Shown here: positions 1 to 64,000 of the stretch, in pieces
How the letters are laid out: every line of letters begins with the position of its first letter
How positions within the stretch are numbered: position 1 is the first letter of the stretch
Assembly (NCBI GenBank): GCA_026706485.1
Contig: JAPOYR010000012.1
Span: 1 to 64,000, forward strand
DNA length: 64,000 nt
Direction: 5' to 3'
Source: Chloroflexota bacterium
GTDB taxonomy: Bacteria; Chloroflexota; UBA11872
The notes under the pieces: model-generated
Databases searched by the model: none
The model's input: the letters and a program-made list of their open reading frames with translations, nothing else
Told to the model about the DNA's origin: nothing
Program-made: the position numbers and the translations under genes

Positions 1-95
1 AGGCGGGACCAGTGTCCCGGATGACACCGGAGCTACTGGTCGAGTCCCATTAGGGGCGCCCCTACACCTGTTGAGGAAAGAAAGGCGAATCGCCC

Positions 96-124
96 TTGAC
101 ACAACCGTCCGGTCACCATACGAT
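96..124 (+). promoter_or_regulatory. Sigma70-type promoter of the MarR/ABC operon
   Basis: TTGACA (96-101), a 17-nt spacer and TACGAT (119-124) form a near-consensus promoter. The expected start of transcription is near 131, only about two bases before the ATG at 133. The mRNA is therefore probably leaderless, and no Shine-Dalgarno sequence is visible. A short inverted repeat, ACCGTC (104-109) and GACGGT (135-140), brackets the -10 box and could be an autoregulatory MarR site; that part is weak. Confidence 0.65.
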
Positions 125-132
125 CCACCATC

Positions 133-690
133 ATGACGGTCCGTGAAATAGACGACCGAGCCGTGGCAACGTCTGGAAGCGACGACGCGACCGCTGATGC
201 GCTCGTCCAGTCCGCGCGGCAGCTCTTGGTGCTCGGACGGCGCACGGGGCGGATTGCGATGCGGTTTGCCACCGCCCATGCGGATGAGCTTGACCTCACC
301 ATGCCGCAGTTTCAGACGCTGCGCGCCTTGCGCCACCGCAGTTGCCGCATGAGCGATCTCGGCGGTCGGCTGATGGTGAGCAAGCAATGGGCCTCGCAGA
401 GCGTCGACTCGTTGGTTCGCGCGGGCCTGGCGACGCGGGCGGAGGACCCGGACGACCGCCGCCACGCGGTGGTAAGCGCCACGCCGGAGGGTCTCGAGGC
501 ACTCGAGACACACGAGCAGGCCCTCGCCACGTTCCTGGCGGGTGCGCTGGACGGGATGCCCGCCGAGGCGCTCGAACGCCTCGATGAGGCGTTGACTGAG
601 CTGAATGCGCACATGGCCCGGCGCCGCGACCAAGGCTATTTCCGCTCGCTGCGAGAAGCGGGCAAGCGTGAATCCGGAGACAAGACATGA
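133..690 (+). CDS. MarR-family transcriptional regulator
   Basis: A 185-residue winged-helix regulator, probably binding DNA as a dimer and sensing small hydrophobic ligands. Residues about 55-130 hold the MarR helix-turn-helix and wing; the wing motif DPDDRRHAVVSATPEG (about 107-122) is typical of the family. The ATG at 133 sits directly behind a near-consensus promoter and starts a likely leaderless message. The stop codon overlaps the next gene, an ABC exporter subunit, by four bases (ATGA). This regulator-exporter arrangement is common for drug-efflux control, so autorepression and repression of the exporter are the likely role. The ligand cannot be inferred. Confidence 0.88.
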   Translation: MTVREIDDRAVATSGSDDATADALVQSARQLLVLGRRTGRIAMRFATAHADELDLTMPQFQTLRALRHRSCRMSDLGGRLMVSKQWASQSVDSLVRAGLATRAEDPDDRRHAVVSATPEGLEALETHEQALATFLAGALDGMPAEALERLDEALTELNAHMARRRDQGYFRSLREAGKRESGDKT

Positions 691-2753
691 CCGATGAATC
701 CCGCTCGCCGCAGCCTGCTCCCGCTGAGGGGAGAGGCGGCAGGCGCGGCTCGCGACGCCCCGCATCCCAAACGGAACCCGCTGAGGGCGGAAGGGACGGG
801 CGCCGGCGAGGGCCTCGCGGCAGGGGACGACGCGGACGCGGCGACGGAGACGGCCCGCCGGGATTCTCGCCTGGCGACGGTCGCGGACGCGGAGGCCAAC
901 ACGGCGGCGGGCAGCCGCCCATGGGCGAACCGGGTGGAATGCGCTCGGAGCCGCGCATGGCGCTGGGGTCGAGCCAGCAGGTCTTGCGTCGTCTGGCGGC
1001 CTATGCGCTGCCGCATTGGCGGCTCGCGGCGGGGACGCTTGTGGTCACCCTGCTGGCCACGGCGGCCGAATTGGCGATTCCAAAGGTGCTGGAACAAGTG
1101 GTGGACAACGGACTGAAGGAGGGCTTGATCGCCGTCTTGATCGTGCTGGCGGCGATCGTGGTGGCGCTGACGGCCGTGAAGGGCACGGCGCAGTTCGGGC
1201 GCCAGTTCGCCTCCGAGTGGCTGGGCCAGCGGGTCGTGTTCACGATGCGCAACCAGCTTTATCGACATGTCCAGAGCCTGTCGTTTGGCTATCACGACCG
1301 CGCGCGCACCGGCGAGTTGATGTCCCGGACGACGAGTGACGTCGAGCGAGTGCGCCGCTTCGTGTCAATGGGCGCGTTCCAGCTCGTGCAAATCGCGCTG
1401 CTGCTCGTGGGCGCCGCCGTGATGCTGCTGGTCACCGATTGGCAACTGGCCCTGCTGTCGCTGCTCACCGTGCCGGTGATGGCGGTGCTGGCGGTGACAT
1501 TCGCGCACCGCATCCGCCCGCTGTTTCAGGCAGTGCAGGAGGCGTGGGCGGACCTGAACGCCACGGTGCAGGAAAACCTGGCGGGCGCGCGCGTGGTGCG
1601 GGCCTTCGCCCAGGAAGAAATGCAGCGGGCGCGGTTCGAGCCGGTCAACAAGGAGGTCACCGACCGCAACGTGGAGGTGATGCGGCTGTTCGCGATGCGC
1701 ATGCCGCTCTTCACAGCCGTGCTCGGCCTGGGCCAGGTGGCGGTGCTGTGGTACGGCGGATGGAAGGTGATCGAGGGCGAGGCGACCATCGGCGCCCTGT
1801 TGGCGTTCAACGGCTATCTGCTCCTGCTGATGATGCCCGTGCGCATGCTGGGCATGACCATCAACAGCTTTGCGCGGGCGGTGGCCTCGGGCAATCGCAT
1901 CTTCGAGGTCCTGGACGAGCACTCCGAGGTGCAGGAGGCCGCGGACGCCGTGGCGCTTGACGAGGTGCGCGGCGAGCTGCGCTTCGACGGCGTGTCCTTT
2001 GAATACGAGGGTCAGCAGGTGCTGGACGACCTGTCGTTCCGGGTGCGGCCCGGCGAGGCGCTGGGCATCGTCGGCGGCACCGGCTCGGGCAAGAGCACCA
2101 TCATCAATCTCTTGCCGCGGTTCTACGACCCGTCGTCCGGCCGCGTGCTGGTGGACGACGTGGACGTGCGGCAGGCGCGCCTGGCGTCGCTGCGGGGGCA
2201 GATCGGCATCGTGCATCAAGAGCCCTTCGTCTTCGCGACCAGCCTGCGAGAAAACATTGCCTACGGACGCCCCGGCGCGACCGACCAGCAGGTCGAGGCC
2301 GCGGCCCGCGCGGCGCAGATCCACGACTTCGTCGCGGGCCTGCCCCAGGGCTACGCGACGTCCGTGGGCGAGCGCGGCGTCACGCTCTCGGGCGGCCAGA
2401 AGCAACGGATCGCCATTGCCCGGGCGCTGCTGCTCGACCCGCGCATCCTGGTGCTCGACGAGTCGACCTCGAGCGTCGACACCTGGACGGAGCGGGCCAT
2501 TCAGGAAGCCCTGGCGGATGCGCAGCGGGGCCGCACCACGCTCATCATCAGCCAACGGATTCGCAGCGTGCGTGACGCCGCCGAAATCATCGTGCTGGAG
2601 CAGGGACGCATCGTGCAGCGCGGGCGACATGAGGAATTGATCGAGCAGGAAGGCCTCTACCGCGACATGTGGCTCACCCAAGAGGCCGAGGCCGAGGAGC
2701 TGCGCGACGCCCAGGCGGCGCCCGCCGCCCCGAGTCAGGGAGGGGCGGGCTAA
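687..2753 (+). CDS. ABC exporter subunit A (fused TMD-NBD) with Gly/Arg-rich N-terminal extension
   Basis: A 688-residue type IV ABC exporter half-transporter. Residues about 1-105 are low-complexity, rich in Gly, Arg and Pro with RGG-like stretches. The six-helix membrane domain follows, then a nucleotide-binding domain with Walker A GGTGSGKST, signature LSGGQ, Walker B ILVLDES and a switch region reading SQR, where the usual His is Gln. Subunit B next door has LSVGQ in place of LSGGQ, so the two probably form a heterodimer with one degenerate ATP site. The ATG overlaps the marR stop by four bases, which favours this start; internal ATGs (for example 957) would remove the extension. Substrate unknown, likely hydrophobic compounds or lipids. 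Confidence 0.9.
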   Translation: MTDESRSPQPAPAEGRGGRRGSRRPASQTEPAEGGRDGRRRGPRGRGRRGRGDGDGPPGFSPGDGRGRGGQHGGGQPPMGEPGGMRSEPRMALGSSQQVLRRLAAYALPHWRLAAGTLVVTLLATAAELAIPKVLEQVVDNGLKEGLIAVLIVLAAIVVALTAVKGTAQFGRQFASEWLGQRVVFTMRNQLYRHVQSLSFGYHDRARTGELMSRTTSDVERVRRFVSMGAFQLVQIALLLVGAAVMLLVTDWQLALLSLLTVPVMAVLAVTFAHRIRPLFQAVQEAWADLNATVQENLAGARVVRAFAQEEMQRARFEPVNKEVTDRNVEVMRLFAMRMPLFTAVLGLGQVAVLWYGGWKVIEGEATIGALLAFNGYLLLLMMPVRMLGMTINSFARAVASGNRIFEVLDEHSEVQEAADAVALDEVRGELRFDGVSFEYEGQQVLDDLSFRVRPGEALGIVGGTGSGKSTIINLLPRFYDPSSGRVLVDDVDVRQARLASLRGQIGIVHQEPFVFATSLRENIAYGRPGATDQQVEAAARAAQIHDFVAGLPQGYATSVGERGVTLSGGQKQRIAIARALLLDPRILVLDESTSSVDTWTERAIQEALADAQRGRTTLIISQRIRSVRDAAEIIVLEQGRIVQRGRHEELIEQEGLYRDMWLTQEAEAEELRDAQAAPAAPSQGGAG

Positions 2754-4630
2754 TGGGCATGGCGGGACGCATGATGCTGGGGGGCATGGGCGACGACACC
2801 AAGGCCTACGATCACCGGATCGCGCGGCGGCTGCTGGCCTACCTGCTGCCGCACCGGCGACGGCTGGCGGTGGTGTTTGTGCTGGTGGTGCTGGCGGCGG
2901 CAGCGGCGAACGTGGGTCCGCTGCTGCTGAAGATCGGCATTGACGACGGCATTTGCGGCGGCGCGCTTGACTGCAGCGACCTGACCCAGGTCCAGGGCAA
3001 CGGCGGCCTGCTGGCGATCGTCGGGATGGTCTACATCGGATCGCTGGGCCTGATGTGGGCGCTCAACTACTTCCAGGTGCTGCTCACGGCGGCCATCGGC
3101 CAGGCGAGCCTGCGGCAGTTGCGCAACGACATGTTCGCCAAGCTGCAGCGGCTGTCGCTCTCCTATTTCAGCCGGCATCCGCTGGGCGCGGTGATGTCGC
3201 GCATCACCAACGACGTGGACGTCATCAGCGAGTTCGTGACGCTTGGCGTGACGTCGCTGGTCGGCGACGTGGTGATGCTGGTGATCATCGTCGGAATGAT
3301 GTTCGGGCTGGATTGGCGGCTGGCGCTGGTATCCCTGGCGGTGATGCCGCTGATGTGGCTGGCGAGCCGCGTATTCAGCAAATGGGCGCGGAACGCGTTC
3401 CGGCAGGTACGCTCCACCGTGGGCGACGTCTACGGCAACTTGCAGGAGAGCATCGACGGCGTGCGCACGGCGCAGTCGTTCGTGCGCGAGGACCGCAACG
3501 CCGCCGCCTTCGAGCAGACCAACCGGCAGAACGTGGACGCCAGCGTGCGCGCGGGCGCCATCGTGTCGGCGTTCATTCCCGTAGTGGACACAATCTCGGC
3601 GCTGGCGACGGCACTGGTGATCGTCGTCGGTGGCATGTTCGTGATCAACGGCGAGATGGGCGTCGGCACGCTGGTGGCCTTCATCGCGCTGATCGCCCGC
3701 TTCTTCACGCCCATTCAGCAGCTCACGCGCTTCTACAACCAGCTCCAGTCCACCATGGCGGCGGGCGAGAAGATCTTCGAGCTGATCGACGAGCCGCTGG
3801 ACGTCGAGGACCAGTCGGACGCGCGGGCGCTGCCGCAGATCCAGGGACGGGTCGAGTTCGACCACGTGACCTTCGGCTACAACGGGACGGACGTGCTGCA
3901 CGACATCTCGTTCGATGTCGAGCCCGGGCAGCGCGTGGCCCTGGTGGGGCCGACCGGCGCCGGCAAGACGACCACGGTGAACCTGCTGGCCCGCTTCTAC
4001 GAGGCGGGCCGTGGCGAGATCCGCATCGACGGCGTGCCGTTGGACTCGGTGACGCAGGACTCCCTGCGCGGCCAGATGGGCATCGTGCCGCAGGACAGCT
4101 ATCTGTTCTCGGGCACGATCCGCGAGAACATCGCCTTCGCGCGGCCCTACGCCACCGACGAGCAGGTCGTGGAGGCGGCGGAGGCCGTGGGAGCGCACGA
4201 CTTCATCCAGCGGCTGCCGGAAGGCTACGACACCGATGTGCGCGAGCGCGGCGCGCGGCTGTCGGTGGGCCAGCGACAGCTCATCTGCTTCGCTCGCGCG
4301 CTGCTGGCGGACCCACGCCTGCTGATCCTGGACGAGGCCACCTCGAGCGTGGACGCCCACACCGAGCAGATCATCCAGCGCGGCCTCGACCGGCTGATGG
4401 CGGGGCGCACGTCGTTCGTCATCGCGCACCGGCTGGCCACCGTGCGGGGCGCCGACCTGATCCTGGTGTTCCAGGACGGCCAGATCGTGGAGCGCGGCGG
4501 GCACGACGAGCTGCTGGAAGCCGGCGGGCTCTACTACCAGCTCTACACCACCGGCTTCCCCGGCGACGAGACGCCGGAGCAAACCACGGCCACCGAGACC
4601 ATGGTCCTCAACCGCCGGATGTGGATGTAG
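2753..4630 (+). CDS. ABC exporter subunit B (fused TMD-NBD)
   Basis: A 625-residue half-transporter, partner of subunit A. Its ATG overlaps the stop of subunit A by one base (TAATG), which fixes the start. After a short N-terminus there are six membrane helices (residues about 30-335), then an ATPase domain with Walker A GPTGAGKTT, signature LSVGQ (third Gly replaced by Val), Walker B LLILDEATSS and switch His in IAHRLAT. It keeps the catalytic Glu and His but has a weakened signature. This complements the His-to-Gln change in subunit A, as expected for a heterodimeric exporter with one consensus and one degenerate ATP site. Confidence 0.92.
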   Translation: MGMAGRMMLGGMGDDTKAYDHRIARRLLAYLLPHRRRLAVVFVLVVLAAAAANVGPLLLKIGIDDGICGGALDCSDLTQVQGNGGLLAIVGMVYIGSLGLMWALNYFQVLLTAAIGQASLRQLRNDMFAKLQRLSLSYFSRHPLGAVMSRITNDVDVISEFVTLGVTSLVGDVVMLVIIVGMMFGLDWRLALVSLAVMPLMWLASRVFSKWARNAFRQVRSTVGDVYGNLQESIDGVRTAQSFVREDRNAAAFEQTNRQNVDASVRAGAIVSAFIPVVDTISALATALVIVVGGMFVINGEMGVGTLVAFIALIARFFTPIQQLTRFYNQLQSTMAAGEKIFELIDEPLDVEDQSDARALPQIQGRVEFDHVTFGYNGTDVLHDISFDVEPGQRVALVGPTGAGKTTTVNLLARFYEAGRGEIRIDGVPLDSVTQDSLRGQMGIVPQDSYLFSGTIRENIAFARPYATDEQVVEAAEAVGAHDFIQRLPEGYDTDVRERGARLSVGQRQLICFARALLADPRLLILDEATSSVDAHTEQIIQRGLDRLMAGRTSFVIAHRLATVRGADLILVFQDGQIVERGGHDELLEAGGLYYQLYTTGFPGDETPEQTTATETMVLNRRMWM

Positions 4631-5184
4631 CCGGCTCGGTGCGTCTGCGCGCGGCCACGCTGGCGGACGCCGCGGCCATCGCCGAAATTAACGTGCGCGC
4701 GTGGCAGACCGCGTTTCGCGGAATCGTTCCGGACGAACGGCTGGACGCGATGCGAGTCGAAGAGCGTGTTGACCGCTTTCGGCAGCGTCTGGCGCCGGCG
4801 GAGTCCGCCAACCAACGCTTCATCCTCGCGGTGTCCGGTGACACGGCGCTCGGATTCGTGGGCTTTGGGACCACGGGCGACGAGGACGTGGACCCCGCCC
4901 GCGTGGCCGAAGTGCACGGGCTCTACGTGCACCCCGCGCACTGGCGGCGAGGAGCGGGTCGGCGACTGCTGCGCGCCGCCGTCGACGCCTTGGCCGCCGA
5001 CGGCTTCGAAACCGCGACGCTCTGGACGCTGGCGGCCTGCGAGCCAACGCGGGCGTTTTACGAATCGGTGGGGTGGCGGACAGACGGCGCGGAGTCCGTG
5101 TGGGAGGAACGGGACGGCCTGGAGCTCGTGCGCTATCGCAGAATCTTGCCGACCAGTGAGCCGGAGTCAGACCCAGGCCCATAG
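4621..5184 (+). CDS. GNAT-family N-acetyltransferase
   Basis: A 187-residue GNAT protein, likely transferring acetyl from acetyl-CoA to a small amine. The N-terminal strand VRLRAATLADAAAIAEI is typical, and motif A reads VHGLYVHPAHWRRGAGRRLL (residues about 98-117), with the Q/RxxGxG/A acetyl-CoA loop as RRGAGR. The frame is open far upstream, so the start is a choice between GTG 4621, overlapping the ABC gene by 10 bases, and GTG 4639. Neither has a good ribosome-binding site, and coupling to the upstream gene is likely. It is the fourth gene of the marR-ABC operon. Substrate unknown; drug or polyamine modification would fit the context but is speculative. Confidence 0.82.
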   Translation: MDVAGSVRLRAATLADAAAIAEINVRAWQTAFRGIVPDERLDAMRVEERVDRFRQRLAPAESANQRFILAVSGDTALGFVGFGTTGDEDVDPARVAEVHGLYVHPAHWRRGAGRRLLRAAVDALAADGFETATLWTLAACEPTRAFYESVGWRTDGAESVWEERDGLELVRYRRILPTSEPESDPGP

Positions 5185-5238
5185 CGGCCGCCGATCACGA
5201 TGCTCGGCGCGGGACGGGTGCCGCCAAGCCGCTGCGCG

Positions 5239-5520
5239 CTAAGCTGCCGCCTCTTTGTCCCCTGCGGCGCGTCGGCCGTTCATGCCCGCGAACAGCCCTT
5301 CGATGACGCCTTCGACCCGCGCCACGCGCTCGCTCAGCGTGTCGATCCGAGTTTCGAGCGACTCGAATCGGGCATCCATCCGGGCTTCGAGGGCCACAAA
5401 ACGATCTTCGAGCCGGTCGATGCGAGCATTGAAACGCGCCGTAACGGTCAGAATGAGGCCGCCAAGCCCGACGAATAGCGCCGCGCCCACGCTCAGAATT
5501 CCGATCAACTCTGGGGTCAT
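5239..5520 (-). CDS. Small membrane-anchored coiled-coil protein
   Basis: A 93-residue protein with one N-terminal membrane segment (ILSVGAALFVGLGGLILTV, residues about 8-26). A long amphipathic helix follows with heptad spacing (LEDRFVALEARMDARFESLE), then a short charged tail. This resembles the small single-helix-plus-coiled-coil peptides found in many genomes with no assigned role. It is on the opposite strand to the preceding acetyltransferase, and the codon pattern and coherent topology support it as real. No enzymatic function is suggested; a role in oligomerisation or as a membrane scaffold is only a guess. Confidence 0.7.
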   Translation of the reverse strand: MTPELIGILSVGAALFVGLGGLILTVTARFNARIDRLEDRFVALEARMDARFESLETRIDTLSERVARVEGVIEGLFAGMNGRRAAGDKEAAA

Positions 5521-5619
5521 GCGTGGGCCTTTCGGCAGGCCGCTGACGGCGGCCTGTGGCGAACAACTATAGCGCCACCGGCTGGGCGCACTCGATTCCG
5601 TTCCGGCGACGCACCCTCG

Positions 5620-6081
5620 CTACACCGCCGTCACCGGCGCGCGGAGGTCGAGCTCGACCGTGATGCCGTCGGGATCGCGCAGATAGAGCGTCCCGGTGCC
5701 TTCGAACTCGCCGGCCGTCTGCCAGACGGGCGCCTCGCGGTGGAATGTCGCACCGAGCGCCTTCAGCCGCTCGACGGCCGCGTCCCAGTCGTCCACGGAC
5801 AGGCACAGGTGCGCGTTGCCGGCGTTGTAGGTCTCGAGGTCGACGCGTCCCGGCGGCGGCTCGTAGTAGCGCAGCAACTCCAGCTCGACCTCGGTGCCCG
5901 GCAACCGGAACAGCGCGATCTCCAGGCTGCAGTCGGGGTAGCCGATGATGTCGCTGATGTAGGGCTCGTCGTAGCGGCGGCGGAAATGGGGGCCCTCGCC
6001 GAGCAGGGCGCTATAGAACGCGACGGATCGGTCCAGGTCCGCCACGGTGAATCCCACGTGAACGACCTTGGTCACACCCAT
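5620..6081 (-). CDS. VOC-superfamily (glyoxalase/dioxygenase-like) protein
   Basis: A 153-residue vicinal-oxygen-chelate protein. It starts VVHVGFTVADLDRSVAFYSA, the classic first beta-alpha-beta module. The second module carries NAGNAHLCLSVDDWDAAVERL, and the end reads GTGTLYLRDPDGITVELDL, with the metal-site Glu in ITVEL. His in the first strand, His in AHLCL and the terminal Glu are plausible metal ligands. The ATG at 6081 was chosen because AGGAGG lies about eight bases upstream; the open frame reaches back to 6237 without coding character. It lies 13 bases after the glycosidase-like gene on the same strand, so the two are probably cotranscribed. Substrate unknown. Confidence 0.85.
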   Translation of the reverse strand: MGVTKVVHVGFTVADLDRSVAFYSALLGEGPHFRRRYDEPYISDIIGYPDCSLEIALFRLPGTEVELELLRYYEPPPGRVDLETYNAGNAHLCLSVDDWDAAVERLKALGATFHREAPVWQTAGEFEGTGTLYLRDPDGITVELDLRAPVTAV

Positions 6082-6094
6082 GCGAACGGCCTCC

Positions 6095-7747
6095 TTAGCT
6101 TCGGTAGCGCACGTGCGCTTCGAGCTTCTCGATCTGGACGGGCTGGGGACTCGGCGTGCCGCGGGCCAGCCGCACGCCGACGAGGTTCTCCCCCACCGCG
6201 AACTGATTCGGCTGGGCCGGATAGACCAACCAGCCATCCTCGACGGTCGGAGGCCCGAGCCGGAGGTTGTTGAGCCGCACCTCCACGCGGTCGGCGATGG
6301 CGCGGGCCGGAGGCTCGTTCATCAGGCTGCGGTCGGGGTGCCCGATCTGGGCAATCTCCACGGGGTCCAGCCGTTCGTCGTCAGGGAGCGCGTTGGCGGC
6401 CGGGTCCGAAAGCAGCACGCGCACGTCCACGCTCGCCACGTGTTCGGCCTCGCCCGCCACGTCATCGGCCACGTACAGCGTCAGCAGGGTGTCGGCGGCG
6501 CCGTCCCAGGCCAGCGGGGCGGGCAGCGGCGCGAACATGTTGGAGTTGAAATACATGTTGCGCGGCGTGTACCAGCCTTCCGGGTTGGGGATGACGATGG
6601 GGCCGTGGCCGCCGCCGCGCCGCTGGACGACGAAGGTCTTGGCCTTGCGGTGAAAGCCGTCCGGCTCGGCCAGCTCGACGTAGGCCCGGTGTTGGGCCTC
6701 CGCCGCCGGCCAGTTCAGCGCCTTCAGGCCGATGCGCTCGGCCGACTCCAGCGAGCTGTGCTCCCAGTTGAACGTCTGCACGCCGTCCGCGCCCTGGTGG
6801 AACCAGTTGGCGAACACGCCGCGGAACACCTCGATCGGCGGCCACATGTAGCCGTCGGAGGAGTGATGGTCGTCGATGGCCGGATAGAGCTTGATCGGCG
6901 TCCCCGCCGTGATGCGGCGGAACGCGGCGATATCCACGTCGAACGAGCGGCAACCGATGACCATCAGGTCCACGAGCAGCTCGCGGGCCCAGGCTTCGAT
7001 GTCGATGCCGTCGAAGTGGCAGCCCATCAGGTTCTCGGGCACCCGCACGGCCAGCAGCAGGGGTCGGCCGCGGGCCTCGGCGACGTCCAGGGTCATGCGG
7101 CGCACCTTGCGCATGAACGTCGTCAGCCGGTCCCGCAGCTCCCACTGCCGCCCCCACGGCAGCACCAGCGGAATGCGGGCGAAGTCGAGCGTGATGCCGT
7201 CGTAGTCGTAGTCCTCGGCAATCTCGCGCAGGATGCCGAGCTTGTAGTCGTGGACCTCGTCCAGGGCGAAGTTCCAATAGCCGTTGGCGTTCCAGGCCGT
7301 CATGAGCAGCTCCGGGTGCTGCTCCTTCATGGGAATCGGGCTCACCGGGCCGAGATCGTTGTCCGAGCCGTTGATGCGGTAGAGGTGGAAGTTCTCCAGG
7401 CCGCGCCGCTGCGACGCCTCCAGGAAGATCTGCAAGATATTGACGCCGTCGTCCGCCCACTGGCGGTACCCGGGCGCGTCGATCAGGACCTGGGTGCGGC
7501 TGGGAAAGGGCGCCTGGTGCCCCTCGTTCCAGTCCCACCACATGCTGTCCAGGCGCACGGCGGGATCGTCGGCCCACTCGAACTTGAAGGCCAGCAGGTC
7601 GTCGATGTCCTTGATCGGAAAGTTGGCGCCGTCGCCCATGATCACGTCGAAATGGACCACGATTCGCCGCCGGCGCTCGATGGCGGCCAGGTGGTCGGCG
7701 GAGAGATCGACCCGCGCATCGCCCGGCGAAGTGAACGGCTCAGCCAT
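6095..7747 (-). CDS. Putative glycoside-hydrolase-like TIM-barrel protein
   Basis: A 550-residue protein without signal peptide. The first 370 residues look like a (beta/alpha)8 barrel of the uncharacterised family-10-like glycosidase group: strands such as IVVHFDVIMGDG, DGITLDFARIPL and PLLLAVRVPEN alternate with helices. Acidic residues at strand ends (for example LDFAR) could be catalytic. The C-terminal 150 residues resemble a beta-rich module (VSVDVRVLLSD, VEVRLNNLRLG). The ATG at 7747 has GGAGG eight bases upstream and is preferred to the ATG at 7780. It is upstream of, and probably cotranscribed with, the VOC gene. Assignment is by fold impression only; substrate and activity are unproven. 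Confidence 0.55.
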   Translation of the reverse strand: MAEPFTSPGDARVDLSADHLAAIERRRRIVVHFDVIMGDGANFPIKDIDDLLAFKFEWADDPAVRLDSMWWDWNEGHQAPFPSRTQVLIDAPGYRQWADDGVNILQIFLEASQRRGLENFHLYRINGSDNDLGPVSPIPMKEQHPELLMTAWNANGYWNFALDEVHDYKLGILREIAEDYDYDGITLDFARIPLVLPWGRQWELRDRLTTFMRKVRRMTLDVAEARGRPLLLAVRVPENLMGCHFDGIDIEAWARELLVDLMVIGCRSFDVDIAAFRRITAGTPIKLYPAIDDHHSSDGYMWPPIEVFRGVFANWFHQGADGVQTFNWEHSSLESAERIGLKALNWPAAEAQHRAYVELAEPDGFHRKAKTFVVQRRGGGHGPIVIPNPEGWYTPRNMYFNSNMFAPLPAPLAWDGAADTLLTLYVADDVAGEAEHVASVDVRVLLSDPAANALPDDERLDPVEIAQIGHPDRSLMNEPPARAIADRVEVRLNNLRLGPPTVEDGWLVYPAQPNQFAVGENLVGVRLARGTPSPQPVQIEKLEAHVRYRS

Positions 7748-8078
7748 GCGGCCCTCCGGCACGGAGCGAAGCCCCTTCACGGTGCGCCCCTAGCGGCCCG
7801 GCGTCAACCGTGGTCGTGATCGGATGATTGTCCGCCAGGCTCCAGGCCGTCGCACGCGCTCTGGACATCGCCCGACTCCTCACCCACGGCCTGACCGAAA
7901 CTGGCGAACGATAATTCTTGACCCGCAGGTTGCCGAATGGTACGTTTCGGCGCGTTGCAACGGGAGCCTGTGACAGCGAACCATCTGAAATGGCCGAGGT
8001 TTTCGATTTCTCTTCTAGTTCCTTGACGGAAGCTCCTGTGGCACGAATCTTCGTTCCTTTGCAGCGGAAGGGAATACT
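7748..8078. other. Intergenic region between divergent genes
   Basis: These 331 bases separate the glycosidase-like gene (-) from the secreted-protein gene (+). They hold a good promoter for the + gene at 7918-7946. The remainder, including the roughly 125-base leader, shows no convincing gene, tRNA or riboswitch. The leader half is visibly less GC-rich than the surroundings. Confidence 0.5.
7918..7946 (+). promoter_or_regulatory. Sigma70-type promoter of the secreted-protein gene
   Basis: TTGACC (7918-7923), a 17-nt spacer and TACGTT (7941-7946). Transcription would start near 7953, giving a 5' leader of about 125 bases before the ATG at 8079. Confidence 0.5.
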
Positions 8079-8762
8079 ATGCGCACGTTAGCCCGACGAC
8101 GGCTCCTCATTCCGCTTGCAATCCTAATGCTGCTCATCCCGGCTGCGGCGTTTGCGCAAAGCGACGCTGCTGATCGCTTGGTCGAGCTTATCTTCTCTGA
8201 AGATGATTCCGAGGTATCGATCACCGAAAACATCCAGAGCACCGCTCGAGTCACTTTTACCCACGACGGCCAGGACTACATAATGAGTGTGCCCGTGGAT
8301 ATCGCCATTGATGAGACCATTCCGATTGCCGATAGCGTGAGTGCAACTAGCGCCGCTGCGCGCGTGGGCGTCTACGCCATTGAGGTAACAGCCGTCGAGG
8401 AAACCACGGAGGAAATCGAAGTTGGCTACTCGTCCGTGGAGCCGAGCAGCGACGACAACAAACTCGTAGGCGTGTCGTTTAATCTTACAAACCTAAGCGA
8501 TTCCGCACAGGAATTCAGTGACATATTCGACAATGAGAAAGTGTTCGGTATCGACGACCTTGGGCGTCGCTTTGAGATGGCTAAGCTGCTAGGTTGCGAC
8601 GAGGTAAACCCTGGTGGCATGGTCGAGTGCATTGCCGCATTTGACGTCGAAGAGAGCGTCACCATCACCGAGATCGAGGTGCATGCTATGGACGAACGCG
8701 TGATCACCTTGCCGGGAGAAGACGAGGAGTCGGACGAGGACGACGAGGAAGAGGAATCCTAG
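8079..8762 (+). CDS. Secreted acidic protein with DUF4352-like domain
   Basis: A 227-residue exported protein. Residues 1-26 are a signal peptide (RRRLLIPLAILMLLIPAAAFAQ, cut after AFA). The middle (about 105-215) reads like an immunoglobulin-like DUF4352/telokin fold: VGVYAIEVTAVEETTEEIEV, KLVGVSFNLTNLSDSAQEF, and two Cys (LLGCDEVNPGGMVECIAAF) that could form a disulphide. The tail is almost entirely Asp/Glu (EDEESDEDDEEEES), suggesting calcium or cation binding. Base composition is clearly less GC-rich than neighbouring genes, which may mean recent acquisition. It stands alone with its own promoter. Function unknown. Confidence 0.75.
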   Translation: MRTLARRRLLIPLAILMLLIPAAAFAQSDAADRLVELIFSEDDSEVSITENIQSTARVTFTHDGQDYIMSVPVDIAIDETIPIADSVSATSAAARVGVYAIEVTAVEETTEEIEVGYSSVEPSSDDNKLVGVSFNLTNLSDSAQEFSDIFDNEKVFGIDDLGRRFEMAKLLGCDEVNPGGMVECIAAFDVEESVTITEIEVHAMDERVITLPGEDEESDEDDEEEES

Positions 8763-8780
8763 TGCGCGCCCGGAGCATGG

Positions 8781-8903
8781 CCGTGCACCGAGAGGGATCC
8801 AACGGCCAGAGGCGACGATGCGAGAGAGCTGCTTCCACCGCGTCTAGTGGGAGACGGTAACGCGGGTGTGCGTGAACAATCCAACCGCGTTCGACTTGTG
8901 CGC
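8781..8903 (+). pseudogene. Decayed copy of the 5' end of the transaldolase gene
   Basis: Positions 8781-8903 align without gaps to 12728-12850, the leader and first 29 codons of the intact transaldolase-like gene, with about 104 of 123 bases identical by hand count. Similarity extends weakly upstream to about 8764. Read from the ATG at 8818, the copy gives MRESCFHRV then a TAG stop, and resumes with ETVTRVCVNNPTAFDL before a TGA. The intact gene reads MREDYFHRV and ETATRVWVNNPTEFDL. The ribosome-binding region is also duplicated. This is a relic, not a functional gene. Together with the intact copy it brackets the two ABC exporter genes. Confidence 0.85.
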
Positions 8904-8950
8904 GGAATGACCGTCCGGGTGAACGCAGTCCCGTGGCGTCGGGCGCTGAC

Positions 8951-10765
8951 TCAAGGTCTTTCGGCTTCCGGACTTAGCACCGAGCGCGCATAGAGCGAGT
9001 GGTAGAGACCGCGCCGCGCCAGCAGTTCCTCGTGCGCCCCCTGCTCGACGAGGCGGCCTTCATCCAAGACCAAAATGCGGTCGGCATTCCGCACCGTCGA
9101 GAGTCGGTGGGCGATGACGACCGAGGTGCGTCCGCGTAGTAGGCGGTGGAGGGCCTGCTGGATGTGCAGTTCCGTCTCCGTGTCCACGTTGGCCGTCGCT
9201 TCGTCAAGGATCAGGATTCGCGGATCTCGCGCCATGGCCCGGGCAAAGCTGATCAGCTGGCGCTGGCCGACGCTCAGGTTGCCGCCGCGCTCGTAGAGGG
9301 CGGTGTCATAGCCGTCGGGCAGGCGCGTAATGAACTCGTGCGCCCCGGCGGCCCGCGCGGCGTTGACGATGTCGGCGTCGCTCAAATCGGTCCGGTCGTG
9401 CCGGATGTTCTCCCAGACCGTGGCTGAAAAGAGAAAGGCTTCCTGCGGGACGATGCCGATCTGCCGCGAAAGGGAGTCGCGGGTGACGTCCCGCAGGTCA
9501 TGCCCGTCCACGGTTACGCGCCCACTGGTGACGTCGTAGAGCCGTAGCAGCAGCGAAACGAGCGTCGTCTTGCCGGAGCCGGTGGGGCCCACGACCGCCA
9601 CCGTCTCGCCCGGCTCCACCGACACGCTGATGTCATGCAGGACAGGTTGCCCGGGTTCGTACTCAAAGTGGACGTGCTCATACTCGATCCTGCCGGTCAC
9701 GGGCGGCAGGACGATCGCATCCGGCGCCGGGCGCACGGCGGGCTCGATCTCCAGGAGCTCGACGGCCCGATCAGCCGCCACTAACGACCGGGTGAGCTGG
9801 CCGAACTCACCGGTCAGGTCGCGAATGGGCTCGAAGAGCCGCTCGATGTACAGCGCGAAGGCGACGAGCAGGCCGACGGAGACGGACGTGCCGATCCCCT
9901 GGCCCATGACGAGGATGACGAACGCCAGAGCAAGTGCCGCGAGGAGCTCAACCGACGGCCACAGTCCGTAGCGGTAGCGCGCGGACCGCAGCGTGGCGTC
10001 CAGGTTGTCCCGGTTCACGCTGCGGAAGCCGCGGGTGTTCTGCTGCTGGCGGTTGAGACTTTGCACGACGCGAATGCCCGCCACGTTCTCTTGGACGCTC
10101 GAGGTGACGTCGGCGATGGTCTCGCGGGCTCGGCGAAGGGGCCGGTGCGCAATCCGACGCCAAAACGCCAGACTGGGAATCAGCAAGGCGACGAACGCCA
10201 GCGTGATCGCCGCAAGCCGCGCGTCCATCGCCAGCATCGCGGCCGCGATGCCGATCACGCTCACGAAACTCGCCGTCGACGACGTGAGGATCCAAAGCGA
10301 ATCCGCCAGTTGCTCCATGTCGTTCTGGACGCGGGACATGATCTGCCCCACCTGATTACGGTCATAGAACGACATTGACAGGCGCTGCAGATGCGCCACG
10401 AGCTTGGTGCGGATATCGAGCACCACCCACTCGCTGAGCGTCACCATGGTCCGGCTATGGATCAGGCCCGTGGCCAGGCGGGCCGCGGCGATGAGGCCGA
10501 AGAGCCCCACGCTGGCGGCAAATCCAAGCAGGTCGTTTCCAGGCGTCGCCAGCAGTTGGTCGATGGCCAGCTTGACCGTCCACGGCAACGCGACGACTGT
10601 GCCGCTGTACGCCAGCATGGCGACGACCGCCACCGCCAGCCGCCCGCGGTATGGGCGAAAGTTCCGGAGCAGCCAGAGCAGCATCCGCCAATAGCGCGTC
10701 TGGCGGTTGGGGTCCAGATCCAATTGCGCCCGGCCGCCGGCCGCCTGGGCCACTGGTGTCGCCAT
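8951..10765 (-). CDS. ABC exporter subunit with LSVGQ signature
   Basis: A 604-residue half-transporter: six membrane helices (residues about 40-330), then an ATPase domain with Walker A GPTGSGKTT, signature LSVGQ, Walker B ILILDEATAN and switch His in IAHRLST. It is the second gene of a two-subunit exporter; the partner upstream has Walker B Asp in place of Glu. Degenerate and canonical motifs thus pair as in heterodimeric exporters. The frame opens at a TTG (10774), but the ATG at 10765 behind a GAGG-like site is preferred. The gap to the upstream stop is under 20 bases, so the two are one operon. Substrate unknown. Confidence 0.9.
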   Translation of the reverse strand: MATPVAQAAGGRAQLDLDPNRQTRYWRMLLWLLRNFRPYRGRLAVAVVAMLAYSGTVVALPWTVKLAIDQLLATPGNDLLGFAASVGLFGLIAAARLATGLIHSRTMVTLSEWVVLDIRTKLVAHLQRLSMSFYDRNQVGQIMSRVQNDMEQLADSLWILTSSTASFVSVIGIAAAMLAMDARLAAITLAFVALLIPSLAFWRRIAHRPLRRARETIADVTSSVQENVAGIRVVQSLNRQQQNTRGFRSVNRDNLDATLRSARYRYGLWPSVELLAALALAFVILVMGQGIGTSVSVGLLVAFALYIERLFEPIRDLTGEFGQLTRSLVAADRAVELLEIEPAVRPAPDAIVLPPVTGRIEYEHVHFEYEPGQPVLHDISVSVEPGETVAVVGPTGSGKTTLVSLLLRLYDVTSGRVTVDGHDLRDVTRDSLSRQIGIVPQEAFLFSATVWENIRHDRTDLSDADIVNAARAAGAHEFITRLPDGYDTALYERGGNLSVGQRQLISFARAMARDPRILILDEATANVDTETELHIQQALHRLLRGRTSVVIAHRLSTVRNADRILVLDEGRLVEQGAHEELLARRGLYHSLYARSVLSPEAERP

Positions 10766-10783
10766 CAGCCCCAACCTCGATGG

Positions 10784-12532
10784 TCACGCATAGGAGCCGA
10801 ACCCGCGCATGTCATCAGCCGGACGTAGCTGGAGGTCGTGAATCCGGCGATAGGGGCCATCCCGTTGCAGCAGATCGTTGTGGGTGCCTTGCTCGACGAT
10901 CCGGCCCTGGTCGAGCACCAGAATGAGGTCCGCGCGCCGCACCGTGGAGAGCCGGTGGGCGATGACAAGTGCGGTTCGGTCTCGGAGCACCTGCACCATT
11001 GCCCGTTGGATCAGCGCCTCGGTCGCGACGTCGACGCTGGACGTGGAGTCGTCAAGAATGAGAATTGGAGGCGCCAGCAGGAGCGTGCGGGCAATGGCGA
11101 GCCGCTGGCGCTGGCCGCCGGACAGGGTTGTGCCGCGCTCGCCCACCCAGGTGTCATAGCCATCCGGCAGGCTCTCAATGAAGCCATGCAGCTGGGCGGC
11201 CCGGGCGGCTCGAACCACATCCTCCATTGACGCATCGTCGACGCCGTAGGCGATGTTGTCCCGAATGGTGGCCGAAAAGACGAATACGTCCTGCATGACG
11301 ATGCCAACGCTGCGGCGCAGCGACTCGAGGGTCACGTCCCGGACGTCCACGCCGTCGATGGTGATTCGGCCCGCCGACGCATCGTAGAACCGTGGCAGCA
11401 GGTGCGCGATGGTGCTCTTGCCTGAGCCCGAGCCGCCGACGATCGCCGCCGTCTGACCGGGACGCAGCTCAAATGAGACGTCGTGTAACGCGGGCACGTC
11501 GTCGGTGTAGGCAAACGACACCGAGTCGAACACGACGTGCCCGCTGGCGGACAACTCTCGGGCATCCTCGGCAACGACAAGCGGATTCCTGGTGTCGAGA
11601 ACCTCGAATATGCGCGTGCCCGCGGCCATGGCGGTGGAAAAGAGTCGTACCCGCCACTCCAGGCCCGCGATGGATCCGCCCAGCATCACCAGGAACAGCA
11701 CAAATGCCGCCAGCGTTCCGGCGGTGATGACCCCTTGCTGCACCTGCCATCCGCCAACGAGCAATATCGCCGCTATCAATGCGGCGTAGAGGAAGGTGAG
11801 GACGGCGTCCCTGGTCACGGCGAGACGGTCGGCGAGAATGAAACTGCTGGCGACCGCGCTGGCCCGCTGCCGATACCGCCGCTTCTCGTAGTCTTGGGCG
11901 CCCAGAGCCTTCACCGTTCGAATCCCCGTCAGGCTCTCTTGCAGCGCGGTGTTCATGCGACCGGTTTCCTGGAAGACCTGGGTATAGATCCGAAACAGTC
12001 GAAGGGCCAACGAGACCCCATACCCCGAGATCATCAGGGAGCCGACGAGGACTATGAGACCCAGCTGCCAGTTCATGCTGAGCATGACGATGATGGGGAG
12101 GAAGAACAGCGTGAGGAATGCGATGCCGTGCATCACGCCGGTCGATATGAAATTGGCGCAGGCGTCGGCGTCGACGGTGGCTCGTGACATCAAGTCGCCG
12201 GTCTTCTGGCGGTCAAAGAACCCGAAGTTGAGCCATTGCAGCTTGGCGACGAAGTCGTTCCGGAGCCGGTACTCGGTCACCCGGCCGACGCGCTCGGCCA
12301 GGTAGAGGCCCAGGTACCCCAGCATCGCCCGGACCAGGCCAGCCGCGATCATGAGGACCGCGATCAGCGCCAGCGCATCACGACCCTGCGTCAGAAGAGC
12401 GTCGACGGCGTCGCCGGCAAGGAGCGGAAGCACCACCCGCGGCACGATCGAGGCAACCATGACGACGGCTGTCACGATGACGAGCGCCCGCTGCGTCAGG
12501 GCGTACTTGACGAGACGCATGAGGGTCGGCAT
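10784..12532 (-). CDS. ABC exporter subunit with degenerate Walker B (Asp for Glu)
   Basis: A 582-residue half-transporter. Membrane helices span residues about 15-310. The ATPase domain has Walker A GGSGSGKST, canonical LSGGQ, and Walker B ILILDDSTSS, where the catalytic Glu is Asp, plus a switch His (IAHRLST). The Glu-to-Asp change marks the degenerate site seen in heterodimeric exporters of the TM287/288 type. The open frame continues to a TTG at 12622; I chose the ATG at 12532 because homology-like sequence (MPTLMRLVKYALTQRA) begins there, but neither start has a strong ribosome-binding site. First gene of the exporter pair. Confidence 0.88.
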   Translation of the reverse strand: MPTLMRLVKYALTQRALVIVTAVVMVASIVPRVVLPLLAGDAVDALLTQGRDALALIAVLMIAAGLVRAMLGYLGLYLAERVGRVTEYRLRNDFVAKLQWLNFGFFDRQKTGDLMSRATVDADACANFISTGVMHGIAFLTLFFLPIIVMLSMNWQLGLIVLVGSLMISGYGVSLALRLFRIYTQVFQETGRMNTALQESLTGIRTVKALGAQDYEKRRYRQRASAVASSFILADRLAVTRDAVLTFLYAALIAAILLVGGWQVQQGVITAGTLAAFVLFLVMLGGSIAGLEWRVRLFSTAMAAGTRIFEVLDTRNPLVVAEDARELSASGHVVFDSVSFAYTDDVPALHDVSFELRPGQTAAIVGGSGSGKSTIAHLLPRFYDASAGRITIDGVDVRDVTLESLRRSVGIVMQDVFVFSATIRDNIAYGVDDASMEDVVRAARAAQLHGFIESLPDGYDTWVGERGTTLSGGQRQRLAIARTLLLAPPILILDDSTSSVDVATEALIQRAMVQVLRDRTALVIAHRLSTVRRADLILVLDQGRIVEQGTHNDLLQRDGPYRRIHDLQLRPADDMRGFGSYA

Positions 12533-12763
12533 GTAGGTTTGGAACTCTTGGTGGCCTGCGAGGAATCTCTGGCCGATCGGAACTTCGCGAGACCACGCGA
12601 GCCACAGGACGCCGTGCCTCAACGTTGCGCGGTCGTAGCCGCGGCGTCAACCGCTGGCGACGCCATCGGATATCCTGGCATCCAGGCGGGAGGCGTGGCT
12701 CGCGGAGGGGCGCGCCCGGAACCTTCCCGTGCGCCGAGCGGGATCGAATGGCCGGAGGCGACG

Positions 12764-13813
12764 ATGCGAGAGGACTACTTCCACCGCGTCCAGCGAGAGA
12801 CGGCGACGCGGGTGTGGGTCAACAATCCCACCGAGTTCGATTTGAGCGCGTCGGTCGACGCCGGCGCCGTCTCGGGCACCACTAATCCGACCTACGGCTC
12901 CGTGCTGCTCAGGCGCGAGCCCGAGTACGTCGAGCCGATCATCGACGAGGTGGCGGCCGTCGAGTCCAACCCGTACAAGGCCGCCGACGAGGTCTACCAG
13001 CGCATCACGCGCCGGTTCATGGAGGGCTTCCTGCCGCAGTGGGAGTCCAGCGGCGGACAGTGGGGCTTCGTGACCATGCAGGACGATCCCCGCCTCGACG
13101 AAGACCCCGACCTGATCGTGGACGCCGCCCTGCGGCACCGCGAGGTCGCGCCGAACTACCTCGCCAAGATCCCGGTCATCGAGTCGGGCATGGAGGCCAT
13201 GCGGCGGCTGGTGGGCCTCAACATTCCCATGTGCGCCACGGAGTGCTTCGCCGTCTCGCAGGCCGTGGCCATGTGCGAGGTCTACGAGAAGGCCGCGGAC
13301 GCCACCGGCAACACGCCGCCCTTCTTCATCACGCACATCACCGGCGTCCTCGACGACGACCTGAGCGAGTGGGTCGCGGAAAACGAGATCGACCTCACGC
13401 CGGAGCTGGTGCGGATGGCCGGCTCGATCGTGGCGCGCAAGCAGTACAAGGTGATCAAGGAGCGGGGCTACCGCACGATATTCCTCGGCGGCGGCGTGCG
13501 CGGGACGCACCACTACACCGAGTTCGTGGGCGGCGACGCGCACATCACGATGAACTGGTCGACGTTCGACGAGCTGATCCAGGAGGACGGGCCGGTCGTC
13601 GACCGCATCCACTTCGCCGACGACCCCGCCGATATCGCCGAGCTGCGGGCGAAGATTCCGCGCTTCGCCACGGCCTACGACGATGACGGCCTGACCACGG
13701 CGGAGTTCACCGAGTACCCGGCGCTGGTGCGGTTCCGCAACTACTTCATCGACGGCTGCGAGCACCTGGACGACGAAATCGCCAAGCGACACGCCGCCGC
13801 GGCGGTGGTGTAG
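12764..13813 (+). CDS. Transaldolase-family protein
   Basis: A 349-residue class I aldolase-type protein. The core motif NYLAKIPVIESGMEAMRRL (residues about 129-147) contains the presumed Schiff-base Lys, followed by GLNIPMCATECFAVSQAV, the conserved segment after it in transaldolases. The early segment SGTTNPTYGSVL matches the family's T-x-N-P phosphate region. It is longer than the ~220-residue small transaldolases and closer to the long type. The ATG at 12764 has GGAGG ten bases upstream. The stop codon lies inside a repeat. A truncated copy of its 5' end lies 4 kb away. Sugar-phosphate interconversion is likely; the exact substrate is uncertain. Confidence 0.78.
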   Translation: MREDYFHRVQRETATRVWVNNPTEFDLSASVDAGAVSGTTNPTYGSVLLRREPEYVEPIIDEVAAVESNPYKAADEVYQRITRRFMEGFLPQWESSGGQWGFVTMQDDPRLDEDPDLIVDAALRHREVAPNYLAKIPVIESGMEAMRRLVGLNIPMCATECFAVSQAVAMCEVYEKAADATGNTPPFFITHITGVLDDDLSEWVAENEIDLTPELVRMAGSIVARKQYKVIKERGYRTIFLGGGVRGTHHYTEFVGGDAHITMNWSTFDELIQEDGPVVDRIHFADDPADIAELRAKIPRFATAYDDDGLTTAEFTEYPALVRFRNYFIDGCEHLDDEIAKRHAAAAVV

Positions 13814-13860
13814 GGGCGGCCCCTGCCTGGATCCGGGCGCCCACAAGGGACGCCCCTACA
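13807..13860. repeat. GTGTAGGGGCG inverted-repeat element
   Basis: GTGTAGGGGCG (13807-13817) and CGCCCCTACAC (13850-13860) are perfect 11-base inverted arms around 32 bases. The left arm contains the stop codon of the transaldolase gene. Related TAGGGGCGCCCCTA-type palindromes occur at 52-65 and around 50968-50980. It may act as a transcription terminator. Confidence 0.7.
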
Positions 13861-13962
13861 CGGATGAGATGTGAGAGTTGGCGCGGGTCAAGCGGCGGCG
13901 CGCCGTGGCTCCGCTCGGATTCTGGGTCGAGGCCCGGATCACGGAAGGGAAACGGCTAAGTC

Positions 13963-14868
13963 ATGACATCTGACGAGCACGCGGGCGACCCCTTCGCGGT
14001 CGAGGGCCGCTGGTATCGCGGCAACTTGCACACGCACTCCACCAACTCCGACGGGCGGAAGTCTCCCGAAGACGCGGTGAACTGGTACCGCGACAACGGC
14101 TACGACTTCATGGCCCTCACCGACCACAACGTGCTCAGCGACACCTCGGCGCTGTGCACCGACGACTTCATCACCATTCCCGGCATGGAGATGCACGGCC
14201 CCGACCCGTGGCTCGGGACGCGGTATCACATCGTCGGCCTCGGCATGCACAGCTTCGACCGCGGCGACGAAACCTTGGGCCCGCAGGAGGCTATCGACCG
14301 CGTCAACGCCGACGGGGGCCTGGCGATCCTGGGGCATCCCTACTGGCTCGGCCAGACCGCCGCCGACATGAGCGAGTTGGAGGGCTTCGCGGGCATGGAG
14401 GTCTTCAACTCCATCTGCGACCGCAACCGGGCCAAGGGTTTTTCGTCGGTCCATTGGGACGACTACGGCGACACGCTGGGCATCACCTGGGGCTTCGCCA
14501 CCGACGACACGCACTGGATGCTCAATGAGGAGGGCCGCGGCTGGGTGATGGTGCGCACCACTGACTTCAGCCAGCGCGGCCTGCTGGAAGCCATGCGCGC
14601 GGGGCACTTCTACGCGTCGATGGGCCCGGAGCTCCACGACGTGCAGATCAGCGCCACCCATGTGACGGTTCGCTGCTCGCCGGCGCGGCGCGTGTCCCTT
14701 ATCACCGCCCGGGCGGGCGGAGACAGCCGTCACGTCGACGGCGGCGAACTGCTCACCGACGTCAACCTCGAGCGGCGCGAGTCGCCGGCGTATCCCGAGC
14801 GCTACCTCCGCGTCGAGGTCGAGGACGCCGAGGGCCGCATCGCCTGGTCGAACCCGCGCCCGGCCTGA
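13963..14868 (+). CDS. PHP-domain metal-dependent phosphoesterase
   Basis: A 301-residue protein of the PHP superfamily. Metal-ligand motifs are in order: GNLHTHSTNSDG (about 21-32), ALTDHN (about 52-57), the Glu in PGMEMHGP and His in RYHIVGLGMH, then ILGHPYW and ATDDTHW near the end of the barrel. The C-terminal 80 residues (VQISATHVTVRCSPARRVSL onward) form a beta-rich module found in several PHP proteins. The ATG at 13963 has a GGAAGG-like site upstream. It follows the transaldolase-like gene in the same direction after about 150 bases of repeat DNA. Substrate unknown; a phosphodiesterase or phosphatase role is the family inference. Confidence 0.8.
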   Translation: MTSDEHAGDPFAVEGRWYRGNLHTHSTNSDGRKSPEDAVNWYRDNGYDFMALTDHNVLSDTSALCTDDFITIPGMEMHGPDPWLGTRYHIVGLGMHSFDRGDETLGPQEAIDRVNADGGLAILGHPYWLGQTAADMSELEGFAGMEVFNSICDRNRAKGFSSVHWDDYGDTLGITWGFATDDTHWMLNEEGRGWVMVRTTDFSQRGLLEAMRAGHFYASMGPELHDVQISATHVTVRCSPARRVSLITARAGGDSRHVDGGELLTDVNLERRESPAYPERYLRVEVEDAEGRIAWSNPRPA

Positions 14869-14904
14869 GGCGCGGCGAGCGTTTCACTTCCGGCCGTCCC
14901 CGTC

Positions 14905-14924
14905 ACCCCGGCGAAAGCCGGGGT
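14905..14924. repeat. Hairpin repeat, ACCCCGGC stem with GAAA loop
   Basis: ACCCCGGC-GAAA-GCCGGGGT, a perfect 8-base stem with a GNRA tetraloop, just after the PHP gene. A near-identical copy with a GAAG loop is at 45372-45391. About 30 bases on (14957-15006) is a second hairpin-rich unit ending CCGGAATGACGG, which has a relative at about 45551-45607. These are dispersed intergenic repeats. Confidence 0.75.
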
Positions 14925-15070
14925 CCAGGTTCGCCCGACACGCCCGAGTCCCCGCCTGGATTCCGGCCCCGTATCGAGTACGGGGCAGGCTCTCCGCCGG
15001 AATGACGGAAGGTTTCGCAACGGTCTCCTCCAAAGGAGAATGGACTCAAACAGAGGATTCCTGAGACCGC

Positions 15071-15544
15071 ATGAAGCTCTTCCTCAAGGTCGCGCTGTTC
15101 ACGGTGGTGGTGCCGGGATCGGTTGCGGTGCTCGTCCCGTTCCTTCTCGGCGGTGACCGAACCGTCGCCGGCGGGGCGTGGCTTGGGCTGGCCGTATGCC
15201 TCTTCACGATCGGCATCTCGATCTACCTGCGCGCCGTGTGGGACTTCGCCATGATTGGAAAAGGAACCCCCGCGCCAATAGATGCGCCGAAACGGCTCGT
15301 CGTCCGCGGCATCTACCGCTACTCGCGCAACCCCTTGTACGTCGCCATGCTAATCATCGTTGCCGGGTGGGCCGCGCTCTTCGCAACGGCCGTACCGCTG
15401 GCTTATGCCGCAGGCCTCTTCATCCTGCACTCCCTAGTCGTTCGCTTCCACGAGGAGCCCCACCTCGCCCGCGAATTCGGCGATGAGTACACGGCCTACA
15501 CGCAGCAGGTCGGCCGTTGGCTCCCTCGCCTGCGGCGTCGGTAG
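15071..15544 (+). CDS. Isoprenylcysteine/phospholipid methyltransferase-family membrane protein
   Basis: A 157-residue integral membrane protein of the ICMT/PEMT-like group. Four to five membrane segments are visible (residues about 5-27, 34-53, 92-113 and after). The cytosolic SAM-binding signature is VRGIYRYSRNPLYVAMLI (residues about 78-95), followed by FHEEPHLAREFGDEYTAYTQ (about 125-144), where the EEP...FG..Y pattern is diagnostic. It probably methylates a membrane lipid or isoprenoid-type substrate. The ATG at 15071 is used; no strong ribosome-binding site is seen. Flanked by repeats on both sides, it appears monocistronic. Confidence 0.82.
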   Translation: MKLFLKVALFTVVVPGSVAVLVPFLLGGDRTVAGGAWLGLAVCLFTIGISIYLRAVWDFAMIGKGTPAPIDAPKRLVVRGIYRYSRNPLYVAMLIIVAGWAALFATAVPLAYAAGLFILHSLVVRFHEEPHLAREFGDEYTAYTQQVGRWLPRLRRR

Positions 15545-15660
15545 GTCCGCGCCCGCAGCCACTTTCGAGGGGTGGCCTAACGCCCTGGCCTGAAAGATCC
15601 GATGTCGACCCCCAACTCGCCCTTCTCCCTTCCAGGAGACCCTCGCCTAACGATTCCGTC

Positions 15661-15680
15661 ATTCCCGCGAAGGCGGGAAT
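15661..15680. repeat. Hairpin repeat, ATTCCCGC stem with GAAG loop
   Basis: ATTCCCGC-GAAG-GCGGGAAT, a perfect 8-base stem. The same unit with similar flanks (GTC before, CCACC...TGA.TGAAtCTGGG after) is at 45479-45498 and 61711-61730. Confidence 0.8.
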
Positions 15681-15724
15681 CCACCCGTCATTGAATCTGG
15701 GGGCGCGCCGAACATTTGGGGTAG

Positions 15725-15745
15725 GGGCGGGTTTCAAACCCGCCC
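15725..15745. terminator. Bidirectional hairpin between convergent genes (copy 1)
   Basis: GGGCGGGTTT-C-AAACCCGCCC is a perfect 10-base inverted repeat preceded by GTAG. It lies between the convergent ICMT-like gene (+) and tpiA (-). Two other copies (26046-26066 and 51024-51044) also separate convergent gene pairs. There is no long T-tract, so a terminator role is inferred from position and symmetry. Confidence 0.6.
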
Positions 15746-15763
15746 GCTCAGGCCAGGGACTTC

Positions 15764-16527
<764 letters not shown>

Positions 16528-16531
<4 letters not shown>

Positions 16532-17310
16532 CCTACCCCTCTCCCAGAGGGAGAGGGGACCGGATTCGACGCGCTGAGGTCGGTCCGGTTGGCGCCTTGT
16601 TCGGCCACAAGGTTGCACGCCTGCAGGTAGTGCTCGATAGACTCGCCGCAGTCGGCCCAGTAGCCCTCCAGCAGGTCGTGGGTCATCTCGCCGCGCGCCA
16701 GGTAGGCATTGTTGAGGTCCGTGACCTCCAGCTCGCCGCGTGCCGACCGGTCGAGTTGCCGCACCAGGTCGAAGGCGTTCTCGTCGTAGAAGTAGATGCC
16801 CGTCACCGCCAGGTTCGAGGGCGGGCGCTCGGGCTTTTCGATGAACTGCACGATGCGGTCGCCGTCCAGCTCCGCCACGCCGTAGGCCTGGGGATTCTCC
16901 ACCTCGGTGAGCAGCACCTTGGCCCCCGACGGCTGGGCCTCGAACCGGCGCGCGGCCTGCACGATGTTCCCGCCGATGATGTTGTCGCCCAGGATCACCA
17001 GCATGCGGTCGCGGCCCACGAACGGCTCGGCCAGGCCAATGGCTTCCGCGATGCCCCCCGCGCCATCCTGGTAGGTGTAGCCGAGGTGGTCGATGCCGAA
17101 CTCGCGGCCGTTGCCCAAGAGTTGCAGAAAGTCCCCGGCGCTCGAGCCGCTGGTCACGATCAGGATCTCGGTCACTCCGGCGTTCACCAGCGTCTCAATG
17201 GGGTAGTAGATCATCGGCTTGTCGAAGACGGGTAGCAGTTGCTTGTTCGTCACGCGCGTCAGGGGGTCCAGACGCGATCCCGTGCCGCCGGCCAGAATCA
17301 CGCCCTTCAT
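16528..17310 (-). CDS. rmlA: Glucose-1-phosphate thymidylyltransferase-like nucleotidyltransferase
   Basis: A 260-residue sugar-phosphate nucleotidyltransferase. The N-terminal signature GVILAGGTGSRLDPLT and KQLLPVFDKPMIYYPIETL (residues about 23-41) match RmlA. VILGDNII (about 105-112) carries the metal-binding Asp, and FIEKP is the sugar-binding segment. It probably makes dTDP-glucose for deoxysugar or surface-glycan synthesis; no rmlB, C or D is in this window. It is shorter than typical RmlA (~290), and its last dozen residues are encoded by an inserted repeat. The ATG overlaps the ftsY stop by four bases (ATGA), and its stop overlaps the tpiA start. Confidence 0.85.
16536..16558. repeat. 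CCCCTCTCCC hairpin repeat spanning the rmlA/tpiA junction
   Basis: CCCCTCTCCC-AGA-GGGAGAGGGG, a perfect 10-base stem with a 3-base loop. On the minus strand it encodes the last residues of RmlA (NPVPSPSGRGVG) and provides the ribosome-binding site next to the tpiA start. The sequence CCCTCACCCT...CTCCC is a repeat type found between genes in many bacterial genomes. Confidence 0.75.
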
Positions 17311-18260
17311 GCACTGCGCTCCGTGTCGTCGTCGCCGGCGAGCACCGCGGCGGCGAACTCCTCGGGCTCGAACACCGCGAAATCCTCTGTCCGCTCACCC
17401 GTACCGATGAACTTGATCGGCACGCCGAGCGCGCGCGTGACGGCGAATGCCACGCCGCCCTTGGCCGAGCTGTCGAGCTTGGAGACGATCACGCCGGTCA
17501 CGTCCACCGCGTCGCGAAACGCCTGAGCTTGGCGCAGGCCGTTTTGCCCGGTCAAGGCGTCCAGCACCAGCAGCACCTCGTGCGGCGCGCCGGGCACCTG
17601 CCGCTCGGCCACGCGGCGCACCTTGGCCAGCTCGTTCATCAGGTTGAGATTTGTGTGCTGGCGGCCCGCGGTGTCGGCGATGACGTAGTCGACACCGCGC
17701 GCCTTGGCTGCATCCAGGGCGTCGTAGACCACCGCCCCGGGATCGCTGCCCGGCTGATGCGCGACGACCGGCGCCTCGATGCGCTCGCCCCAGATTCGGA
17801 GTTGGTCGATGGCCCCTGCGCGGTAGGTGTCGGCCGCGGCCAGGAGCACCGAATAGCCGTGGCTTTTGAGCAGCGTCGCCAGCTTGGCGATGGATGTCGT
17901 CTTGCCCGCGCCGTTGACGCCCACCACCAGCACCACCTGCGGCGGTTCGCCGGCGGCGAACGCTCGCTCGCCGCTGCCCAACTCCGAGGTCAGGCGTTCG
18001 CGCAGCAGTGCCCGGGCGGCTTCGGGGTCCTTGATGCCCGCGTCCTGCACGGCCTCCTGCAGCCCTTCGACGAGCTCCAGCGACAGCTCGGGACCGAGGT
18101 CGGCTTGGATCAGCAGCTCTTCGAGCTCCTCCCAGTCGGCGTCGTCCAGGCCGCCCCGGTCGAACCAGCGCCGCAGCCCGCCGCCAAAGCGCCGGCGCGT
18201 GGGCGCCGCGCCGGCGTCAACCGACGCGCTCTTGGCTCGCCGCAGCCGTCCCAGCCGCAT
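17307..18260 (-). CDS. ftsY: Signal recognition particle receptor FtsY
   Basis: A 317-residue SRP-GTPase that receives ribosome-SRP complexes at the membrane. The N-domain covers residues about 25-100 (LDDADWEELEELLIQADLG). The G-domain has P-loop GVNGAGKTTSIAKLA, G2 AADTYRAGAIDQL, G3 DTAGRQ, G4 SKLD in VSKLDSSAKGG, and closing GTGERTEDF. The acidic A-domain found in Proteobacteria is absent; a short basic N-terminus (RLGRLRRAK) may mediate membrane binding. First gene of the ftsY-rmlA-tpiA operon and divergent from the selenoprotein gene. ATG start at 18260. Confidence 0.95.
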   Translation of the reverse strand: MRLGRLRRAKSASVDAGAAPTRRRFGGGLRRWFDRGGLDDADWEELEELLIQADLGPELSLELVEGLQEAVQDAGIKDPEAARALLRERLTSELGSGERAFAAGEPPQVVLVVGVNGAGKTTSIAKLATLLKSHGYSVLLAAADTYRAGAIDQLRIWGERIEAPVVAHQPGSDPGAVVYDALDAAKARGVDYVIADTAGRQHTNLNLMNELAKVRRVAERQVPGAPHEVLLVLDALTGQNGLRQAQAFRDAVDVTGVIVSKLDSSAKGGVAFAVTRALGVPIKFIGTGERTEDFAVFEPEEFAAAVLAGDDDTERSA

Positions 18261-18349
18261 CCCTAGCTACCGGCGTGCGCGCGAGCCGCGCGTCGTGCGA
18301 GGATGGAGTCGCACGCAGGAATCATGACCCACATCGGCGGGAGTGCAAC

Positions 18350-18601
18350 ATGTCGCATGGCGCCCGAGTCTCCATCGAATACTGCAGTCAATGAAACTAT
18401 CTCCCCAGAGCCGTCCGTGCGACGGAGGAGATTCTGACCGAGTTCGCGAGCGACGTGGCCGAGTGGACGCTGATTCCTTCCGGCGGCGGCGTGTTTGAGG
18501 TGATGGTTAACGATCAGCTCGTCTTTTCCAAGCGCGAGTTAAAGCGGCACGCCAAGCCCGGCGAGATCTATCCGCTGGTCGCCGAGGCGCTGGCGGGGTA
18601 G
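18350..18601 (+). CDS. SelW/Rdx-family selenoprotein (in-frame UGA = Sec15)
   Basis: An 83-residue thioredoxin-like protein that a standard caller would miss, because codon 15 is TGA (18392-18394). It reads MSHGARVSIEYCSQ, then TGA, then NYLPRAVRATEEILTEF. The rest is AEWTLIPSGGGVFEVMVN and LVFSKRELKRHAKPGE, ending in TAG. This matches the SelT/SelW/SelH (Rdx) family, in which a CxxC or CxxU redox motif follows the first strand and the core reads GGxFEVxVxGxxVxSRK. The UGA falls exactly at the second Cys of CxxC. A hairpin directly after it resembles a bacterial SECIS, and selB is about 5.5 kb away. GGGAG lies about nine bases before the ATG. Probable redox role; partner unknown. Confidence 0.85.
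18400..18431 (+). promoter_or_regulatory. bSECIS-like hairpin downstream of the UGA codon
   Basis: Apical stem CCGTC (18411-18415) with GACGG (18421-18425) closes a 5-base loop CGTGC. A lower stem TCTCC (18400-18404) with GGAGA (18427-18431) lies beneath an asymmetric internal loop. The UGA ends 21 bases before the apical loop, and a G sits at the second loop position. Both features fit the accepted bacterial SECIS model, in which SelB binds the loop. Confidence 0.65.
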
Positions 18602-18656
18602 CTCGCCGGGGAACGCGCCGGGCCGGACACGACCGAAGGGTCGCCCGTGACCCTGA

Positions 18657-20459
18657 TCAGTTCTGCATCACGCACGTTGGCGGGCACTGGGCCTGGGGCG
18701 TCGGTGGGGCGCGCGGCTCGGGCATCGCCAGGGGCAATCCTTCGGGCAACCGCTCGATGTCCCGGGCGTCGAGCTTGCGCACCCGGTTCCAGGCAAACCC
18801 GTGCGCGGTGAAGATATCCAGGTTGGGAATCCACCGACGTTCGCCGTCTGAGACCAGGTATATGCGGTCGTCACTGTCCTTGATCAAGTCGCCGTCGCTC
18901 ACGTGAGCGGCGATGAAGACCTGAAAGAAGGCCCCCTCCTTCACGACGGCGAACTCCCGCTCGTAGTCCGGCGTGCTTGCCTGGAGATACAGGCTGCGAC
19001 CGCTCAGCAGGATCTCTTCCGCTCGGTCGATTCCCATCGTTTTCAGCCCTGACACCTGAACCTGAATGTTCTTGTCCGCACCGAAATCGTCGACAAACAG
19101 CGCATACCGGTGATGCCACGAGGACGGCCAGGTGCTCATGTACACGCTGTTCGGCACCATGTGTCGGATCTGCGCCCGCGCGTGCTCGGTCAGGACCTTG
19201 GCGTGCCCCGTAATGCCGCTGATGTTGCGCCACGCATCCCCGGTCATCTGCACACCGGCGCGCGCCGCAACCCCGGCCAGCAGCGCCAACGACACCACCC
19301 ACACCGCCGGTCGTACAAATCGAGCGAGCCGCAGTCGACGGAGCGCTGCTGGCGCCGCCGCGAGGAGGAGTGCCAAGCCCCCCGCCAGCCAGATCCCAAG
19401 AATGACGTAGACCACGGCGAAGTAGTGGTCATAGTCCGGAATCGTGTAAATGAACGTGAACAGCCCGGTTAAAGCGGCGGTGCCCAGGGTCCATCCCGCG
19501 AATCGCCAATCTCGCGCGGCAACGACGAAGAAGCCCGCAATGATCGCCACGACCCAGACCCACCCAAACTCGCGCAGCACGTCGGCGGTGAACTCTTGCC
19601 AGCGGGGCCCCAGGTGCTCGCCGGGTGTGACGAAGAGGCTGCGCGCAATGCTGGTGCCGCCCGGCGCGGCCGTAGAGGAGAACGCGTGGTCCCAGATATC
19701 GCGAAACCCGAGCAGCCGCTCCGTCTCGGGCTCTCTGAACGCCACTGGGGTCCAGCGGGCGCGCAGCAGATAGATCCAGGGAGTCAGGCCGATCAGGAAC
19801 GCGCCGGCCGCCAGCGCCGCTTCGCGTGGCCGCGGCCGGCGCCACGGCCGCCGCGCCAGGACGTACGCAAGCGTAAAGGGCAGCATGAACAAGCTGAGCG
19901 CGTGATTGGTGAACGACAGGCCGGTGGCCAGGGCCACCGCCGCCAACCGCACCGGCGATGGGCGCCGCTGGAAGGCGCGCAGCGAAGCGGCCACCGCCAG
20001 CATGAGCACCATCTGCAAGCTGAAGCTCTCCGCTTGAACCCCGAGTGTCCAGACGCGGAACCCGGTGCCGAAGACGATCGCCGCTCCGAGCGCGGCCACC
20101 CACGAGCCGGTGACGTCCCGGGCCACGACGAACAGCAAGACCGTGGCCAGCGCGGCGAACGTCCCATTCACGACGTTGGCCGCGTGGGCTGGTTCCAGGA
20201 AGCTCAAGGCGTGGGACCCGAGGAATACCGCGGCTGTGAGCAGCGGATACGATGGCGGGTGGGCGATGCCGCCCAGATACCCCAGCGTCTGAAACTCGCC
20301 TTCGTCGCCGCCGTTCACATACGGCACCGCGCTCAGCCAGTAAAACGGCAACGCCAGCCCGGCCAGCACCACGATCGGCAGCCAAAACTGAATGTGCGGC
20401 CGGGCGGCGACGGCCGCAGAGGCCGCCCTAATCCGGTGCGCAGCGCTCATTGCAGCCAT
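18657..20459 (-). CDS. DUF2723/PMT-like membrane glycosyltransferase with C-terminal soluble module
   Basis: A 600-residue protein with about ten membrane helices in residues 25-400. The first extracytoplasmic loop has NGGDEGEFQTLGYLGGIAHP, matching the acidic catalytic loop of DUF2723 polyprenyl-linked-sugar transferases. The last 70 residues form a distinct module: DGDLIKDSDDRIYLVSDGER then RRWIPNLDIF, a short beta motif seen repeated in some Chloroflexota surface proteins. The ATG at 20459 has GGAGG five bases upstream and is preferred to the GTG at 20465. It begins 18 bases after glcF on the same strand. Likely transfers a sugar to a protein or lipid outside the membrane; acceptor unknown. 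Confidence 0.75.
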   Translation of the reverse strand: MAAMSAAHRIRAASAAVAARPHIQFWLPIVVLAGLALPFYWLSAVPYVNGGDEGEFQTLGYLGGIAHPPSYPLLTAAVFLGSHALSFLEPAHAANVVNGTFAALATVLLFVVARDVTGSWVAALGAAIVFGTGFRVWTLGVQAESFSLQMVLMLAVAASLRAFQRRPSPVRLAAVALATGLSFTNHALSLFMLPFTLAYVLARRPWRRPRPREAALAAGAFLIGLTPWIYLLRARWTPVAFREPETERLLGFRDIWDHAFSSTAAPGGTSIARSLFVTPGEHLGPRWQEFTADVLREFGWVWVVAIIAGFFVVAARDWRFAGWTLGTAALTGLFTFIYTIPDYDHYFAVVYVILGIWLAGGLALLLAAAPAALRRLRLARFVRPAVWVVSLALLAGVAARAGVQMTGDAWRNISGITGHAKVLTEHARAQIRHMVPNSVYMSTWPSSWHHRYALFVDDFGADKNIQVQVSGLKTMGIDRAEEILLSGRSLYLQASTPDYEREFAVVKEGAFFQVFIAAHVSDGDLIKDSDDRIYLVSDGERRWIPNLDIFTAHGFAWNRVRKLDARDIERLPEGLPLAMPEPRAPPTPQAQCPPTCVMQN

Positions 20460-20477
20460 CGCCACCTCCGCGTGCGG

Positions 20478-21785
20478 TCACTCCGTGGCGTAGGCCGTAT
20501 CCAGAAACTCGGCGAGGTGCAGGACTTCGAGATCGAGGCCTCGCCGCCGCGCGCCGGTGCGCAGGTGCAGGATGCAGCCCGGATTGCCCGACACGATGGT
20601 GCGCGCCCCCGTCGCCTCGATCGCGTCGAGCTTTTCATCCAGGATCTGCAGCGACACCTCCGTGTCGGTGGCGCTGTAGAGGCCCGCGGCGCCGCAGCAG
20701 ATCGTGGGGTTGGCCGTCTCCACCAGCGTCACGCCGGGGACCGCGCCGATCAGGTCGCGGGGCTGCTGCGATATGCCCTGGGCGTGCACCAGGTGGCAGG
20801 CGTCCTGGTAGATCACCTCGCGCTCGACCGCGGCCGAGCCTGCAGGTGCCTCGATTTCCGCTAGGAACTCCGAGAAGTCGCGCACCTTGGCGACAAACGC
20901 GCGCGCCCGCTCGCCGTAAGCGGGATCCCCGGCCAGCAGGTGGCCGTACTCCTTCAGGGTCGAGCCGCAGCCGGCGGAATTGACGACGATGGCGTCGAAG
21001 GCCTCCGCCTCGAAGGCGTCGATGTTGCGCCGGGCCAGATCGCGGGCGGTTTCGCGCGCGCCGCCGTGCACGTGGAGCGCGCCGCAGCACTGCTGGTGCT
21101 CGGGAATGTGGACGTCGCAGCCGGCGCGCGCCAGCACCCGCAGCGAGGCGCGGTGGGCCTCGGCGAGCGACAGCGACATGATGCAGCCGGTCAGGAAGGC
21201 CACCCGATGGCGGCGCTCGCCCTCCGCCGGCACGAAGCGCAGGTCGGCGGCCTGGAGGAACTCAGCGGACATCGGCGGCGACATCGCGTCGAGCCGCGCC
21301 AGCGGCGGCGCCAGGGCCTGCAACACCCGGCTGCGGCGCACCAGCCACTGCAGGCCGCTGCGCTGATACAGCCGCAAGCCTTGCCCCATCAGCCGCAGCG
21401 CGCGCGGTCGGGTGAAGACGTGGCGCAGCACCAGGTCGGCGACGCGCCGCGCCCGCGGCAACAGCCCGGCCTGCACCGTCTGTGCGCGCACGTCCTCGAT
21501 GATCTCGCCGTACTTGACGCCCGAGGGACAAGCCGTCTCACAGGCGCGGCAATCCAGGCAGCGGAAGGTGTGCTTCAGAAAGGTCGGGCTGGTGAGGGAC
21601 ATGTGCCCGTCCGACACCGCTTTGGTGAGCTGAATCCGCCCGCGCGGCGAGTCCATTTCCAGCCGCAGCACGCGGTAGGTGGGGCACTCGTTGAGGCACA
21701 GACCGCAGTGCACGCAGGTGGCGATGGTGGCGGGGTCTGGCGCGTCGTGGGTGCTGAAGCCCACCTGCGGCGCGGCGACGCTCAT
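20478..21785 (-). CDS. glcF: Glycolate oxidase iron-sulfur subunit GlcF-like
   Basis: A 435-residue electron-transfer subunit. Two 4Fe-4S motifs are near the N-terminus: CVHCGLCLNECPTYR and CLDCRACETACPSG. Two cysteine-rich CCG domains follow, with QCCGALHVHGG and ICCGAAGLYS, typical of GlcF, LldE and heterodisulfide-reductase-like subunits. The ATG at 21785 overlaps the stop of the FAD subunit by four bases, so the two are translationally coupled. Probably accepts electrons from the flavin subunit during oxidation of glycolate or another 2-hydroxy acid. No GlcD-like main dehydrogenase subunit is in this window. Confidence 0.87.
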   Translation of the reverse strand: MSVAAPQVGFSTHDAPDPATIATCVHCGLCLNECPTYRVLRLEMDSPRGRIQLTKAVSDGHMSLTSPTFLKHTFRCLDCRACETACPSGVKYGEIIEDVRAQTVQAGLLPRARRVADLVLRHVFTRPRALRLMGQGLRLYQRSGLQWLVRRSRVLQALAPPLARLDAMSPPMSAEFLQAADLRFVPAEGERRHRVAFLTGCIMSLSLAEAHRASLRVLARAGCDVHIPEHQQCCGALHVHGGARETARDLARRNIDAFEAEAFDAIVVNSAGCGSTLKEYGHLLAGDPAYGERARAFVAKVRDFSEFLAEIEAPAGSAAVEREVIYQDACHLVHAQGISQQPRDLIGAVPGVTLVETANPTICCGAAGLYSATDTEVSLQILDEKLDAIEATGARTIVSGNPGCILHLRTGARRRGLDLEVLHLAEFLDTAYATE

Positions 21786-23140
21786 GCGGCATCCGCCAGG
21801 AAGCGCCCAGGGTTGAGCGTGCGGTTGGGATCGAACGCGCGCCGCAACTCGCCGGCGAGCGCATGCGCGGCGTTGGACGGATCCACGCCCCAAACATCCA
21901 GGCGGCGCTTGACGCCGGGTGGCGCCGCCTCAACCACGACGGGAGCGTCGAACATCCGCGCGGCGCCGCGTAGATCGGAGACGGCGCGGCAAACCGCGTC
22001 GGTGTCGCCGCCCGTCCAGCGCACCCGCCCGACGCCGCTCACGGCGTGCGCCTCCGCGCGCCACTCCAGGCCGTGCTCGGCGGCAATCTCGGCCGCCGTC
22101 CCGAGAAGCGATGGAATCTGCGACGAGAGGGCGCTCATGCGGGATACCGTATACGGCTCGCCGGTTGGTGGCGGTTCCGCCACACGCACCGCGTCGCGCC
22201 AGAGGTCGCGCTGCGCGTCGCCCTCAAGCACGTGTGGGGCGGCGCCGTTGGAGGCGAGCGTCTCGTGCACCATCGCGAGTTGCGCGGCCACCCCGGCCTC
22301 CGCGCCGCCGAACCGCACCGCCAGCAGCCAGGGGCCGTCCGGCACGTCGGCTGACGCGACCAGTCGCCGGTCGATGAGATCGACCCCGGTGGGCGCGACC
22401 GGCAGGGCCACGATCGACCCAACCGCGCCCCCCGCGTCGAGCGCCGATGCGTAACCATAGACCGCCGTGCGCTCGTTGGCCGGCAGCGGCGCCACCTTCA
22501 GGTTTACGCGAGTAATCAGCCCCAGCGTGCCCAGCGCACCAATGTGACCCTTGTGCAGGTCATAGCCGGTCACGTTTTTGACCACCATGCCGCCGGATTT
22601 GGTGATGGCGCCGTCCGGCCCCGCCGTCTCCGCGCCGATCACCAGGTCGCGCAGCGAGCCCGAGGCCACCCGGCGCGGGCCCGACATGTTGGTGGCCATC
22701 AGGCCGCCCAATGTGGCGGATGCCGCGAATGGCGGGTCCAGCGGCAAGTGCTGGCCCTCCTCGCGCAGCCGAGCCTGCAGCGCGGCCAGCGTGACGCCGG
22801 CCTGGACGCCAAGGGTCAGGTCCGCCGGCGTGTAGTTCACGAGATCATTGAGCCCGGTCGTGTCGAGCACCACGTCGACGCGTTCGGGCACATTCCCTAG
22901 CCCCATCTGGGCGCCGGCCCCGCGCGGGACGACCGCGGCGCCCACCTCGTCGCACCGCGCCAGCACGGCCGCCGCTTCGTCCGGATGCGCGGGCTGGACG
23001 ACCACGGACGGCTCAACCCCGTCGACGGCCAACGCCACGAGGTCGCCGGTGCGGATGCGGCTGGCCGGCACATCGCGCGCCAACGCGGCCGCTATCTCCT
23101 TGGCCGTAACGGCAGTCGGAGCTTCAGCTTCAAGTGCCAT
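21782..23140 (-). CDS. glcE: FAD-binding 2-hydroxyacid oxidase subunit (GlcE/GlcD-like)
   Basis: A 452-residue flavoprotein of the FAD-linked oxidase (VAO/PCMH) family. The FAD-binding part spans residues about 35-215: VVVQPAHPDEAAAVLARCDE, VVPRGAGAQMGLG, and SATLGGLMATNMSGPRR with SGGMVVKNVTGYDLHKGHIG. The last is close to GlcE and GlcD. The C-terminal half is the shorter GlcE-like cap. The ATG at 23140 follows a promoter (23148-23176) so closely that the message is probably leaderless. Operon order is glcE-glcF, then the glycosyltransferase gene. Glycolate is the best guess; D-lactate is possible. Confidence 0.82.
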   Translation of the reverse strand: MALEAEAPTAVTAKEIAAALARDVPASRIRTGDLVALAVDGVEPSVVVQPAHPDEAAAVLARCDEVGAAVVPRGAGAQMGLGNVPERVDVVLDTTGLNDLVNYTPADLTLGVQAGVTLAALQARLREEGQHLPLDPPFAASATLGGLMATNMSGPRRVASGSLRDLVIGAETAGPDGAITKSGGMVVKNVTGYDLHKGHIGALGTLGLITRVNLKVAPLPANERTAVYGYASALDAGGAVGSIVALPVAPTGVDLIDRRLVASADVPDGPWLLAVRFGGAEAGVAAQLAMVHETLASNGAAPHVLEGDAQRDLWRDAVRVAEPPPTGEPYTVSRMSALSSQIPSLLGTAAEIAAEHGLEWRAEAHAVSGVGRVRWTGGDTDAVCRAVSDLRGAARMFDAPVVVEAAPPGVKRRLDVWGVDPSNAAHALAGELRRAFDPNRTLNPGRFLADAA

Positions 23141-23147
23141 GATTGGC

Positions 23148-23176
23148 AGTATGGAGTGCGGTCAGGACCGGAACAA
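23148..23176 (-). promoter_or_regulatory. Promoter of glcE-glcF
   Basis: On the minus strand TTGTTC (23176-23171), a 17-nt spacer and CATACT (23153-23148). The -10 box ends seven bases before the ATG of glcE, so the transcript is expected to be leaderless, as for marR at the left end of the window. Confidence 0.5.
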
Positions 23177-23191
23177 CCGCCGAGACACGGC

Positions 23192-24103
23192 ATGATCGTG
23201 GCGCGCACGCGGGCCGAGTTGGCGGCGGCGCGCGTCGGGCTCCCGGATCGCGTCGGCGCCGTGCTGACCATGGGCGGCCTGCACGACGGCCACAGCGCGC
23301 TGCTGCGGGCGGCGCGCCGGGAATGCGCCTCCGTCGTGGCCACGCTGTTCGTAAATCCCAGCCAGTTCGAGAGCGAGCACGACGCCGCCGCCTATCCGAG
23401 AGACGAGGCCGCCGACTTGCGCCGGTTCGCCGCCGAGGCCGTGGACGTGGCGTTTGTCCCGCCGGTCCACGAGATCTACGCGCCGGGGTCCGCCACCCAG
23501 GTCGGTGCGGGGCGCCTCGGCACCGTGCTCGAAGGCGCCAGCCGGCCCGGCCACTTCAACGGCGTCGCCACCGTGGTCGCCCTGCTGCTCGATCTCACGC
23601 GCCCCGCACGCTCCTATTTTGGACAGAAGGATTGGCAGCAAACGTGCGTAATTCGGCAGGTCGTGGATGGTCTTGCGCTGGACGTTGAGCTGCGCGTGGT
23701 CGGCACCGTGCGTGACGACGAGGGCCTGGCATTGGGCACGCGCAACGGGCGGCTGTCGGTCGAGGGGCGGCGCGCGGCCCTGGTGCTCCACCGTGCGTTA
23801 ACGGCCGGCGCCCGGGCTTGGCGCGGCGGCGAGCGGGCGGCGGACCGCGTTGAGCGCACGATGCGGCGGGAGCTCGATACCGAACCGGGCGCCAGCGTCG
23901 ATTACGCGGTGGCGCGCGATCCCCATACGCTCAACGCCCTCCATCCCAACGCCTCATCCGTCGCGCTGCTCGTGGCCGCCTGGGTGGAAGGGGTGCGTCT
24001 GATCGACAACCTCGTCCTCGGCGACGGCCTCGTGGATATCGACCCCGCGCCGCTGCTGGCCGACGCCGCGGCTGCGACCGGCGGCGGTCCGCCCCCGCCG
24101 TGA
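23192..24103 (+). CDS. panC: Pantothenate synthetase
   Basis: A 303-residue enzyme joining pantoate and beta-alanine with ATP in coenzyme A synthesis. Motifs: LTMGGLHDGHSALLRAAR (the HIGH-like ATP site), ATLFVNPSQFE, YPRDEAADL, PGHFNGVATVV, and YFGQKDWQQ, all in family order. It departs slightly from the usual GALHEGH and SSRN (here GGLHDGH and GTRN). The ATG at 23192 starts where homology begins; upstream is antisense to glcE. Its stop overlaps the selB GTG by four bases, so the genes are coupled. No panB or panD nearby. Confidence 0.92.
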   Translation: MIVARTRAELAAARVGLPDRVGAVLTMGGLHDGHSALLRAARRECASVVATLFVNPSQFESEHDAAAYPRDEAADLRRFAAEAVDVAFVPPVHEIYAPGSATQVGAGRLGTVLEGASRPGHFNGVATVVALLLDLTRPARSYFGQKDWQQTCVIRQVVDGLALDVELRVVGTVRDDEGLALGTRNGRLSVEGRRAALVLHRALTAGARAWRGGERAADRVERTMRRELDTEPGASVDYAVARDPHTLNALHPNASSVALLVAAWVEGVRLIDNLVLGDGLVDIDPAPLLADAAAATGGGPPPP

Positions 24104-25989
24104 CGGCCGGTAGCGACGCCCCGTCCGCGGCCACGGTTGGCACCGCGGGTCACGTCGATCATGGCAAGTCGACCCTGGTACACGCGCTGACCGGCATCGA
24201 TCCGGACCGTCTCGCCGAAGAGAAGGCCCGCGGCATGACCATCGACCTGGGCTTCGCCTGGCTCACCCTGCCCAGCGGGCGTTCGGTGAGCCTGGTGGAC
24301 GTTCCGGGTCACGAGCGATTCATTCACAACATGCTGGCCGGCGTGGGTGGGATCGACGCCTGTCTGTTCGTGGTCGCCGCCGACGAAGGCGTAATGCCGC
24401 AGACGCGCGAGCACCTCGACATCGTGACGCTGCTGGGCATTGAGCGCGGAGTGGTCGCGCTGGCGAAAACGGATTTGGTCGACGAGGAGTGGCTCGAGCT
24501 TGTCGAACAGGAGGTGCGCGAAACCCTGGCGGCCAGCTCGCTGTCCCAAGCGCCCGTCGTCCCTGTCTCCGCGCGCGACGGCCGCGGACTGGACGCGCTC
24601 CTGGATGCACTGGATGCGCTTCTGGCGCAGCCGCTGTCCCGACCGCAGGTCGGTGGACCGCGACTGCCGGTGGACCGGGCCTTCACCCAGCGGGGCTTCG
24701 GCACCGTGGTGACCGGCACGCTGAACGGCGGGCCGCTGGACGTGGGCGACACGGTCCACCTGTATCCGGGCGGCGCGCGGACGCGCGTACGCGGCTTGCA
24801 GACCCATCGCGCGGCCGAGGACCGCGCCTGGCCGGGGCGGCGCGTGGCGGTGAACCTCGGCGGCGTCACGCCCGCCGACGTCCCGCGCGGCACCGTGGTC
24901 GCCGCGCCGGGCGCCGTCACCGAGACGCGACGCCTGGACGCCACGCTGCGCCTGCTGCCGTCGGCGCCGCGCGCGTTGAAGCCGGGGGAGCGCGTGTCGT
25001 GGCACTCGGGCACTGCCGAGGTCGTGGCGGCGGTGCGCTATCTGGAGGCCGACCCCGTCCAGCCGGGTGGCGCCGGCTGGGTCCAGTGGCGGCTTGGCGA
25101 GGCGGTCGCCATCCGCAAGGGCGACCCCTATGTGATCCGACGACTCTCGCCGCCGATGACCATTGGTGGCGGCGAGACCGTGCGCGCGGCGGCCCGCCAC
25201 GTGCCGCGCGGCGACCCTGCCGCGCTGGAAGCCCTCGAACGCGCTCGCCGCGCCCCGCCCGCCGAGCTTGTGGCCGCGGCGGTCGAGGCCGGCGGCCCGC
25301 TCACGCCGGCCGAGATCGCGCGCCGCACCGAGTTGAGCCTCGACCAGGTGACGGCACTGGTGGACGAAATTGAGCGCGCCGGCGGGTTGAGCGTCGTCGG
25401 CGGCTACGCGGCGCCGACCGCCGCCGTCGACGCGCTGCGCCGGCGCATTTCTGCCCTGCTATCGCCAAGCGCCACCGGCGGCCTGCCGCAGGCCGCGTTT
25501 CCCCGGCAGCTGGGAGCCCCGGCGCCCCTCGTCGCGGCGCTGCTCGAAGGCATGTCCGACGAGGGCCGGCTCGTCCTCAAGGAGGGACGAGTCTTGCCGC
25601 CAGGACAAGCGCCCGCGCCGCGCGGCCCCCAGGCCGACCGCCTGCTGGCCGCGCTGGATGAGGGCGGCTTCGCGCCGCCGGACCTGCTCGCGCTGGCGCG
25701 CTCCCACGGCGCCTCGAGCGCGCTCCTCGACGCCCTGGCGGTGGCGGGTGAACTCGTCCGCATCACGCCGACGTTCGGTCTCACCCCGGCGGGCTATTCG
25801 CGCTGGCGGCAGGCCGTTGGCGAGGCCTTTGCCGCAAGCGACCAGGTCACGGTGAAGCAGCTCCGCGACCAGTTGGGCACTAGCCGCAAGTACGTCCTGG
25901 CGTTCTTGGAGCACCTCGACGCCCGGGCCGTCACCCGCCGCGTCGGCGAAGCCCGCATCCTTCTCGACCGCAGCTGGCTGCCGGACTAG
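24100..25989 (+). CDS. selB: Selenocysteine-specific translation elongation factor SelB
   Basis: A 629-residue translational GTPase that delivers Sec-tRNA to UGA codons marked by a SECIS. The G-domain has GTAGHVDHGKSTLVHALTG, EKARGMTIDLGFA, DVPGHERFIHNM and AKTDLVD. EF-Tu-like domains 2 and 3 follow (FTQRGFGTVVTGTLNGG). Residues about 370-629 are the winged-helix repeats unique to SelB, ending KQLRDQLGTSRKYVLAFLEH and ARILLDRSWLPD. Starts at GTG 24100, overlapping the panC stop (GTGA). Its presence explains the UGA-containing gene at 18350. selA, selC and selD were not found in the window. Confidence 0.95.
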   Translation: MTAGSDAPSAATVGTAGHVDHGKSTLVHALTGIDPDRLAEEKARGMTIDLGFAWLTLPSGRSVSLVDVPGHERFIHNMLAGVGGIDACLFVVAADEGVMPQTREHLDIVTLLGIERGVVALAKTDLVDEEWLELVEQEVRETLAASSLSQAPVVPVSARDGRGLDALLDALDALLAQPLSRPQVGGPRLPVDRAFTQRGFGTVVTGTLNGGPLDVGDTVHLYPGGARTRVRGLQTHRAAEDRAWPGRRVAVNLGGVTPADVPRGTVVAAPGAVTETRRLDATLRLLPSAPRALKPGERVSWHSGTAEVVAAVRYLEADPVQPGGAGWVQWRLGEAVAIRKGDPYVIRRLSPPMTIGGGETVRAAARHVPRGDPAALEALERARRAPPAELVAAAVEAGGPLTPAEIARRTELSLDQVTALVDEIERAGGLSVVGGYAAPTAAVDALRRRISALLSPSATGGLPQAAFPRQLGAPAPLVAALLEGMSDEGRLVLKEGRVLPPGQAPAPRGPQADRLLAALDEGGFAPPDLLALARSHGASSALLDALAVAGELVRITPTFGLTPAGYSRWRQAVGEAFAASDQVTVKQLRDQLGTSRKYVLAFLEHLDARAVTRRVGEARILLDRSWLPD

Positions 25990-26045
25990 GACATTCGTAC
26001 TCGCCCCCGTCATTCCGCGACGACGACGCTTGCACAGTCCCGTAG

Positions 26046-26066
26046 GGGCGGGTCTCAGACCCGCCC
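26046..26066. terminator. Bidirectional hairpin between convergent genes (copy 2)
   Basis: GGGCGGGTCT-C-AGACCCGCCC, preceded by GTAG. Compared with the other copies, one base pair in the stem has changed with compensation (T-A to C-G), so the stem is preserved. It lies between selB (+) and pgk (-). Confidence 0.6.
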
Positions 26067-26109
26067 GAGGCCAAGCATCCGGCGCGCTACCAGGTCCGTC
26101 GCCCCCGGC

Positions 26110-27285
26110 TCAGGCCTCCGGAAGCGCGGCCACGCCCGGAAGCTCGCGGCCTTCGATGAGCTCGAGCGTCGCGCCGCCGCCCGTGCTCAGGTGGGCGAAG
26201 TCCTCCGCGCGACCTGACGCCTGAGCCGCCGCCACGGCGTCGCCGCCCGCCACCACCACCTCGGCGGGCAAGTGGGCCAAGAGCCGCGCCAGCCCCAGCG
26301 TGCCGGTAGCGAACGGCGCCAGCTCATACACGCCGACCGGACCGTTCCACAGCACCGTTCGCGCGCGGGCAAGCGCTTCGGCATAGGCCGCCAGCGACGC
26401 GGGGCCAATGTCCAGAATCATGGCGTCAGTCGGCACCGCGTCCAGCCCCACCGTGGCGGGGGCCGCGTCGTCGGCGGCCGCGTCGGCCACCACCGCGTCA
26501 ACCGGAAGCACCAGCCGGCAGCCCACCGCGTCGGCTGCCGACCGAATGCGAGCGACGGCTTCGGCGGCGCTTTCCGCCCGCGACCGACCGATGCCGACGC
26601 CGTCCGCCGCCAGAAACGTGTTGGCCATCGCCCCGCCCAGGATCAGCAGGTCCGCCGTGGCCGCCAGCCGCTCGAGCAGCGTGATCTTGTCGCTGATCTT
26701 GGCGCCGCCCACGATGGCCGCGAACGGACGCGGCGGCCCCTGCACGATTGGGTCCAACGCGTGCAACTCGGCCAGCATCAGGTGTCCGGCGGCGGCGGGC
26801 AGCGCGTGGGCCAGCCCCGTCGTGCTGGCATGCGCCCGGTGCGCCGTGCCGAAGGCGTCGTTCACGTAGCAATCGGCCAGCCCCGCCAGCGCGCGCACGT
26901 GGTCCGGCTCGTTGGCCTCCTCGCCGGGATGGAAGCGCACGTTTTCGAGCAGCAGGACGTCTCCATCCACGAGCTCGCGCGTCAGCCGCTCGACCTCGGG
27001 GCCCATGCTGTCGGGGGCTACGGGAACCGAAGCGCCGAGGAACTCTCCCAGGCGCTCCGCGACCGGCGCCAGCGACAGCTCGGGACGTACGGCGCCCCGC
27101 GGCCGGCCGAGATGTGAGGCCAGCACCACGCGCGCGCCGCGGTCGCGCAGATCGCGAATGGTCGGCAGAGAGGCTTTGATGCGGGAGTCGTCGCGGATCG
27201 CGCTTCCGTCGAGTGGCACGTTGAGGTCGGCGCGGACGAAGACTCGCCGGCCGTTGACGTCAAGGTCCGCCAGTCCGCGCTTCAT
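26110..27285 (-). CDS. pgk: Phosphoglycerate kinase
   Basis: A 391-residue glycolytic enzyme making ATP from 1,3-bisphosphoglycerate. N-domain substrate motifs: FVRADLNVPLDGS (residues about 16-28), LASHLGRPRG (about 55-64) and LLENVRFHPGEEAN (about 116-129). NDAFGTAHRAHAS follows, then the C-domain nucleotide site with AIVGGAKISDKI and LSTGGGATLELIEG. Length is normal for bacteria. ATG start at 27285. It follows gap by 42 bases on the same strand; gap-pgk is a common operon. Confidence 0.95.
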   Translation of the reverse strand: MKRGLADLDVNGRRVFVRADLNVPLDGSAIRDDSRIKASLPTIRDLRDRGARVVLASHLGRPRGAVRPELSLAPVAERLGEFLGASVPVAPDSMGPEVERLTRELVDGDVLLLENVRFHPGEEANEPDHVRALAGLADCYVNDAFGTAHRAHASTTGLAHALPAAAGHLMLAELHALDPIVQGPPRPFAAIVGGAKISDKITLLERLAATADLLILGGAMANTFLAADGVGIGRSRAESAAEAVARIRSAADAVGCRLVLPVDAVVADAAADDAAPATVGLDAVPTDAMILDIGPASLAAYAEALARARTVLWNGPVGVYELAPFATGTLGLARLLAHLPAEVVVAGGDAVAAAQASGRAEDFAHLSTGGGATLELIEGRELPGVAALPEA

Positions 27286-27327
27286 GCGGCGGACCGATCG
27301 GCGACGGACGCCACCAGGCGGAGGCGG

Positions 27328-28347
27328 CTAGACGGCGGCCGCCGCGGGCGTCCCGGCGGCGACCAGCGCCGCCGCATCGGCCACGCGGCAGGCATAGCCC
27401 CACTCGTTGTCGTACCACGCGGCGACTTTCACCAGGTCGTCGCCGATGGCCATGGTGCTCTCGGCCTCGACGATCGACGAGTGCGGATCGCCCCGCAGGT
27501 CCACCGACACCAGCGGCTCGTCGTTGATGGCCATGATGCCCTGCAGCCGCCCCGCGGCCGCCTCGCGCAGCGCGTCGTTGACCTCCGCCTCGCTCGCCGC
27601 GCGCTCCAGGTGCGCCACGAACTCCACGATCGACACCGTGGGCACGGGCACGCGATAGGCCGCGCCGTGCATGCGGCCCTCGAGCTCGGGAATCACCAGC
27701 CCGATGGCCTTGGCGGCGCCGGTTGAGGTCGGGACGATGCTCAGCGCCGCGGAACGGGCTTCGCGGATGTCGCCCGCCGGGCCGTCGACCAGCGCCTGGG
27801 ACGCGGTGTAGGCGTGCACCGTGGACATCAGGCCCTTCCGTACGCCAAAGGCGCGGTGCAACGTGTCCAGCGGCGGCGCCAGACCGTTCGTCGTGCACGA
27901 GGCGTTGCTCACGACGTGATGCGCGGCGGGATCGTAGCGGTCGTGGTTCACCCCCATGACGAGGGTCAGGTCGGCCCCCGTGGCGGGCGCCGTGATCAGC
28001 ACGCGGTCGGCTCCGGCGTCCAGGTGCAGCGCGGCGCGTGCCCGCTCGGTGCCGACGCCCGTGGCCTCGATTACGAGTTGCGCTCCCAGCTCGCCCCACG
28101 GCAGCCGGTCCCACTCCCGCTGCGAGGTGGTCGGTACGCGACATCCGTTGACCACCAGGTCCGTGCCGTCCACGGCCACCTCGCCTGGAAAGCGCCCATA
28201 GTTGCTGTCGTAGCGCAGCAGATGGGCCAGCGTCTCCAGGTCCACCAGCTCGTTGATGCCCACGACCTCGGCCTGCGGCTGACGCTCCAGCAGCGCGCGA
28301 AATGCTTGCCGGCCGATCCGCCCGAACCCGTTGATGGCAATGCGCAC
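27328..28347 (-). CDS. gap: Glyceraldehyde-3-phosphate dehydrogenase
   Basis: A 339-residue NAD(P)-dependent dehydrogenase. The Rossmann motif RIAINGFGRIGRQAFRALLE opens the protein. The catalytic Cys151 is in SNASCTTN, the general base His is in STVHAYTASQ, and WYDNEWGYACR is at the C-terminus. The start is GTG 28347, with GGGAGGG about seven bases upstream; the frame is open to 28635 but that part is not homologous. A -10-like TATACT lies at 28384-28389 on the minus strand. Divergent from the hopanoid operon. Confidence 0.94.
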   Translation of the reverse strand: MRIAINGFGRIGRQAFRALLERQPQAEVVGINELVDLETLAHLLRYDSNYGRFPGEVAVDGTDLVVNGCRVPTTSQREWDRLPWGELGAQLVIEATGVGTERARAALHLDAGADRVLITAPATGADLTLVMGVNHDRYDPAAHHVVSNASCTTNGLAPPLDTLHRAFGVRKGLMSTVHAYTASQALVDGPAGDIREARSAALSIVPTSTGAAKAIGLVIPELEGRMHGAAYRVPVPTVSIVEFVAHLERAASEAEVNDALREAAAGRLQGIMAINDEPLVSVDLRGDPHSSIVEAESTMAIGDDLVKVAAWYDNEWGYACRVADAAALVAAGTPAAAAV

Positions 28348-28525
28348 GTCGTGCCCTCCCGCGCAGCGCCCGATCGCGTGTCGAGTATAGGCCCGGCGGT
28401 GCGGCAGGCGCTCGGGCCGACGCACGTTCCACGGCCCCGCGTTGGCCCCGCGTAGAATTGCGCCCCAGGCACCCTTCAGCATCCAGGCCGCGCCGCATGT
28501 GCCGGGCGCGGCGGGCGGAGCCGCC

Positions 28526-29410
28526 ATGTCAAGTGTCAATGCCGCGCCCCAGCCCGCGCCCCCGATACCTGAGGGTGTGCCGCGGCGCGACGCCGTGATG
28601 GCGCGCGCCTCGGGCGAGAACTTCCCCGTCGCCATGCGGCTGCTGCGGCCGGACGTGCGTCGCCACCTGCTCGCCGTCTATGGATTCGCCCGGCTGGTGG
28701 ATGAACTCGGCGATGCCGCCGATGGCGATCGCCTGGCCTTGCTCGACTGGCTCGACGACGAGGTGTCGGCCATCTACGCCGGGCGGGCGCCGGCGCATCC
28801 GATCATGCGCCGGCTGGTCGCGACCGTCCGCGCGGCGGACATTCCCGACGAGCCGTTCCGCCGCCTCATCCAGGCCAACCGCCAGGATCAGACGGTCCAC
28901 GCCTACGAGACGTTCGAGGATCTCGTGGGCTACTGCGAGCTGTCGGCCAATCCGGTGGGACGCATGGTGCTGCACGTGTTCGGCGCGTTCACTCCCGAGC
29001 GCGTGTGGCTGTCGGACCAGATCTGCACCGGCCTGCAGCTGGTCGAGCATTGGCAGGACATCGCCGAGGACTACGACAGCGGACGTGTCTACGTGCCGCG
29101 CGAGGACCTGGAGCGCTTTGATTGCCGGCCCGAGGACTTCGGGCTGCGCGTGACCACGCCCGAGTTTCGCAAGCTGATGGCCTTCGAGGTCGACCGCGCC
29201 GAGGCACTTCTCGACCGCGGCGCCCCGTTGAGCCGGCTGCTCCCCGGCACGTACGGGATGGCGATCGCAGCGTTCACTGAGGGCGGGCGGGCCGCGCTGC
29301 ACGCGATTCGCGACGCCGACTACGACGTGCTGGGGCGCGCCCCGCGACCGACGCTGCGGCACAAGGCGCGCGCGGTTCGTTCCTTGGCGCGCCTCTGGAT
29401 GAGCTGGTAG
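28526..29410 (+). CDS. hpnC: Squalene biosynthesis protein HpnC
   Basis: A 294-residue trans-isoprenyl diphosphate synthase-fold protein (squalene/phytoene synthase family). The first acidic motif reads FARLVDELGD (residues about 52-61), the second DIAEDYDSGRVYVPREDL. In the HpnCDE pathway HpnC converts presqualene diphosphate to hydroxysqualene. The ATG at 28526 was chosen because the frame upstream is GC-rich filler and GGCGGAG precedes it. Three bases separate it from hpnD. First gene of the five-gene hopanoid operon; a TAGAAT -10-like box lies at 28453-28458. Confidence 0.9.
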   Translation: MSSVNAAPQPAPPIPEGVPRRDAVMARASGENFPVAMRLLRPDVRRHLLAVYGFARLVDELGDAADGDRLALLDWLDDEVSAIYAGRAPAHPIMRRLVATVRAADIPDEPFRRLIQANRQDQTVHAYETFEDLVGYCELSANPVGRMVLHVFGAFTPERVWLSDQICTGLQLVEHWQDIAEDYDSGRVYVPREDLERFDCRPEDFGLRVTTPEFRKLMAFEVDRAEALLDRGAPLSRLLPGTYGMAIAAFTEGGRAALHAIRDADYDVLGRAPRPTLRHKARAVRSLARLWMSW

Positions 29411-29413
29411 CCC

Positions 29414-30250
29414 GTGGAAGTCGCCGCCGCCTACGACGTCTGCGAGCAGATCACCCGCTCGCGCGCCGCGAACTTCTACTGGGGCATTCGCCTGCTCCCG
29501 CCGCCCAAGCGACGCGCGCTCAGCGCCGTCTACGCTTTCGCGCGGCAGATCGACGACATCGGCGACGGTGGCCTGCCGCCGCCTGCCAAGGCCGCCGCCC
29601 TGGCGGAGGCGCGGCAGCGGCTTGAATCGGCCGGCAACGGCGCCGCGGACCCGGTCATGACGGCGTTGCGCCACGCGGCCGATCGTCTCCCCGTGCCGCT
29701 TGACGCGTTTGGCGATCTGATCGACGGCGTGGAGATGGACGTTCGCGGCGTCACCTACGAGACCTTCGATGAGTTGGTGGTCTATTGCCGCCGCGTCGCG
29801 GGCAGCATCGGGCGGCTCTCCCTGGGCGTGTTCGAATCGCGTGACATGGCCCGGGCCGAGCCGCTGGCCGACGAGCTGGGCGTGGCGCTGCAGCTCACCA
29901 ACATCCTCCGTGACGTGCGGGAAGACCTCGCGCAGGGCCGCGTCTATCTGCCGCGCGAGGACCTGGCGGCATTCGCCTGTGAGCTGCGCCCGCCGCTCAC
30001 GCCGACGCCGGCGTTCGACGCGCTCATTCGTTTCCAGGCCCAGCGCGCCCGGCGGCAATTCGACCTGGGGTTGCAGTTGCTGCCATTGCTGGACTGGCGC
30101 AGCACGGCCTGCGCCGCCGCCATGGCCGGCATCTACCGGCAGGTGCTGAAACGCATCGAGCAAGATCCGTCCGCCGTCACCCGCGGACGGGTGTCACTGT
30201 CAACGGGCGCCAAGGTGCGCGTCGCGCTGTGGAGCCTGCTCCGCGGATGA
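29414..30250 (+). CDS. hpnD: Presqualene diphosphate synthase HpnD
   Basis: A 278-residue squalene/phytoene synthase-family enzyme that condenses two farnesyl diphosphates. Motifs: RAANFYWGIRLLPPPKRRA, FARQIDDIGDGG (first acidic motif, residues about 38-49) and LQLTNILRDVREDLAQGRVY (second). Start is GTG 29414, three bases after hpnC. Its stop overlaps the hpnE ATG by four bases (ATGA). The acidic motif DDIGD with the downstream partners HpnE and Shc fits HpnD rather than phytoene synthase. Confidence 0.9.
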   Translation: MEVAAAYDVCEQITRSRAANFYWGIRLLPPPKRRALSAVYAFARQIDDIGDGGLPPPAKAAALAEARQRLESAGNGAADPVMTALRHAADRLPVPLDAFGDLIDGVEMDVRGVTYETFDELVVYCRRVAGSIGRLSLGVFESRDMARAEPLADELGVALQLTNILRDVREDLAQGRVYLPREDLAAFACELRPPLTPTPAFDALIRFQAQRARRQFDLGLQLLPLLDWRSTACAAAMAGIYRQVLKRIEQDPSAVTRGRVSLSTGAKVRVALWSLLRG

Positions 30251-31590
30251 GCCGCCACGTCGTCGTGGTTGGCGGCGGACTGGCGGGATGCGCGGCGGCG
30301 CTCACCTGCGCCGACGCCGGGGCGCGCGTGACGCTGCTCGAGGCGCGGCGGCGTCTCGGTGGGGCCACCTACTCGTTCCAGCGTGACGGGCTGTGGTTCG
30401 ACAACGGCCAGCACGTGCACCTGCGCTGCTGCACGGCCTACCGCGCCTTCATCGACCGCATCGGCGCCTCCGACATGGTCACCATGCAGCGCCGGCTCGA
30501 AATTCCGGTCATCCGGCCCGGGCACGGCGTGGCCTGGATCAAGCGGGCCAATCTGCCGGCCCCGCTGCACCTCGCCCGCAGCCTGGGAGCCTACCGGCAC
30601 TTGTCGCTCGGCGAACGCCTGCAGCTGGGGCGCGCGTTGATTGGGCTGATGCGCCTCGATCTGCGCGACGCGTCGCTGGACGCCCACACCTTCGGGCGCT
30701 GGTTGCGCGCCCGCGGCCAGTCGGAGGGCTCGCTCGAGGCGCTGTGGGACCTGATCGTGCTGCCCACGGTGAATCTGCCGTCGGCGGAGGCTTCGTTGAG
30801 CCTCGCGGCCATGGTCTTCAAAGTCGGGCTGTTGAGCGACCGGTCGGCGGCGGACATGGGCTACACGACGACCACCCTGGGCCGCGCGCATAGCGACCAG
30901 GGATTGCGCGCTCTGCGAGCGGCAGGCGTGGACGTGCAACTCGGGGCGGCCGTCTCCCAGATCGAAGCCGAGCCGGATGGCGAGGTGCGCGTGCGGCGGC
31001 AAGGCGAGGACCTGGCGGCCGACGCCATCGTGCTGGCGGTGCCCCATGCGCAGGCGGCGCGGCTCGTGCCGGCGGCCGCCGATCCCGAGGCGGCGCGCTT
31101 TGCCGAATTGGGGGCCGTGCCCATCGTGAACCTGCACGTGATCTACGACCGGCCGGTGATGCCCCATCCATTTGCGGCCGGCGTCGGCACGCCCGTGCAG
31201 TGGGTGTTCGACCGCACCGAAGCCGCCGGGCTATCCGATGGCCAGGCACTGGCCGTCTCGCTCTCGGGCGCCGTCGCATACGCCCAGGTTCCCACCGACG
31301 TTTTGCGCGAGCAGTTCGTCGCCGAGCTGGCGCGCGTCTTCCCGCGGGCCCGTGAGGCGCAGGTCCGGGGGTTCTACGTCACCCGAGAGCACCAGGCCAC
31401 GTTTCGCCAGGCCCCCGGCAGCCTGGCGCGGCGTCCAGGGCCCCGCACCGCCCTGCCGAACGTGCTCTTGGCCGGCGCATGGACCGACACCGGATGGCCC
31501 GCGACCATGGAGGGCGCCGTGCGCAGCGGCAACCGCGCGGCGGATCACGCGCTGAAGGCGCTGGGCCTGGCGACGCCGGTCGCGGCGTGA
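30247..31590 (+). CDS. hpnE: Hydroxysqualene dehydroxylase HpnE
   Basis: A 447-residue FAD-dependent amine-oxidoreductase-fold enzyme, related to phytoene desaturases. The FAD-binding start is HVVVVGGGLAGCAAALTCAD, with the ribose-binding Glu in TLLEARRRLGGA. The FAD C-terminal motif is LLAGAWTDTGWPATMEGAVR. It reduces hydroxysqualene to squalene, completing HpnCDE. The ATG at 30247 overlaps the hpnD stop, which makes it the best start. Directly upstream of shc. Confidence 0.9.
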   Translation: MSRHVVVVGGGLAGCAAALTCADAGARVTLLEARRRLGGATYSFQRDGLWFDNGQHVHLRCCTAYRAFIDRIGASDMVTMQRRLEIPVIRPGHGVAWIKRANLPAPLHLARSLGAYRHLSLGERLQLGRALIGLMRLDLRDASLDAHTFGRWLRARGQSEGSLEALWDLIVLPTVNLPSAEASLSLAAMVFKVGLLSDRSAADMGYTTTTLGRAHSDQGLRALRAAGVDVQLGAAVSQIEAEPDGEVRVRRQGEDLAADAIVLAVPHAQAARLVPAAADPEAARFAELGAVPIVNLHVIYDRPVMPHPFAAGVGTPVQWVFDRTEAAGLSDGQALAVSLSGAVAYAQVPTDVLREQFVAELARVFPRAREAQVRGFYVTREHQATFRQAPGSLARRPGPRTALPNVLLAGAWTDTGWPATMEGAVRSGNRAADHALKALGLATPVAA

Positions 31591-31675
31591 CCCGCACGCT
31601 CCGGCGGCGCGGCGCCGCGCGTTGCTATATTCGCCAAGCGGCGGACCCCTCGACGACAAGGAGCGGCGTCGTCTC

Positions 31676-33646
31676 GTGATTCGGCGTGTGCCGGACCCCG
31701 CGCCCGGATCCCACCCCGGCCCCGTGGGCACTGCGACGTCCCGCGACGTCCGCGAAGGCGCGCGTGTCGCGCTTGAGCGTGCCTCCACGCAGTTGCTCGA
31801 ACAGCAAGACGCCCAGGGCGTCTGGCGTGGCGAGTTGGGCACCAACGTCACCATCGAAGCCGAGGACCTGTTTCTGCGCGAGTTCCTGGGCATCCTTGAC
31901 GCTGACGTTTTGCGGGCGACGGCGGCCTGGATCCGGCAGCGCCAGCGGGACGACGGCACTTGGGCCAACTTCCATGAGGGCCCCGGCGAACTCTCCACTA
32001 CGGTCGAGGCCTATGTCGCCCTGCGCCTGGCGGGCGACGCGGCCGAAGCCGACCACATGCAGCGCGCCGCCGCATGGATCGTGGATCAGGGCGGGCTGGA
32101 GGCCACCCGCGTTTTCACCCGCATGTGGATGGCGCTGCACGGCTGGTGGGACTGGGATGAGTTGCCGGTCATTCCGCCCGAAATGATCTTCCTGCCCACC
32201 TGGGTGCCGCTCAATATCTACGACTTCGGCTGTTGGGCCCGGCAGACCATCGTGGCGCTCAGCATCGTGCGCGCCTATCGCCCGGTCCGACCCGCCGATT
32301 TCACCATCGACGAGTTGCGTAGCGGCACGGCTCCGCGGGTGAGTGCCTCGCTGCGCACGTGGAAGGGGTGGTTCACCTGGATCGACCGCGCGCTGCGGCG
32401 CTATGAGCGGCGGCCGCTGGGCTGGCTCCGCGCCGCCGCCCTGCACCGTGCCGAGTCCTGGGTCATGCGGCGACAAGAAGCCGACGGCTCCTGGGGCGGC
32501 ATTCAGCCCCCGTGGGTCTACTCCATCATTGCGCTGCGCCTGCGCGGCTACGGCATGACCCAGCCCGTCATCAAGCACGCCCTGGAGGGCATTGAACGGT
32601 TCACGATTTGGGACGGCGGCGTGCGTCGCCTCGAGGCTTGTCAGTCACCCGTCTGGGACACGGCGTTGGCGCTGGTGGCGCTGGCCGACGCCGGCGTACC
32701 GCCCGACGCCCCGGCGTTGCGCCGCGCCGGCGAGTGGCTGGTCGGCGAAGAGGTGTCCCAGCAAGGCGATTGGGCCGTGCGCCGCCCCTATCTCCATCCC
32801 GGCGGCTGGGCCTTCGAGTATGAGAATCGCAACTACCCGGACGTTGACGACACCGCCGAGGTCATCCTGGCCCTGCGCCGCGTCGACGTGCCCAACGCCA
32901 AGGGGGCCATCGACCGCGGCGTCGCCTGGACGCTCGGCATGCAATGCGTGGACGGCGGCTGGGCGGCGTTCGACGCCGACAACACCCGCACGCTGTGCCG
33001 CGCGCCGGCGTTCTGCGACTTCGGCGAGGTCATCGACCCGCCCAGCGCCGACGTGACCGCGCACGCGATCGAAATGCTGGCCCTCGAAGGCAAGACCTAC
33101 AACGCCCGCGTCCAACGGGGCATCGCCTGGCTCCGGTCCGCGCAGGAGCCCGACGGCTCGTGGTTTGGGCGGTGGGGCGCCAACTACATCTACGGCACCG
33201 GGGCGGCGGTTCCCGCCCTCGTGGCGGCCGGCGTCTCACCCGACGACCCGTCCATCCGGCGCGCCGTGCACTGGCTGGCCGCGCGCCAAAACCCCGACGG
33301 CGGCTGGGGCGAAGATCTCAGGTCCTACGACGACCCCGCGGGCTGGTCGGGTCGCGGCGCCAGCACCGCCTCGCAGACGGCCTGGGCGCTGCTCGCACTC
33401 GTGGCCGCCGGCGACGACGGGTCCGTGACGCGCCGCGGCGTCGAATACCTCGTCGACACCCAGCGCGAGGACGGCTCGTGGGACGAACCGCTATACACCG
33501 GCACCGGCTTCCCCGGCGCCTTCTACATCAACTATCACCTCTACCGCTTGATCTTTCCCGTCATGGCGCTCGGCCGCTACGTGAACGGCTGGCACGCCGG
33601 GCGGCTCACGCGGTTCGCACTGGACGGAGCCCATGGAACGTCGTAG
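31676..33646 (+). CDS. shc: Squalene-hopene cyclase
   Basis: A 656-residue cyclase converting squalene to hopene at the membrane. The catalytic acid motif DVDDTAE (residues about 383-389) is present, as are several QW-type repeats: QRQRDDGTWANFHEG, RRQEADGSWGGIQPPW, GMQCVDGGWAAFDAD, SAQEPDGSWFGRWG, ARQNPDGGWGED and DTQREDGSWDEP. Length is normal. The start is uncertain: GTG 31676 is used, while the frame is open to a TTG at 31622 next to a TATATT box. Fourth gene of the hopanoid operon. Confidence 0.93.
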   Translation: MIRRVPDPAPGSHPGPVGTATSRDVREGARVALERASTQLLEQQDAQGVWRGELGTNVTIEAEDLFLREFLGILDADVLRATAAWIRQRQRDDGTWANFHEGPGELSTTVEAYVALRLAGDAAEADHMQRAAAWIVDQGGLEATRVFTRMWMALHGWWDWDELPVIPPEMIFLPTWVPLNIYDFGCWARQTIVALSIVRAYRPVRPADFTIDELRSGTAPRVSASLRTWKGWFTWIDRALRRYERRPLGWLRAAALHRAESWVMRRQEADGSWGGIQPPWVYSIIALRLRGYGMTQPVIKHALEGIERFTIWDGGVRRLEACQSPVWDTALALVALADAGVPPDAPALRRAGEWLVGEEVSQQGDWAVRRPYLHPGGWAFEYENRNYPDVDDTAEVILALRRVDVPNAKGAIDRGVAWTLGMQCVDGGWAAFDADNTRTLCRAPAFCDFGEVIDPPSADVTAHAIEMLALEGKTYNARVQRGIAWLRSAQEPDGSWFGRWGANYIYGTGAAVPALVAAGVSPDDPSIRRAVHWLAARQNPDGGWGEDLRSYDDPAGWSGRGASTASQTAWALLALVAAGDDGSVTRRGVEYLVDTQREDGSWDEPLYTGTGFPGAFYINYHLYRLIFPVMALGRYVNGWHAGRLTRFALDGAHGTS

Positions 33647-33680
33647 CTTTCTCGTGCTGGCTCCCGGACTCTAGGCGCTC

Positions 33681-34691
33681 ATGGGCGTTCCTCTGCGGCA
33701 AACGGTGACCGTTGCCCGCTATCTCATGACACAGCGGCTGCGCGGGCGCGAAAAGTTCCCGCTCATCGTCGAGCTCGAGCCGCTCTATGCCTGCAACCTC
33801 GCCTGCGCCGGCTGCGGCAAGATCCAGCATCCGGTCGCGACGCTGCGCAAGCGCATGCCCGTCGAGCAGGCCGTGGCCGCCGTGGAAGAGTGCGGGGCGC
33901 CCATGGTGTCCATCGCCGGCGGCGAGCCGCTGGTGCACCCCGAGATTCACAAGATCGCCGACGAGCTCGTGCGGCGGCGCAAGTTCGTCTATCTGTGCAC
34001 CAACGCCCTGCTGCTCGAGCGCAAGCTCTCGCTCTTCACCCCGTCGCCCTACTTCGCCTTCGCCATTCACATCGACGGATTGCGCGAGCGACACGACGAG
34101 TCCGTCTGCCAGGAAGGCGTGTTCGACAAGGCCGTGGAAGCCATCAAGGCGGCCAAGCACGCCGGATTCCGCGTCACCACCAACACCACCTTCTTCACCC
34201 ACGACACCCCGGACAACGTGCGTGCGGTGCTGGACTTCCTCAACGACGAGCTGGAAGTGGACCACATGATGATCTCCCCCGGCTACGCCTACGAGAAGGC
34301 TCCCGACCAGGAGCACTTCTTGCCGGTGGAGCAGACGCGACGGCTCTTCCGCGAAGCCTTTCGCGGCGGCGGGCGCAAGCGCTGGCGGCTCAATCACAGC
34401 CCGCTCTTCCTCGACTTCCTCGAAGGCAAGGTCGACTACGACTGCACCGCCTGGGGCATTCCCAGCTACTCGATCTTCGGCTGGCAGCGGCCCTGCTACC
34501 TCATGTCGGACGGCTACGTCTCGACCTACAAGGAACTGATCGAGACCACGGACTGGGACAGCTACGGTCGCGGCCGCGACGAGCGCTGCGACAACTGCAT
34601 GGCGCACTGCGGCTACGAGCCCACCGCCGTGGCCGCCACGGGCAGCTCGCTGCGCGAGTCCCTGCGAGCCTTCGCCTCCGCGCTGAACTAG
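33681..34691 (+). CDS. hpnH: Adenosyl-hopene transferase HpnH (radical SAM)
   Basis: A 336-residue radical SAM enzyme that adds the 5'-deoxyadenosyl group to hopene, the first step to bacteriohopanepolyols. The cluster motif is CNLACAGCGK (residues about 38-47; CxxxCxxC). SIAGGEPLVH is the SAM-binding GGE motif, and near the C-terminus CDNCMAHCGYEPTA holds further cysteines, as in HpnH. ATG start at 33681, 34 bases after shc. Its presence means the organism probably makes extended hopanoids, although hpnG and later genes are not in the window. Confidence 0.92.
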   Translation: MGVPLRQTVTVARYLMTQRLRGREKFPLIVELEPLYACNLACAGCGKIQHPVATLRKRMPVEQAVAAVEECGAPMVSIAGGEPLVHPEIHKIADELVRRRKFVYLCTNALLLERKLSLFTPSPYFAFAIHIDGLRERHDESVCQEGVFDKAVEAIKAAKHAGFRVTTNTTFFTHDTPDNVRAVLDFLNDELEVDHMMISPGYAYEKAPDQEHFLPVEQTRRLFREAFRGGGRKRWRLNHSPLFLDFLEGKVDYDCTAWGIPSYSIFGWQRPCYLMSDGYVSTYKELIETTDWDSYGRGRDERCDNCMAHCGYEPTAVAATGSSLRESLRAFASALN

Positions 34692-34733
34692 CCCGCAACA
34701 CCCACCTCGTCAGTCCGAGCGCCCCCTCCTGTC

Positions 34734-34754
34734 ATTCCGAGCGCAGCGAGGAAT
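34734..34754. repeat. ATTCCGAGCG...GGAAT hairpin repeat
   Basis: ATTCC (34734-34738) and GGAAT (34750-34754) flank GAGCGCAGCGA, just after hpnH and preceded by GTC. A second copy is at 61612-61633. It is a further dispersed repeat family and could act as a terminator here. Confidence 0.65.
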
Positions 34755-34833
34755 CTAGGGCACTCGTCCTCTAGCGCAGGGCCAAGTCACGGCCGGTCAA
34801 ATCCCATCACCCCCTCCCCGCCGAATGTCGGAG

Positions 34834-34876
34834 TTGCCCATCTATATCGCCATACGATATATTGATATGCGATATA
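34834..34876 (+). promoter_or_regulatory. Promoter and palindromic operator of the PadR gene
   Basis: TTGCCC (34834-34839), 18 bases and TATATT (34858-34863) suggest a promoter with its start near 34870. A perfect inverted repeat, TATATCGC (34843-34850) and GCGATATA (34869-34876), covers the spacer, -10 box and start site. This strongly AT-rich patch in GC-rich DNA looks like an autorepressor operator for the PadR protein just downstream. Confidence 0.6.
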
Positions 34877-34934
34877 GCACGTGGCCCGTCAGCATCTGAT
34901 TCGGGCCATCCTTTCGAAAGAAGGTAGCTGGCCA

Positions 34935-35300
34935 TTGCCGAATCGAAGCCCCCTGGATCCGCTTCCTCTCCCCGTCGCCCAGCTGCACATCCTGTTGGCC
35001 TTGGTGACTGGCGACAAGCACGGCTACGCGATCATGCGAGAGGTCGAGGCATTGACCGATGGGGCGGTCACGATGGGCCCCGGCACGCTGTACGGGGCTG
35101 TGAAGAAGATGCTGAAGTCGGAGCTTGTCGAGGAGAGCGACGAACGGCCAGACCCCGAACTGGACGATCAGCGTCGCCGCTACTACCGAATCACCGCTTT
35201 TGGCAAGCGTGTGCTCGACGCTGAGATCAACCGAATGGAGCAACTGGCGCATGCCGCCAGGTTGATACAGACCACCGCCATGCGAAGGCCCAGTGCCTGA
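34935..35300 (+). CDS. PadR-family transcriptional regulator
   Basis: A 121-residue winged-helix regulator. The PadR signature is clear: LHILLALVTGDKHGYAIMRE (residues about 15-34), then MGPGTLYGAVKKMLKSELV and RRRYYRITAFGKRVLDAE, where the wing YY.lT..G is diagnostic. The start is TTG 34935, with GAAGG ten bases upstream; GTG 34881 is an alternative but would lie on the operator. It overlaps the next membrane-protein gene by eight bases. PadR plus a membrane partner is a common pair. Ligand unknown. Confidence 0.85.
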   Translation: MPNRSPLDPLPLPVAQLHILLALVTGDKHGYAIMREVEALTDGAVTMGPGTLYGAVKKMLKSELVEESDERPDPELDDQRRRYYRITAFGKRVLDAEINRMEQLAHAARLIQTTAMRRPSA

Positions 35301-35934
35301 CTCGTTCTACGAGCGCGTCTACCGCTGGTTGCTCGCTCTGTATCCAAGGGAACACCAGCGGGAATACGGGGAGTTGATGGTCCAGCTGTTTCGGGACCGG
35401 ATGCGTGGCGATGGCAAGGGATTCGCCGGACTGACCGTCTGGATTCACCTGATCGTGGACCTGTGTGGATCTGCTGTGAGAGAACACACCGAAGGAGTTG
35501 ACATGAAGAGTCGAACAAGATTTGGGATCGCGTTGGCCAGCGTGGTTGTCGCCGGCGGCATAGGCGCGGGAGTCCTCTTCGCCCGTTCGGACGGCGCGCC
35601 GAGCGTTGCGCTGTCGTGGCAGCAGGCGGACACGTCTGCGGATGGCGAACCCGGCGTCGCGCTGTCGTGGACGTGGAGCGACGCGGGTGCGATCACGGCC
35701 AGCGAACCGCGTGCATCCGTGTCGTGGCACGAGGCGGGCGCGTTTGCGGATGGCAAGCCAAGGGTCTCTGAATCGCGGCTGCTGGCTGGCGGCCCGGCGG
35801 TAAGTGCTCCCTGGGCCGGGTCGGACGGCGCGCCGCGAGTCTCTCTCTCGTGGCAGCAGACAGACGCGGTTGCGGACGGCGAACCGAAGATCTCGCTGTC
35901 GTGGGAGAAGGCGAATCAGATCGCTCCCGAATAG
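35293..35934 (+). CDS. PadR-linked membrane protein with tandem repeats
   Basis: A 213-residue protein. Residues 1-70 carry the motif YRWLLALYPREHQREYGELM, common in proteins encoded beside PadR regulators. A membrane helix is at about 76-96 (FGIALASVVVAGGIGAGVLF). Residues 98-210 are six to seven degenerate repeats of about 17-18 residues with the pattern ADGEPxVxLSW. GTG 35293 overlaps padR by eight bases. An internal ATG at 35503 has a near-perfect AAGGAG six bases upstream, so a separate shorter product (MKSRTRFGIALAS...) beginning at the membrane helix may also, or instead, be made. The repeats probably sit outside the membrane. Function unknown. Confidence 0.65.
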   Translation: MPDSFYERVYRWLLALYPREHQREYGELMVQLFRDRMRGDGKGFAGLTVWIHLIVDLCGSAVREHTEGVDMKSRTRFGIALASVVVAGGIGAGVLFARSDGAPSVALSWQQADTSADGEPGVALSWTWSDAGAITASEPRASVSWHEAGAFADGKPRVSESRLLAGGPAVSAPWAGSDGAPRVSLSWQQTDAVADGEPKISLSWEKANQIAPE

Positions 35935-36019
35935 CGCGGGGCTGTTCAATCGAAGTCTTTCTGCGGGGCGGGGCCGAACGGACCTGCAGGTTTGGTCACC
36001 ACCCGGAGTCTATGGGCTG

Positions 36020-36490
36020 CTACGCGGCGGGGCCGTCCCCGGCCCCGCCCTGTCGCGGCCCCGCTCCACCCCCCTGCCCCTGCCCGCGCCGAAACACCAG
36101 CCATGACACGCTCGTCGAGATCGCCGCCGTGATCAGCGCGCCCAGCAGCGCCCAGCCGAAGCTCTCCACGTAGATCGGCGGAATGATCTGTCCCGCCAGC
36201 CAAAACATGAACGCGCCCACCACGAAGTGCCCGAACCCCAGCGTCACGACCATGAAGCAGCAGGTGAGCGGCAGCGTGGCCAGGTACATCAGCGGACGCA
36301 CATAGACGTTCAGCGCCGCCAGCACCGCGGAAAACGCCGCCGCGGTCGCCCAATACATGAGCGAGCCGGTCTCCGGCAGCCGCACGTACGGATCCAGCAG
36401 CAGCGCCGTCAGCAGCACGCCCAGAAACGCCCCGGCCCAGTGCACCGCGAATTGATGCACCGTGCGCTCGAAGTTCCAGCGCACCCGCAC
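36020..36490 (-). CDS. Four-helix membrane protein of phage-holin superfamily IV type
   Basis: A 156-residue membrane protein with four hydrophobic helices (residues about 14-34, 44-70, 73-98, 106-128). The pattern VLAALNVYVRPLMYLATLPLT and LGFGHFVVGAFMFWLAG matches the PF04020-like family of small four-helix proteins, which is widespread and mostly not phage-derived. The tail is Gly-rich and partly encoded by a hairpin (GGCGGGGCCG-TCCC-CGGCCCCGCC, 36026-36049) that may also terminate transcription towards the convergent PadR-partner gene. Function not established. Confidence 0.75.
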   Translation of the reverse strand: MRVRWNFERTVHQFAVHWAGAFLGVLLTALLLDPYVRLPETGSLMYWATAAAFSAVLAALNVYVRPLMYLATLPLTCCFMVVTLGFGHFVVGAFMFWLAGQIIPPIYVESFGWALLGALITAAISTSVSWLVFRRGQGQGGGAGPRQGGAGDGPAA

Positions 36491-36504
36491 GGGCGGTTGG
36501 CCGT

Positions 36505-37518
36505 TTACGACGCCGCCACCGACGGCTCGGCCACCTTGACTAGCACCTTGCCGACATTCGCGCCCGTGAACAGGCGCAGAAAGGCCGCCGGGGCGTTTTC
36601 CAGTCCCTCGACGATGTCCTCGCGGTAGTCGAGACGTCCCGCGTCGATCCAGCCCGCCAGCTCCCGGAGAGCCTCATCCGTGCGGTCGAAATAGTTGTTG
36701 GCGAAGAAGCCCTCCATGCGGGCGCACGCCAGGGCCAGCGGCACCGAATGCCGCGGCGCCACCTCCGGCTCCTCGAGGTTGTATTGCGAAATGAAGCCGC
36801 ACAGCACCACGCGGGCGTACATGCGCAGGTGCTGCAACACCATGTCCAGGATGCGGCCGCCGACGTTGTCGAAGTACACGTCCACGCCGTCGGGGCAGGC
36901 GCGCTTGAGCGCGGTCGCCAAATCGTCGGCGCGGTAGTTGATCGCCGCGTCGAAGCCGAGGTCCTGCGTGAGGTGCCGGCACTTGGCCTCCGTGCCGGCA
37001 ATGCCCACTGCGCGGCAGCCCTTGATGGCGGCAATCTGGCCCACGGCGGAGCCGACGGCTCCGGCGGCGCCCGACACCAGCACCGTCTCGCCTGGGCGCG
37101 GCCGGCCGACCTCGAGCAGGCCGAAATAGGCCGTGAGACCGGGCATGCCCAGGATGCCGACGCCGGTCTGGATCGGGGCGATCGCCGGATCGATCACGCG
37201 CAGTTCGTCGGCCGCGACGGCGCCGTAGGCCTGCCACCCGATGCGTCCCACCACAATCTGCCCCACGGCCACGGCGGGAGACGCCGTCGCCGTCACCTCC
37301 CCCACCACCTCAGCGGTCACGACCTCGCCGACGTTGGTGCGGTCCCCGCGAATGGCCCAGCGCATGTAGGGGTCCACCGAGAGCCACAGCGTGCGCACCA
37401 ACGCCTCGCCGTCGCCGGGCTCGGGAATGGACGTCTCTTCAAGGCGAAAGTTCTCGGCTGCGGGCACGCCCTGGGGGCGGCTGGCGAGGACGTAGCGCCG
37501 ATTTGTCGATTCAGTCAT
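36505..37518 (-). CDS. NADP-dependent zinc-independent MDR oxidoreductase (CurA/PTGR-like)
   Basis: A 337-residue medium-chain reductase of the leukotriene-B4-dehydrogenase/CurA group. The N-terminus RRYVLASRPQGVPAAENFRL and LWLSVDPYMR are typical. The NADPH motif is VLVSGAAGAVGSAVGQIAAI (residues about 144-163), then YFDNVGG and VLCGFISQYN. No catalytic or structural zinc cysteines are present, as expected for this group. It probably reduces double bonds of enones or enals. The ATG at 37518 is where homology starts; the frame is open further. It lies 14 bases upstream of the four-helix membrane protein gene on the same strand. Confidence 0.87.
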   Translation of the reverse strand: MTESTNRRYVLASRPQGVPAAENFRLEETSIPEPGDGEALVRTLWLSVDPYMRWAIRGDRTNVGEVVTAEVVGEVTATASPAVAVGQIVVGRIGWQAYGAVAADELRVIDPAIAPIQTGVGILGMPGLTAYFGLLEVGRPRPGETVLVSGAAGAVGSAVGQIAAIKGCRAVGIAGTEAKCRHLTQDLGFDAAINYRADDLATALKRACPDGVDVYFDNVGGRILDMVLQHLRMYARVVLCGFISQYNLEEPEVAPRHSVPLALACARMEGFFANNYFDRTDEALRELAGWIDAGRLDYREDIVEGLENAPAAFLRLFTGANVGKVLVKVAEPSVAAS

Positions 37519-37667
37519 GGACGTCTGCACGCGGCGCGGGGGTGCCATGGTACCCGCGGTGCTTCGGCGAATTGCATAGAATCTGCATGAGCGCTGCACC
37601 GGCGCTCAATCGGCTCCAAATAGCATCCAATGGGCTGGTGCGATTGCCGCACCCAGGGAGGACCATT

Positions 37668-38366
37668 GTGAGCGGATCGCCGGGCGTCGCGCACGCGAGC
37701 CCCGCACATCTTCAGGGCAAGGCGACCCACGGTCGCCTGCTGCTGCGGGATGCTCGCCCGACCGACCGGCTCCCCGCGGGCGCCCTGCTGCGCGAGGCGC
37801 TGACCCCGCAGCTTGCCGATTCGGTCTTTGGCTTGGGCGCCACCGGCGCCTCGCGGTACTTCGAGCGGCTCTTTCAGCATCCGGGCACCTTGTGGAGCTA
37901 CGACATCACCACGTTGGCCGAGCTCGACGGGGAGGTCGTGGGCTTGGTGTCGCACGCGCCGTGGGCGGTGCTTGCCCAGCGGCGCCGGTCGACCCTGCGG
38001 GGCTATTGGCGCGCCTACGGGCTTCGCGGGCTGCTGAAGCTGATTCCTCGCATCCGCGCCCTCATGCGCGCCAGCCCGGCCGTGCCGCCCGACCATTGGT
38101 TCATTCCCTGCCTGGCCGTGGCGCCCGAGCACCGCGGCAATGGCGTCGCGCACGCCCTGTTGCAGACGGTGTACCGCCAGGCCGAGGCGCACGCCCCGGC
38201 GTGCAGCCTCTACGTGCCGACCAGCAATGCGACCGCGCGCGAGTTCTACGACCGTGCCGGCTACGTGGAGCGAGAGGGCGCGGACTCGGAGTTGCTCCAG
38301 CGCCTCGCCGGCGTGCGTGGACGGGTCCGATTCGAGCGGACGCTCGACGCCGGCAAACCCGCCTAG
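37668..38366 (+). CDS. GNAT-family N-acetyltransferase
   Basis: A 232-residue GNAT protein. Motif A is IPCLAVAPEHRGNGVAHALL (residues about 144-163), with HRGNGVA as the acetyl-CoA loop. SNATAREFYDRAGYVE is motif B. The start GTG 37668 has AGGGAGG seven bases upstream, much better than the upstream ATG at 37587. The middle region (WRAYGLRGLLKLIPRIRALM) is a basic helix. Stands alone; the target is unknown. Confidence 0.82.
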   Translation: MSGSPGVAHASPAHLQGKATHGRLLLRDARPTDRLPAGALLREALTPQLADSVFGLGATGASRYFERLFQHPGTLWSYDITTLAELDGEVVGLVSHAPWAVLAQRRRSTLRGYWRAYGLRGLLKLIPRIRALMRASPAVPPDHWFIPCLAVAPEHRGNGVAHALLQTVYRQAEAHAPACSLYVPTSNATAREFYDRAGYVEREGADSELLQRLAGVRGRVRFERTLDAGKPA

Positions 38367-38379
38367 CGCCGACGCGTAA

Positions 38380-38631
38380 CTAGCGCCCGCGCGCTGAGGG
38401 GCGCCAGGACATCTTCATGTAGCGGTCGCCCTGCTCGAGCTCGTCCAGCATTTGCGCCAGCCGCCGCCGCTTGGTCGGCTCCCGCTTCGCCCGGTTGATC
38501 CAGCCGAGGTAGTCATTGCGCTGATACGGCGGCCGGCGGCGGTACGCGTCCATCAGCCCGCGTTCCAGCAGCGCGTGCTCCACGAACTCCGGCATTGGGT
38601 TCAGGGGTCGCTTCAGGGTTGACGGCGGCAC
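38380..38631 (-). CDS. YdeI/OmdA-like small protein
   Basis: An 83-residue protein matching the C-terminal part of the YdeI/OmpD-associated family. LKRPLNPMPEFVEHALLERG opens it and PYQRNDYLGWINRAKREPTK follows, ending LAQMLDELEQGDRYMKMSW. The start GTG 38631 is chosen so that the conserved KRPLNPMP is included; ATG 38595 is the alternative. These proteins are small, cytosolic, and of uncertain role despite the 'bacteriocin protection' label. Convergent with the acetyltransferase gene and divergent from the deacetylase gene. Confidence 0.75.
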   Translation of the reverse strand: MPPSTLKRPLNPMPEFVEHALLERGLMDAYRRRPPYQRNDYLGWINRAKREPTKRRRLAQMLDELEQGDRYMKMSWRPSARGR

Positions 38632-38819
38632 ACGCGCCTCACGCCGGCGGGCTGGCGACGCCAAGGATACGAACCGCGCCGGTCGGACCGCCGCTCGATC
38701 TCCCGTCGACCGAACTCCTCGCGCGTCGCTCGACGCGCCGGCCGATGGCGTTCTCACCACGGTTCCGCGCATCCACTGCGTCCGGTAATATGGCCGTCCC
38801 TCTTTCGACGGTGACCCAA

Positions 38820-40247
38820 ATGAGGATCGCTCGACTCCCCGGCGCCGGGGAGTCTCGCCGCCCGCTCCAGCTCCCGCGGCGCCAGCTTCTACAGCTTGGC
38901 GCGGGGGCCGCGCTCGGCGGCGCGCTGCACGTGGGGCCGGCACGGCTGGTCGCCCAGGACCGCGCCCCGTGGTGGGTCTTCGTGTCGGAGCACCGCGCCG
39001 ACCTCGGGTATGTCGTGGAAGATATTCAGCAGGGCGATTTCGCCTCGACCTACACGTCGCTCGGCGGCAGTGCCGTGGCGGGTGCAGGCATCAGCGCGAG
39101 ATTTCGCGACGGGTCTGGCGATCCGCTCTGCCAGGCGTTCGAGCGTCTCGTGCTGCATGTGTCGCCGGTCTCGCGCACCGTTCGGCCGGTGCCGCTGCTC
39201 AGGATGGCGAGCGAGGGCGGGTTCGACGATTTCCTCGAGGCCGAGCATGGCATTCCTCCGGCGTGGACCGGTCGTGCGGCTTCGAGTCTCGGGATTAGCG
39301 GCGACCTCGCGGACGCCTACCACGCCTTCGGCAACTGGCCTGTTTTTGGCGCGCCGGCGACGCCACCCGTGCGCGTGCAGGGCGTGACGATGCAGCGATT
39401 CGACAACGCCGTGATCACGCTTCCTGACGGAGGTGGGCCCGAGGACGCCGAGTTGGCGCCCGTCCCGCTCTATCTGCGGGCGGCCGGGTACTTTCCCGAG
39501 ATGCCCTTCCTGCCCCGCGCGCTGCCGGTGTATCCGATGGAGGCGCCACCGGTGATCCGCCGCGGCGACGCCACGCAACCGTATCTCTTCGTCACGGTCG
39601 ACGACTGCTGGGACCCGGAAATGACCAGCCGCGCGCTCGACATTGCCCGCGACGAGCGGATCAAGATCACCTTCTTTCCCGTCGGTACGGTGCTCCGGCA
39701 GAACCCGGACCTCTGGCGCCGGGCAATCGTTGAAGGACACTCAATCGAGAACCACACGTACTCGCATCTGCCGTTGCCTGACCTGAGCGATGGCCGCATT
39801 CGCTGGGAGTTGGACGAGGCCGGACGCCAGGTCAATTCCGCATTGGGCTACGCGTACCCTCAACTGTTCATGCGGCCGCCGCTGGGTGCGGGCATCCCCG
39901 ACGCGCGGAACCGCCTGGTGCGGATCTCGCAGGCCGCGGGGCTCCACATCGCCATGTGGACGGTAGATTCCAAGGGCTGGCACTACCCCCGGGACGGCGG
40001 TGTCCGCGCGCAAGACTTTGTGTTGGGCAACCTGACCGAGAAACTCCAACCTGGGGCAGTTCTCCTTCTCCACGCCCTCGCCAGCGACATTGCCGCGCTG
40101 CCCCGTCTCGCGCGCGAAATCCACGGCGCCGGCCTCCAGAGCGTGAATCTGCGCGATCAGTTGCATCTCCCCGGCCAAGAGATCGGAAACGGCGATCCGT
40201 TGTCGACGTGCCCGGAGACTCTCCCCGATGCCGCGGAGTGGTGCTGA
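38820..40247 (+). CDS. Exported polysaccharide-deacetylase-like protein
   Basis: A 475-residue protein. The N-terminus has a twin-arginine-like export signal (LPRRQLLQLGAGAALGGALH, residues about 20-39), with cleavage probably near LVAQ. The NodB domain occupies the last 230 residues: LFVTVDDCWD (the TFDDG motif with Cys for Gly), HSIENHTYSH (metal-binding H-x3-H-type motif), MRPPLGAGIP and VLLLHALASD. Residues 45-240 form an unassigned region. ATG 38820 is used, with GGTG upstream; ATG 38790 is possible. Probably de-N-acetylates a surface or cell-wall glycan; the altered motif leaves activity open. Confidence 0.75.
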   Translation: MRIARLPGAGESRRPLQLPRRQLLQLGAGAALGGALHVGPARLVAQDRAPWWVFVSEHRADLGYVVEDIQQGDFASTYTSLGGSAVAGAGISARFRDGSGDPLCQAFERLVLHVSPVSRTVRPVPLLRMASEGGFDDFLEAEHGIPPAWTGRAASSLGISGDLADAYHAFGNWPVFGAPATPPVRVQGVTMQRFDNAVITLPDGGGPEDAELAPVPLYLRAAGYFPEMPFLPRALPVYPMEAPPVIRRGDATQPYLFVTVDDCWDPEMTSRALDIARDERIKITFFPVGTVLRQNPDLWRRAIVEGHSIENHTYSHLPLPDLSDGRIRWELDEAGRQVNSALGYAYPQLFMRPPLGAGIPDARNRLVRISQAAGLHIAMWTVDSKGWHYPRDGGVRAQDFVLGNLTEKLQPGAVLLLHALASDIAALPRLAREIHGAGLQSVNLRDQLHLPGQEIGNGDPLSTCPETLPDAAEWC

Positions 40248-40406
40248 ACGATCCGGCTCCCTTCGGAGTGGCCGTGGCGATCGTGCCTTGAGGTCTCGTG
40301 GAGTTGACCGCTCGCTGACGCGGAGTCTCGACTGAGCCCCCGGTCGGCGATTCGCCGCCTGTTCCAGCCGCGGGAATCGCTCACCGACGATGAGCGGCGG
40401 TCGAGC

Positions 40407-42416
40407 ATGCGCGATATGACGTTGCAGGCGGTCGCCGCCTCCGGGGCCGATGGTTTGGCCTCCGGCGGTTTCCTGACCGCCTTTGCCCTCATCCTCGGCG
40501 CCTCCACCGTCCACATCGGAATCATGACGGCAATCCCCTTCATCGTGCAGCCGGTCCAACTATTGGCGGTCATCGCCGTCGAGCGCATGCGCGTGCGCAA
40601 GCCAATCGCGGTTGGCGCCTATTTCGCCGCCTACGCCACCTGGGTACCCATCGCCTTGATTCCCTTCGCCATCGAGACGCCAAACCCGGGCGCGGTGACG
40701 CTGCTCTTGCTCTTCATCGCCGTTCGCGGCCTGGCCAACGCGTTCGTCACCACGAGTTGGAGCGGATGGATTCGCGATCTCGTCCCCGAGGGCGCCATGG
40801 GGAGCTTCTTTGCGACCCGTCTGCGTGCGGCCACGGTCGCCGCGGCGGTCACCGGACTCGCAGCGGCCTTCTACATCGACTGGTGGAAGGGCGCCGTGCC
40901 CGAATCCGAGGTGATTCGCGGCTATTCCTACGCCATCTTGCTCGGCAGCATCGCCCTCGGCATGGGCGCCGTCGGATTCATGGCGCGCATGCCCGAACCG
41001 CGCATGCTGCTGCCGGAGGGCGGCCGACCCCCGATGGTTCAGACGCTGGCGGCGCCGCTGCGGGACGGGAACTTCAGGCGCCTTATCAACTTTCTCTTCG
41101 CCTGGAGCTTCGTGACCCAACTCGCGGTGCCGTTCTTCGCCGTGTACATGCTCACGGTCCTCGAGCTGTCACTGTCGCTGGTCGTCGGCCTTGCCGTGCT
41201 CAGTCAGCTCACCAATGTGTTGTTCATTCGCGTGTGGGGCGTCTTCGACGATCGGTATGGCGGCAAGGTCATCCTCTCGATCTGCTCGTCCCTCTACCTG
41301 CTCGTCATCTTGGGATGGACCTTCACAACAATGCCGGATCAGCATGCGCTGACCCTGCCGCTGCTGGTTCTGCTCCATGCGCTGCTTGGCATCGCCGGAG
41401 CTGGAATCAGCATCTCCTCCACCACTATCCGCATGAAAATGGCGCCCCAGGCGCAGGCCACGTCGTTTCTCACGGGCGCCTCCCTCGCGGCAAACTTGGG
41501 CGCCGGCATCGGCCCGCTGCTCGGAGGCGCGTTCGTCGAGTTCTTCAGCTCGCGGCACTTCGAAATCGGCATCGAATGGGTGGATCCGGCTCGGACCGTC
41601 ACCTTTCCGGCCGTTTTCCTGACCGGATACGACTTCCTGTTCGCCGTGGCGTTCCTGCTCGGCCTGTTCACGCTCGGGCTGCTTGGCAGAGTCCAGGAGG
41701 AAGGCGAGGTCGATCGGCGGCAGGTCATGGGCGAATTGGCCGCCCAGACCCGGGAGAACCTCCGTGTCCTCAACGCGGTGCCGGGCATGGGCCTCGTGGC
41801 CAAATTCCCCGTGGGGGGCCAGCGGTTCCTGCCGCCGATTCCAGGCCTGGACGTCGCCGCCGGCGTCACGGCCTATCAGTTTTCGTCCTCGGTTGGGGCA
41901 GCCGTGACCGCGGCCACGAAGGGCGGCTCGGCCGCGCGCCAGGTCCAGGCCAGCGTGGATCAACTGGTGACCCGCGCGCTTCAAGAAACCGAAGGCGCCA
42001 CTCGGCTCACCACGGCCTTGGCCTTCGGCGGCGCACGGGGCGCCGTCGAGGCGGCGCGCGGAGCCGGGGAGGGCGCCGGACAGCTGATTCACGACTCGAT
42101 GACCGGCGTGCTGCGCGCGGTGGGCGAGGCGGCAACCGATCCCGTGGAGGCGCTGCGCGGGTCGATCTACGGCGCGATCCAGGGCGCCAGCGAGGCGGGC
42201 GCGTCGCTGACCGACGCGGCAACCGAGGCCATCCGTGCGGCGCGTGACGCCGCGCCCGACCTGGGCCTGTCCGACGAGCAGGCCGTCACGACCGCGGCTC
42301 GCGCCGCCATGGATGCCGCCGGCGGCTTGACCAGCGAGGCGCGGGCGCAGGTCAACCAGGCTGCCCTCAGCGCCATGATGCGCGAGGAGCGCGAGCCGCC
42401 GCGTCCGCCCTCGTAG
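40407..42416 (+). CDS. MFS transporter with long Ala-rich C-terminal extension
   Basis: A 669-residue protein. Residues 1-435 form about 12 membrane helices of a major-facilitator protein, with loop motifs such as RLRAATVAAAVTGLAAAFYI and GVFDDRYGGKVILSICSSLY. The last 210 residues are not part of the transporter: they are Ala/Gly-rich amphipathic helix repeats (ATRLTTALAFGGARGAVEAA, EAIRAARDAAPDLGLSDEQA), predicted to be cytosolic. ATG 40407 is used, but the frame upstream (LTDDERRSS) also looks coding and could be reached from a rare start. Substrate unknown. Confidence 0.75.
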   Translation: MRDMTLQAVAASGADGLASGGFLTAFALILGASTVHIGIMTAIPFIVQPVQLLAVIAVERMRVRKPIAVGAYFAAYATWVPIALIPFAIETPNPGAVTLLLLFIAVRGLANAFVTTSWSGWIRDLVPEGAMGSFFATRLRAATVAAAVTGLAAAFYIDWWKGAVPESEVIRGYSYAILLGSIALGMGAVGFMARMPEPRMLLPEGGRPPMVQTLAAPLRDGNFRRLINFLFAWSFVTQLAVPFFAVYMLTVLELSLSLVVGLAVLSQLTNVLFIRVWGVFDDRYGGKVILSICSSLYLLVILGWTFTTMPDQHALTLPLLVLLHALLGIAGAGISISSTTIRMKMAPQAQATSFLTGASLAANLGAGIGPLLGGAFVEFFSSRHFEIGIEWVDPARTVTFPAVFLTGYDFLFAVAFLLGLFTLGLLGRVQEEGEVDRRQVMGELAAQTRENLRVLNAVPGMGLVAKFPVGGQRFLPPIPGLDVAAGVTAYQFSSSVGAAVTAATKGGSAARQVQASVDQLVTRALQETEGATRLTTALAFGGARGAVEAARGAGEGAGQLIHDSMTGVLRAVGEAATDPVEALRGSIYGAIQGASEAGASLTDAATEAIRAARDAAPDLGLSDEQAVTTAARAAMDAAGGLTSEARAQVNQAALSAMMREEREPPRPPS

Positions 42417-42421
42417 CGCCG

Positions 42422-44893
42422 TCAGCCGGTAGCGGCGCTGAACCGCCGCAGGCGCAGCGAGTTCCCCACCACCGACAGCGACTCCAGCGCCATCGCCAAC
42501 GCGGCCAGCATCGGATCGAGCTGCACGCCCAACACGGGGAAGAACGCGCCGGCGGCTAGCGGAATGACCAGGATGTTGTAGCCAAACGCCAGCGCCAGGT
42601 TCTCCTTGATGGTGCGCACCGTGCGACGGCTCAGCCGAACGGCCGCGAGCACGCCCCGCAGGTCGCTGCGCACCAGGGTGACCTCGCCCGCCGCCATGGC
42701 GATGTCGGCGCCGGCGCCCATGGCGATGCCCAGATCGGCCTGGGCCAGCGCCGGGGCGTCGTTGATGCCGTCGCCCGCCATCACCACGCGCGCGCCCTGA
42801 GCTTGCAGCTCGCGCACGACGGCCGCCTTTTCGTCGGGCCGCACGCGCGCGCGGACCTCGTCGATCCCAACCGCGCGCGCCACCGCCTCCGCCGTCTCCG
42901 GTCGGTCCCCGGTGAGCATCACCACGCGCAGATCCATGCGCCGCAGCGCGGCCACCGTCTCGGCCGCCTCGGGCCGCACCGTGTCGGCCACCGCCAGCAT
43001 CCCGGCAAACCGGCCATCGATCGCGGCGTAGAGCGGCGTGTGACCCTGCGCCGCCAGCGCCGTGGCTTCGGATTCGTCGGAGCCAAGCCGCACGCCGGCC
43101 TGCGCCAGCAACTCCGACGTGCCGACGATCACCGGACGTTCCTCCACGATGGCCTGCACGCCGCTGCCGGTGACCGTGTGAAAGGCGTCCGCTCGCGGAA
43201 TCTCGACGCCCCGAGCCCTGGCGCCGCGCACGATGGCGCGACCGAGGGGATGCTCCGAGTCGGCCTCGGCGCCCGCCGCCAGCCGGAGCAGCTCGGCCGG
43301 CGCGACGCCGTCGTGCGGGAGCACTTCCACCAGCTCGGGCTCGCCGTGGGTCAGCGTGCCGGTCTTGTCCAGCAGCACCGTGTCGATCTTGCCGGCCGCT
43401 TCGAGCGCCTCGCCGCTGCGGATCAGCACCCCGTGCTCGGCGCCTCGGCCGGTCCCCACCATGATGGCCAGGGGCGTGGCCAGGCCGAGCGCGCAGGGAC
43501 AGGCGACCACCAGCACGGCCACGAAGCTCACCAGCGCGTGAGCCGCCCTGGGGTCGGGCCCAACCGCCGCCCAGACGGCCAATGCAGCCAGCGCAATCAC
43601 AATCACGGCGGGCACGAACCGCCCGGCCACGCGATCCGCCAGCCGCTGCAGCGGCGCCTTGGTGGTCTGGGCTTGCTCCACCAGGCGAACGATCTGCGCC
43701 AACACGGACTCGCGGTCCACCGCCGTGGTGCGGATGCGCAGGCGTCCCGTGGTGTTGACCGTCGCCCCGACCACCTGGTCGCCGGCGCCCTTCTCCACCG
43801 GCACGCTCTCGCCCGTGATCATCGATTCGTCGACCGCCGATGCGCCGTCCACGACCTCGCCGTCGACCGGGATCTTGGCGCCCGGCGACACGTGGACGAT
43901 GTCTCCGACCTGCACGCGGTCCAGCGAAGTCTCGACCCGCTCACCGTCGCGCTCGACCAGCGCTGTTGCCGGCCGCAAGTTCATGAGGCGCTTGATCGCG
44001 CTCGACGCCTGACCCTTGGCCCGCGCCTCGATCCAACGTCCGAGCAGCACCAGGCCGATGATGATCATGGCCGTGTCGAAGTGATGCATGGCGGCGCCGT
44101 TCGCCAGCAGCGAGGGCCAAATCGTGAGCACCAGGCTGGACCCATAGGCCGCGCTGGTGCCCACGGCGATCAAGGTGTTCATGTCGGCGCCGCCGCGGCG
44201 CAACGCCGTCCATGTCCCCCGATAGAAGCGCCAGCCGAGCACGAACTGCACCGGCGTCGCCAGCGCCAACTGCACGAACGAATTCGCAAATACCTCGGGC
44301 CGCCAGAGACCGGGGATATAGGTCGCGCCCGCCCAAAGCACCAGCAGACCCAGGCTCACGGCCGCGGCGGCCTGCCAGCCCAGCACCCGCTGCTCGCGTC
44401 GCCGGGCGGCGTCCCATGCGCCGACCTCGCGCTTGGCGGCGCCCTCCGCCGGCGATGCCACAAGCGCATACCCCGCCGCCTCCACCGCAGCGGCCAGGTC
44501 GGCGAGTGTCGCCGTGCCCCGAATCGCGCGCACCTGCGCCCGCTCCGTGGCCAGGTTGACCGCCGCCTCGAGCACGCCCGGCGCCTCACGCAGCGCGTCT
44601 TCCACGCGCGAGACGCACGAGGCGCAGCTCATACCGTCGATCCTCGGGTGCATCTCAGTGGTCGGCACGTCGTAGCCCGCCGCCTCAACCGCCGCCACGA
44701 GCGCCGCGGCGCCCGTGCGGGCCGGATCGAACTCCGCCGCAGCCGTTTCGGTGGCGAGGTTCACCGTCGCCGCCACCACCCCCTCGATGTCGGACAACGC
44801 CTCCTCGACGCGTCCCACGCACGAGGCGCAGGACATCCCATCAATCCGGAGCGTCACCTCGGTCGTTTCGCGCGCCGGCGCGGCGGTGGTCAC
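42422..44893 (-). CDS. copA: Copper-exporting P1B-type ATPase
   Basis: An 823-residue Cu(I) efflux pump. It has two heavy-metal-binding domains with GMSCASC (Cys22/25 and again near residue 90). Eight membrane helices include the CPC motif in [13 protein letters not shown]. The phosphorylation site is [11 protein letters not shown], and the nucleotide domain has [26 protein letters not shown] is the hinge, and the C-terminal helix has the [15 protein letters not shown] metal-site pattern. GTG 44893 overlaps the csoR stop by four bases. Transcribed with csoR and presumably induced by copper. Confidence 0.95.
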
Positions 44894-45267
44894 GCCGGGG
44901 CCGCCTCTCTCGGCGCGGGCTGCGGGACCGGTCCGTCGCCGGCAAGGGCCTCGGCCACGCTCTCGAGGACTTCGCCGGTCGACGCGACACGACGCAGGTG
45001 TCCCGTTCCCTTCATAACGTCAAGCAGCTCGCGGATGACGCGCTCGCGCTCTGCGGGATCGTCGCTGCGGATGGCGGCGGCGACGCAGGTTTGGAGGTGG
45101 CGCTCGAGAATGGCGGCGTTGACCCTCTCGATGGCGCCCTGAATCGCCAGCGTCTGCTTGAGGATGTCCGTGCAGTAGGCCTCGTCCGCAATCATGCGCT
45201 CGACGCCGCGCGCGTGCCCCTCGATTGACCGCCAGCGATTGACAAGTCGCCGGGTCGCTTCGTCCAT
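44890..45267 (-). CDS. csoR: Copper-sensing repressor CsoR
   Basis: A 125-residue CsoR/RcnR-family repressor. From the ATG at 45267, Cys32, His57 and Cys61 reproduce the copper-binding triad spacing (25 and 4 residues) of characterised CsoR proteins, in [20 protein letters not shown] and [10 protein letters not shown]. All-helical with an Ala/Pro-rich tail. The open frame starts nine codons earlier at 45294, but the conserved N-terminus begins at 45267. A matching operator lies just upstream (45288-45301). Overlaps copA by four bases. Confidence 0.92.
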
Positions 45268-45287
45268 GGATTCACACTTTCTACCCC

Positions 45288-45301
45288 ACCCCACCTGGGG
45301 T
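45288..45301 (-). promoter_or_regulatory. CsoR operator
   Basis: ACCCCA-CC-TGGGGT, a perfect 6-base inverted repeat 21 bases before the csoR start. It closely resembles the GC-rich pseudo-palindromes bound by CsoR proteins, and a further GGGGT half-site lies downstream. Copper would release CsoR and induce csoR-copA. Confidence 0.65.
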
Positions 45302-45371
45302 GCATCACAAACTTACGACAGTTGAAGCGTCCAAGGCAATGGACGCTTGTTTGCGGAGGCCCTCCGCCGTC

Positions 45372-45391
45372 ACCCCGGCGAAGGCCGGGGT
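45372..45391. repeat. Hairpin repeat, ACCCCGGC stem with GAAG loop
   Basis: ACCCCGGC-GAAG-GCCGGGGT, a perfect 8-base stem; copy of the element at 14905-14924. Confidence 0.75.
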
Positions 45392-45478
45392 CCAGTCGCA
45401 GTCAAGGTGGGTGGCACGGGACTAATGCGACCCGACCCCGGCTCCCTGCCGTCGGAGACCTTCGCGTAACCCTCCGTC

Positions 45479-45498
45479 ATTCCCGCGAAGGCGGGAAT
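45479..45498. repeat. Hairpin repeat, ATTCCCGC stem with GAAG loop
   Basis: ATTCCCGC-GAAG-GCGGGAAT, a perfect 8-base stem; copy of the elements at 15661-15680 and 61711-61730, with shared downstream sequence ending TGAATCTGGGGG. Confidence 0.8.
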
Positions 45499-45667
45499 CC
45501 ACCATTGACTGAATCTGGGGGCTGGTGGTATTCCTCCGACCGTCCTTCGTCCGACCGGATTCTGCAGAGGTCTCCCGTCGCGGGGACAGGCTCCGCCGGA
45601 ATGACGGATGGACTCCACGGCGGCCCGTGCGCCCGACGTCTGACCGTCGCTAAGCGCGTGGCTATCC

Positions 45668-47905
45668 TTGACGCGGCGCGAGGCGTGCGCCGGGGCACGG
45701 AGGGCCGGACCGATCGATCAGGCGCTCTGGCTGCTTGCACTGGTCGCGTTCGCCGTGCTGGGGGTGCCCTGGGCGCGCTTGGCCTTCGGACGGCTGACTA
45801 CCCGCGGACTCGCCCTCGCCGCCCCCGTCGGGTTCTTCCTGTTTCACTACGTCGCCTGGCTCGGGCTGTTCACCGGCTGGTTCCGCAACGGCCAGCTCTA
45901 CGCCTGGGCCGCGCTCGCCGTCTTCGCGGCCGTCACGGTGGTGCTGGCCTGGCTCATGGAGGCGGACCTGCGCGAGCTCTGGCCCCGGCGACGGGTTTGG
46001 GTGTGGGGCGTGGCGGCGCTCCTCGTCACCTACGGCGTCGGGGTAGGGATGCGCTGGCTCAACCCCGAAATCGCCGGCACCGAAAAGCCCATGGACCTCG
46101 CGCTGCTCAGCGCCACCATGCGGAGCACGGCCTTCCCACCGCTCGACCCGTGGTTCGCGGGCGGGACGATCAACTACTACTACCTGGGCTACTCGATGGG
46201 CGGCGCGCTGGCGCACCTGGCCGGCGCCACGCCCGCCGTGGCCTACAACTTGTACCTCGCCACGCTGCTGGCCCTGCTGGTGGTGGGCGTCGGCTCGGCG
46301 GCCTACGACCTGGCCGCCATGCTCGGCGCCGGGCCGCGGCGCGCGCTGCGGGCGGCGATCGGGTCGGTGCTCGTCGGGGTCGTCGCCGGAAACCTGGCGA
46401 TCACGCGCGCCGTGGTGACCGAGGAGTTTCGCGGCCAGACGGGCTTCTGGCCCGGCATTGGGTGGAACGCCTCGCGGGTCATCGAGCGGCAGCCGGTCGA
46501 CGGTGTGGCCGACAAGACGATCAACGAGTTCCCGGCCTTTTCCTTCATCCTCGGCGATCTCCACCCCCACGTCATGGCACTGCCCTTCACCGTCGTGGCC
46601 GCCGGCCTGGCCCTGCAGGGCGTCGCGGCCTGGTGGAGGCCCGGCGCTGTCAGGGGCTGGACGCCGTGGGCCGGCACGTTGTTGGCGGGACTTGTGGTCG
46701 GCGGCCTCTACGGGCTCAACGCGTGGGATCTGCCGACCTACCTCGTCCTCGTCATCGGCGCGGCGCTTCTGGCGCACCTGGCCGGGCCGGGGGCTCGCGC
46801 CTGGGGCCGGCTGCTCGCCCACGCGGCACTGATGGTCGTGGCTGCGGCCGTCGCCTGGCTTCCGTACAGCCTCAACGTCACCCTGCTCAGCGAGGGACTG
46901 GGAGTGGTGCCCACGCGCACGCTGGCGCTGCACTTCCTGCAGGTCTTTGGTCTGCTGGGACTGCTCGCCGTGGGCGGGCTGGTCGCGCTGCTGGCGGATG
47001 GCTCGCGGTCGACGCGGGCCTGGCTCGGCGCGAGCTTGGTCGTCGCGGCGCTGGCCGTGCTGGTCACGGGCGGGGAAATCGTGGGAGTCCTCTTAGTCGT
47101 GCTGGCCCTTGCGGCGGCGGTGATGGGGCGGCGGCAAACCGCGCTGGGACCGTTTGCCATGGGCCTTCTGATTGCGGCTGCGGTCGGCCTGATGCTGGTG
47201 GTCGAGCTGGTGCATGTGGACGACTTTTTCGGACCGCCCTATGTCCGCATGAATACCGTATTCAAGGTGCACTACCAAGCCTGGGCGTTGCTGGCGATTG
47301 CCGCGGGTCCGGCGCTGCTGGTCACCTGGCGCAAACTCTCCGACGCCGGCGGCGCGGGGTGGTCGGTGGTCCGCGCCGGCTATGCCAGCGTGGTCGCGGT
47401 GCTGCTGGTGCTGGCGCTGAGCTACTCCGCGGTCGCCCTGCGTGACAAGGCGGCCGACAGTGAGGTCAGCGGCACGATTGACGGTCTGGCGCTGGCCGAG
47501 CATCTGCACGCCGACGATCTGGCGGCGGCGCGCTGGCTGGCGCGAAACGCGGGGGACGCGGCCGTCGTTCTGGAAGCGCCGGGTACTCCGTACAGTGAGA
47601 TGTCACGCATCGCAACGTGGTCGGGCGTGCCGACCGTGATCGGCTGGACGCAGCATGAACAGCTCTGGCGCGGAAGCATTCCCGACATCGGCGAGCGCGC
47701 CGAGGACGTCGATCGAATCTATGCCACGTCGGATGCCGCGGAAGCCGTGCAACTCATGCGCCGCTACGGCGTGACGCACGTGGTGTTCGGTCGCATCGAG
47801 CGGGCGCGCTACGACGCCGAGGCGGCGTCTCGCCTCCGCGCCTACCTCGAGCCAGTGGCGCAGTTTGGCGGCACCATGATCTTCGCGGGTCCGGCGGCTC
47901 CGTGA
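45668..47905 (+). CDS. DUF2298 ('YYY') multi-spanning membrane protein
   Basis: A 745-residue protein with about 15 membrane helices. The family-defining motif GGTINYYYLGYSMGGALAHL is at residues about 166-185, and FSFILGDLHPHVMALPFTVV (about 295-314) is the second conserved block; both are known from the Chloroflexota/archaeal 'YYY' family. It is probably a GT-C-type glycosyltransferase acting on polyprenyl-linked sugars. The soluble C-terminus has ADVDRIYATSDAAEAVQLMR-like sequence. Start uncertain: TTG 45668 is used. Its stop overlaps the next gene, a TIGR03663-like protein, by four bases. Confidence 0.85.
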   Translation: MTRREACAGARRAGPIDQALWLLALVAFAVLGVPWARLAFGRLTTRGLALAAPVGFFLFHYVAWLGLFTGWFRNGQLYAWAALAVFAAVTVVLAWLMEADLRELWPRRRVWVWGVAALLVTYGVGVGMRWLNPEIAGTEKPMDLALLSATMRSTAFPPLDPWFAGGTINYYYLGYSMGGALAHLAGATPAVAYNLYLATLLALLVVGVGSAAYDLAAMLGAGPRRALRAAIGSVLVGVVAGNLAITRAVVTEEFRGQTGFWPGIGWNASRVIERQPVDGVADKTINEFPAFSFILGDLHPHVMALPFTVVAAGLALQGVAAWWRPGAVRGWTPWAGTLLAGLVVGGLYGLNAWDLPTYLVLVIGAALLAHLAGPGARAWGRLLAHAALMVVAAAVAWLPYSLNVTLLSEGLGVVPTRTLALHFLQVFGLLGLLAVGGLVALLADGSRSTRAWLGASLVVAALAVLVTGGEIVGVLLVVLALAAAVMGRRQTALGPFAMGLLIAAAVGLMLVVELVHVDDFFGPPYVRMNTVFKVHYQAWALLAIAAGPALLVTWRKLSDAGGAGWSVVRAGYASVVAVLLVLALSYSAVALRDKAADSEVSGTIDGLALAEHLHADDLAAARWLARNAGDAAVVLEAPGTPYSEMSRIATWSGVPTVIGWTQHEQLWRGSIPDIGERAEDVDRIYATSDAAEAVQLMRRYGVTHVVFGRIERARYDAEAASRLRAYLEPVAQFGGTMIFAGPAAP

Positions 47906-49635
47906 CCGGCGAGCAAACCCTGGAAGTCGGGCGATCGGACGAAATCCGCGCTTGGCTGGCGGGTCCCGCGGGCTTCGGGCTGAGCCGCGGCGAGGTGCTG
48001 CTGTACCTCGCGATTCTGGCGCTGGCGGCCGGACTGCGGTTCTACGACCTCGGCGAGCGGACCTTTCACCACGACGAGGCCATTCACGCCAAAGAATCCG
48101 TGGAGATGATCCGCGGCAAGCAATACCGCTACGACCCCGCCTATCACGGGCCGCTGCTGTATTTCACCAACACGCTGTTCTTCATGGCGGTGGGCCACGA
48201 CGACGTCACGGCGCGCGTGATCCCGGCCCTGGTCGGCGTGGCGACGGTGGCGGCGCTGATTTTGCTGCGTCCCGAGCTGGGACGCGTCGGTACGCCGCTG
48301 GCGATGACCGCCATGACGCTCTCGACGGCGTTCCTCTACTACTCGCGGTTCGTTCGCAACGACATCTACGTCGCGCTGTTCACGCTCGTGCTCGTCGGGG
48401 CGCTGGTGCGCTACATGGCCCAGCCGCGCCGCCGCTGGATCTATATCGCCTGGGTCGCGCTGGGGCTCTCATTCGTCACCAAGGAAAACACCTACATCCA
48501 CGGCGTCCTACTGGTCGGGCTGCTGGCCGCGTTCGGGCTCGTGGCGTGGGCCGCGGCGCGCCGCCCGTCGCGGCAGGCCTTGCCGGTGGTGGGCGCGATT
48601 CACTCGGCCATGACCCACCTGCGCCGCGACGCGGAGCACCTCGTCTACGGCTTCCTCATCTTCGTGCTCATCGCGTTCCTCTTCTACACCTCCTTTCTGA
48701 CAAACCTCACCGGATTTCGCGACGCCTTCGTCGACTCGGTGAACTATTGGGCGGGCGTGCACGAGTCCGAGCGCGTCAACCAGCCGTGGTTCTACTACCC
48801 GATGTTTCTCCTGGTCTACGAGCCGTTCGCGTTGCTGGTGGGCGCGTTCGCACTCACCCGCCTGACCACGGCGCGCACGCCGCTGCCCTGGATCCTGGCC
48901 CTGTGGGGCGTCGTCGGCATGGGCATCTACTCGACGCTCGGCGAGAAGGCCCCCTGGCTGGTGCTGCACGTCATGTGGCCCTTCCTGGTGCTGGCAAGCT
49001 GGTACGCCGGACGGCGGCTGGAATCGGGCCAGCCGGCCATCCTGCGCGCCGCCATGGCCGTCATGGTCGTCGGTCTATTCGCCTGGACCGTGCGCTTCGG
49101 CGTGCCGACCACCTACGAGCGGGGAGACGTGCCCATCGACTTCGTCATGTATGTGCAAACGTCGCCGGACGCGCTCAAGGGCGTCGCCGCCATCGAGGCC
49201 TCCGGCCAGGCCACCGGGGACGCGAACTACGTGCGGGCGGTGGTCGAAAACGAATTCGCCTGGCCGCTGGCGTGGTACCTGCGAAACTACCCCAACATCG
49301 CCTATGAGAAGGAAGTGACCTTGGAGCAGGCGCTCAGCTCGCAAGTTGTGCTGCTGAAGAAAGAAACGTCGGCGCACCTGCGCCTGGATACCCACGGCTA
49401 TTCCTCGGAAGTCCTGCCGCTGCGGCGCTGGTTCCCCGAGTTCGCCTACCGCGGCTGGACCATTGGGTTTCTGGGCAAGTTCCTCAACGATCCCACGGCC
49501 CGCCAGACCTTTTGGGAGTGGCTCGTCCTGCGCGAGCGAACGCCGGTGCCCATCGGCAGCTTTGACTACGTGTTGCACATCCGCGACGGCATGGACATGC
49601 AGTCCGTCCAGCCCGTCGGCGAGGCGCTCAAGTGA
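47902..49635 (+). CDS. TIGR03663/Agl23-like membrane glycosyltransferase
   Basis: A 577-residue protein with about 11-12 membrane helices. The first periplasmic loop has ERTFHHDEAIHAKESVEMIR (residues about 53-72), with the acidic-aromatic pattern of GT-C enzymes and of the TIGR03663 family. YYSRFVRNDIYVALFTLVLV and LSFVTKENTYIHG follow. The protein is known to be encoded beside the DUF2298 protein, as here. GTG 47902 overlaps the upstream stop (GTGA), and the stop overlaps the next gene by four bases. A role in protein or lipid glycosylation is the likely common theme. Confidence 0.85.
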   Translation: MTGEQTLEVGRSDEIRAWLAGPAGFGLSRGEVLLYLAILALAAGLRFYDLGERTFHHDEAIHAKESVEMIRGKQYRYDPAYHGPLLYFTNTLFFMAVGHDDVTARVIPALVGVATVAALILLRPELGRVGTPLAMTAMTLSTAFLYYSRFVRNDIYVALFTLVLVGALVRYMAQPRRRWIYIAWVALGLSFVTKENTYIHGVLLVGLLAAFGLVAWAAARRPSRQALPVVGAIHSAMTHLRRDAEHLVYGFLIFVLIAFLFYTSFLTNLTGFRDAFVDSVNYWAGVHESERVNQPWFYYPMFLLVYEPFALLVGAFALTRLTTARTPLPWILALWGVVGMGIYSTLGEKAPWLVLHVMWPFLVLASWYAGRRLESGQPAILRAAMAVMVVGLFAWTVRFGVPTTYERGDVPIDFVMYVQTSPDALKGVAAIEASGQATGDANYVRAVVENEFAWPLAWYLRNYPNIAYEKEVTLEQALSSQVVLLKKETSAHLRLDTHGYSSEVLPLRRWFPEFAYRGWTIGFLGKFLNDPTARQTFWEWLVLRERTPVPIGSFDYVLHIRDGMDMQSVQPVGEALK

Positions 49636-50957
49636 AGATCGCCATCGTCGGCGCCGGGATCACCGGGCTCACCTTGGCCTACCTGCTCCGAAAACGCGGG
49701 CATGCGGTCGAGGTGTTCGAAGCCGGCGGCGCGCCCGGCGGGGAGTTGGCGACGGTCGAGGTCGGCGGCGAGCCCATCGAGCGCTTCTATCACCACCTGT
49801 TCACCCACGACCGCTTCATGATCGGGCTGTGCGAGGAGCTCGGCATCGCGGATCGGCTGGACTGGCACGAGCCGCTGATGGGCTTCTACGCCGGCGGGCG
49901 GGTGCATCCATTCACCTCGCCGCTCGATCTGCTGCGCTTTGGGCACCTGTCGCTGCCGGCGCGCGTGCGGCTCGGTCTTGGAACCGTCCTCCTGCAGCGC
50001 CGCCGCAGCTACGCCGCGTTCGAGGACCGGACGGCCGCCGAGGTGATGCCCCGCTACACCGGGCGCGAAGCCTTCGAGAAGATCTTCCGACCGCTCCTCG
50101 AGGCCAAGTTCGACCGCCATTGGGAAGGCGTGTCCATGGCCTGGATGTGGGCGCGGCTCATGTCGCGCGCCCGCACCCGCACGCCCGACAAGCGCCGCGA
50201 ACGCCTGGGCTACTTCCGCGGCGGGTTCCGCGTCGTGGTGGACGCGCTGGCGCGCACGATCACTGAACGCGGGGCGGCGCTGCATCTGCGCTCGCCGGTC
50301 CAGGAGGTCACCATCGGATCGCCCGGAGCGCCGGCGCTACGGGTCGGCGGCCAGGCCGTGGACGCCGACGCCGTGGTGGCGACCGTGGGCCTGCCGATCA
50401 TCCGGCGCATCCTGCCCGAGGAGCGACGCGATTTCACCAACTCCCTGGCGGCCACGAACTACGTCGGCGCGTGCGTGGTGCTGATGGAGATCGAGCGCCA
50501 GCTTTCGGAGTACTACTGGACCAACATCGGCGACCGCAGCCTCCCCTTCGCCGGGCTGATCGAGCACACCAACATGGTCGAGCGCGAGCGCTACGGCGGA
50601 CAGCGGTTGCTCTACGTCAGCAACTACCTGCCGCCCGAGCATGAGTTCTTCCACATCGACGACGACGCCCTGATTGGCCGCTTCGTCGAGCCGATTCAAC
50701 GGGTCTTCCCGCGCTTCGCCCGCGAGCAGATCGGGCGCTCCTGGGTTTCGCGCGATCCGGTGGCGCAGCCGGTGATCGCGGCCGGATACCAGCGCCGCAA
50801 ACCCGCCTATCGCTCGCCCATTCCCGGCTTCTACATCTGCAACACGTCGCAGATCTATCCGGAGGACCGGGGCACCAACTACAACGTGCGCATCGCCCGC
50901 GAATGCCTGGAGGTGCTCGACGGCGACGCGCCCGAGTTGACGAGCCGCCAAGCGTAG
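49632..50957 (+). CDS. FAD-dependent amine-oxidase-fold oxidoreductase
   Basis: A 441-residue flavoprotein. KIAIVGAGITGLTLAYLLRK is the FAD-binding beta-alpha-beta with VEVFEAGGAPGG, and the C-terminus FYICNTSQIYPEDRGTNYNV is the second FAD motif. Family resemblance is to protoporphyrinogen-oxidase-like and UDP-galactopyranose-mutase-like proteins found in glycan clusters. GTG 49632 overlaps the upstream stop, making a three-gene operon with two membrane glycosyltransferase-like genes. A sugar- or polyprenol-modifying reaction is inferred from context only. Confidence 0.8.
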   Translation: MKIAIVGAGITGLTLAYLLRKRGHAVEVFEAGGAPGGELATVEVGGEPIERFYHHLFTHDRFMIGLCEELGIADRLDWHEPLMGFYAGGRVHPFTSPLDLLRFGHLSLPARVRLGLGTVLLQRRRSYAAFEDRTAAEVMPRYTGREAFEKIFRPLLEAKFDRHWEGVSMAWMWARLMSRARTRTPDKRRERLGYFRGGFRVVVDALARTITERGAALHLRSPVQEVTIGSPGAPALRVGGQAVDADAVVATVGLPIIRRILPEERRDFTNSLAATNYVGACVVLMEIERQLSEYYWTNIGDRSLPFAGLIEHTNMVERERYGGQRLLYVSNYLPPEHEFFHIDDDALIGRFVEPIQRVFPRFAREQIGRSWVSRDPVAQPVIAAGYQRRKPAYRSPIPGFYICNTSQIYPEDRGTNYNVRIARECLEVLDGDAPELTSRQA

Positions 50958-51023
50958 GAGTCGGAATGTAGGGGCGCCCCTGGTGGCGCCCGTCCGACCC
51001 ACCGGGCCGCTCTGCAGAGGTAG

Positions 51024-51044
51024 GGGCGGGTTTCAAACCCGCCC
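51024..51044. terminator. Bidirectional hairpin between convergent genes (copy 3)
   Basis: GGGCGGGTTT-C-AAACCCGCCC, preceded by GTAG, identical to copy 1. It lies between the FAD oxidoreductase gene (+) and comB (-). A second palindrome, GTAGGGGCGCCCCT, is at about 50968-50981. Confidence 0.6.
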
Positions 51045-51063
51045 GTCCGCCAGATGCCTCCAG

Positions 51064-51816
51064 TCAGCCATCCTCCAGCAGCCGCAGCTGACCCTCGCCA
51101 CCTAACTCCGGCACCGCCGACGAAGCGTCAAGCACCGCGCTGTAGGGGACGTCGTCCCACAGCCCCACCTCGACCAACGCCTGCGCGCTCTGCGACTCCG
51201 CCAGCGCCGCTTCCGCGTCCGGCTGAGACCGCGCCACCCGCAGCGCCACGATCGCTGTCTCGTCCAGCTCCACTTCTGGCCGAAGCTCCAGGATGCGCGC
51301 CACGATGACCCCCGCCGTATAGACGTCGTCGAGGGCAAGCGTCCCCTCCTTGCCCGCGCACACCACCGTCATTGATCCGGCCGCTCCCGCCTCTTCCACG
51401 AGGCATCGGGCGACGGCGCTGCAATTGCGCAGCGCGCCCACGAATGTCTTTCGGGCCGTCGACCAGCGGCGCAAGGCATTGGTGCCGTTGGTGGTGACGA
51501 AGATCGCCCGCCGGCCCGCATAGGCGCCGGCGGCCACCTCCCGCGGCGAGTTGCCGAAGTCGTAGCCCTGGGGCCGAAGTCCGCCCTCCTCGCCGCCCAG
51601 CAGCACCCCGGTTCCCAGCCGCACCGCCGCCGCTCGGGCCGCCGCATGATCGGCTGCCAGCCAAACCTCGGGATCGCCGGCCCCGGCCAGCTCGACGAGC
51701 GTGGTGGAAGCGCGAATCACGTCGACCACCGCGCACACGCCGACCGGATCGGGCTCGATGACTTCCGGCAGCAACGCCACGCGCAGCCGCGCCGCGGTGG
51801 AGGCGGGGCTATTCAT
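51064..51816 (-). CDS. comB: 2-phosphosulfolactate phosphatase-family protein
   Basis: A 250-residue ComB-family protein. CAVVDVIRASTTLVELAGAG (residues about 28-47) supplies the conserved DVIRA(S/T)T. GGEEGGLRPQGYDFGNSPRE and IFVTTNGTNALRRW are the other two signature blocks. ComB removes phosphate from phosphosulfolactate in coenzyme M synthesis, but homologues are common in bacteria that do not make coenzyme M; no comA, comC or comDE is in this window. ATG start at 51816. Function by family; pathway unknown. Confidence 0.85.
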   Translation of the reverse strand: MNSPASTAARLRVALLPEVIEPDPVGVCAVVDVIRASTTLVELAGAGDPEVWLAADHAAARAAAVRLGTGVLLGGEEGGLRPQGYDFGNSPREVAAGAYAGRRAIFVTTNGTNALRRWSTARKTFVGALRNCSAVARCLVEEAGAAGSMTVVCAGKEGTLALDDVYTAGVIVARILELRPEVELDETAIVALRVARSQPDAEAALAESQSAQALVEVGLWDDVPYSAVLDASSAVPELGGEGQLRLLEDG

Positions 51817-52084
51817 CGACCAATGTCACCAGTGCGCGGTGTGGATTGAGGCATGTCCCCCGAAAGTAGCCGATGGCAACCATGGCGCGAGTGAGGTGCA
51901 CGGTGCGCCGGTTGACGCTCCCCAGTGGTCGCCGGCGGCGGATTTCGACACTGATAGCGCCGCCGTGGTGGCTTATGTAGTATTCGCTACGAAATGGCAC
52001 GCGCCCCCGGCATGGCCGGGGGCTGGCATGCCGCTTCGCGGCCGCCGCCGCCGACATCACAGCCAAACCTGGAGGCAAGCGCCA

Positions 52085-52978
52085 ATGTTGACTACCGCTG
52101 CCCGAATCCGTGTTCCCTCCGGTTGGCGGCCCCGGATGCCCCGTCGCATCGCCCAAGGCGGGCTGTCGCTGCTGGTCATCGGCTGTTTGGCCGTTGCCGC
52201 ATTCGCCTGCGGCGAATCCGAATCGGAGGCTGCGCCCGCCCAGGAGGCCGCACCCGCCCAAGCGGCCGCAGCCACCGCCGCCCCTGAGCCAACCGCAGCG
52301 CCCACCCCGACTCCTGCTCCCACGCCCACCCCAACGCCAACTCCCGCCCCTACGCCGACGCCCACGCCGACGCCATTGACCGAGGCCGACGTCCTCCAGC
52401 GCGCGGGCGCCGTGATGAGTGCCGCCAAGACGTTCGATTTCTCGCTGACCCATGAGGTGGGCACCAGTGAGTTCCTGCCCGGGCTGGCGGTCGAGGAGGT
52501 GAAGGGCCAGCTGGAGATTCCCGACAAGCTGAGGGTCGAGTTCTCCGGCCTGTTCGGCGACATCCCCATCCAGGTCGAGCTCATCAAGATCGGTGACTTG
52601 CACTACATCACCAACCCGCTCACCGGCGTGTGGGAAGAGGTCCCGGCGGCGAACTCGCCAGTCGGCTTCTTCAGGCCCGAGGAGGGGATCGCCGCGGTGA
52701 TGTCGTCGATCGCGGCCACCTTCGACGGCCCGGAGGGCGATGTCTACAGTCTCTCGGGGACCCTGCCCGCCAGCGCCTTCGCGGCGCTGATCGGGGACAC
52801 CCTGGTGGACTCCGTCGTTGACGTGAGCATCGAGATTGACGCGGACAGCTTCCATCTGACCAAGATCCGGTTCGCCGGACAGGTCAGCCCCCTGGACGAC
52901 CCAAGCGTCGTGCGGATTGTCGAGTTGTCGCGGTTCGGCGAGTCCGTTTCCATCGAGGCCCCCGACACCGGTTCCTAA
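52085..52978 (+). CDS. LppX/LprAFG-family lipoprotein with Thr-Pro linker
   Basis: A 297-residue secreted lipoprotein. The signal peptide ends in LAVAAFACGES, with Cys42 as the lipid-modified residue (lipobox AFAC). A flexible Ala/Pro/Thr linker (residues about 48-100, AAPTPTPAPTPTPTPTPAP) follows; its DNA is a simple repeat. The mature domain (about 105-297) resembles LppX, LprA, LprF and LprG: FDFSLTHEVGTSEFLPGLAV, GQLEIPDKLRVEF, LHYITNPLTGVWEEVP and SIEIDADSFHLTKIRF. These bind lipids in a U-shaped half barrel. ATG 52085 has GGAGG about ten bases upstream. Confidence 0.82.
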   Translation: MLTTAARIRVPSGWRPRMPRRIAQGGLSLLVIGCLAVAAFACGESESEAAPAQEAAPAQAAAATAAPEPTAAPTPTPAPTPTPTPTPAPTPTPTPTPLTEADVLQRAGAVMSAAKTFDFSLTHEVGTSEFLPGLAVEEVKGQLEIPDKLRVEFSGLFGDIPIQVELIKIGDLHYITNPLTGVWEEVPAANSPVGFFRPEEGIAAVMSSIAATFDGPEGDVYSLSGTLPASAFAALIGDTLVDSVVDVSIEIDADSFHLTKIRFAGQVSPLDDPSVVRIVELSRFGESVSIEAPDTGS

Positions 52979-53070
52979 GGAGCCCGTGGTCCACGGAGCA
53001 CGGCCCCGAGGGAAGGCCATGAGCGCGTGCCTGCCCCGCATTCGCCGTTGGCAGCCGGCGAGGTCGTAGC

Positions 53071-56000
53071 GTGTTCCGCGTCTCCCCCTACATCGCGCTC
53101 ATCCCCGTCTGTCTAGGCGTATTTGTCGCCGCCGACGACCAGACGGTGATGGTCACCGTGCTGCCGGACATCATGTTCGACTTCCGCATTCCGCCCATCG
53201 AGCTTGACTACGCCTCGTGGACCATCACCGCCTACCTCCTGGGCTATGTGGCCGCGATGCCGCTGATCGGCAGCATGTCCGACGCCTTCGGCCACCGCCG
53301 CATGTTCGCCATCGCCACGGTGTTTTTTATGATCTGCTCGGTGGTGGCCGCCCTTTCGCCCAGCCTGCCGTTTCTCATTGGCATCAGGGTCTTCCAGGCC
53401 GTGGGCGCCGGTGCGATGCTGCCGATCGCGATTGCGGTCGTCGGCGACCTGTTCCCCCGGGGGAGCCGCGGCATCGCGCTCGGCATCGTGGGTGGCTCGG
53501 CGGAGGCGGGGGGCGTCATCGGTCCCCTCTGGGGCGGCCTAGTCGCGCGCTTTCTCGACTGGCCCTGGGTGTTCTGGATGAACGTGCCGCTCGGCGCGCT
53601 CGTCCTGATCGCTCTCTTCCTGCTCCTCGGCCCGAGTCCGCGGTTCAAGTCCTCGCTGGACTACGTGGGCGGGTTCTTCATCGCCGTGGCCCTGGCGTCC
53701 CTGACGCTCGCGCTCTCCCGCATTGATCGGCTGGACCTGGGGATGCTCGGGCTCCTCGCGCTCACGGCCGTGGCCCTGATCGCGTTCATCTACCGCCAGC
53801 GGACGGCGGCGGTCACCCTGCTCCCCAACTCCATGTTCCGCAGCCGCACCGTTGTGATGGCCAACGTGGCCCATTTGATGGTCGGCGTGTCACTGATCAT
53901 CGGCATGGTCACCATCCCCATCATGACCACCTATCTGATCGGCCACTCGCCGCTCGAAGGCGGACTCCGGCTCATGCGCATGACGGTGGCGATGCCGTTC
54001 GGGGCGGTGCTCGGCGGGCTCGCCTGCCAGCGCATCGACTACCGGATCCCGAGCGTGATCGGCCTGATCCTCGTGGCCATCGGCTACGCCTTCATGACCA
54101 CCTGGGACCTGAGCGTCGCCGACCCCCAGCTCACGATCCACCTCGCGCTTGCCGGACTGGGGTTCGGCTTCCTCATTGCTCCCATAGCCCTGGGCGCCAC
54201 CGAGCCCGTCGGCCACGGCGACCGCGGCTCCGCCGCCGCCGCGGTCACGTCGATGCGATTGGTGGGCATGACGCTCGGCCTCGCGGCGATCACGGCCTGG
54301 GGATCCCAGCGCTTCTCACTGCTCGTGGCCGGCATCCCCATGCCCGTTCCCCAGGAAGGCGAGGCGATTGAAGTCTCGCGCCAACGGGTCGCCGAGTTCC
54401 AAGAAACCCTCACCAACATCGGCATGGACGTGTTCGTCACGTTCTTTGCCGTCGCGGCCGTAGTCGCCGCCCTGGGCATCCTCCCCGCCTTCCTCATGAC
54501 CTGGAACCGCACCCGCAGCCGGAGGCCCCGCAACACCCCCAGACCGCGTGAGCGACGATGCGAGGCACTCTGTCGAGCTGCTGCGGATAGCGTGCGACCC
54601 GTTGGGGAAGGCTGGACAGTGACCTACGACCCGCGGCGCGCACTTGAACTGCTCCGGCTGGGCACGCAGCAGCCGCACGCGATTTTTCGCGAGGGCCAAG
54701 AGGAGTCCATCCGCCATGTCGTTGAGGGCTGCGGACCGCTTCTGCTGGTGCAGAAGACCGGCTGGGGCAAGAGCAACGTCTACTTCATCGCGGCGAAACT
54801 TCTGCGCGAGGCGGGGCAAGGGCCGGCGCTCCTCATTTCGCCGCTGCTGGCGCTGATGCGGAATCAAATCGAGGCGGCCAAGCGCATGAGCGTCCGTGCG
54901 GCCACGATCAACTCCGACAACAGAGACGAGTGGGAAGTTGTCGAGGCGCAGATTCGCCGTGACGCTATCGACGTGCTGCTCATCTCGCCTGAGCGGCTGG
55001 CCAACGAGCGCTTCGTCCAGGATGTGCTGGCTCCCATGTCCGACCGGATCGCCCTGCTGGTGATCGACGAGGCGCATTGCATCTCGGACTGGGGCCACGA
55101 CTTTCGACCGGACTACCGGCGCATTGAACGGATCATCGGAACGCTGCCGCCAAACCTGCGACTGCTGGGAACGACGGCCACCGCCAACGACCGTGTGCTG
55201 GAGGACCTGAGGGGCATGCTTGGCCCGCGTGTCATTGTGCAGCGGGGCGGGTTGGCCCGACCGTCGCTGCTGCTCCAGACGATACGTTTGCCCAATCAGG
55301 CCCAGCGCCTCGCTTGGCTGGCTGAGCGGCTGCGCGAGGTGCGTGGCAGCGGCATCATCTACACCCTGACCGTCCGGGACGCGGAGCGGGTGGCCGCTTG
55401 GCTGCAATCACGCGGATTCGCTGCGGCGGCGTATACGGGACAGACGGGAGATCGCCGGCCGGAGTTTGAGCAGGCGCTGCTGGACAACCGGGTCAAGGCA
55501 CTGGCGGCGACCACGGCGCTGGGTATGGGATTCGACAAGCCTGATTTGGCTTTCGTCTTCCACTACCAGGCGCCGGGGTCGGTGATTCACTACTACCAGC
55601 AGGTGGGCCGTGCTGGCCGGGCGCTGGATGCGGCCTACGGCGTGCTGCTTAGCGGTGATGAAGACACGGACATCACCAGCTACTTCATTCGCTCCGCGTT
55701 TCCGACGCGACACGAGGTAGCGGAGGTGCTGGGGGCTCTAAAGGATGAGCCCGACGGCCTCTCGGTTCAGGAACTCACGCACCGCGCGAACATCAGCCCA
55801 GGTCGAATCAGGAGCACGCTCAAACTGCTGTCGCTTGAGTCGCCCGCTCCAATTGCCCTCGATGGCAGGCGGTGGCAACTCGTGGCGACCGAATTGACGG
55901 ACGCGTTTTGGGAGCGAGTGGAACGCTTGACGGCCCTGCGCTATCGGGAACAGGCGCAGATGCAGGAGTATGTGGATCTGCCTGCGGGTCACATGGAGTT

Positions 56001-56691
56001 TCTGATCGATGCGCTTGATGGGGAGTCCAGCGCTTTCACGCCGCCGCGGATCGAGCCGCTGTCAAGCACAGTCGACCCCAGACTGGTACGAGAAGCGGTG
56101 GCCTTCCTCCGCCGCACCGACTTCCAGATTGAGCCGCGCAAGCGCTGGCCAACTGGCGGACGGCGTGACGTGCAGCAACGTCTGGTAATCCCCCAGGACC
56201 TTCAAGCTGAATCCGGGCGAGCGCTGTGCCTGTGGGGGGATGCTGGCTGGGGAGAGCTGGTTCGACATGGGAAGTACCAAGACCAGCGCTTCCAGGATGA
56301 GCTGGTGGATGCCTGCGCGACGCTGGTACGCGAGTGGAGGCCGGTACCCGCGCCTATGTGGGTCACTGCCATTCCTTCGCGGCGGCGTCCTACGCTTGTG
56401 CCGGACTTCGCCGAGCGCTTGGCCAAGGAATTGGGTCTTCCATTTCATGTCGTGCTTGGGCGTATGCGCGATCATCAGGAACAGAAGGAGATGGAAAACA
56501 GCGCCTATCAAGCTCGCAATGTCTGGGAGTCGTTGGTCGTGAGCAATGCGCCCCCGCCTGGCCCCGTGCTTCTCGTGGACGACATCGTGGACTCCCGCTG
56601 GACGATGACCGTGGCGGCGTACAAGCTTCGATCCGAAGGAAGTGACGAAGTCTTTCCCATGGCGCTTACTCTGGCGGGCGGTGTCGCGTGA
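53071..56691 (+). CDS. MFS (DHA2-like) transporter whose frame runs into the RecQ-like gene
   Basis: One uninterrupted 1206-codon frame. Residues 1-480 are a complete major-facilitator drug-exporter-like protein with about 14 membrane helices: motif [10 protein letters not shown], motif [24 protein letters not shown] 53071 has GAGG upstream. After [20 protein letters not shown] there is no stop codon, and residues 517-1206 are the RecQ-like/phosphoribosyltransferase protein. An internal GTG at 54619 with a strong GGGGAAGG site suggests the helicase is also, or only, translated separately. Either the transporter stop was lost, or the DNA-processing genes were inserted just before it. A bona fide fusion is possible but unusual. 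Confidence 0.7.
54619..56691 (+). CDS. RecQ-like helicase with C-terminal ComF-like phosphoribosyltransferase domain
   Basis: A 690-residue protein if started at GTG 54619 (GAAGG seven bases upstream). The superfamily 2 helicase core has Q-motif FREGQEESI, motif [13 protein letters not shown], motif [22 protein letters not shown], motif [11 protein letters not shown], motif [21 protein letters not shown] and motif [16 protein letters not shown]. The zinc region of RecQ is present in outline ([20 protein letters not shown]), but its cysteines are gone. The last 145 residues form a PRTase fold: [20 protein letters not shown] and [20 protein letters not shown], the PRPP-binding loop of ComFC-like proteins. 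Stop overlaps the DprA-like gene (GTGA). Likely DNA processing or defence. Confidence 0.85.
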
Positions 56692-57983
56692 TCAGCGAGC
56701 TTTCGGCCAACACTCAGGCCATTCTCTTGCTGACGGCGCCGCTGATCGTCGGTCGGCGCACCCCCGCAGCCGAAGTGTTGCAGCCGCGCGAGTACAACAA
56801 GCTCGCCCAACTCCTCCACGAATACAGCCGGGAGCCAGCCGATCTGCTGAGTCCCGAGGCATCCCGGTTACTGAACGATGATTGGCTACGCGCCCAAATT
56901 GACTCGGACAGGGTCGGCCAGCTACTCGCCAGGGGTTTCCTGCTTAGCCAGGCGGTCGAGCAGTGGCAGCAACGGGCGATCTGGGTGTTGAGCCGCGCCG
57001 ACGACCAATACCCCCAACGGTTGAAGGTGCGTTTGGGAAGCAAAGCGCCCGCCATCCTCTATGGCTGTGGCGACCGAGACATCCTGGACTCCGGCGGCTT
57101 GGCCGTCGTCGGCTCGCGACACGTGGACGACAAACTTCGAGCCTACGCGGCGGGGGTCGGTGAACTCGTCGCCAACGCCGAGTGGACGCTTGTATCCGGC
57201 GGCGCGCGGGGAATCGATCAGGCGTCCATGCGGGGCGCGCTCGAAGCCGGGGGGCGGGTCGTGGGCGTGCTGAGCAACGACCTGCAGCGGGCGGCGCTGC
57301 GTCGCGAGCACCGTGAGGTGCTGATGGACGGACGGCTAGCGCTGATTTCGCCCTACGACCCCTCGGCGGGCTTCAACGTCGGCAATGCGATGCGGCGCAA
57401 CAAACTGGTCTACGCCCTTGCCGATGCGGGGCTCGTTGCGAGCTCGGATCACAAGAAGGGCGGGACCTGGGCCGGCGCGGTTGAGCAACTCGATGAGTTG
57501 AAGCTCGTGCCGGTCTATGTGCGGTCAGGCTCGGACAAGGCGCTTCAGGCGCTCATCGACAAGGGCGCCTATCCGTGGCCGGATCCTCAAACGCCGGAAG
57601 AGTTTTGGGACAAGCTCGATTCGTCGGTGCCTGCGTCCGGGCAGCCCGAGCTCCCCATTGAGACGAGCGACGAGCGCATGGAACACGACGCCGTGCGCCC
57701 AGAATCGGAGGCGCACGATGAGCCAGCGGATTTGGCGGTCGCACGCGGTGCGCCGGACGAGATGCTCTTTGCCAAGGTTGCCGAGTTAGTGATCGAAATG
57801 ACCACGCCTACCCCCAAGTCGTTGGACGAGATCACGACCGCCCTTGGAGTCTCCAGGCCCCAGGCCACGGCCTGGCTGAAGCGGCTGGTCGGCGAGGGCA
57901 AGCTGGAAAAACAATTGCGCCCTGCCCGCTACCAGCCGGTGACGCAGGCGACTCTGCTGCTCGATCAGCCCGAGGACTCCTGA
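56688..57983 (+). CDS. DprA/Smf-like Rossmann-fold protein
   Basis: A 431-residue protein. The DprA/SLOG fold is clear: [20 protein letters not shown] (residues about 136-155), [20 protein letters not shown] with GGRVVGVL, then [18 protein letters not shown] and [20 protein letters not shown]. The N-terminal 120 residues are helical and unlike classical DprA. The C-terminus (about 365-425) has a winged helix: [23 protein letters not shown] 56688 overlaps the helicase stop by four bases. Classical DprA loads RecA onto transforming DNA; SLOG-fold relatives bind nucleotides. Pairing with a RecQ-PRTase suggests a dedicated two-gene system. Exact role unknown. Confidence 0.85.
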
Positions 57984-58077
57984 GGATTCCGGCCTAGATC
58001 GACAGCTCGGGGGGCTGCCGCGCTGGCCCGTGCCGTACGCTGGCGGGCCAGGCGAACAGTCGGAGTAAGCGACGGCC

Positions 58078-59256
58078 ATGGCGGCTGGACGGCGGTTGGG
58101 GTTGCTGGCGGTGGCGGTGCTGGCCGCGGCCGTGGGCGGCGTGGCGTTGGCGGGGCGCGGGCAGCGGACCACGCTGGTCAACTGGTCGCTCACGCGGCGC
58201 TTGGCGCTGCGGCTCGCGGACGCACCGGGCGAGCCGGCGCCAGCGCCCGAGCTCACCGCCGCCTACACGGACCTCGTCGCCCGCAGCTATGCCGCGGTCA
58301 GCGACTACACCCAGGCGCCGATGCCGCCAACGATGGATTCCGTGCAGGTGCTGCGGCGCGGGGACTGGATCGGCGCCAACCTGGCCAACTTCCGGCGCAT
58401 CCTGCGACCGGTCATCGAGGCCTACGACCACGCCCAGGTCGGCGGCGGCGTGGGCTCCCGGGTGCTGGGCGTCACCACGCAGGCCGGCGTCTCCGCGCAA
58501 CTGGGAGTGCTCCTGGGGTTCTTGGGCCGGCGAGTCTTGGGCCAATACGACATTCCCCTCCTCGATCCCGAGCCCCGCCCCGCCGCGATCTACTTCGTGG
58601 ACGCCAACTTGCAAGCCGTGGCGGCCCGCGCGGGCGTTCCGGTCGAGGACCTGCGGCTGTGGGTGACGCTGCACGAGGTCACGCACGCCTTTCAGTTCAA
58701 CGCGGGGAACCCGCCCTGGCTGCACGGCTACATGTCCGGCCTGCTCCAGGACTACCTGGAAGAAGCCGTGGTGACGCTGGGAGAGCACGGCGAGCTGCGC
58801 GCGCGGCTGAGCGCAGCGGTTCAGGAATTCCAGCGCGGTGGGCTGCGTCAGTCCGGCTGGCTGCGCCTGGCGTTGTCACCGCGGCAGGTGCGCACCATCG
58901 AGCAGATCCAGGCCCTGATGACCGTCGTCGAGGGCTACGGCAATCACGTGATGCACGCCACCGGCGCCCGCCTGATTCCGGGCTACGCCCACCTGGCCCG
59001 GCGCATGAAGGCCCGCGAGCGCTCGCAGGCCACCTGGGTGCGGCTGCTCACGCGGGCGCTTGGGCTCGACATGAAGCTCGAGCAATACCGCATCGGCGAG
59101 GCGTTCGTGGACGAGGTGGTGACACAGCGCGGCATAGCCTTCGCCAACCGGCTCTGGGAAGGCCCGGAGCACCTGCCGACGCTAGCCGAGACGCAGGACC
59201 CCGCCGCCTGGATGGCCCGCGTAGAGGCGGCGAGCCCGGCGGACGCGAGCCTGTAA
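58078..59256 (+). CDS. Zinc-metalloprotease-like DUF2342 protein
   Basis: A 392-residue protein. A hydrophobic N-terminus (LGLLAVAVLAAAVGGVALAG) probably anchors it to the membrane. The zincin-type motif is LHEVTHAFQFN (HExxH, residues about 201-211), followed by VVEGYGNHVMHATGA (about 282-296), where Glu and His could complete the metal site. This combination defines the DUF2342/zincin_2 family, some members of which sit near coenzyme F420 genes. ATG 58078 has GGAG upstream. It follows the DprA-like gene after 94 bases, probably as an independent unit. Proteolytic activity unproven. Confidence 0.78.
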   Translation: MAAGRRLGLLAVAVLAAAVGGVALAGRGQRTTLVNWSLTRRLALRLADAPGEPAPAPELTAAYTDLVARSYAAVSDYTQAPMPPTMDSVQVLRRGDWIGANLANFRRILRPVIEAYDHAQVGGGVGSRVLGVTTQAGVSAQLGVLLGFLGRRVLGQYDIPLLDPEPRPAAIYFVDANLQAVAARAGVPVEDLRLWVTLHEVTHAFQFNAGNPPWLHGYMSGLLQDYLEEAVVTLGEHGELRARLSAAVQEFQRGGLRQSGWLRLALSPRQVRTIEQIQALMTVVEGYGNHVMHATGARLIPGYAHLARRMKARERSQATWVRLLTRALGLDMKLEQYRIGEAFVDEVVTQRGIAFANRLWEGPEHLPTLAETQDPAAWMARVEAASPADASL

Positions 59257-59306
59257 CCGGCAGGCAGCGCTGCTGGGTAGGGGGCAATGTGAGTTGCGGG
59301 CCTGTG

Positions 59307-59603
59307 TTACTGCTTCCGCACGATCCACCGAACAAAGAGCCATGCCGCGAAAGCGGTCACCGTGACCCAAAGCACGACCTGAACGGCCCCGACGTTGAAC
59401 GGCATCAATGGGCCGCTGTTGAACGGCCCCAACGCGCCGATGAACTGTTGCTGCCAGACACCACTCAGGACGGCAACCACCACCATTGCGAGCAAACTCA
59501 ACACCAGCCAACAAAGGCAGAGGCCGATCCCTATGCCGAAGCCGGCCTTGATCCAGTACCGCAACGATGGGCGATCAGGGTCGGCAGGCGGCGGATGGGT
59601 CAT
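59307..59603 (-). CDS. Small two-helix membrane protein
   Basis: A 98-residue protein with two hydrophobic helices: residues about 20-48 (FGIGIGLCLCWLVLSLLAMV) and about 71-93 (VGAAV-like VQVVLWVTVTAFAAWLFVRW), with a short loop between. The N-terminus is Pro/Asp-rich and the C-terminus RWIVRKQ is basic. Less GC-rich than its neighbours. No family recognised. It lies convergent to the DUF2342 gene and divergent from the reductase gene. Coherent topology supports it as real. Confidence 0.6.
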   Translation of the reverse strand: MTHPPPADPDRPSLRYWIKAGFGIGIGLCLCWLVLSLLAMVVVAVLSGVWQQQFIGALGPFNSGPLMPFNVGAVQVVLWVTVTAFAAWLFVRWIVRKQ

Positions 59604-59808
59604 GAATCGCCTCCCGGGCCACCCCGGGAATATCGAGAAACTCTGGGAGCCATATCAAAGTAACCCACTACCTGCTGCCGGCTACCTTTGGCGCACGGCG
59701 TTCCGGCCTGTAGACTTCCCGCACCCGGTCAATCAACCACCCCGGGTCGGTCCATCTGGCAGAATCAGTCACACAGCAGGGGCCGAGGCGCGCCTGGAGG
59801 CTTGTGCA

Positions 59809-61593
59809 ATGGCAGTCACGCATTCGACCGACACGCCTGGGCACGTCATTCCCATCAGTGACGAAGAGTTCGAGGACTTCGACACCGAGGCCACGGCGTT
59901 CCTGCGCGGTCAGCGCGATTCGGACCTCTACACCGGCTTTCGGCTGAAGCAGGGGGTCTACGGGCAGCGCCAGGCCGACGTCCACATGATCCGGGTCAAG
60001 CTGCCGTTCGGCGGCGTGTCCGCCGATCAGCTCGACGCCTTCGCCGAAGTGGCCGAGCGGTTCGCCCCGCTCAAGAAGGGCCACATCACCACGCGCGAGA
60101 ACGTGCAATATCACCACGTGCCCCTGCCGTTGGCGGCCATGGCGATCCGCGTGCTGGGCGACGCCGGGCTGTCGAGCCGCGAGGCCTGCGGCAACACCGT
60201 GCGCAACGTCACCGGCGACCCCTGGGGCGGCATCTGCAACGACGAGGTCTACGACGCCACGCCCTACGCCGGCGCTTTCGTGCGCTACTTCGTGCGCCAC
60301 CCGCTGACGCAACTCCTTCCGCGTAAATTCAAGGTCGCCTTCACCGGCTCCGAGACCGACCGCGTCGTCACCGACATCCACGACCTGGGCTTCATCTCGC
60401 AGGTCCGACATGAAGACGGAAAAGAAGTCCGCGGTTTCCGAATGGTCACCGGCGGCGGACTCTCCATCATGGCCAAGCGCGCGTTCGTGCTCTACGACTT
60501 CGTGCCGCTGACGGAGTACCTGCGCGTCTCCGAGGCCGTGCTGCGCATCTTCGAGCGCTCCGACGACCTGCGCCGCAACCGCGCCAAGGCCCGCATCAAG
60601 TTCCTGGTCCATCGCGTGGGCATCGACGCCTTCCGCGAGATGGTCGAGGAAGAACTGAAGGGCGACTGGGCCAAGCGCGACTACCCGCTCGACGACCTGG
60701 TGTACCTGGACGACGAAGCCGCCGACGCGCCCGCGCTGAATGGCCACGTGCCGAACGTTGCCGAGGCCGACCGCGACATGTTTGAGCGGTTCATGCGCTC
60801 CAACGTGCAGGCGCAGATTCAAGAGGGCTTCGCCGCCATCGAGGTCAAGGTCAACCGCGGCGACCTCTCGCCCGAGCAGTTCCGCGGCCTGGCCACCATC
60901 CTGCGCACCTACGGATCCGGGCGCGCTCGCACCACCCCCTGGCAGAACATCGTGCTGCGCTGGATTCCGCAAAACCGCGTCTACGACGTCTGGCGCGAGC
61001 TCTACGCGATGGACCTGGGGAACCCCGGCGCGCTGGAGATCACCGACGTCGTGGCCTGCCCCGGCACCGACAGCTGCAAGCTCGGCATCACCTCATCCAT
61101 GGGCCTCAATCGCGCCGTGCAGGGCAAGATCGAGGAGATGAACATCCAGGACCCGCTCACGCGCCAGATCCTGGTCAACATGAGCGGCTGCCCCAACTCC
61201 TGCGGCATGCACCACGTGGGAAACATCGGCTTCCACGGCGCGGCCATCAAGAGCGGCGACCGGCAGGTGCCGGCCTATCACGTCTTCGTCGGCGGCAACC
61301 GGCGCGCCGGCGAGCCCATGAAGCTCGGCACGCTGCTGCGCACGCGGCTCCCGGCCAAGCGCGTCCCGCTGGCCGTCGAGCGCCTGATCCTCGACTACGA
61401 AGACAACCGCGAGGAAGACGACGAGCCGTTCAACGACTACGTCGACCGCCTCGGCAAGGTCTATTTCAACGAGTTGCTCAAGGACCTCGCGCTGCCGCCC
61501 GAGTTCACCGACGAGAACCGGGAACACTTCGTGGACTGGGACCGCGACCGCCTCTACGTCCTGGAGCGCGGCGAAGGCGAGTGCGCCGTCTAG
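59809..61593 (+). CDS. Ferredoxin-type nitrite/sulfite reductase
   Basis: A 594-residue siroheme reductase. The siroheme/4Fe-4S cysteines are in ACPGTDSCKLGIT (C-x5-C) and NMSGCPNSCGMHHVGNIGF (C-x3-C), near residues 425-475. The duplicated ferrite-reductase domains are visible: FAPLKKGHITTRENVQYHHV, CGNTVRNVTGDPWGGI, and the repeat RTYGSGRARTTPWQNIVLRW. ATG 59809 has GGAGG nine bases upstream; the long open frame before it is non-coding. It reduces nitrite to ammonia or sulfite to sulfide in assimilation; sequence alone does not settle which, and no cys or nar genes are nearby. Confidence 0.9.
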   Translation: MAVTHSTDTPGHVIPISDEEFEDFDTEATAFLRGQRDSDLYTGFRLKQGVYGQRQADVHMIRVKLPFGGVSADQLDAFAEVAERFAPLKKGHITTRENVQYHHVPLPLAAMAIRVLGDAGLSSREACGNTVRNVTGDPWGGICNDEVYDATPYAGAFVRYFVRHPLTQLLPRKFKVAFTGSETDRVVTDIHDLGFISQVRHEDGKEVRGFRMVTGGGLSIMAKRAFVLYDFVPLTEYLRVSEAVLRIFERSDDLRRNRAKARIKFLVHRVGIDAFREMVEEELKGDWAKRDYPLDDLVYLDDEAADAPALNGHVPNVAEADRDMFERFMRSNVQAQIQEGFAAIEVKVNRGDLSPEQFRGLATILRTYGSGRARTTPWQNIVLRWIPQNRVYDVWRELYAMDLGNPGALEITDVVACPGTDSCKLGITSSMGLNRAVQGKIEEMNIQDPLTRQILVNMSGCPNSCGMHHVGNIGFHGAAIKSGDRQVPAYHVFVGGNRRAGEPMKLGTLLRTRLPAKRVPLAVERLILDYEDNREEDDEPFNDYVDRLGKVYFNELLKDLALPPEFTDENREHFVDWDRDRLYVLERGEGECAV

Positions 61594-61611
61594 GACGGTC
61601 CGCCCGCGGTC

Positions 61612-61633
61612 ATTCCGAGCGCACGCGAGGAAT
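61612..61633. repeat. ATTCCGAGCG...GGAAT hairpin repeat
   Basis: Second copy of the element at 34734-34754, again just after the stop codon of a + strand gene and preceded by GTC. Confidence 0.65.
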
Positions 61634-61710
61634 CTCAGACGTTCGATCGCGGCCCGCACGGGTGGACTCCGCGTTTCTGATTCCGCAAACCCTTGCGACC
61701 CTCCTCCGTC

Positions 61711-61730
61711 ATTCCCGCGAAGGCGGGAAT
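61711..61730. repeat. Hairpin repeat, ATTCCCGC stem with GAAG loop
   Basis: Third copy of ATTCCCGC-GAAG-GCGGGAAT; flanks match the other two (TCCGTC before, CCACCCTTGATTGAA after). Confidence 0.8.
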
Positions 61731-61768
61731 CCACCCTTGATTGAACCTGGGAAGGGATTGCCCGGTGG

Positions 61769-61790
61769 CCCAGGCTGCGGGCAGCCTGGG
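61769..61790. repeat. Perfect 10-base hairpin
   Basis: CCCAGGCTGC-GG-GCAGCCTGGG. Not seen elsewhere in the window. Possible terminator or remnant of a mobile repeat. Confidence 0.5.
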
Positions 61791-61890
61791 AGCTGCAACC
61801 TCGGCCGCAGTTTGACTGCTCAGCTGGCCGAGCCTTTTCGTGCCCGAGTTGACTTGCCAGCCGGTGACACCGATAGTTCGGGCTAATACT

Positions 61891-61929
61891 CCCCGCCGTC
61901 CACTGCCTTCCGGTGGTGAACTGGCGGGG
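61891..61929. terminator. Possible stem-loop terminator
   Basis: CCCCGCC (61891-61897) pairs with GGCGGGG (61923-61929), with an inner CCAC/GTGG stem; CTTTG follows. A weak terminator candidate at the edge of the accessory segment. Confidence 0.35.
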
Positions 61930-61964
61930 CTTTGCTGCCTTCAGCGCCGCGATTGAAGACTCAA

Positions 61965-62771
61965 ATGGCTCCTCCAAACCCGAAGCGACAGAAAGAAGCC
62001 CGAAGAGTACTTGATGAACTGTTCGATCGGCCCGACAAGGTATCAGTAATCCACTACTCCTGTGAGAGCTTCTACAACCGCCAAGACGGTAGCTCACCTA
62101 GAATCACATCAGTCGCTGTGCGCCGCCTTGACTATGGTCATACGGCTTCATTCTCGATTCACCAAACGGCTGAGATTCGGAGAATTCCGTTCGACAGAAT
62201 CACAGACCATTATGACGATCTGGAAAAGGAGATGCTAGGACGCCTGTCTGCCTACTTTGATAGGTCTATGGAGATGACCTATTTGCATTGGAACATGAGA
62301 GATTCCAACTATGGGTTTCAGGCTATTGAGCATCGATTCCGGGTCTTGCATGAGCACGGATGCGAGCCACACGTAGTCGACGACAAGTCGAAGGTAGACT
62401 TGTCCCGGCTATTGTACGATATTTATGGTGCAGATTATATCGCCCACCCAAGACTAGCGGTATTGTCGCATAAGAATGATATCATGCCGCTTGACTTCCT
62501 GCCCGGAGCACAAGAGGCTAGCGCTTTCGAAGAAAAAGACTTCGCCGCCTTACATATGTCCACCCTAAGGAAGGTGGAAGTCATCGCTAAAATTGCCGTG
62601 CGAGCTCACGACCGGAACTTGAAGACAGATGCGACATGGTGGGATATGCGCGGTGGACGAATAGTGGCTAGTCTCACTTGGCTTGGAGAGCACCCGCTAC
62701 TCACCGTAGCCCTGGGGATCGTAGGTGTTGCTTCGCTTGTGCTGGCGATGGTTTGTATGTTTTGGCCGTAG
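61965..62771 (+). CDS. Unknown protein with C-terminal membrane helix
   Basis: A 268-residue protein I do not recognise. Basic N-terminus (NPKRQKEARRVLDELFD), then VSVIHYSCESFYNRQDGSSP and ASFSIHQTAEIRRI, which look like strands of a compact alpha/beta domain. A strongly patterned centre follows: EMTYLHWNMRDSNYGFQAIE, HRFRVLHE, and VDLSRLLYDIYGADYIAHPR. The C-terminus is one membrane helix (LLTVALGIVGVASLVLAMVC). Much less GC-rich than core genes (roughly half G+C). ATG 61965 chosen; TTG 61932 possible. A membrane-tethered effector is conceivable, but no function can be claimed. Confidence 0.75.
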   Translation: MAPPNPKRQKEARRVLDELFDRPDKVSVIHYSCESFYNRQDGSSPRITSVAVRRLDYGHTASFSIHQTAEIRRIPFDRITDHYDDLEKEMLGRLSAYFDRSMEMTYLHWNMRDSNYGFQAIEHRFRVLHEHGCEPHVVDDKSKVDLSRLLYDIYGADYIAHPRLAVLSHKNDIMPLDFLPGAQEASAFEEKDFAALHMSTLRKVEVIAKIAVRAHDRNLKTDATWWDMRGGRIVASLTWLGEHPLLTVALGIVGVASLVLAMVCMFWP

Positions 62772-62938
62772 GTGTGGCTGTAGGATGACGGAGCAGAATA
62801 TCGTGAGAGGCATGGGTTCGGTTGCGGTGGTGTTGCTGGTGTGTGCGGGCTAGGTCGGTCTCGGAAGAAATTGAGCCCAGGCGGCTTCCATACGTGTGGT
62901 GGTTCGGAGTGGGCGATCGTGCAACCGTGCGGTGCCCG

Positions 62939-63595
62939 TCACGCGGCGAATGGATGAAATGGCGGGCAGCCGGCCAGCACGTAGCCCGCGGCAGACAGGC
63001 CCACAGCCCACCACAGAGCGTTGGTAAATCGGCGCGCTTGCCACTGCGATCGGTAGTCACTTATATCGGCGTGGATCAAGGACTGTCCTAGCCTGGGGGC
63101 TTCGTCTAAGCGGTGATAGCGTGGGGTGCCGTGGTCATCCCAACGAATGAGACGCGAGGCGACCGACAGCGCTAGGCGTGCGACATTGATACCGCGCTGA
63201 TTGGCAGGAAAGACGCGCGGCGCGTATCGTTCGAAGTCTCGAAGCAGCGGCCCAATGCCAGGCCTCACGGCATCAGCTAGGAGATGTTTCGCGGCTACGA
63301 AGTAAGATCGCCGTGTGATTCGGAGCTCTGCTGGATATCTCTGCAGATATCGGTCGAGGCGGCCGGATTCTTCAGTACGGAATTGAACTGTCGGCAAGCT
63401 CCAATACGTCTGAAAGTATTTCCAACCATAGCAGCCGGCACAACTTTTCCATCCGTCTGGGGCATGGCAGGAACACTTACACGCAAAAGGGGCACACGCA
63501 TAGAGGCCCTCAATCTCGGCAGTGCTTGGTTCCCTCGTTACCATTCGCATGGGAGCTCTGGGCGCGGGCAGGTGGTCGGGGCTAGCGTCAGCCAT
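62939..63595 (-). CDS. Unknown Cys-cluster protein with C-terminal membrane segment
   Basis: A 218-residue protein I do not recognise. A cysteine/histidine cluster at about residues 33-55 reads CAPFACKCSCHAP and WKSCAGCYGWKYF, suggesting a small zinc-binding module. The middle is helical and basic (RYLQRYPAELRITRRSYFVA, LLADAVRPGIGPLLRDFERY). One hydrophobic segment near the C-terminus (ALWWAVGLSAAGYVLAG) is probably a membrane anchor. ATG 63595; the ATG at 63550 is an alternative. It follows the partial gene at the window edge by 32 bases on the same strand, so they may be an operon. AT-richer than core genes. Confidence 0.55.
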   Translation of the reverse strand: MADASPDHLPAPRAPMRMVTREPSTAEIEGLYACAPFACKCSCHAPDGWKSCAGCYGWKYFQTYWSLPTVQFRTEESGRLDRYLQRYPAELRITRRSYFVAAKHLLADAVRPGIGPLLRDFERYAPRVFPANQRGINVARLALSVASRLIRWDDHGTPRYHRLDEAPRLGQSLIHADISDYRSQWQARRFTNALWWAVGLSAAGYVLAGCPPFHPFAA

Positions 63596-63627
63596 TGGGC
63601 TCGCTGTATCGAGTCGTGCTCGACAAC

Positions 63628-64000
63628 CTACTCGTCGCCCCGAATCATCTCAAGCAGGTCAAGGCCCCCCGACGGCATCACGCGGGCACCCTCTGGCGTG
63701 TCGCCGGAATCGAAGATTTCGGCCCAGTAGTCATTGTTTCGTTTGGTGCCAAACAGCGAAAGCGACAAGTCTTTGTTTACCCAAAGCGGAAGACGCTTGA
63801 GGGCACCGATGAAGTTTCTGATATTGCCCCAACAGACCTCAGGCACTTCCCGTTGAAATACTCTGTTGTCGTCGGTCACTGGCCGCCCTGTATTCAAGAA
63901 GTATTGCAGCACAACAGAACGCGATAACCTCACCCAATTGTGAAGAATCTCTTCCTTTGACATCCGGAATGCGCGAAGGTGATCCTCCGCAATGTCACTC
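63628..64000 (-). CDS. Unknown protein, 5' end beyond the window
   Basis: At least 123 codons, open to the right edge. The frame upstream of the ATG at 63963 still reads like protein (SDIAEDHLRAFR then MSKEEILHNWVRLSRSVVLQ), so the true start is probably outside. C-terminal part: FLNTGRPVTDDNRVFQREVP, CWGNIRNFIGALKRLPLWVN and AEIFDSGDTPEGARVMPSGG. About half G+C, unlike the core genes. Not recognised. It is transcribed towards the Cys-cluster gene. Partial, so length and domain content cannot be judged. Confidence 0.6.
   Translation of the reverse strand, partial: SDIAEDHLRAFRMSKEEILHNWVRLSRSVVLQYFLNTGRPVTDDNRVFQREVPEVCWGNIRNFIGALKRLPLWVNKDLSLSLFGTKRNNDYWAEIFDSGDTPEGARVMPSGGLDLLEMIRGDE

Follow-up and report, generated by a model that had tools for sequence, protein, structure and literature searches.

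A SelW-like gene with an in-frame UGA

The window (the whole 64,000-nt stretch of Chloroflexota DNA analysed here) carries a small SelW-like gene of the Rdx family and, further along the same strand, selB, the gene for the selenocysteine (Sec)-specific elongation factor (Table 1). A TGA at codon 15 is the sole in-frame stop of the SelW-like frame. A sequence-only reading of the DNA had described this frame as an unannotated gene with the TGA at the second Cys of the Rdx CxxC motif. Its coordinates and description proved exact when frame and translation were read. Translated with U at codon 15, the product reads MSHGARVSIEYCSQUNYLPRAVRATEEILTEFASDVAEWTLIPSGGGVFEVMVNDQLVFSKRELKRHAKPGEIYPLVAEALAG, with GGGVFEVMVN and LVFSKRELKRH in its later part. 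The UGA fills the C/U place of the C-x-x-C/U motif (YCSQ-U-NYLPRA), and alignments of relatives place it there as well. No sigma-70 promoter or terminator was matched near the gene, an Rfam search of the window found nothing, and no phage relative was found. The gene is adjoined by ftsY in this genome and at one same-genus locus, not at a sister-genus locus (L066), and its neighbourhood offers no functional clue.

Table 1. Positions of the SelW-like gene, its signals and selB in the window, with the basis of each assignment.
Feature	Position	Strand	Basis
Predicted SelW-like (Rdx) selenoprotein gene	18350..18601	+	frame, ATG at 18350 to TAG at 18599-18601 (83 codons + TAG); PF10262; NF041051; AlphaFold model vs 2fa8, 3dex, 2obk
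In-frame UGA, codon 15	18392..18394	+	sole in-frame stop in all 39 class copies; relatives in other phyla
GGGAG ribosome-binding site	18339..18343	+	6 nt 5' of ATG; GGGAG/GGAG near the same place in relatives
Bacterial-SECIS-like upper stem-loop CCGUC/GACGG	18411-18415 with 18421-18425 (18411..18425)	+	comparison of UGA-type sequences
Apical loop CGUGC of the SECIS-like hairpin	18416-18420	+	loop G 18417 invariant in 72 UGA-type sequences
Possible lower stem AUCUCC/GGAGAU	18399-18404 with 18427-18432 (18399..18432)	+	fold; kept in genus only
selB, Sec-specific elongation factor	24100..25989	+	TIGR00475, 289 bits (cut-off 242); GTP_EFTU, SelB-wing_3

Profile searches were run with the U of the protein read as Cys. 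The protein scored above the cut-offs of Pfam Rdx PF10262 (E 1.9e-20, 73.3 bits, cut-off 22.6), NCBIfam NF041051 SelTWH_Campy (93.6 bits, cut-off 88) and the CXXU_selWTH profile (57, cut-off 34.2). Alignment to Rdx profiles had been proposed as a check on an assignment to the Rdx/SelW/SelT/SelH family; the matches to PF10262 and NF041051 bear the assignment out, and among these names the bacterial SelW-like branch is the right one. A sequence search returned SAV_2001 and Atu0228 among the solved relatives. The AlphaFold model (mean pLDDT 91.4, built on 21 aligned sequences) predicts a thioredoxin-like fold for the 83-residue product, with the CxxU between strand 5-12 and helix 18-35, that is, in the loop after strand 1. 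Its top Foldseek matches were the solved SelW-related proteins 2fa8, 3dex and 2obk (best ~1.1 Å), followed by mouse SelW and thioredoxins. 2fa8 (Agrobacterium Atu0228) and 3dex (Streptomyces SAV_2001) match the predicted fold at 1.1-1.7 Å over 75-80 residues with 36-43% identity, but the window protein is ~20 residues shorter and would have Sec where these two presumably have Cys. Mammalian selenoprotein W (2npb) shares the CxxU and the thioredoxin-like fold (TM-score 0.67) at 23% identity. In contrast to eukaryotic SECIS elements, which are located in the 3' UTR, the putative SECIS of the window gene lies inside the coding region.

Conservation of the UGA and of a hairpin downstream

A SelW-like gene was found in 38 of the 41 genomes of the class, in 39 copies, each with exactly one in-frame TGA. 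In every class copy translated, this codon is the U of the YC..U motif. The same UGA occurs in Neomarinimicrobiota, Actinobacteria, Verrucomicrobia (Pedosphaera), Calditrichaceae and Proteobacteria MAGs (taxa as named in the records), and UGA-type SelW genes also occur across the phylum (at least 119 genomes of a 400-genome sample). Inspection of relatives for Cys or UGA at codon 15, a check suggested by the sequence-only reading, returned UGA and no sense codon in the class copies and in the relatives from other phyla. Chance falls far short of explaining such a pattern. No Cys replacement was seen in the SelW of the window's class (38 genomes). Cys-type homologues do exist in the phylum; those read belong to other subfamilies (YCAECGYEPQ; YC..CRW and similar), and some lie in genomes for which no SelA match was listed (G240, G170, G311 and G296), others beside SelA. 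A 2006 survey described few or no Cys homologues of SelW-like proteins in Sec-using organisms (PMC1794560).

With a within-genus dN/dS of 0.10-0.18 over codons 16-81, the codons 3' of the UGA are evidently under purifying selection. Within-genus dS was 0.09 for codons 16-29, compared with 0.40-0.52 for codons 30-81. One class genome (G016; 86% complete, 2% contamination) holds two UGA-type SelW copies, at C43:334-582 and C63:22162-22410, which may mean that the gene is duplicated or that strains are mixed in the assembly.

A SECIS-like hairpin begins 17 nt after the UGA: positions 17-21, counted from the base after the UGA, form a stem with 27-31 that is capped by a loop of five bases. Stability in single-sequence folding 3' of the UGA was not unusual (z -1.1 to +1.0), and since these z-scores are not significant, the argument for the hairpin is a comparative one. 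The comparison covered 72 distinct UGA-type and 20 distinct Cys-type sequences, including 60 further phylum loci of both types. Among these sequences, which are related to each other and whose Cys-type set comes from other subfamilies, 88.6% of pair cells were formed in the UGA-type versus 47% in the Cys-type; the hairpin is missing from the Cys-type homologues. A count on 16 hand-picked sequences was biased by their selection, and the 72-sequence count is the reliable one. Sliding the partner strand by up to 4 bases lowered pairing to 21-60%, and the closing pair 21-27 was unformed in about a quarter of the UGA-type sequences. In a scan of all column pairs, pair 18-30 ranked first for covariation; because both are third codon positions, this is hard to attribute to protein constraint.

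Loop base 23 was G, and codon +8 was NGN, in all 72 UGA-type sequences. This codon encodes Ser, Arg, Gly or Trp, and where it encodes Ser it is AGY in 32 of 32 cases, whereas elsewhere in these genes TCN (142) outnumbers AGY (70). Because the middle G is invariant and Ser is always AGY, conservation at codon +8 appears to act on the RNA and not on the protein. The possible lower stem was considered as a general feature and rejected: it holds in the genus, and its energy falls off in distant relatives.

The SECIS of E. coli fdhF has a short stem and a small apical loop holding GU, ~20 nt after the UGA. The window hairpin is likewise a short stem with a small, GU-containing loop near the UGA, but it differs in sequence and lower stem, and its loop G lies 23 nt after the UGA. 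Bacterial SECIS elements have been characterized by a conserved guanosine in a small apical loop (PMC1088965), a description that our candidate element, just 3' of the UGA and with a conserved apical-loop G, fits.

Selenocysteine machinery and further selenoprotein candidates

The presence of selB in the same window, already recognized from the sequence, was confirmed; its product combines EF-Tu-like domains with a C-terminal SelB winged-helix domain. The match to TIGR00475 falls into two blocks (3-343 and 537-579), and the unmatched middle suggests a divergent linker or winged-helix region. The sequence-only reading had made its case depend on selA, selC and selD being present in the genome. 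SelA (489.5 bits), SelD (375.5 bits) and a tRNA-Sec with UCA anticodon (70.1 bits, on the window's contig) were all found, and together with selB they reside in one genome. Among the matches listed in the 400-genome phylum sample, 118 of 119 UGA-SelW genomes (the sample holds at least 119) have SelA, versus 95.5 expected with relatedness ignored. The exception, G029, is 77% complete and has a UGA-type SelW with no selA found.

Further genes of this genome (G000) also contain in-frame UGA codons. SelD has its own near the N-terminus (GAGUACKL; C1:28817-29743, L021) and is probably itself a selenoprotein. At least six AhpC/TSA-type (peroxiredoxin-like) genes have one in-frame UGA each; in those read, the UGA falls in a U-x-x-C motif, and in four a GCUC-GUG-GAGC-type hairpin follows. 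Three of these genes lie in tandem on contig 11 (C11:506452-509605; L180, L181 and L183, within L186) after a Pro/Thr-rich stretch, each with FYRAFW-U-xxC around the UGA and, downstream, a CAGCUCGUGGAGCUG hairpin, and likely form a cluster of Sec peroxiredoxin-like proteins. Three more, with U-x-x-C, were found at C7:67409-67777 (L184), C3:51686-52069 (L185) and C4:355874-356245 (in L187). Each of the six genomes of the genus has UGA-containing AhpC/TSA-type members. With the SelW-like gene and SelD counted, this genome holds at least eight selenoprotein candidates. A formate dehydrogenase matched above its cut-off, had no in-frame stop and was dropped as a further candidate, and no AhpD/CMD relative was found in the genome.

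Decoding of the UGA and its meaning for the class

Could codon 15 be something other than a Sec codon? The gene might be dead, or the true codon might be Cys (TGC/TGT), altered by a sequencing or assembly error. The genomes compared are MAGs, any one of which might hold an error, and Cys homologues are present in the phylum. An error in a single assembly is excluded, however, because the same UGA recurs in independent class genomes and in other phyla, and both the purifying selection 3' of the UGA and the complete Sec pathway speak against a pseudogene, which makes this explanation barely credible. A genome-wide reassignment of UGA, with codon 15 a plain sense codon, would agree with a frame that is open when UGA is read as a residue. 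Yet TGA ends seven of the nine neighbouring genes checked in the window, panC, ftsY and pgk among them, and in several relatives one and the same gene carries UGA at codon 15 and closes with another UGA. Since TGA is thus a normal stop in neighbours and, in relatives, even within the same gene, its decoding is position-specific, and reassignment is next to inconceivable. By these comparisons, pseudogene, sequencing error and genome-wide reassignment are effectively excluded.

It is also very improbable that the UGA acts as a regulatory or leaky stop, yielding a 14-residue product or low near-cognate readthrough (e.g. as Trp) without Sec: the UGA sits at the family's catalytic Cys/Sec position, is followed by a conserved hairpin and co-occurs with the Sec machinery. 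Sec insertion had been judged much likelier than a broken gene from the start, and UGA conservation, purifying selection, the covarying hairpin and the complete machinery support that judgement. We regard it as almost certain that the gene encodes a functional SelW-like Rdx selenoprotein whose UGA is decoded as Sec. When the ribosome arrives at the UGA of codon 15, SelB carrying Sec-tRNA(UCA) would bind the hairpin 17-31 nt 3' of the UGA, and Sec would be inserted instead of termination. The product would be an 83-residue thioredoxin-like protein with the CxxU in the loop between first strand and first helix. From family, motif and predicted fold we infer a thiol/selenol oxidoreductase role, most likely that of a small enzyme in which Cys and Sec can join reversibly as a selenenylsulfide. 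Redox activity and, in vivo, the insertion of Sec would both be expected.

SelW-like selenoproteins are known from surveys of the Sargasso Sea, of bacterial genomes and of GOS data (PMC1088965, PMC1794560, PMC2398784). In the Sargasso Sea and GOS surveys the SelW-like CxxU proteins were the most abundant selenoprotein family (PMC1088965, PMC2398784), and a 2022 review places them under Rdx (PMC9312934). Their function in bacteria has been described as unclear (PMC1088965). For Chloroflexi, the 2006 survey listed three selenoprotein families (PMC1794560), and in the literature searched we found no report of a SelW-like selenoprotein for this Chloroflexota class. The window protein resembles bacterial SelW-like proteins (PF10262, NF041051) in length, CxxU, GG-FE and FSK motifs, predicted fold and a UGA with a putative downstream SECIS, and differs in host lineage only. 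The protein family has been known for two decades; the gene adds a clear member and not a new kind, and knowledge of the SelW family itself is unchanged.

What changes is the reading of a gene that the standard code would truncate at the UGA, and Sec use by this class becomes very probable. The related SelW SECIS elements form a large set that could be used to test how one SelB recognizes different hairpins. For the class as a whole, we think it fairly likely that Sec-SelW is kept strictly, that the SECIS loop dictates the residue at +8 from Sec, limited to Ser, Arg, Gly and Trp since a G is required as the middle base, and that there is maybe a sizeable, little-described redox selenoproteome.

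What the first reader, a model, noticed from the sequence alone, without database searches (positions are those of the whole stretch)
54619..57983. Two-gene RecQ-like helicase/phosphoribosyltransferase plus DprA-like system
A RecQ-type helicase carrying a ComF-like PRTase domain is translationally coupled to a DprA-like protein with its own winged helix. Helicase, ComF-type PRTase and DprA are each known from natural transformation, and DprA/SLOG-fold proteins have been proposed as nucleotide sensors in conflict systems. Packing all three activities into a two-gene cassette next to unrelated housekeeping genes suggests a compact DNA-processing or anti-mobile-element module. I cannot name it as a described system.
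Basis: partly seen in the sequence, partly recalled or inferred. Interest (0 to 1): 0.85.

Follow-up and report, generated by a model that had tools for sequence, protein, structure and literature searches.

The report
PsyrTA (RqlHI) toxin-antitoxin phage-defence pair
This two-gene cassette is a clear copy of an already named bacterial toxin-antitoxin and phage-defence system (PsyrTA, also called RqlHI), carried by an unnamed bacterium between two ordinary genes, so it is a sound observation but not a new system.

Summary
At 54619-56691 there is a RecQ-like helicase with a C-terminal ComF-like phosphoribosyltransferase (PRTase). It overlaps by 4 bases (GTGA) a DprA-like protein with a C-terminal winged helix at 56688-57983. 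The claim that the system is unnamed is wrong: PADLOC models PsyrT and PsyrA match at 2e-261 and 4e-129 over nearly their whole length. It is also the RqlH-RqlI operon of pathogenic E. coli (48% and 36% identical to the UPEC 536 copy), in which RqlI restrains PRTase-dependent genotoxicity of RqlH (PMC4670107). The residues tested there (K49, D148, D663) are all present (window K51, D150, D655). The PRTase model matches ComF and the toxin ShosT. Three of five sister genomes have an empty site between the same flanking genes; one carries psyrTA; one has a Type IIG restriction gene in place of psyrT with psyrA kept. Close relatives sit in BREX and restriction loci. Minor points: the window's clade lacks the RecQ zinc-site cysteines, and a 37-bp deletion puts the upstream transporter in frame with psyrT. 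Ordinary; low interest.

The parts
54619..56691 (+). psyrT / rqlH: RecQ-like helicase (about residues 20-405) with C-terminal ComF-like PRTase (about residues 500-690); predicted toxin
   Evidence: PADLOC PsyrT 2.3e-261; RecQ TIGR01389 2.1e-74; K51, D150, D655 align with E. coli RqlH K49, D148, D663; PRTase model matches ComF 7p0h and ShosT 8zvd
56688..57983 (+). psyrA / rqlI: DprA-like (SLOG/Rossmann) protein with N-terminal helical domain and C-terminal winged helix; predicted antitoxin and possible sensor
   Evidence: PADLOC PsyrA 4e-129, ShosA 2.7e-24; PF02481 2.4e-34; AlphaFold model pLDDT 86.8
56688..56691 (+). GTGA overlap of psyrT stop and psyrA start
   Evidence: sequence
54553..58027 (.). 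approximate extent of the psyrTA segment absent from the empty sites of G001, G002 and G005
   Evidence: flank alignments

Best explanation
This is a horizontally spread PsyrTA (RqlHI) toxin-antitoxin / phage-defence operon. PsyrT is a helicase-PRTase toxin and PsyrA is a DprA-like antitoxin made from an overlapping gene. In resting cells PsyrA binds PsyrT, probably its PRTase domain, and keeps it quiet. Disturbed DNA replication during phage infection, perhaps sensed through the DNA-binding DprA part or the helicase, would lift that block. The PRTase would then act on nucleotides or DNA with PRPP-type chemistry and cause genotoxic stress that stops the infected cell from making phage. Shown here: membership, gene order, conserved catalytic residues, PRTase fold, presence/absence at one site among sister genomes, and defence neighbourhoods of close relatives. 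Shown elsewhere for E. coli RqlHI: PRTase-dependent toxicity, relief by RqlI, and physical interaction. Inferred: the trigger, the exact chemistry, and that this copy is active and protects against phage.
For: PADLOC PsyrT and PsyrA match at 2.3e-261 and 4e-129. Same gene order as E. coli UPEC 536 and an E. coli plasmid copy, 47-48% and 36% identity. Toxicity and helicase residues conserved: K51, D150, D655 (against PMC4670107). PRTase fold matches ComF and ShosT. Empty, occupied and RM-replaced alleles at one site in sister genomes. In G004 the putative toxin gene is destroyed while psyrA stays open except for its C-terminal part, as a toxin-antitoxin pair predicts. Relatives embedded in BREX and type I RM loci. 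The tree mixes many phyla in the window's clade. The related ShosTA is described as a PRTase/pyrophosphatase toxin with a DprA antitoxin that defends against phage (PMC12593503; PMC9122126).
Against: No activity data for this copy. In one native-host study no protection by a PsyrTA was detected (PMC12409345). The immediate neighbours in the window are an MFS transporter and a Zincin_2 protein, not a defence island. Many Actinomycetota and haloarchaea have psyrT without a detectable psyrA, so the toxin role may not hold for the whole family. The psyrT leader differs from its sister's by 37-bp and 1-bp deletions upstream.
Confidence: 0.85

Rival explanations
1. It is a DNA-repair or DNA-uptake module (helicase + ComF-like PRTase + DprA) that serves natural transformation or recombination rather than defence.
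For: ComF-like PRTase fold and DprA homology are both known from transformation. Solitary actinobacterial RqlH, an active helicase in M. smegmatis (reference title quoted in PMC5512222), has no adjacent antitoxin.
Against: The genome has a separate canonical DprA over the curated cut-off. The cassette is absent from three of five sister genomes. Relatives lie in BREX and RM loci and on plasmids. E. coli RqlH is genotoxic without RqlI (PMC4670107).
Confidence: 0.1
2. The copy is decaying and no longer works: the upstream deletions fused it in frame to the transporter gene or removed its original start.
For: 37-bp deletion in the MFS tail and 1-bp deletion in the leader relative to G003 and G004. 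A relic in G004 shows that loss happens at this site.
Against: Both genes are full length and without stops. The conserved part of the family begins just after the GTG at 54619. All tested catalytic residues are kept.
Confidence: 0.1
3. A novel, undescribed helicase-PRTase-DprA defence system.
Against: Near full-length matches to the PsyrT and PsyrA models and the same architecture as RqlHI (PMC4670107).
Confidence: 0.01

Closest known systems
PsyrTA (syrTA; Sberro et al. 2013; PADLOC PsyrT/PsyrA)
   Same: Both genes, order, overlap, full-length profile match
   Different: Window clade lacks the cysteines of the RecQ zinc site; otherwise no difference detected
RqlH-RqlI of extraintestinal pathogenic E. 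coli (PMC4670107)
   Same: Same architecture and operon; K49, D148 and D663 conserved; 48% and 36% identity to the UPEC 536 copy
   Different: E. coli RqlH has the cysteine motif; chromosomal site between gntU and yhgN instead of MFS/zincin
ShosTA (PMC9122126; PDB 8zvb, 8zvd, 9vzo)
   Same: DprA-like antitoxin (PADLOC ShosA 2.7e-24) and PRTase toxin with similar fold
   Different: ShosT has no RecQ helicase domain (own knowledge; not tested here)
Actinobacterial solitary RqlH (Mycobacterium smegmatis type; Ordonez et al. 2012, cited in PMC5512222)
   Same: Helicase-PRTase protein of the same family
   Different: No adjacent DprA partner detected; separate branch of the tree

Membership tests
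PsyrTA / RqlHI | Toxin gene: RecQ-like helicase fused to a C-terminal PRTase, about 690 aa | tested here: met
   PADLOC PsyrT residues 1-684 on profile 1-682/689; PRTase fold
PsyrTA / RqlHI | Adjacent downstream DprA-like antitoxin gene | tested here: met
   PADLOC PsyrA residues 5-416 on profile 3-395/398; GTGA overlap
PsyrTA / RqlHI | Walker A lysine, DEAH box and PRTase DD motif needed for RqlH function or toxicity (K49, D148, D663) | tested here: met
   K51, D150 and D655 align exactly; mutant data in PMC4670107
PsyrTA / RqlHI | PsyrT/RqlH alone is toxic and PsyrA/RqlI neutralises it | not testable with these tools
   Shown for E. coli in PMC4670107; indirect support from G004, where psyrT is destroyed and psyrA is retained in part
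PsyrTA / RqlHI | Anti-phage activity | not testable with these tools
   Defence neighbourhoods of relatives only
Competence machinery (ComFA/ComFC/DprA) | Is the genome's canonical DprA, or lies in a com operon | tested here: not met
   Canonical DprA is at G000:C6 (234 bits, over cut-off); the window copy scores 86 bits, under it; flanks are MFS and Zincin_2
ShosTA | PRTase toxin without helicase plus DprA of the ShosA type | tested here: not met
   A helicase domain is present; the DprA-like protein scores 429 bits for PsyrA against 84 for ShosA

The most novel reading that the evidence does not exclude
The window's clade is a distinct PsyrT variant that has lost the RecQ zinc site and may be regulated differently; and in this genome the in-frame open frame with the MFS transporter might give a membrane-anchored MFS-PsyrT fusion.
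Probability: 0.07. Interest if true: 0.35.

Novelty: already known. Interest (0 to 1): 0.12.

Why it matters
It extends PsyrTA/RqlHI to another lineage. One genus here shows several states of one site: empty, occupied, occupied with a shifted leader, and toxin replaced by a restriction gene. That is a small natural record of how such defence cassettes come and go. The chemistry of the helicase-linked PRTase is still open in the family.

Tried and rejected
Megablast of the locus against plasmids gave no match; the protein search did. A novel system was rejected. A competence role was considered and disfavoured; the ComEC family gave only partial matches under cut-off, so competence of the host was not settled. 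Window ORFs at 61932-63963 gave no PADLOC or Pfam match. The Sberro 2013 and Ordonez 2012 papers are not held, so both are cited through other papers. Loci called 'absent' for PsyrA rest on BLAST with the window's PsyrA at 1e-5 and may hide diverged partners.

Full report
Observation. Gene 1 has RecQ-type helicase domains (Pfam DEAD 8.7e-22, Helicase_C 1.5e-12; TIGR recQ 2.1e-74) and a weakly scored PRTase domain (Pfam 18.7 bits, below the 26.3 cut-off). A model of its last 241 residues, made from 48 homologues, has mean pLDDT 89.9. Its best PDB match is Helicobacter pylori ComF (7p0h); other PRTases follow, and ShosT (8zvd, 8zvb) is in the list. TM-scores are modest (0.46 on the query for ComF). 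Gene 2 is DprA-like (PF02481 2.4e-34). Its model shows an N-terminal helical part, a Rossmann core, a low-confidence linker (317-354) and a C-terminal winged-helix-like domain (356-417).

Identity. The PADLOC library names both at once: PsyrT, 2.3e-261 over residues 1-684, and PsyrA, 4e-129 over 5-416. The same operon is known as rqlHI in extraintestinal pathogenic E. coli (PMC4670107). The UPEC 536 copy is 48% and 36% identical, in the same order. In that study RqlH was genotoxic without RqlI, toxicity needed the PRTase residue D663, helicase residues K49 and D148 modulated it, and RqlI bound RqlH through the PRTase part. These residues correspond one to one to window K51, D150 and D655. Rousset et al. 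2022 (PMC9122126) already group shosTA, syrTA and rqlHI as DprA-antitoxin systems. A 2025 review reports that ShosT is a phosphoribosyltransferase and pyrophosphatase that disturbs purine pools, countered by DNA-binding ShosA (PMC12593503).

Site. The flanking MFS gene and Zincin_2 gene are conserved in all five sister genomes. In G001, G002 and G005 they are separated by roughly 140-210 bases with no cassette. G003 carries psyrTA, 78% and 85% identical. In G004 only the first 40 codons (with a stop) and about 25 late codons of psyrT remain, a Type IIG restriction-methylation gene and a specificity gene lie between them, and psyrA (332 aa, without the winged helix) is still open. The site therefore seems to gain and exchange defence cassettes, and the loss is one-sided: toxin gone, antitoxin core kept. 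That is what a toxin-antitoxin pair predicts, though one case is not proof.

Relatives. In plasmids, 11 records have a match over at least 80% of PsyrT. Of 84 loci from genomes and viral contigs, psyrA follows psyrT directly in 42, is not detected in 34, and 8 end too early. The tree puts most unpaired forms in an actinobacterial branch, while the window's clade of 21 rows holds 18 paired forms from many phyla. This agrees with the published split between Gram-negative and Gram-positive bacteria. Copies lie inside a type I RM operon on an E. coli plasmid and inside BREX in Acinetobacter. Of ten large neighbours tested in six close loci, eight match BREX (PglZ, BrxL), type I RM, HerA or other defence models. 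Those ten were picked by size and nearness, not at random.

Not competence. The genome has a canonical dprA elsewhere that passes the curated cut-off, which the window gene does not.

Small differences. (1) All 21 PsyrT of the window's clade have at most one cysteine in the stretch where all others counted have two to four, so this clade has probably lost the RecQ zinc site. (2) A 37-bp deletion in the MFS tail and a 1-bp deletion in the leader leave MFS and psyrT in one open frame of 1206 codons. In G003 and G004 the MFS stop overlaps a GTG in the psyrT frame. The conserved family N-terminus starts next to GTG 54619, so independent initiation is the simpler reading.

Mechanism. Best supported: PsyrA holds PsyrT in check; phage-disturbed DNA replication releases it; the PRTase then causes genotoxic stress that aborts the infection. 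Membership, residues, fold and presence/absence are shown here. Toxicity and interaction are shown in E. coli by others. Trigger, chemistry and activity of this copy are inferred. A native-host study found no protection by its PsyrTA under the conditions tested (PMC12409345), so phage defence by the family should be held with some caution.

Verdict. A correct and careful observation of an already known system. Interest is low.

Noticed in passing
window 53071-56691: MFS transporter and psyrT form one open frame of 1206 codons after a 37-bp deletion in the MFS tail (and a 1-bp deletion in the leader) relative to sister genomes.
   Followed up: partly
L055 (G004:C30:129800-134800), 620-4476: At the same site psyrT is replaced by a Type IIG restriction-methylation gene plus specificity gene, with psyrT remnants at both ends and psyrA kept without its winged helix.
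   Followed up: yes
PsyrT clade of 21 rows: The clade holding the window lacks the cysteines of the RecQ zinc site that other PsyrT/RqlH proteins keep.
   Followed up: partly
L030 6088-7400 (Sinorhizobium meliloti pSymB): psyrA next to an intact psyrT matches in two reading frames, so the antitoxin gene may be frameshifted there.
   Followed up: no
window 61932-63963: Three ORFs without any Pfam or PADLOC match.
   Followed up: no
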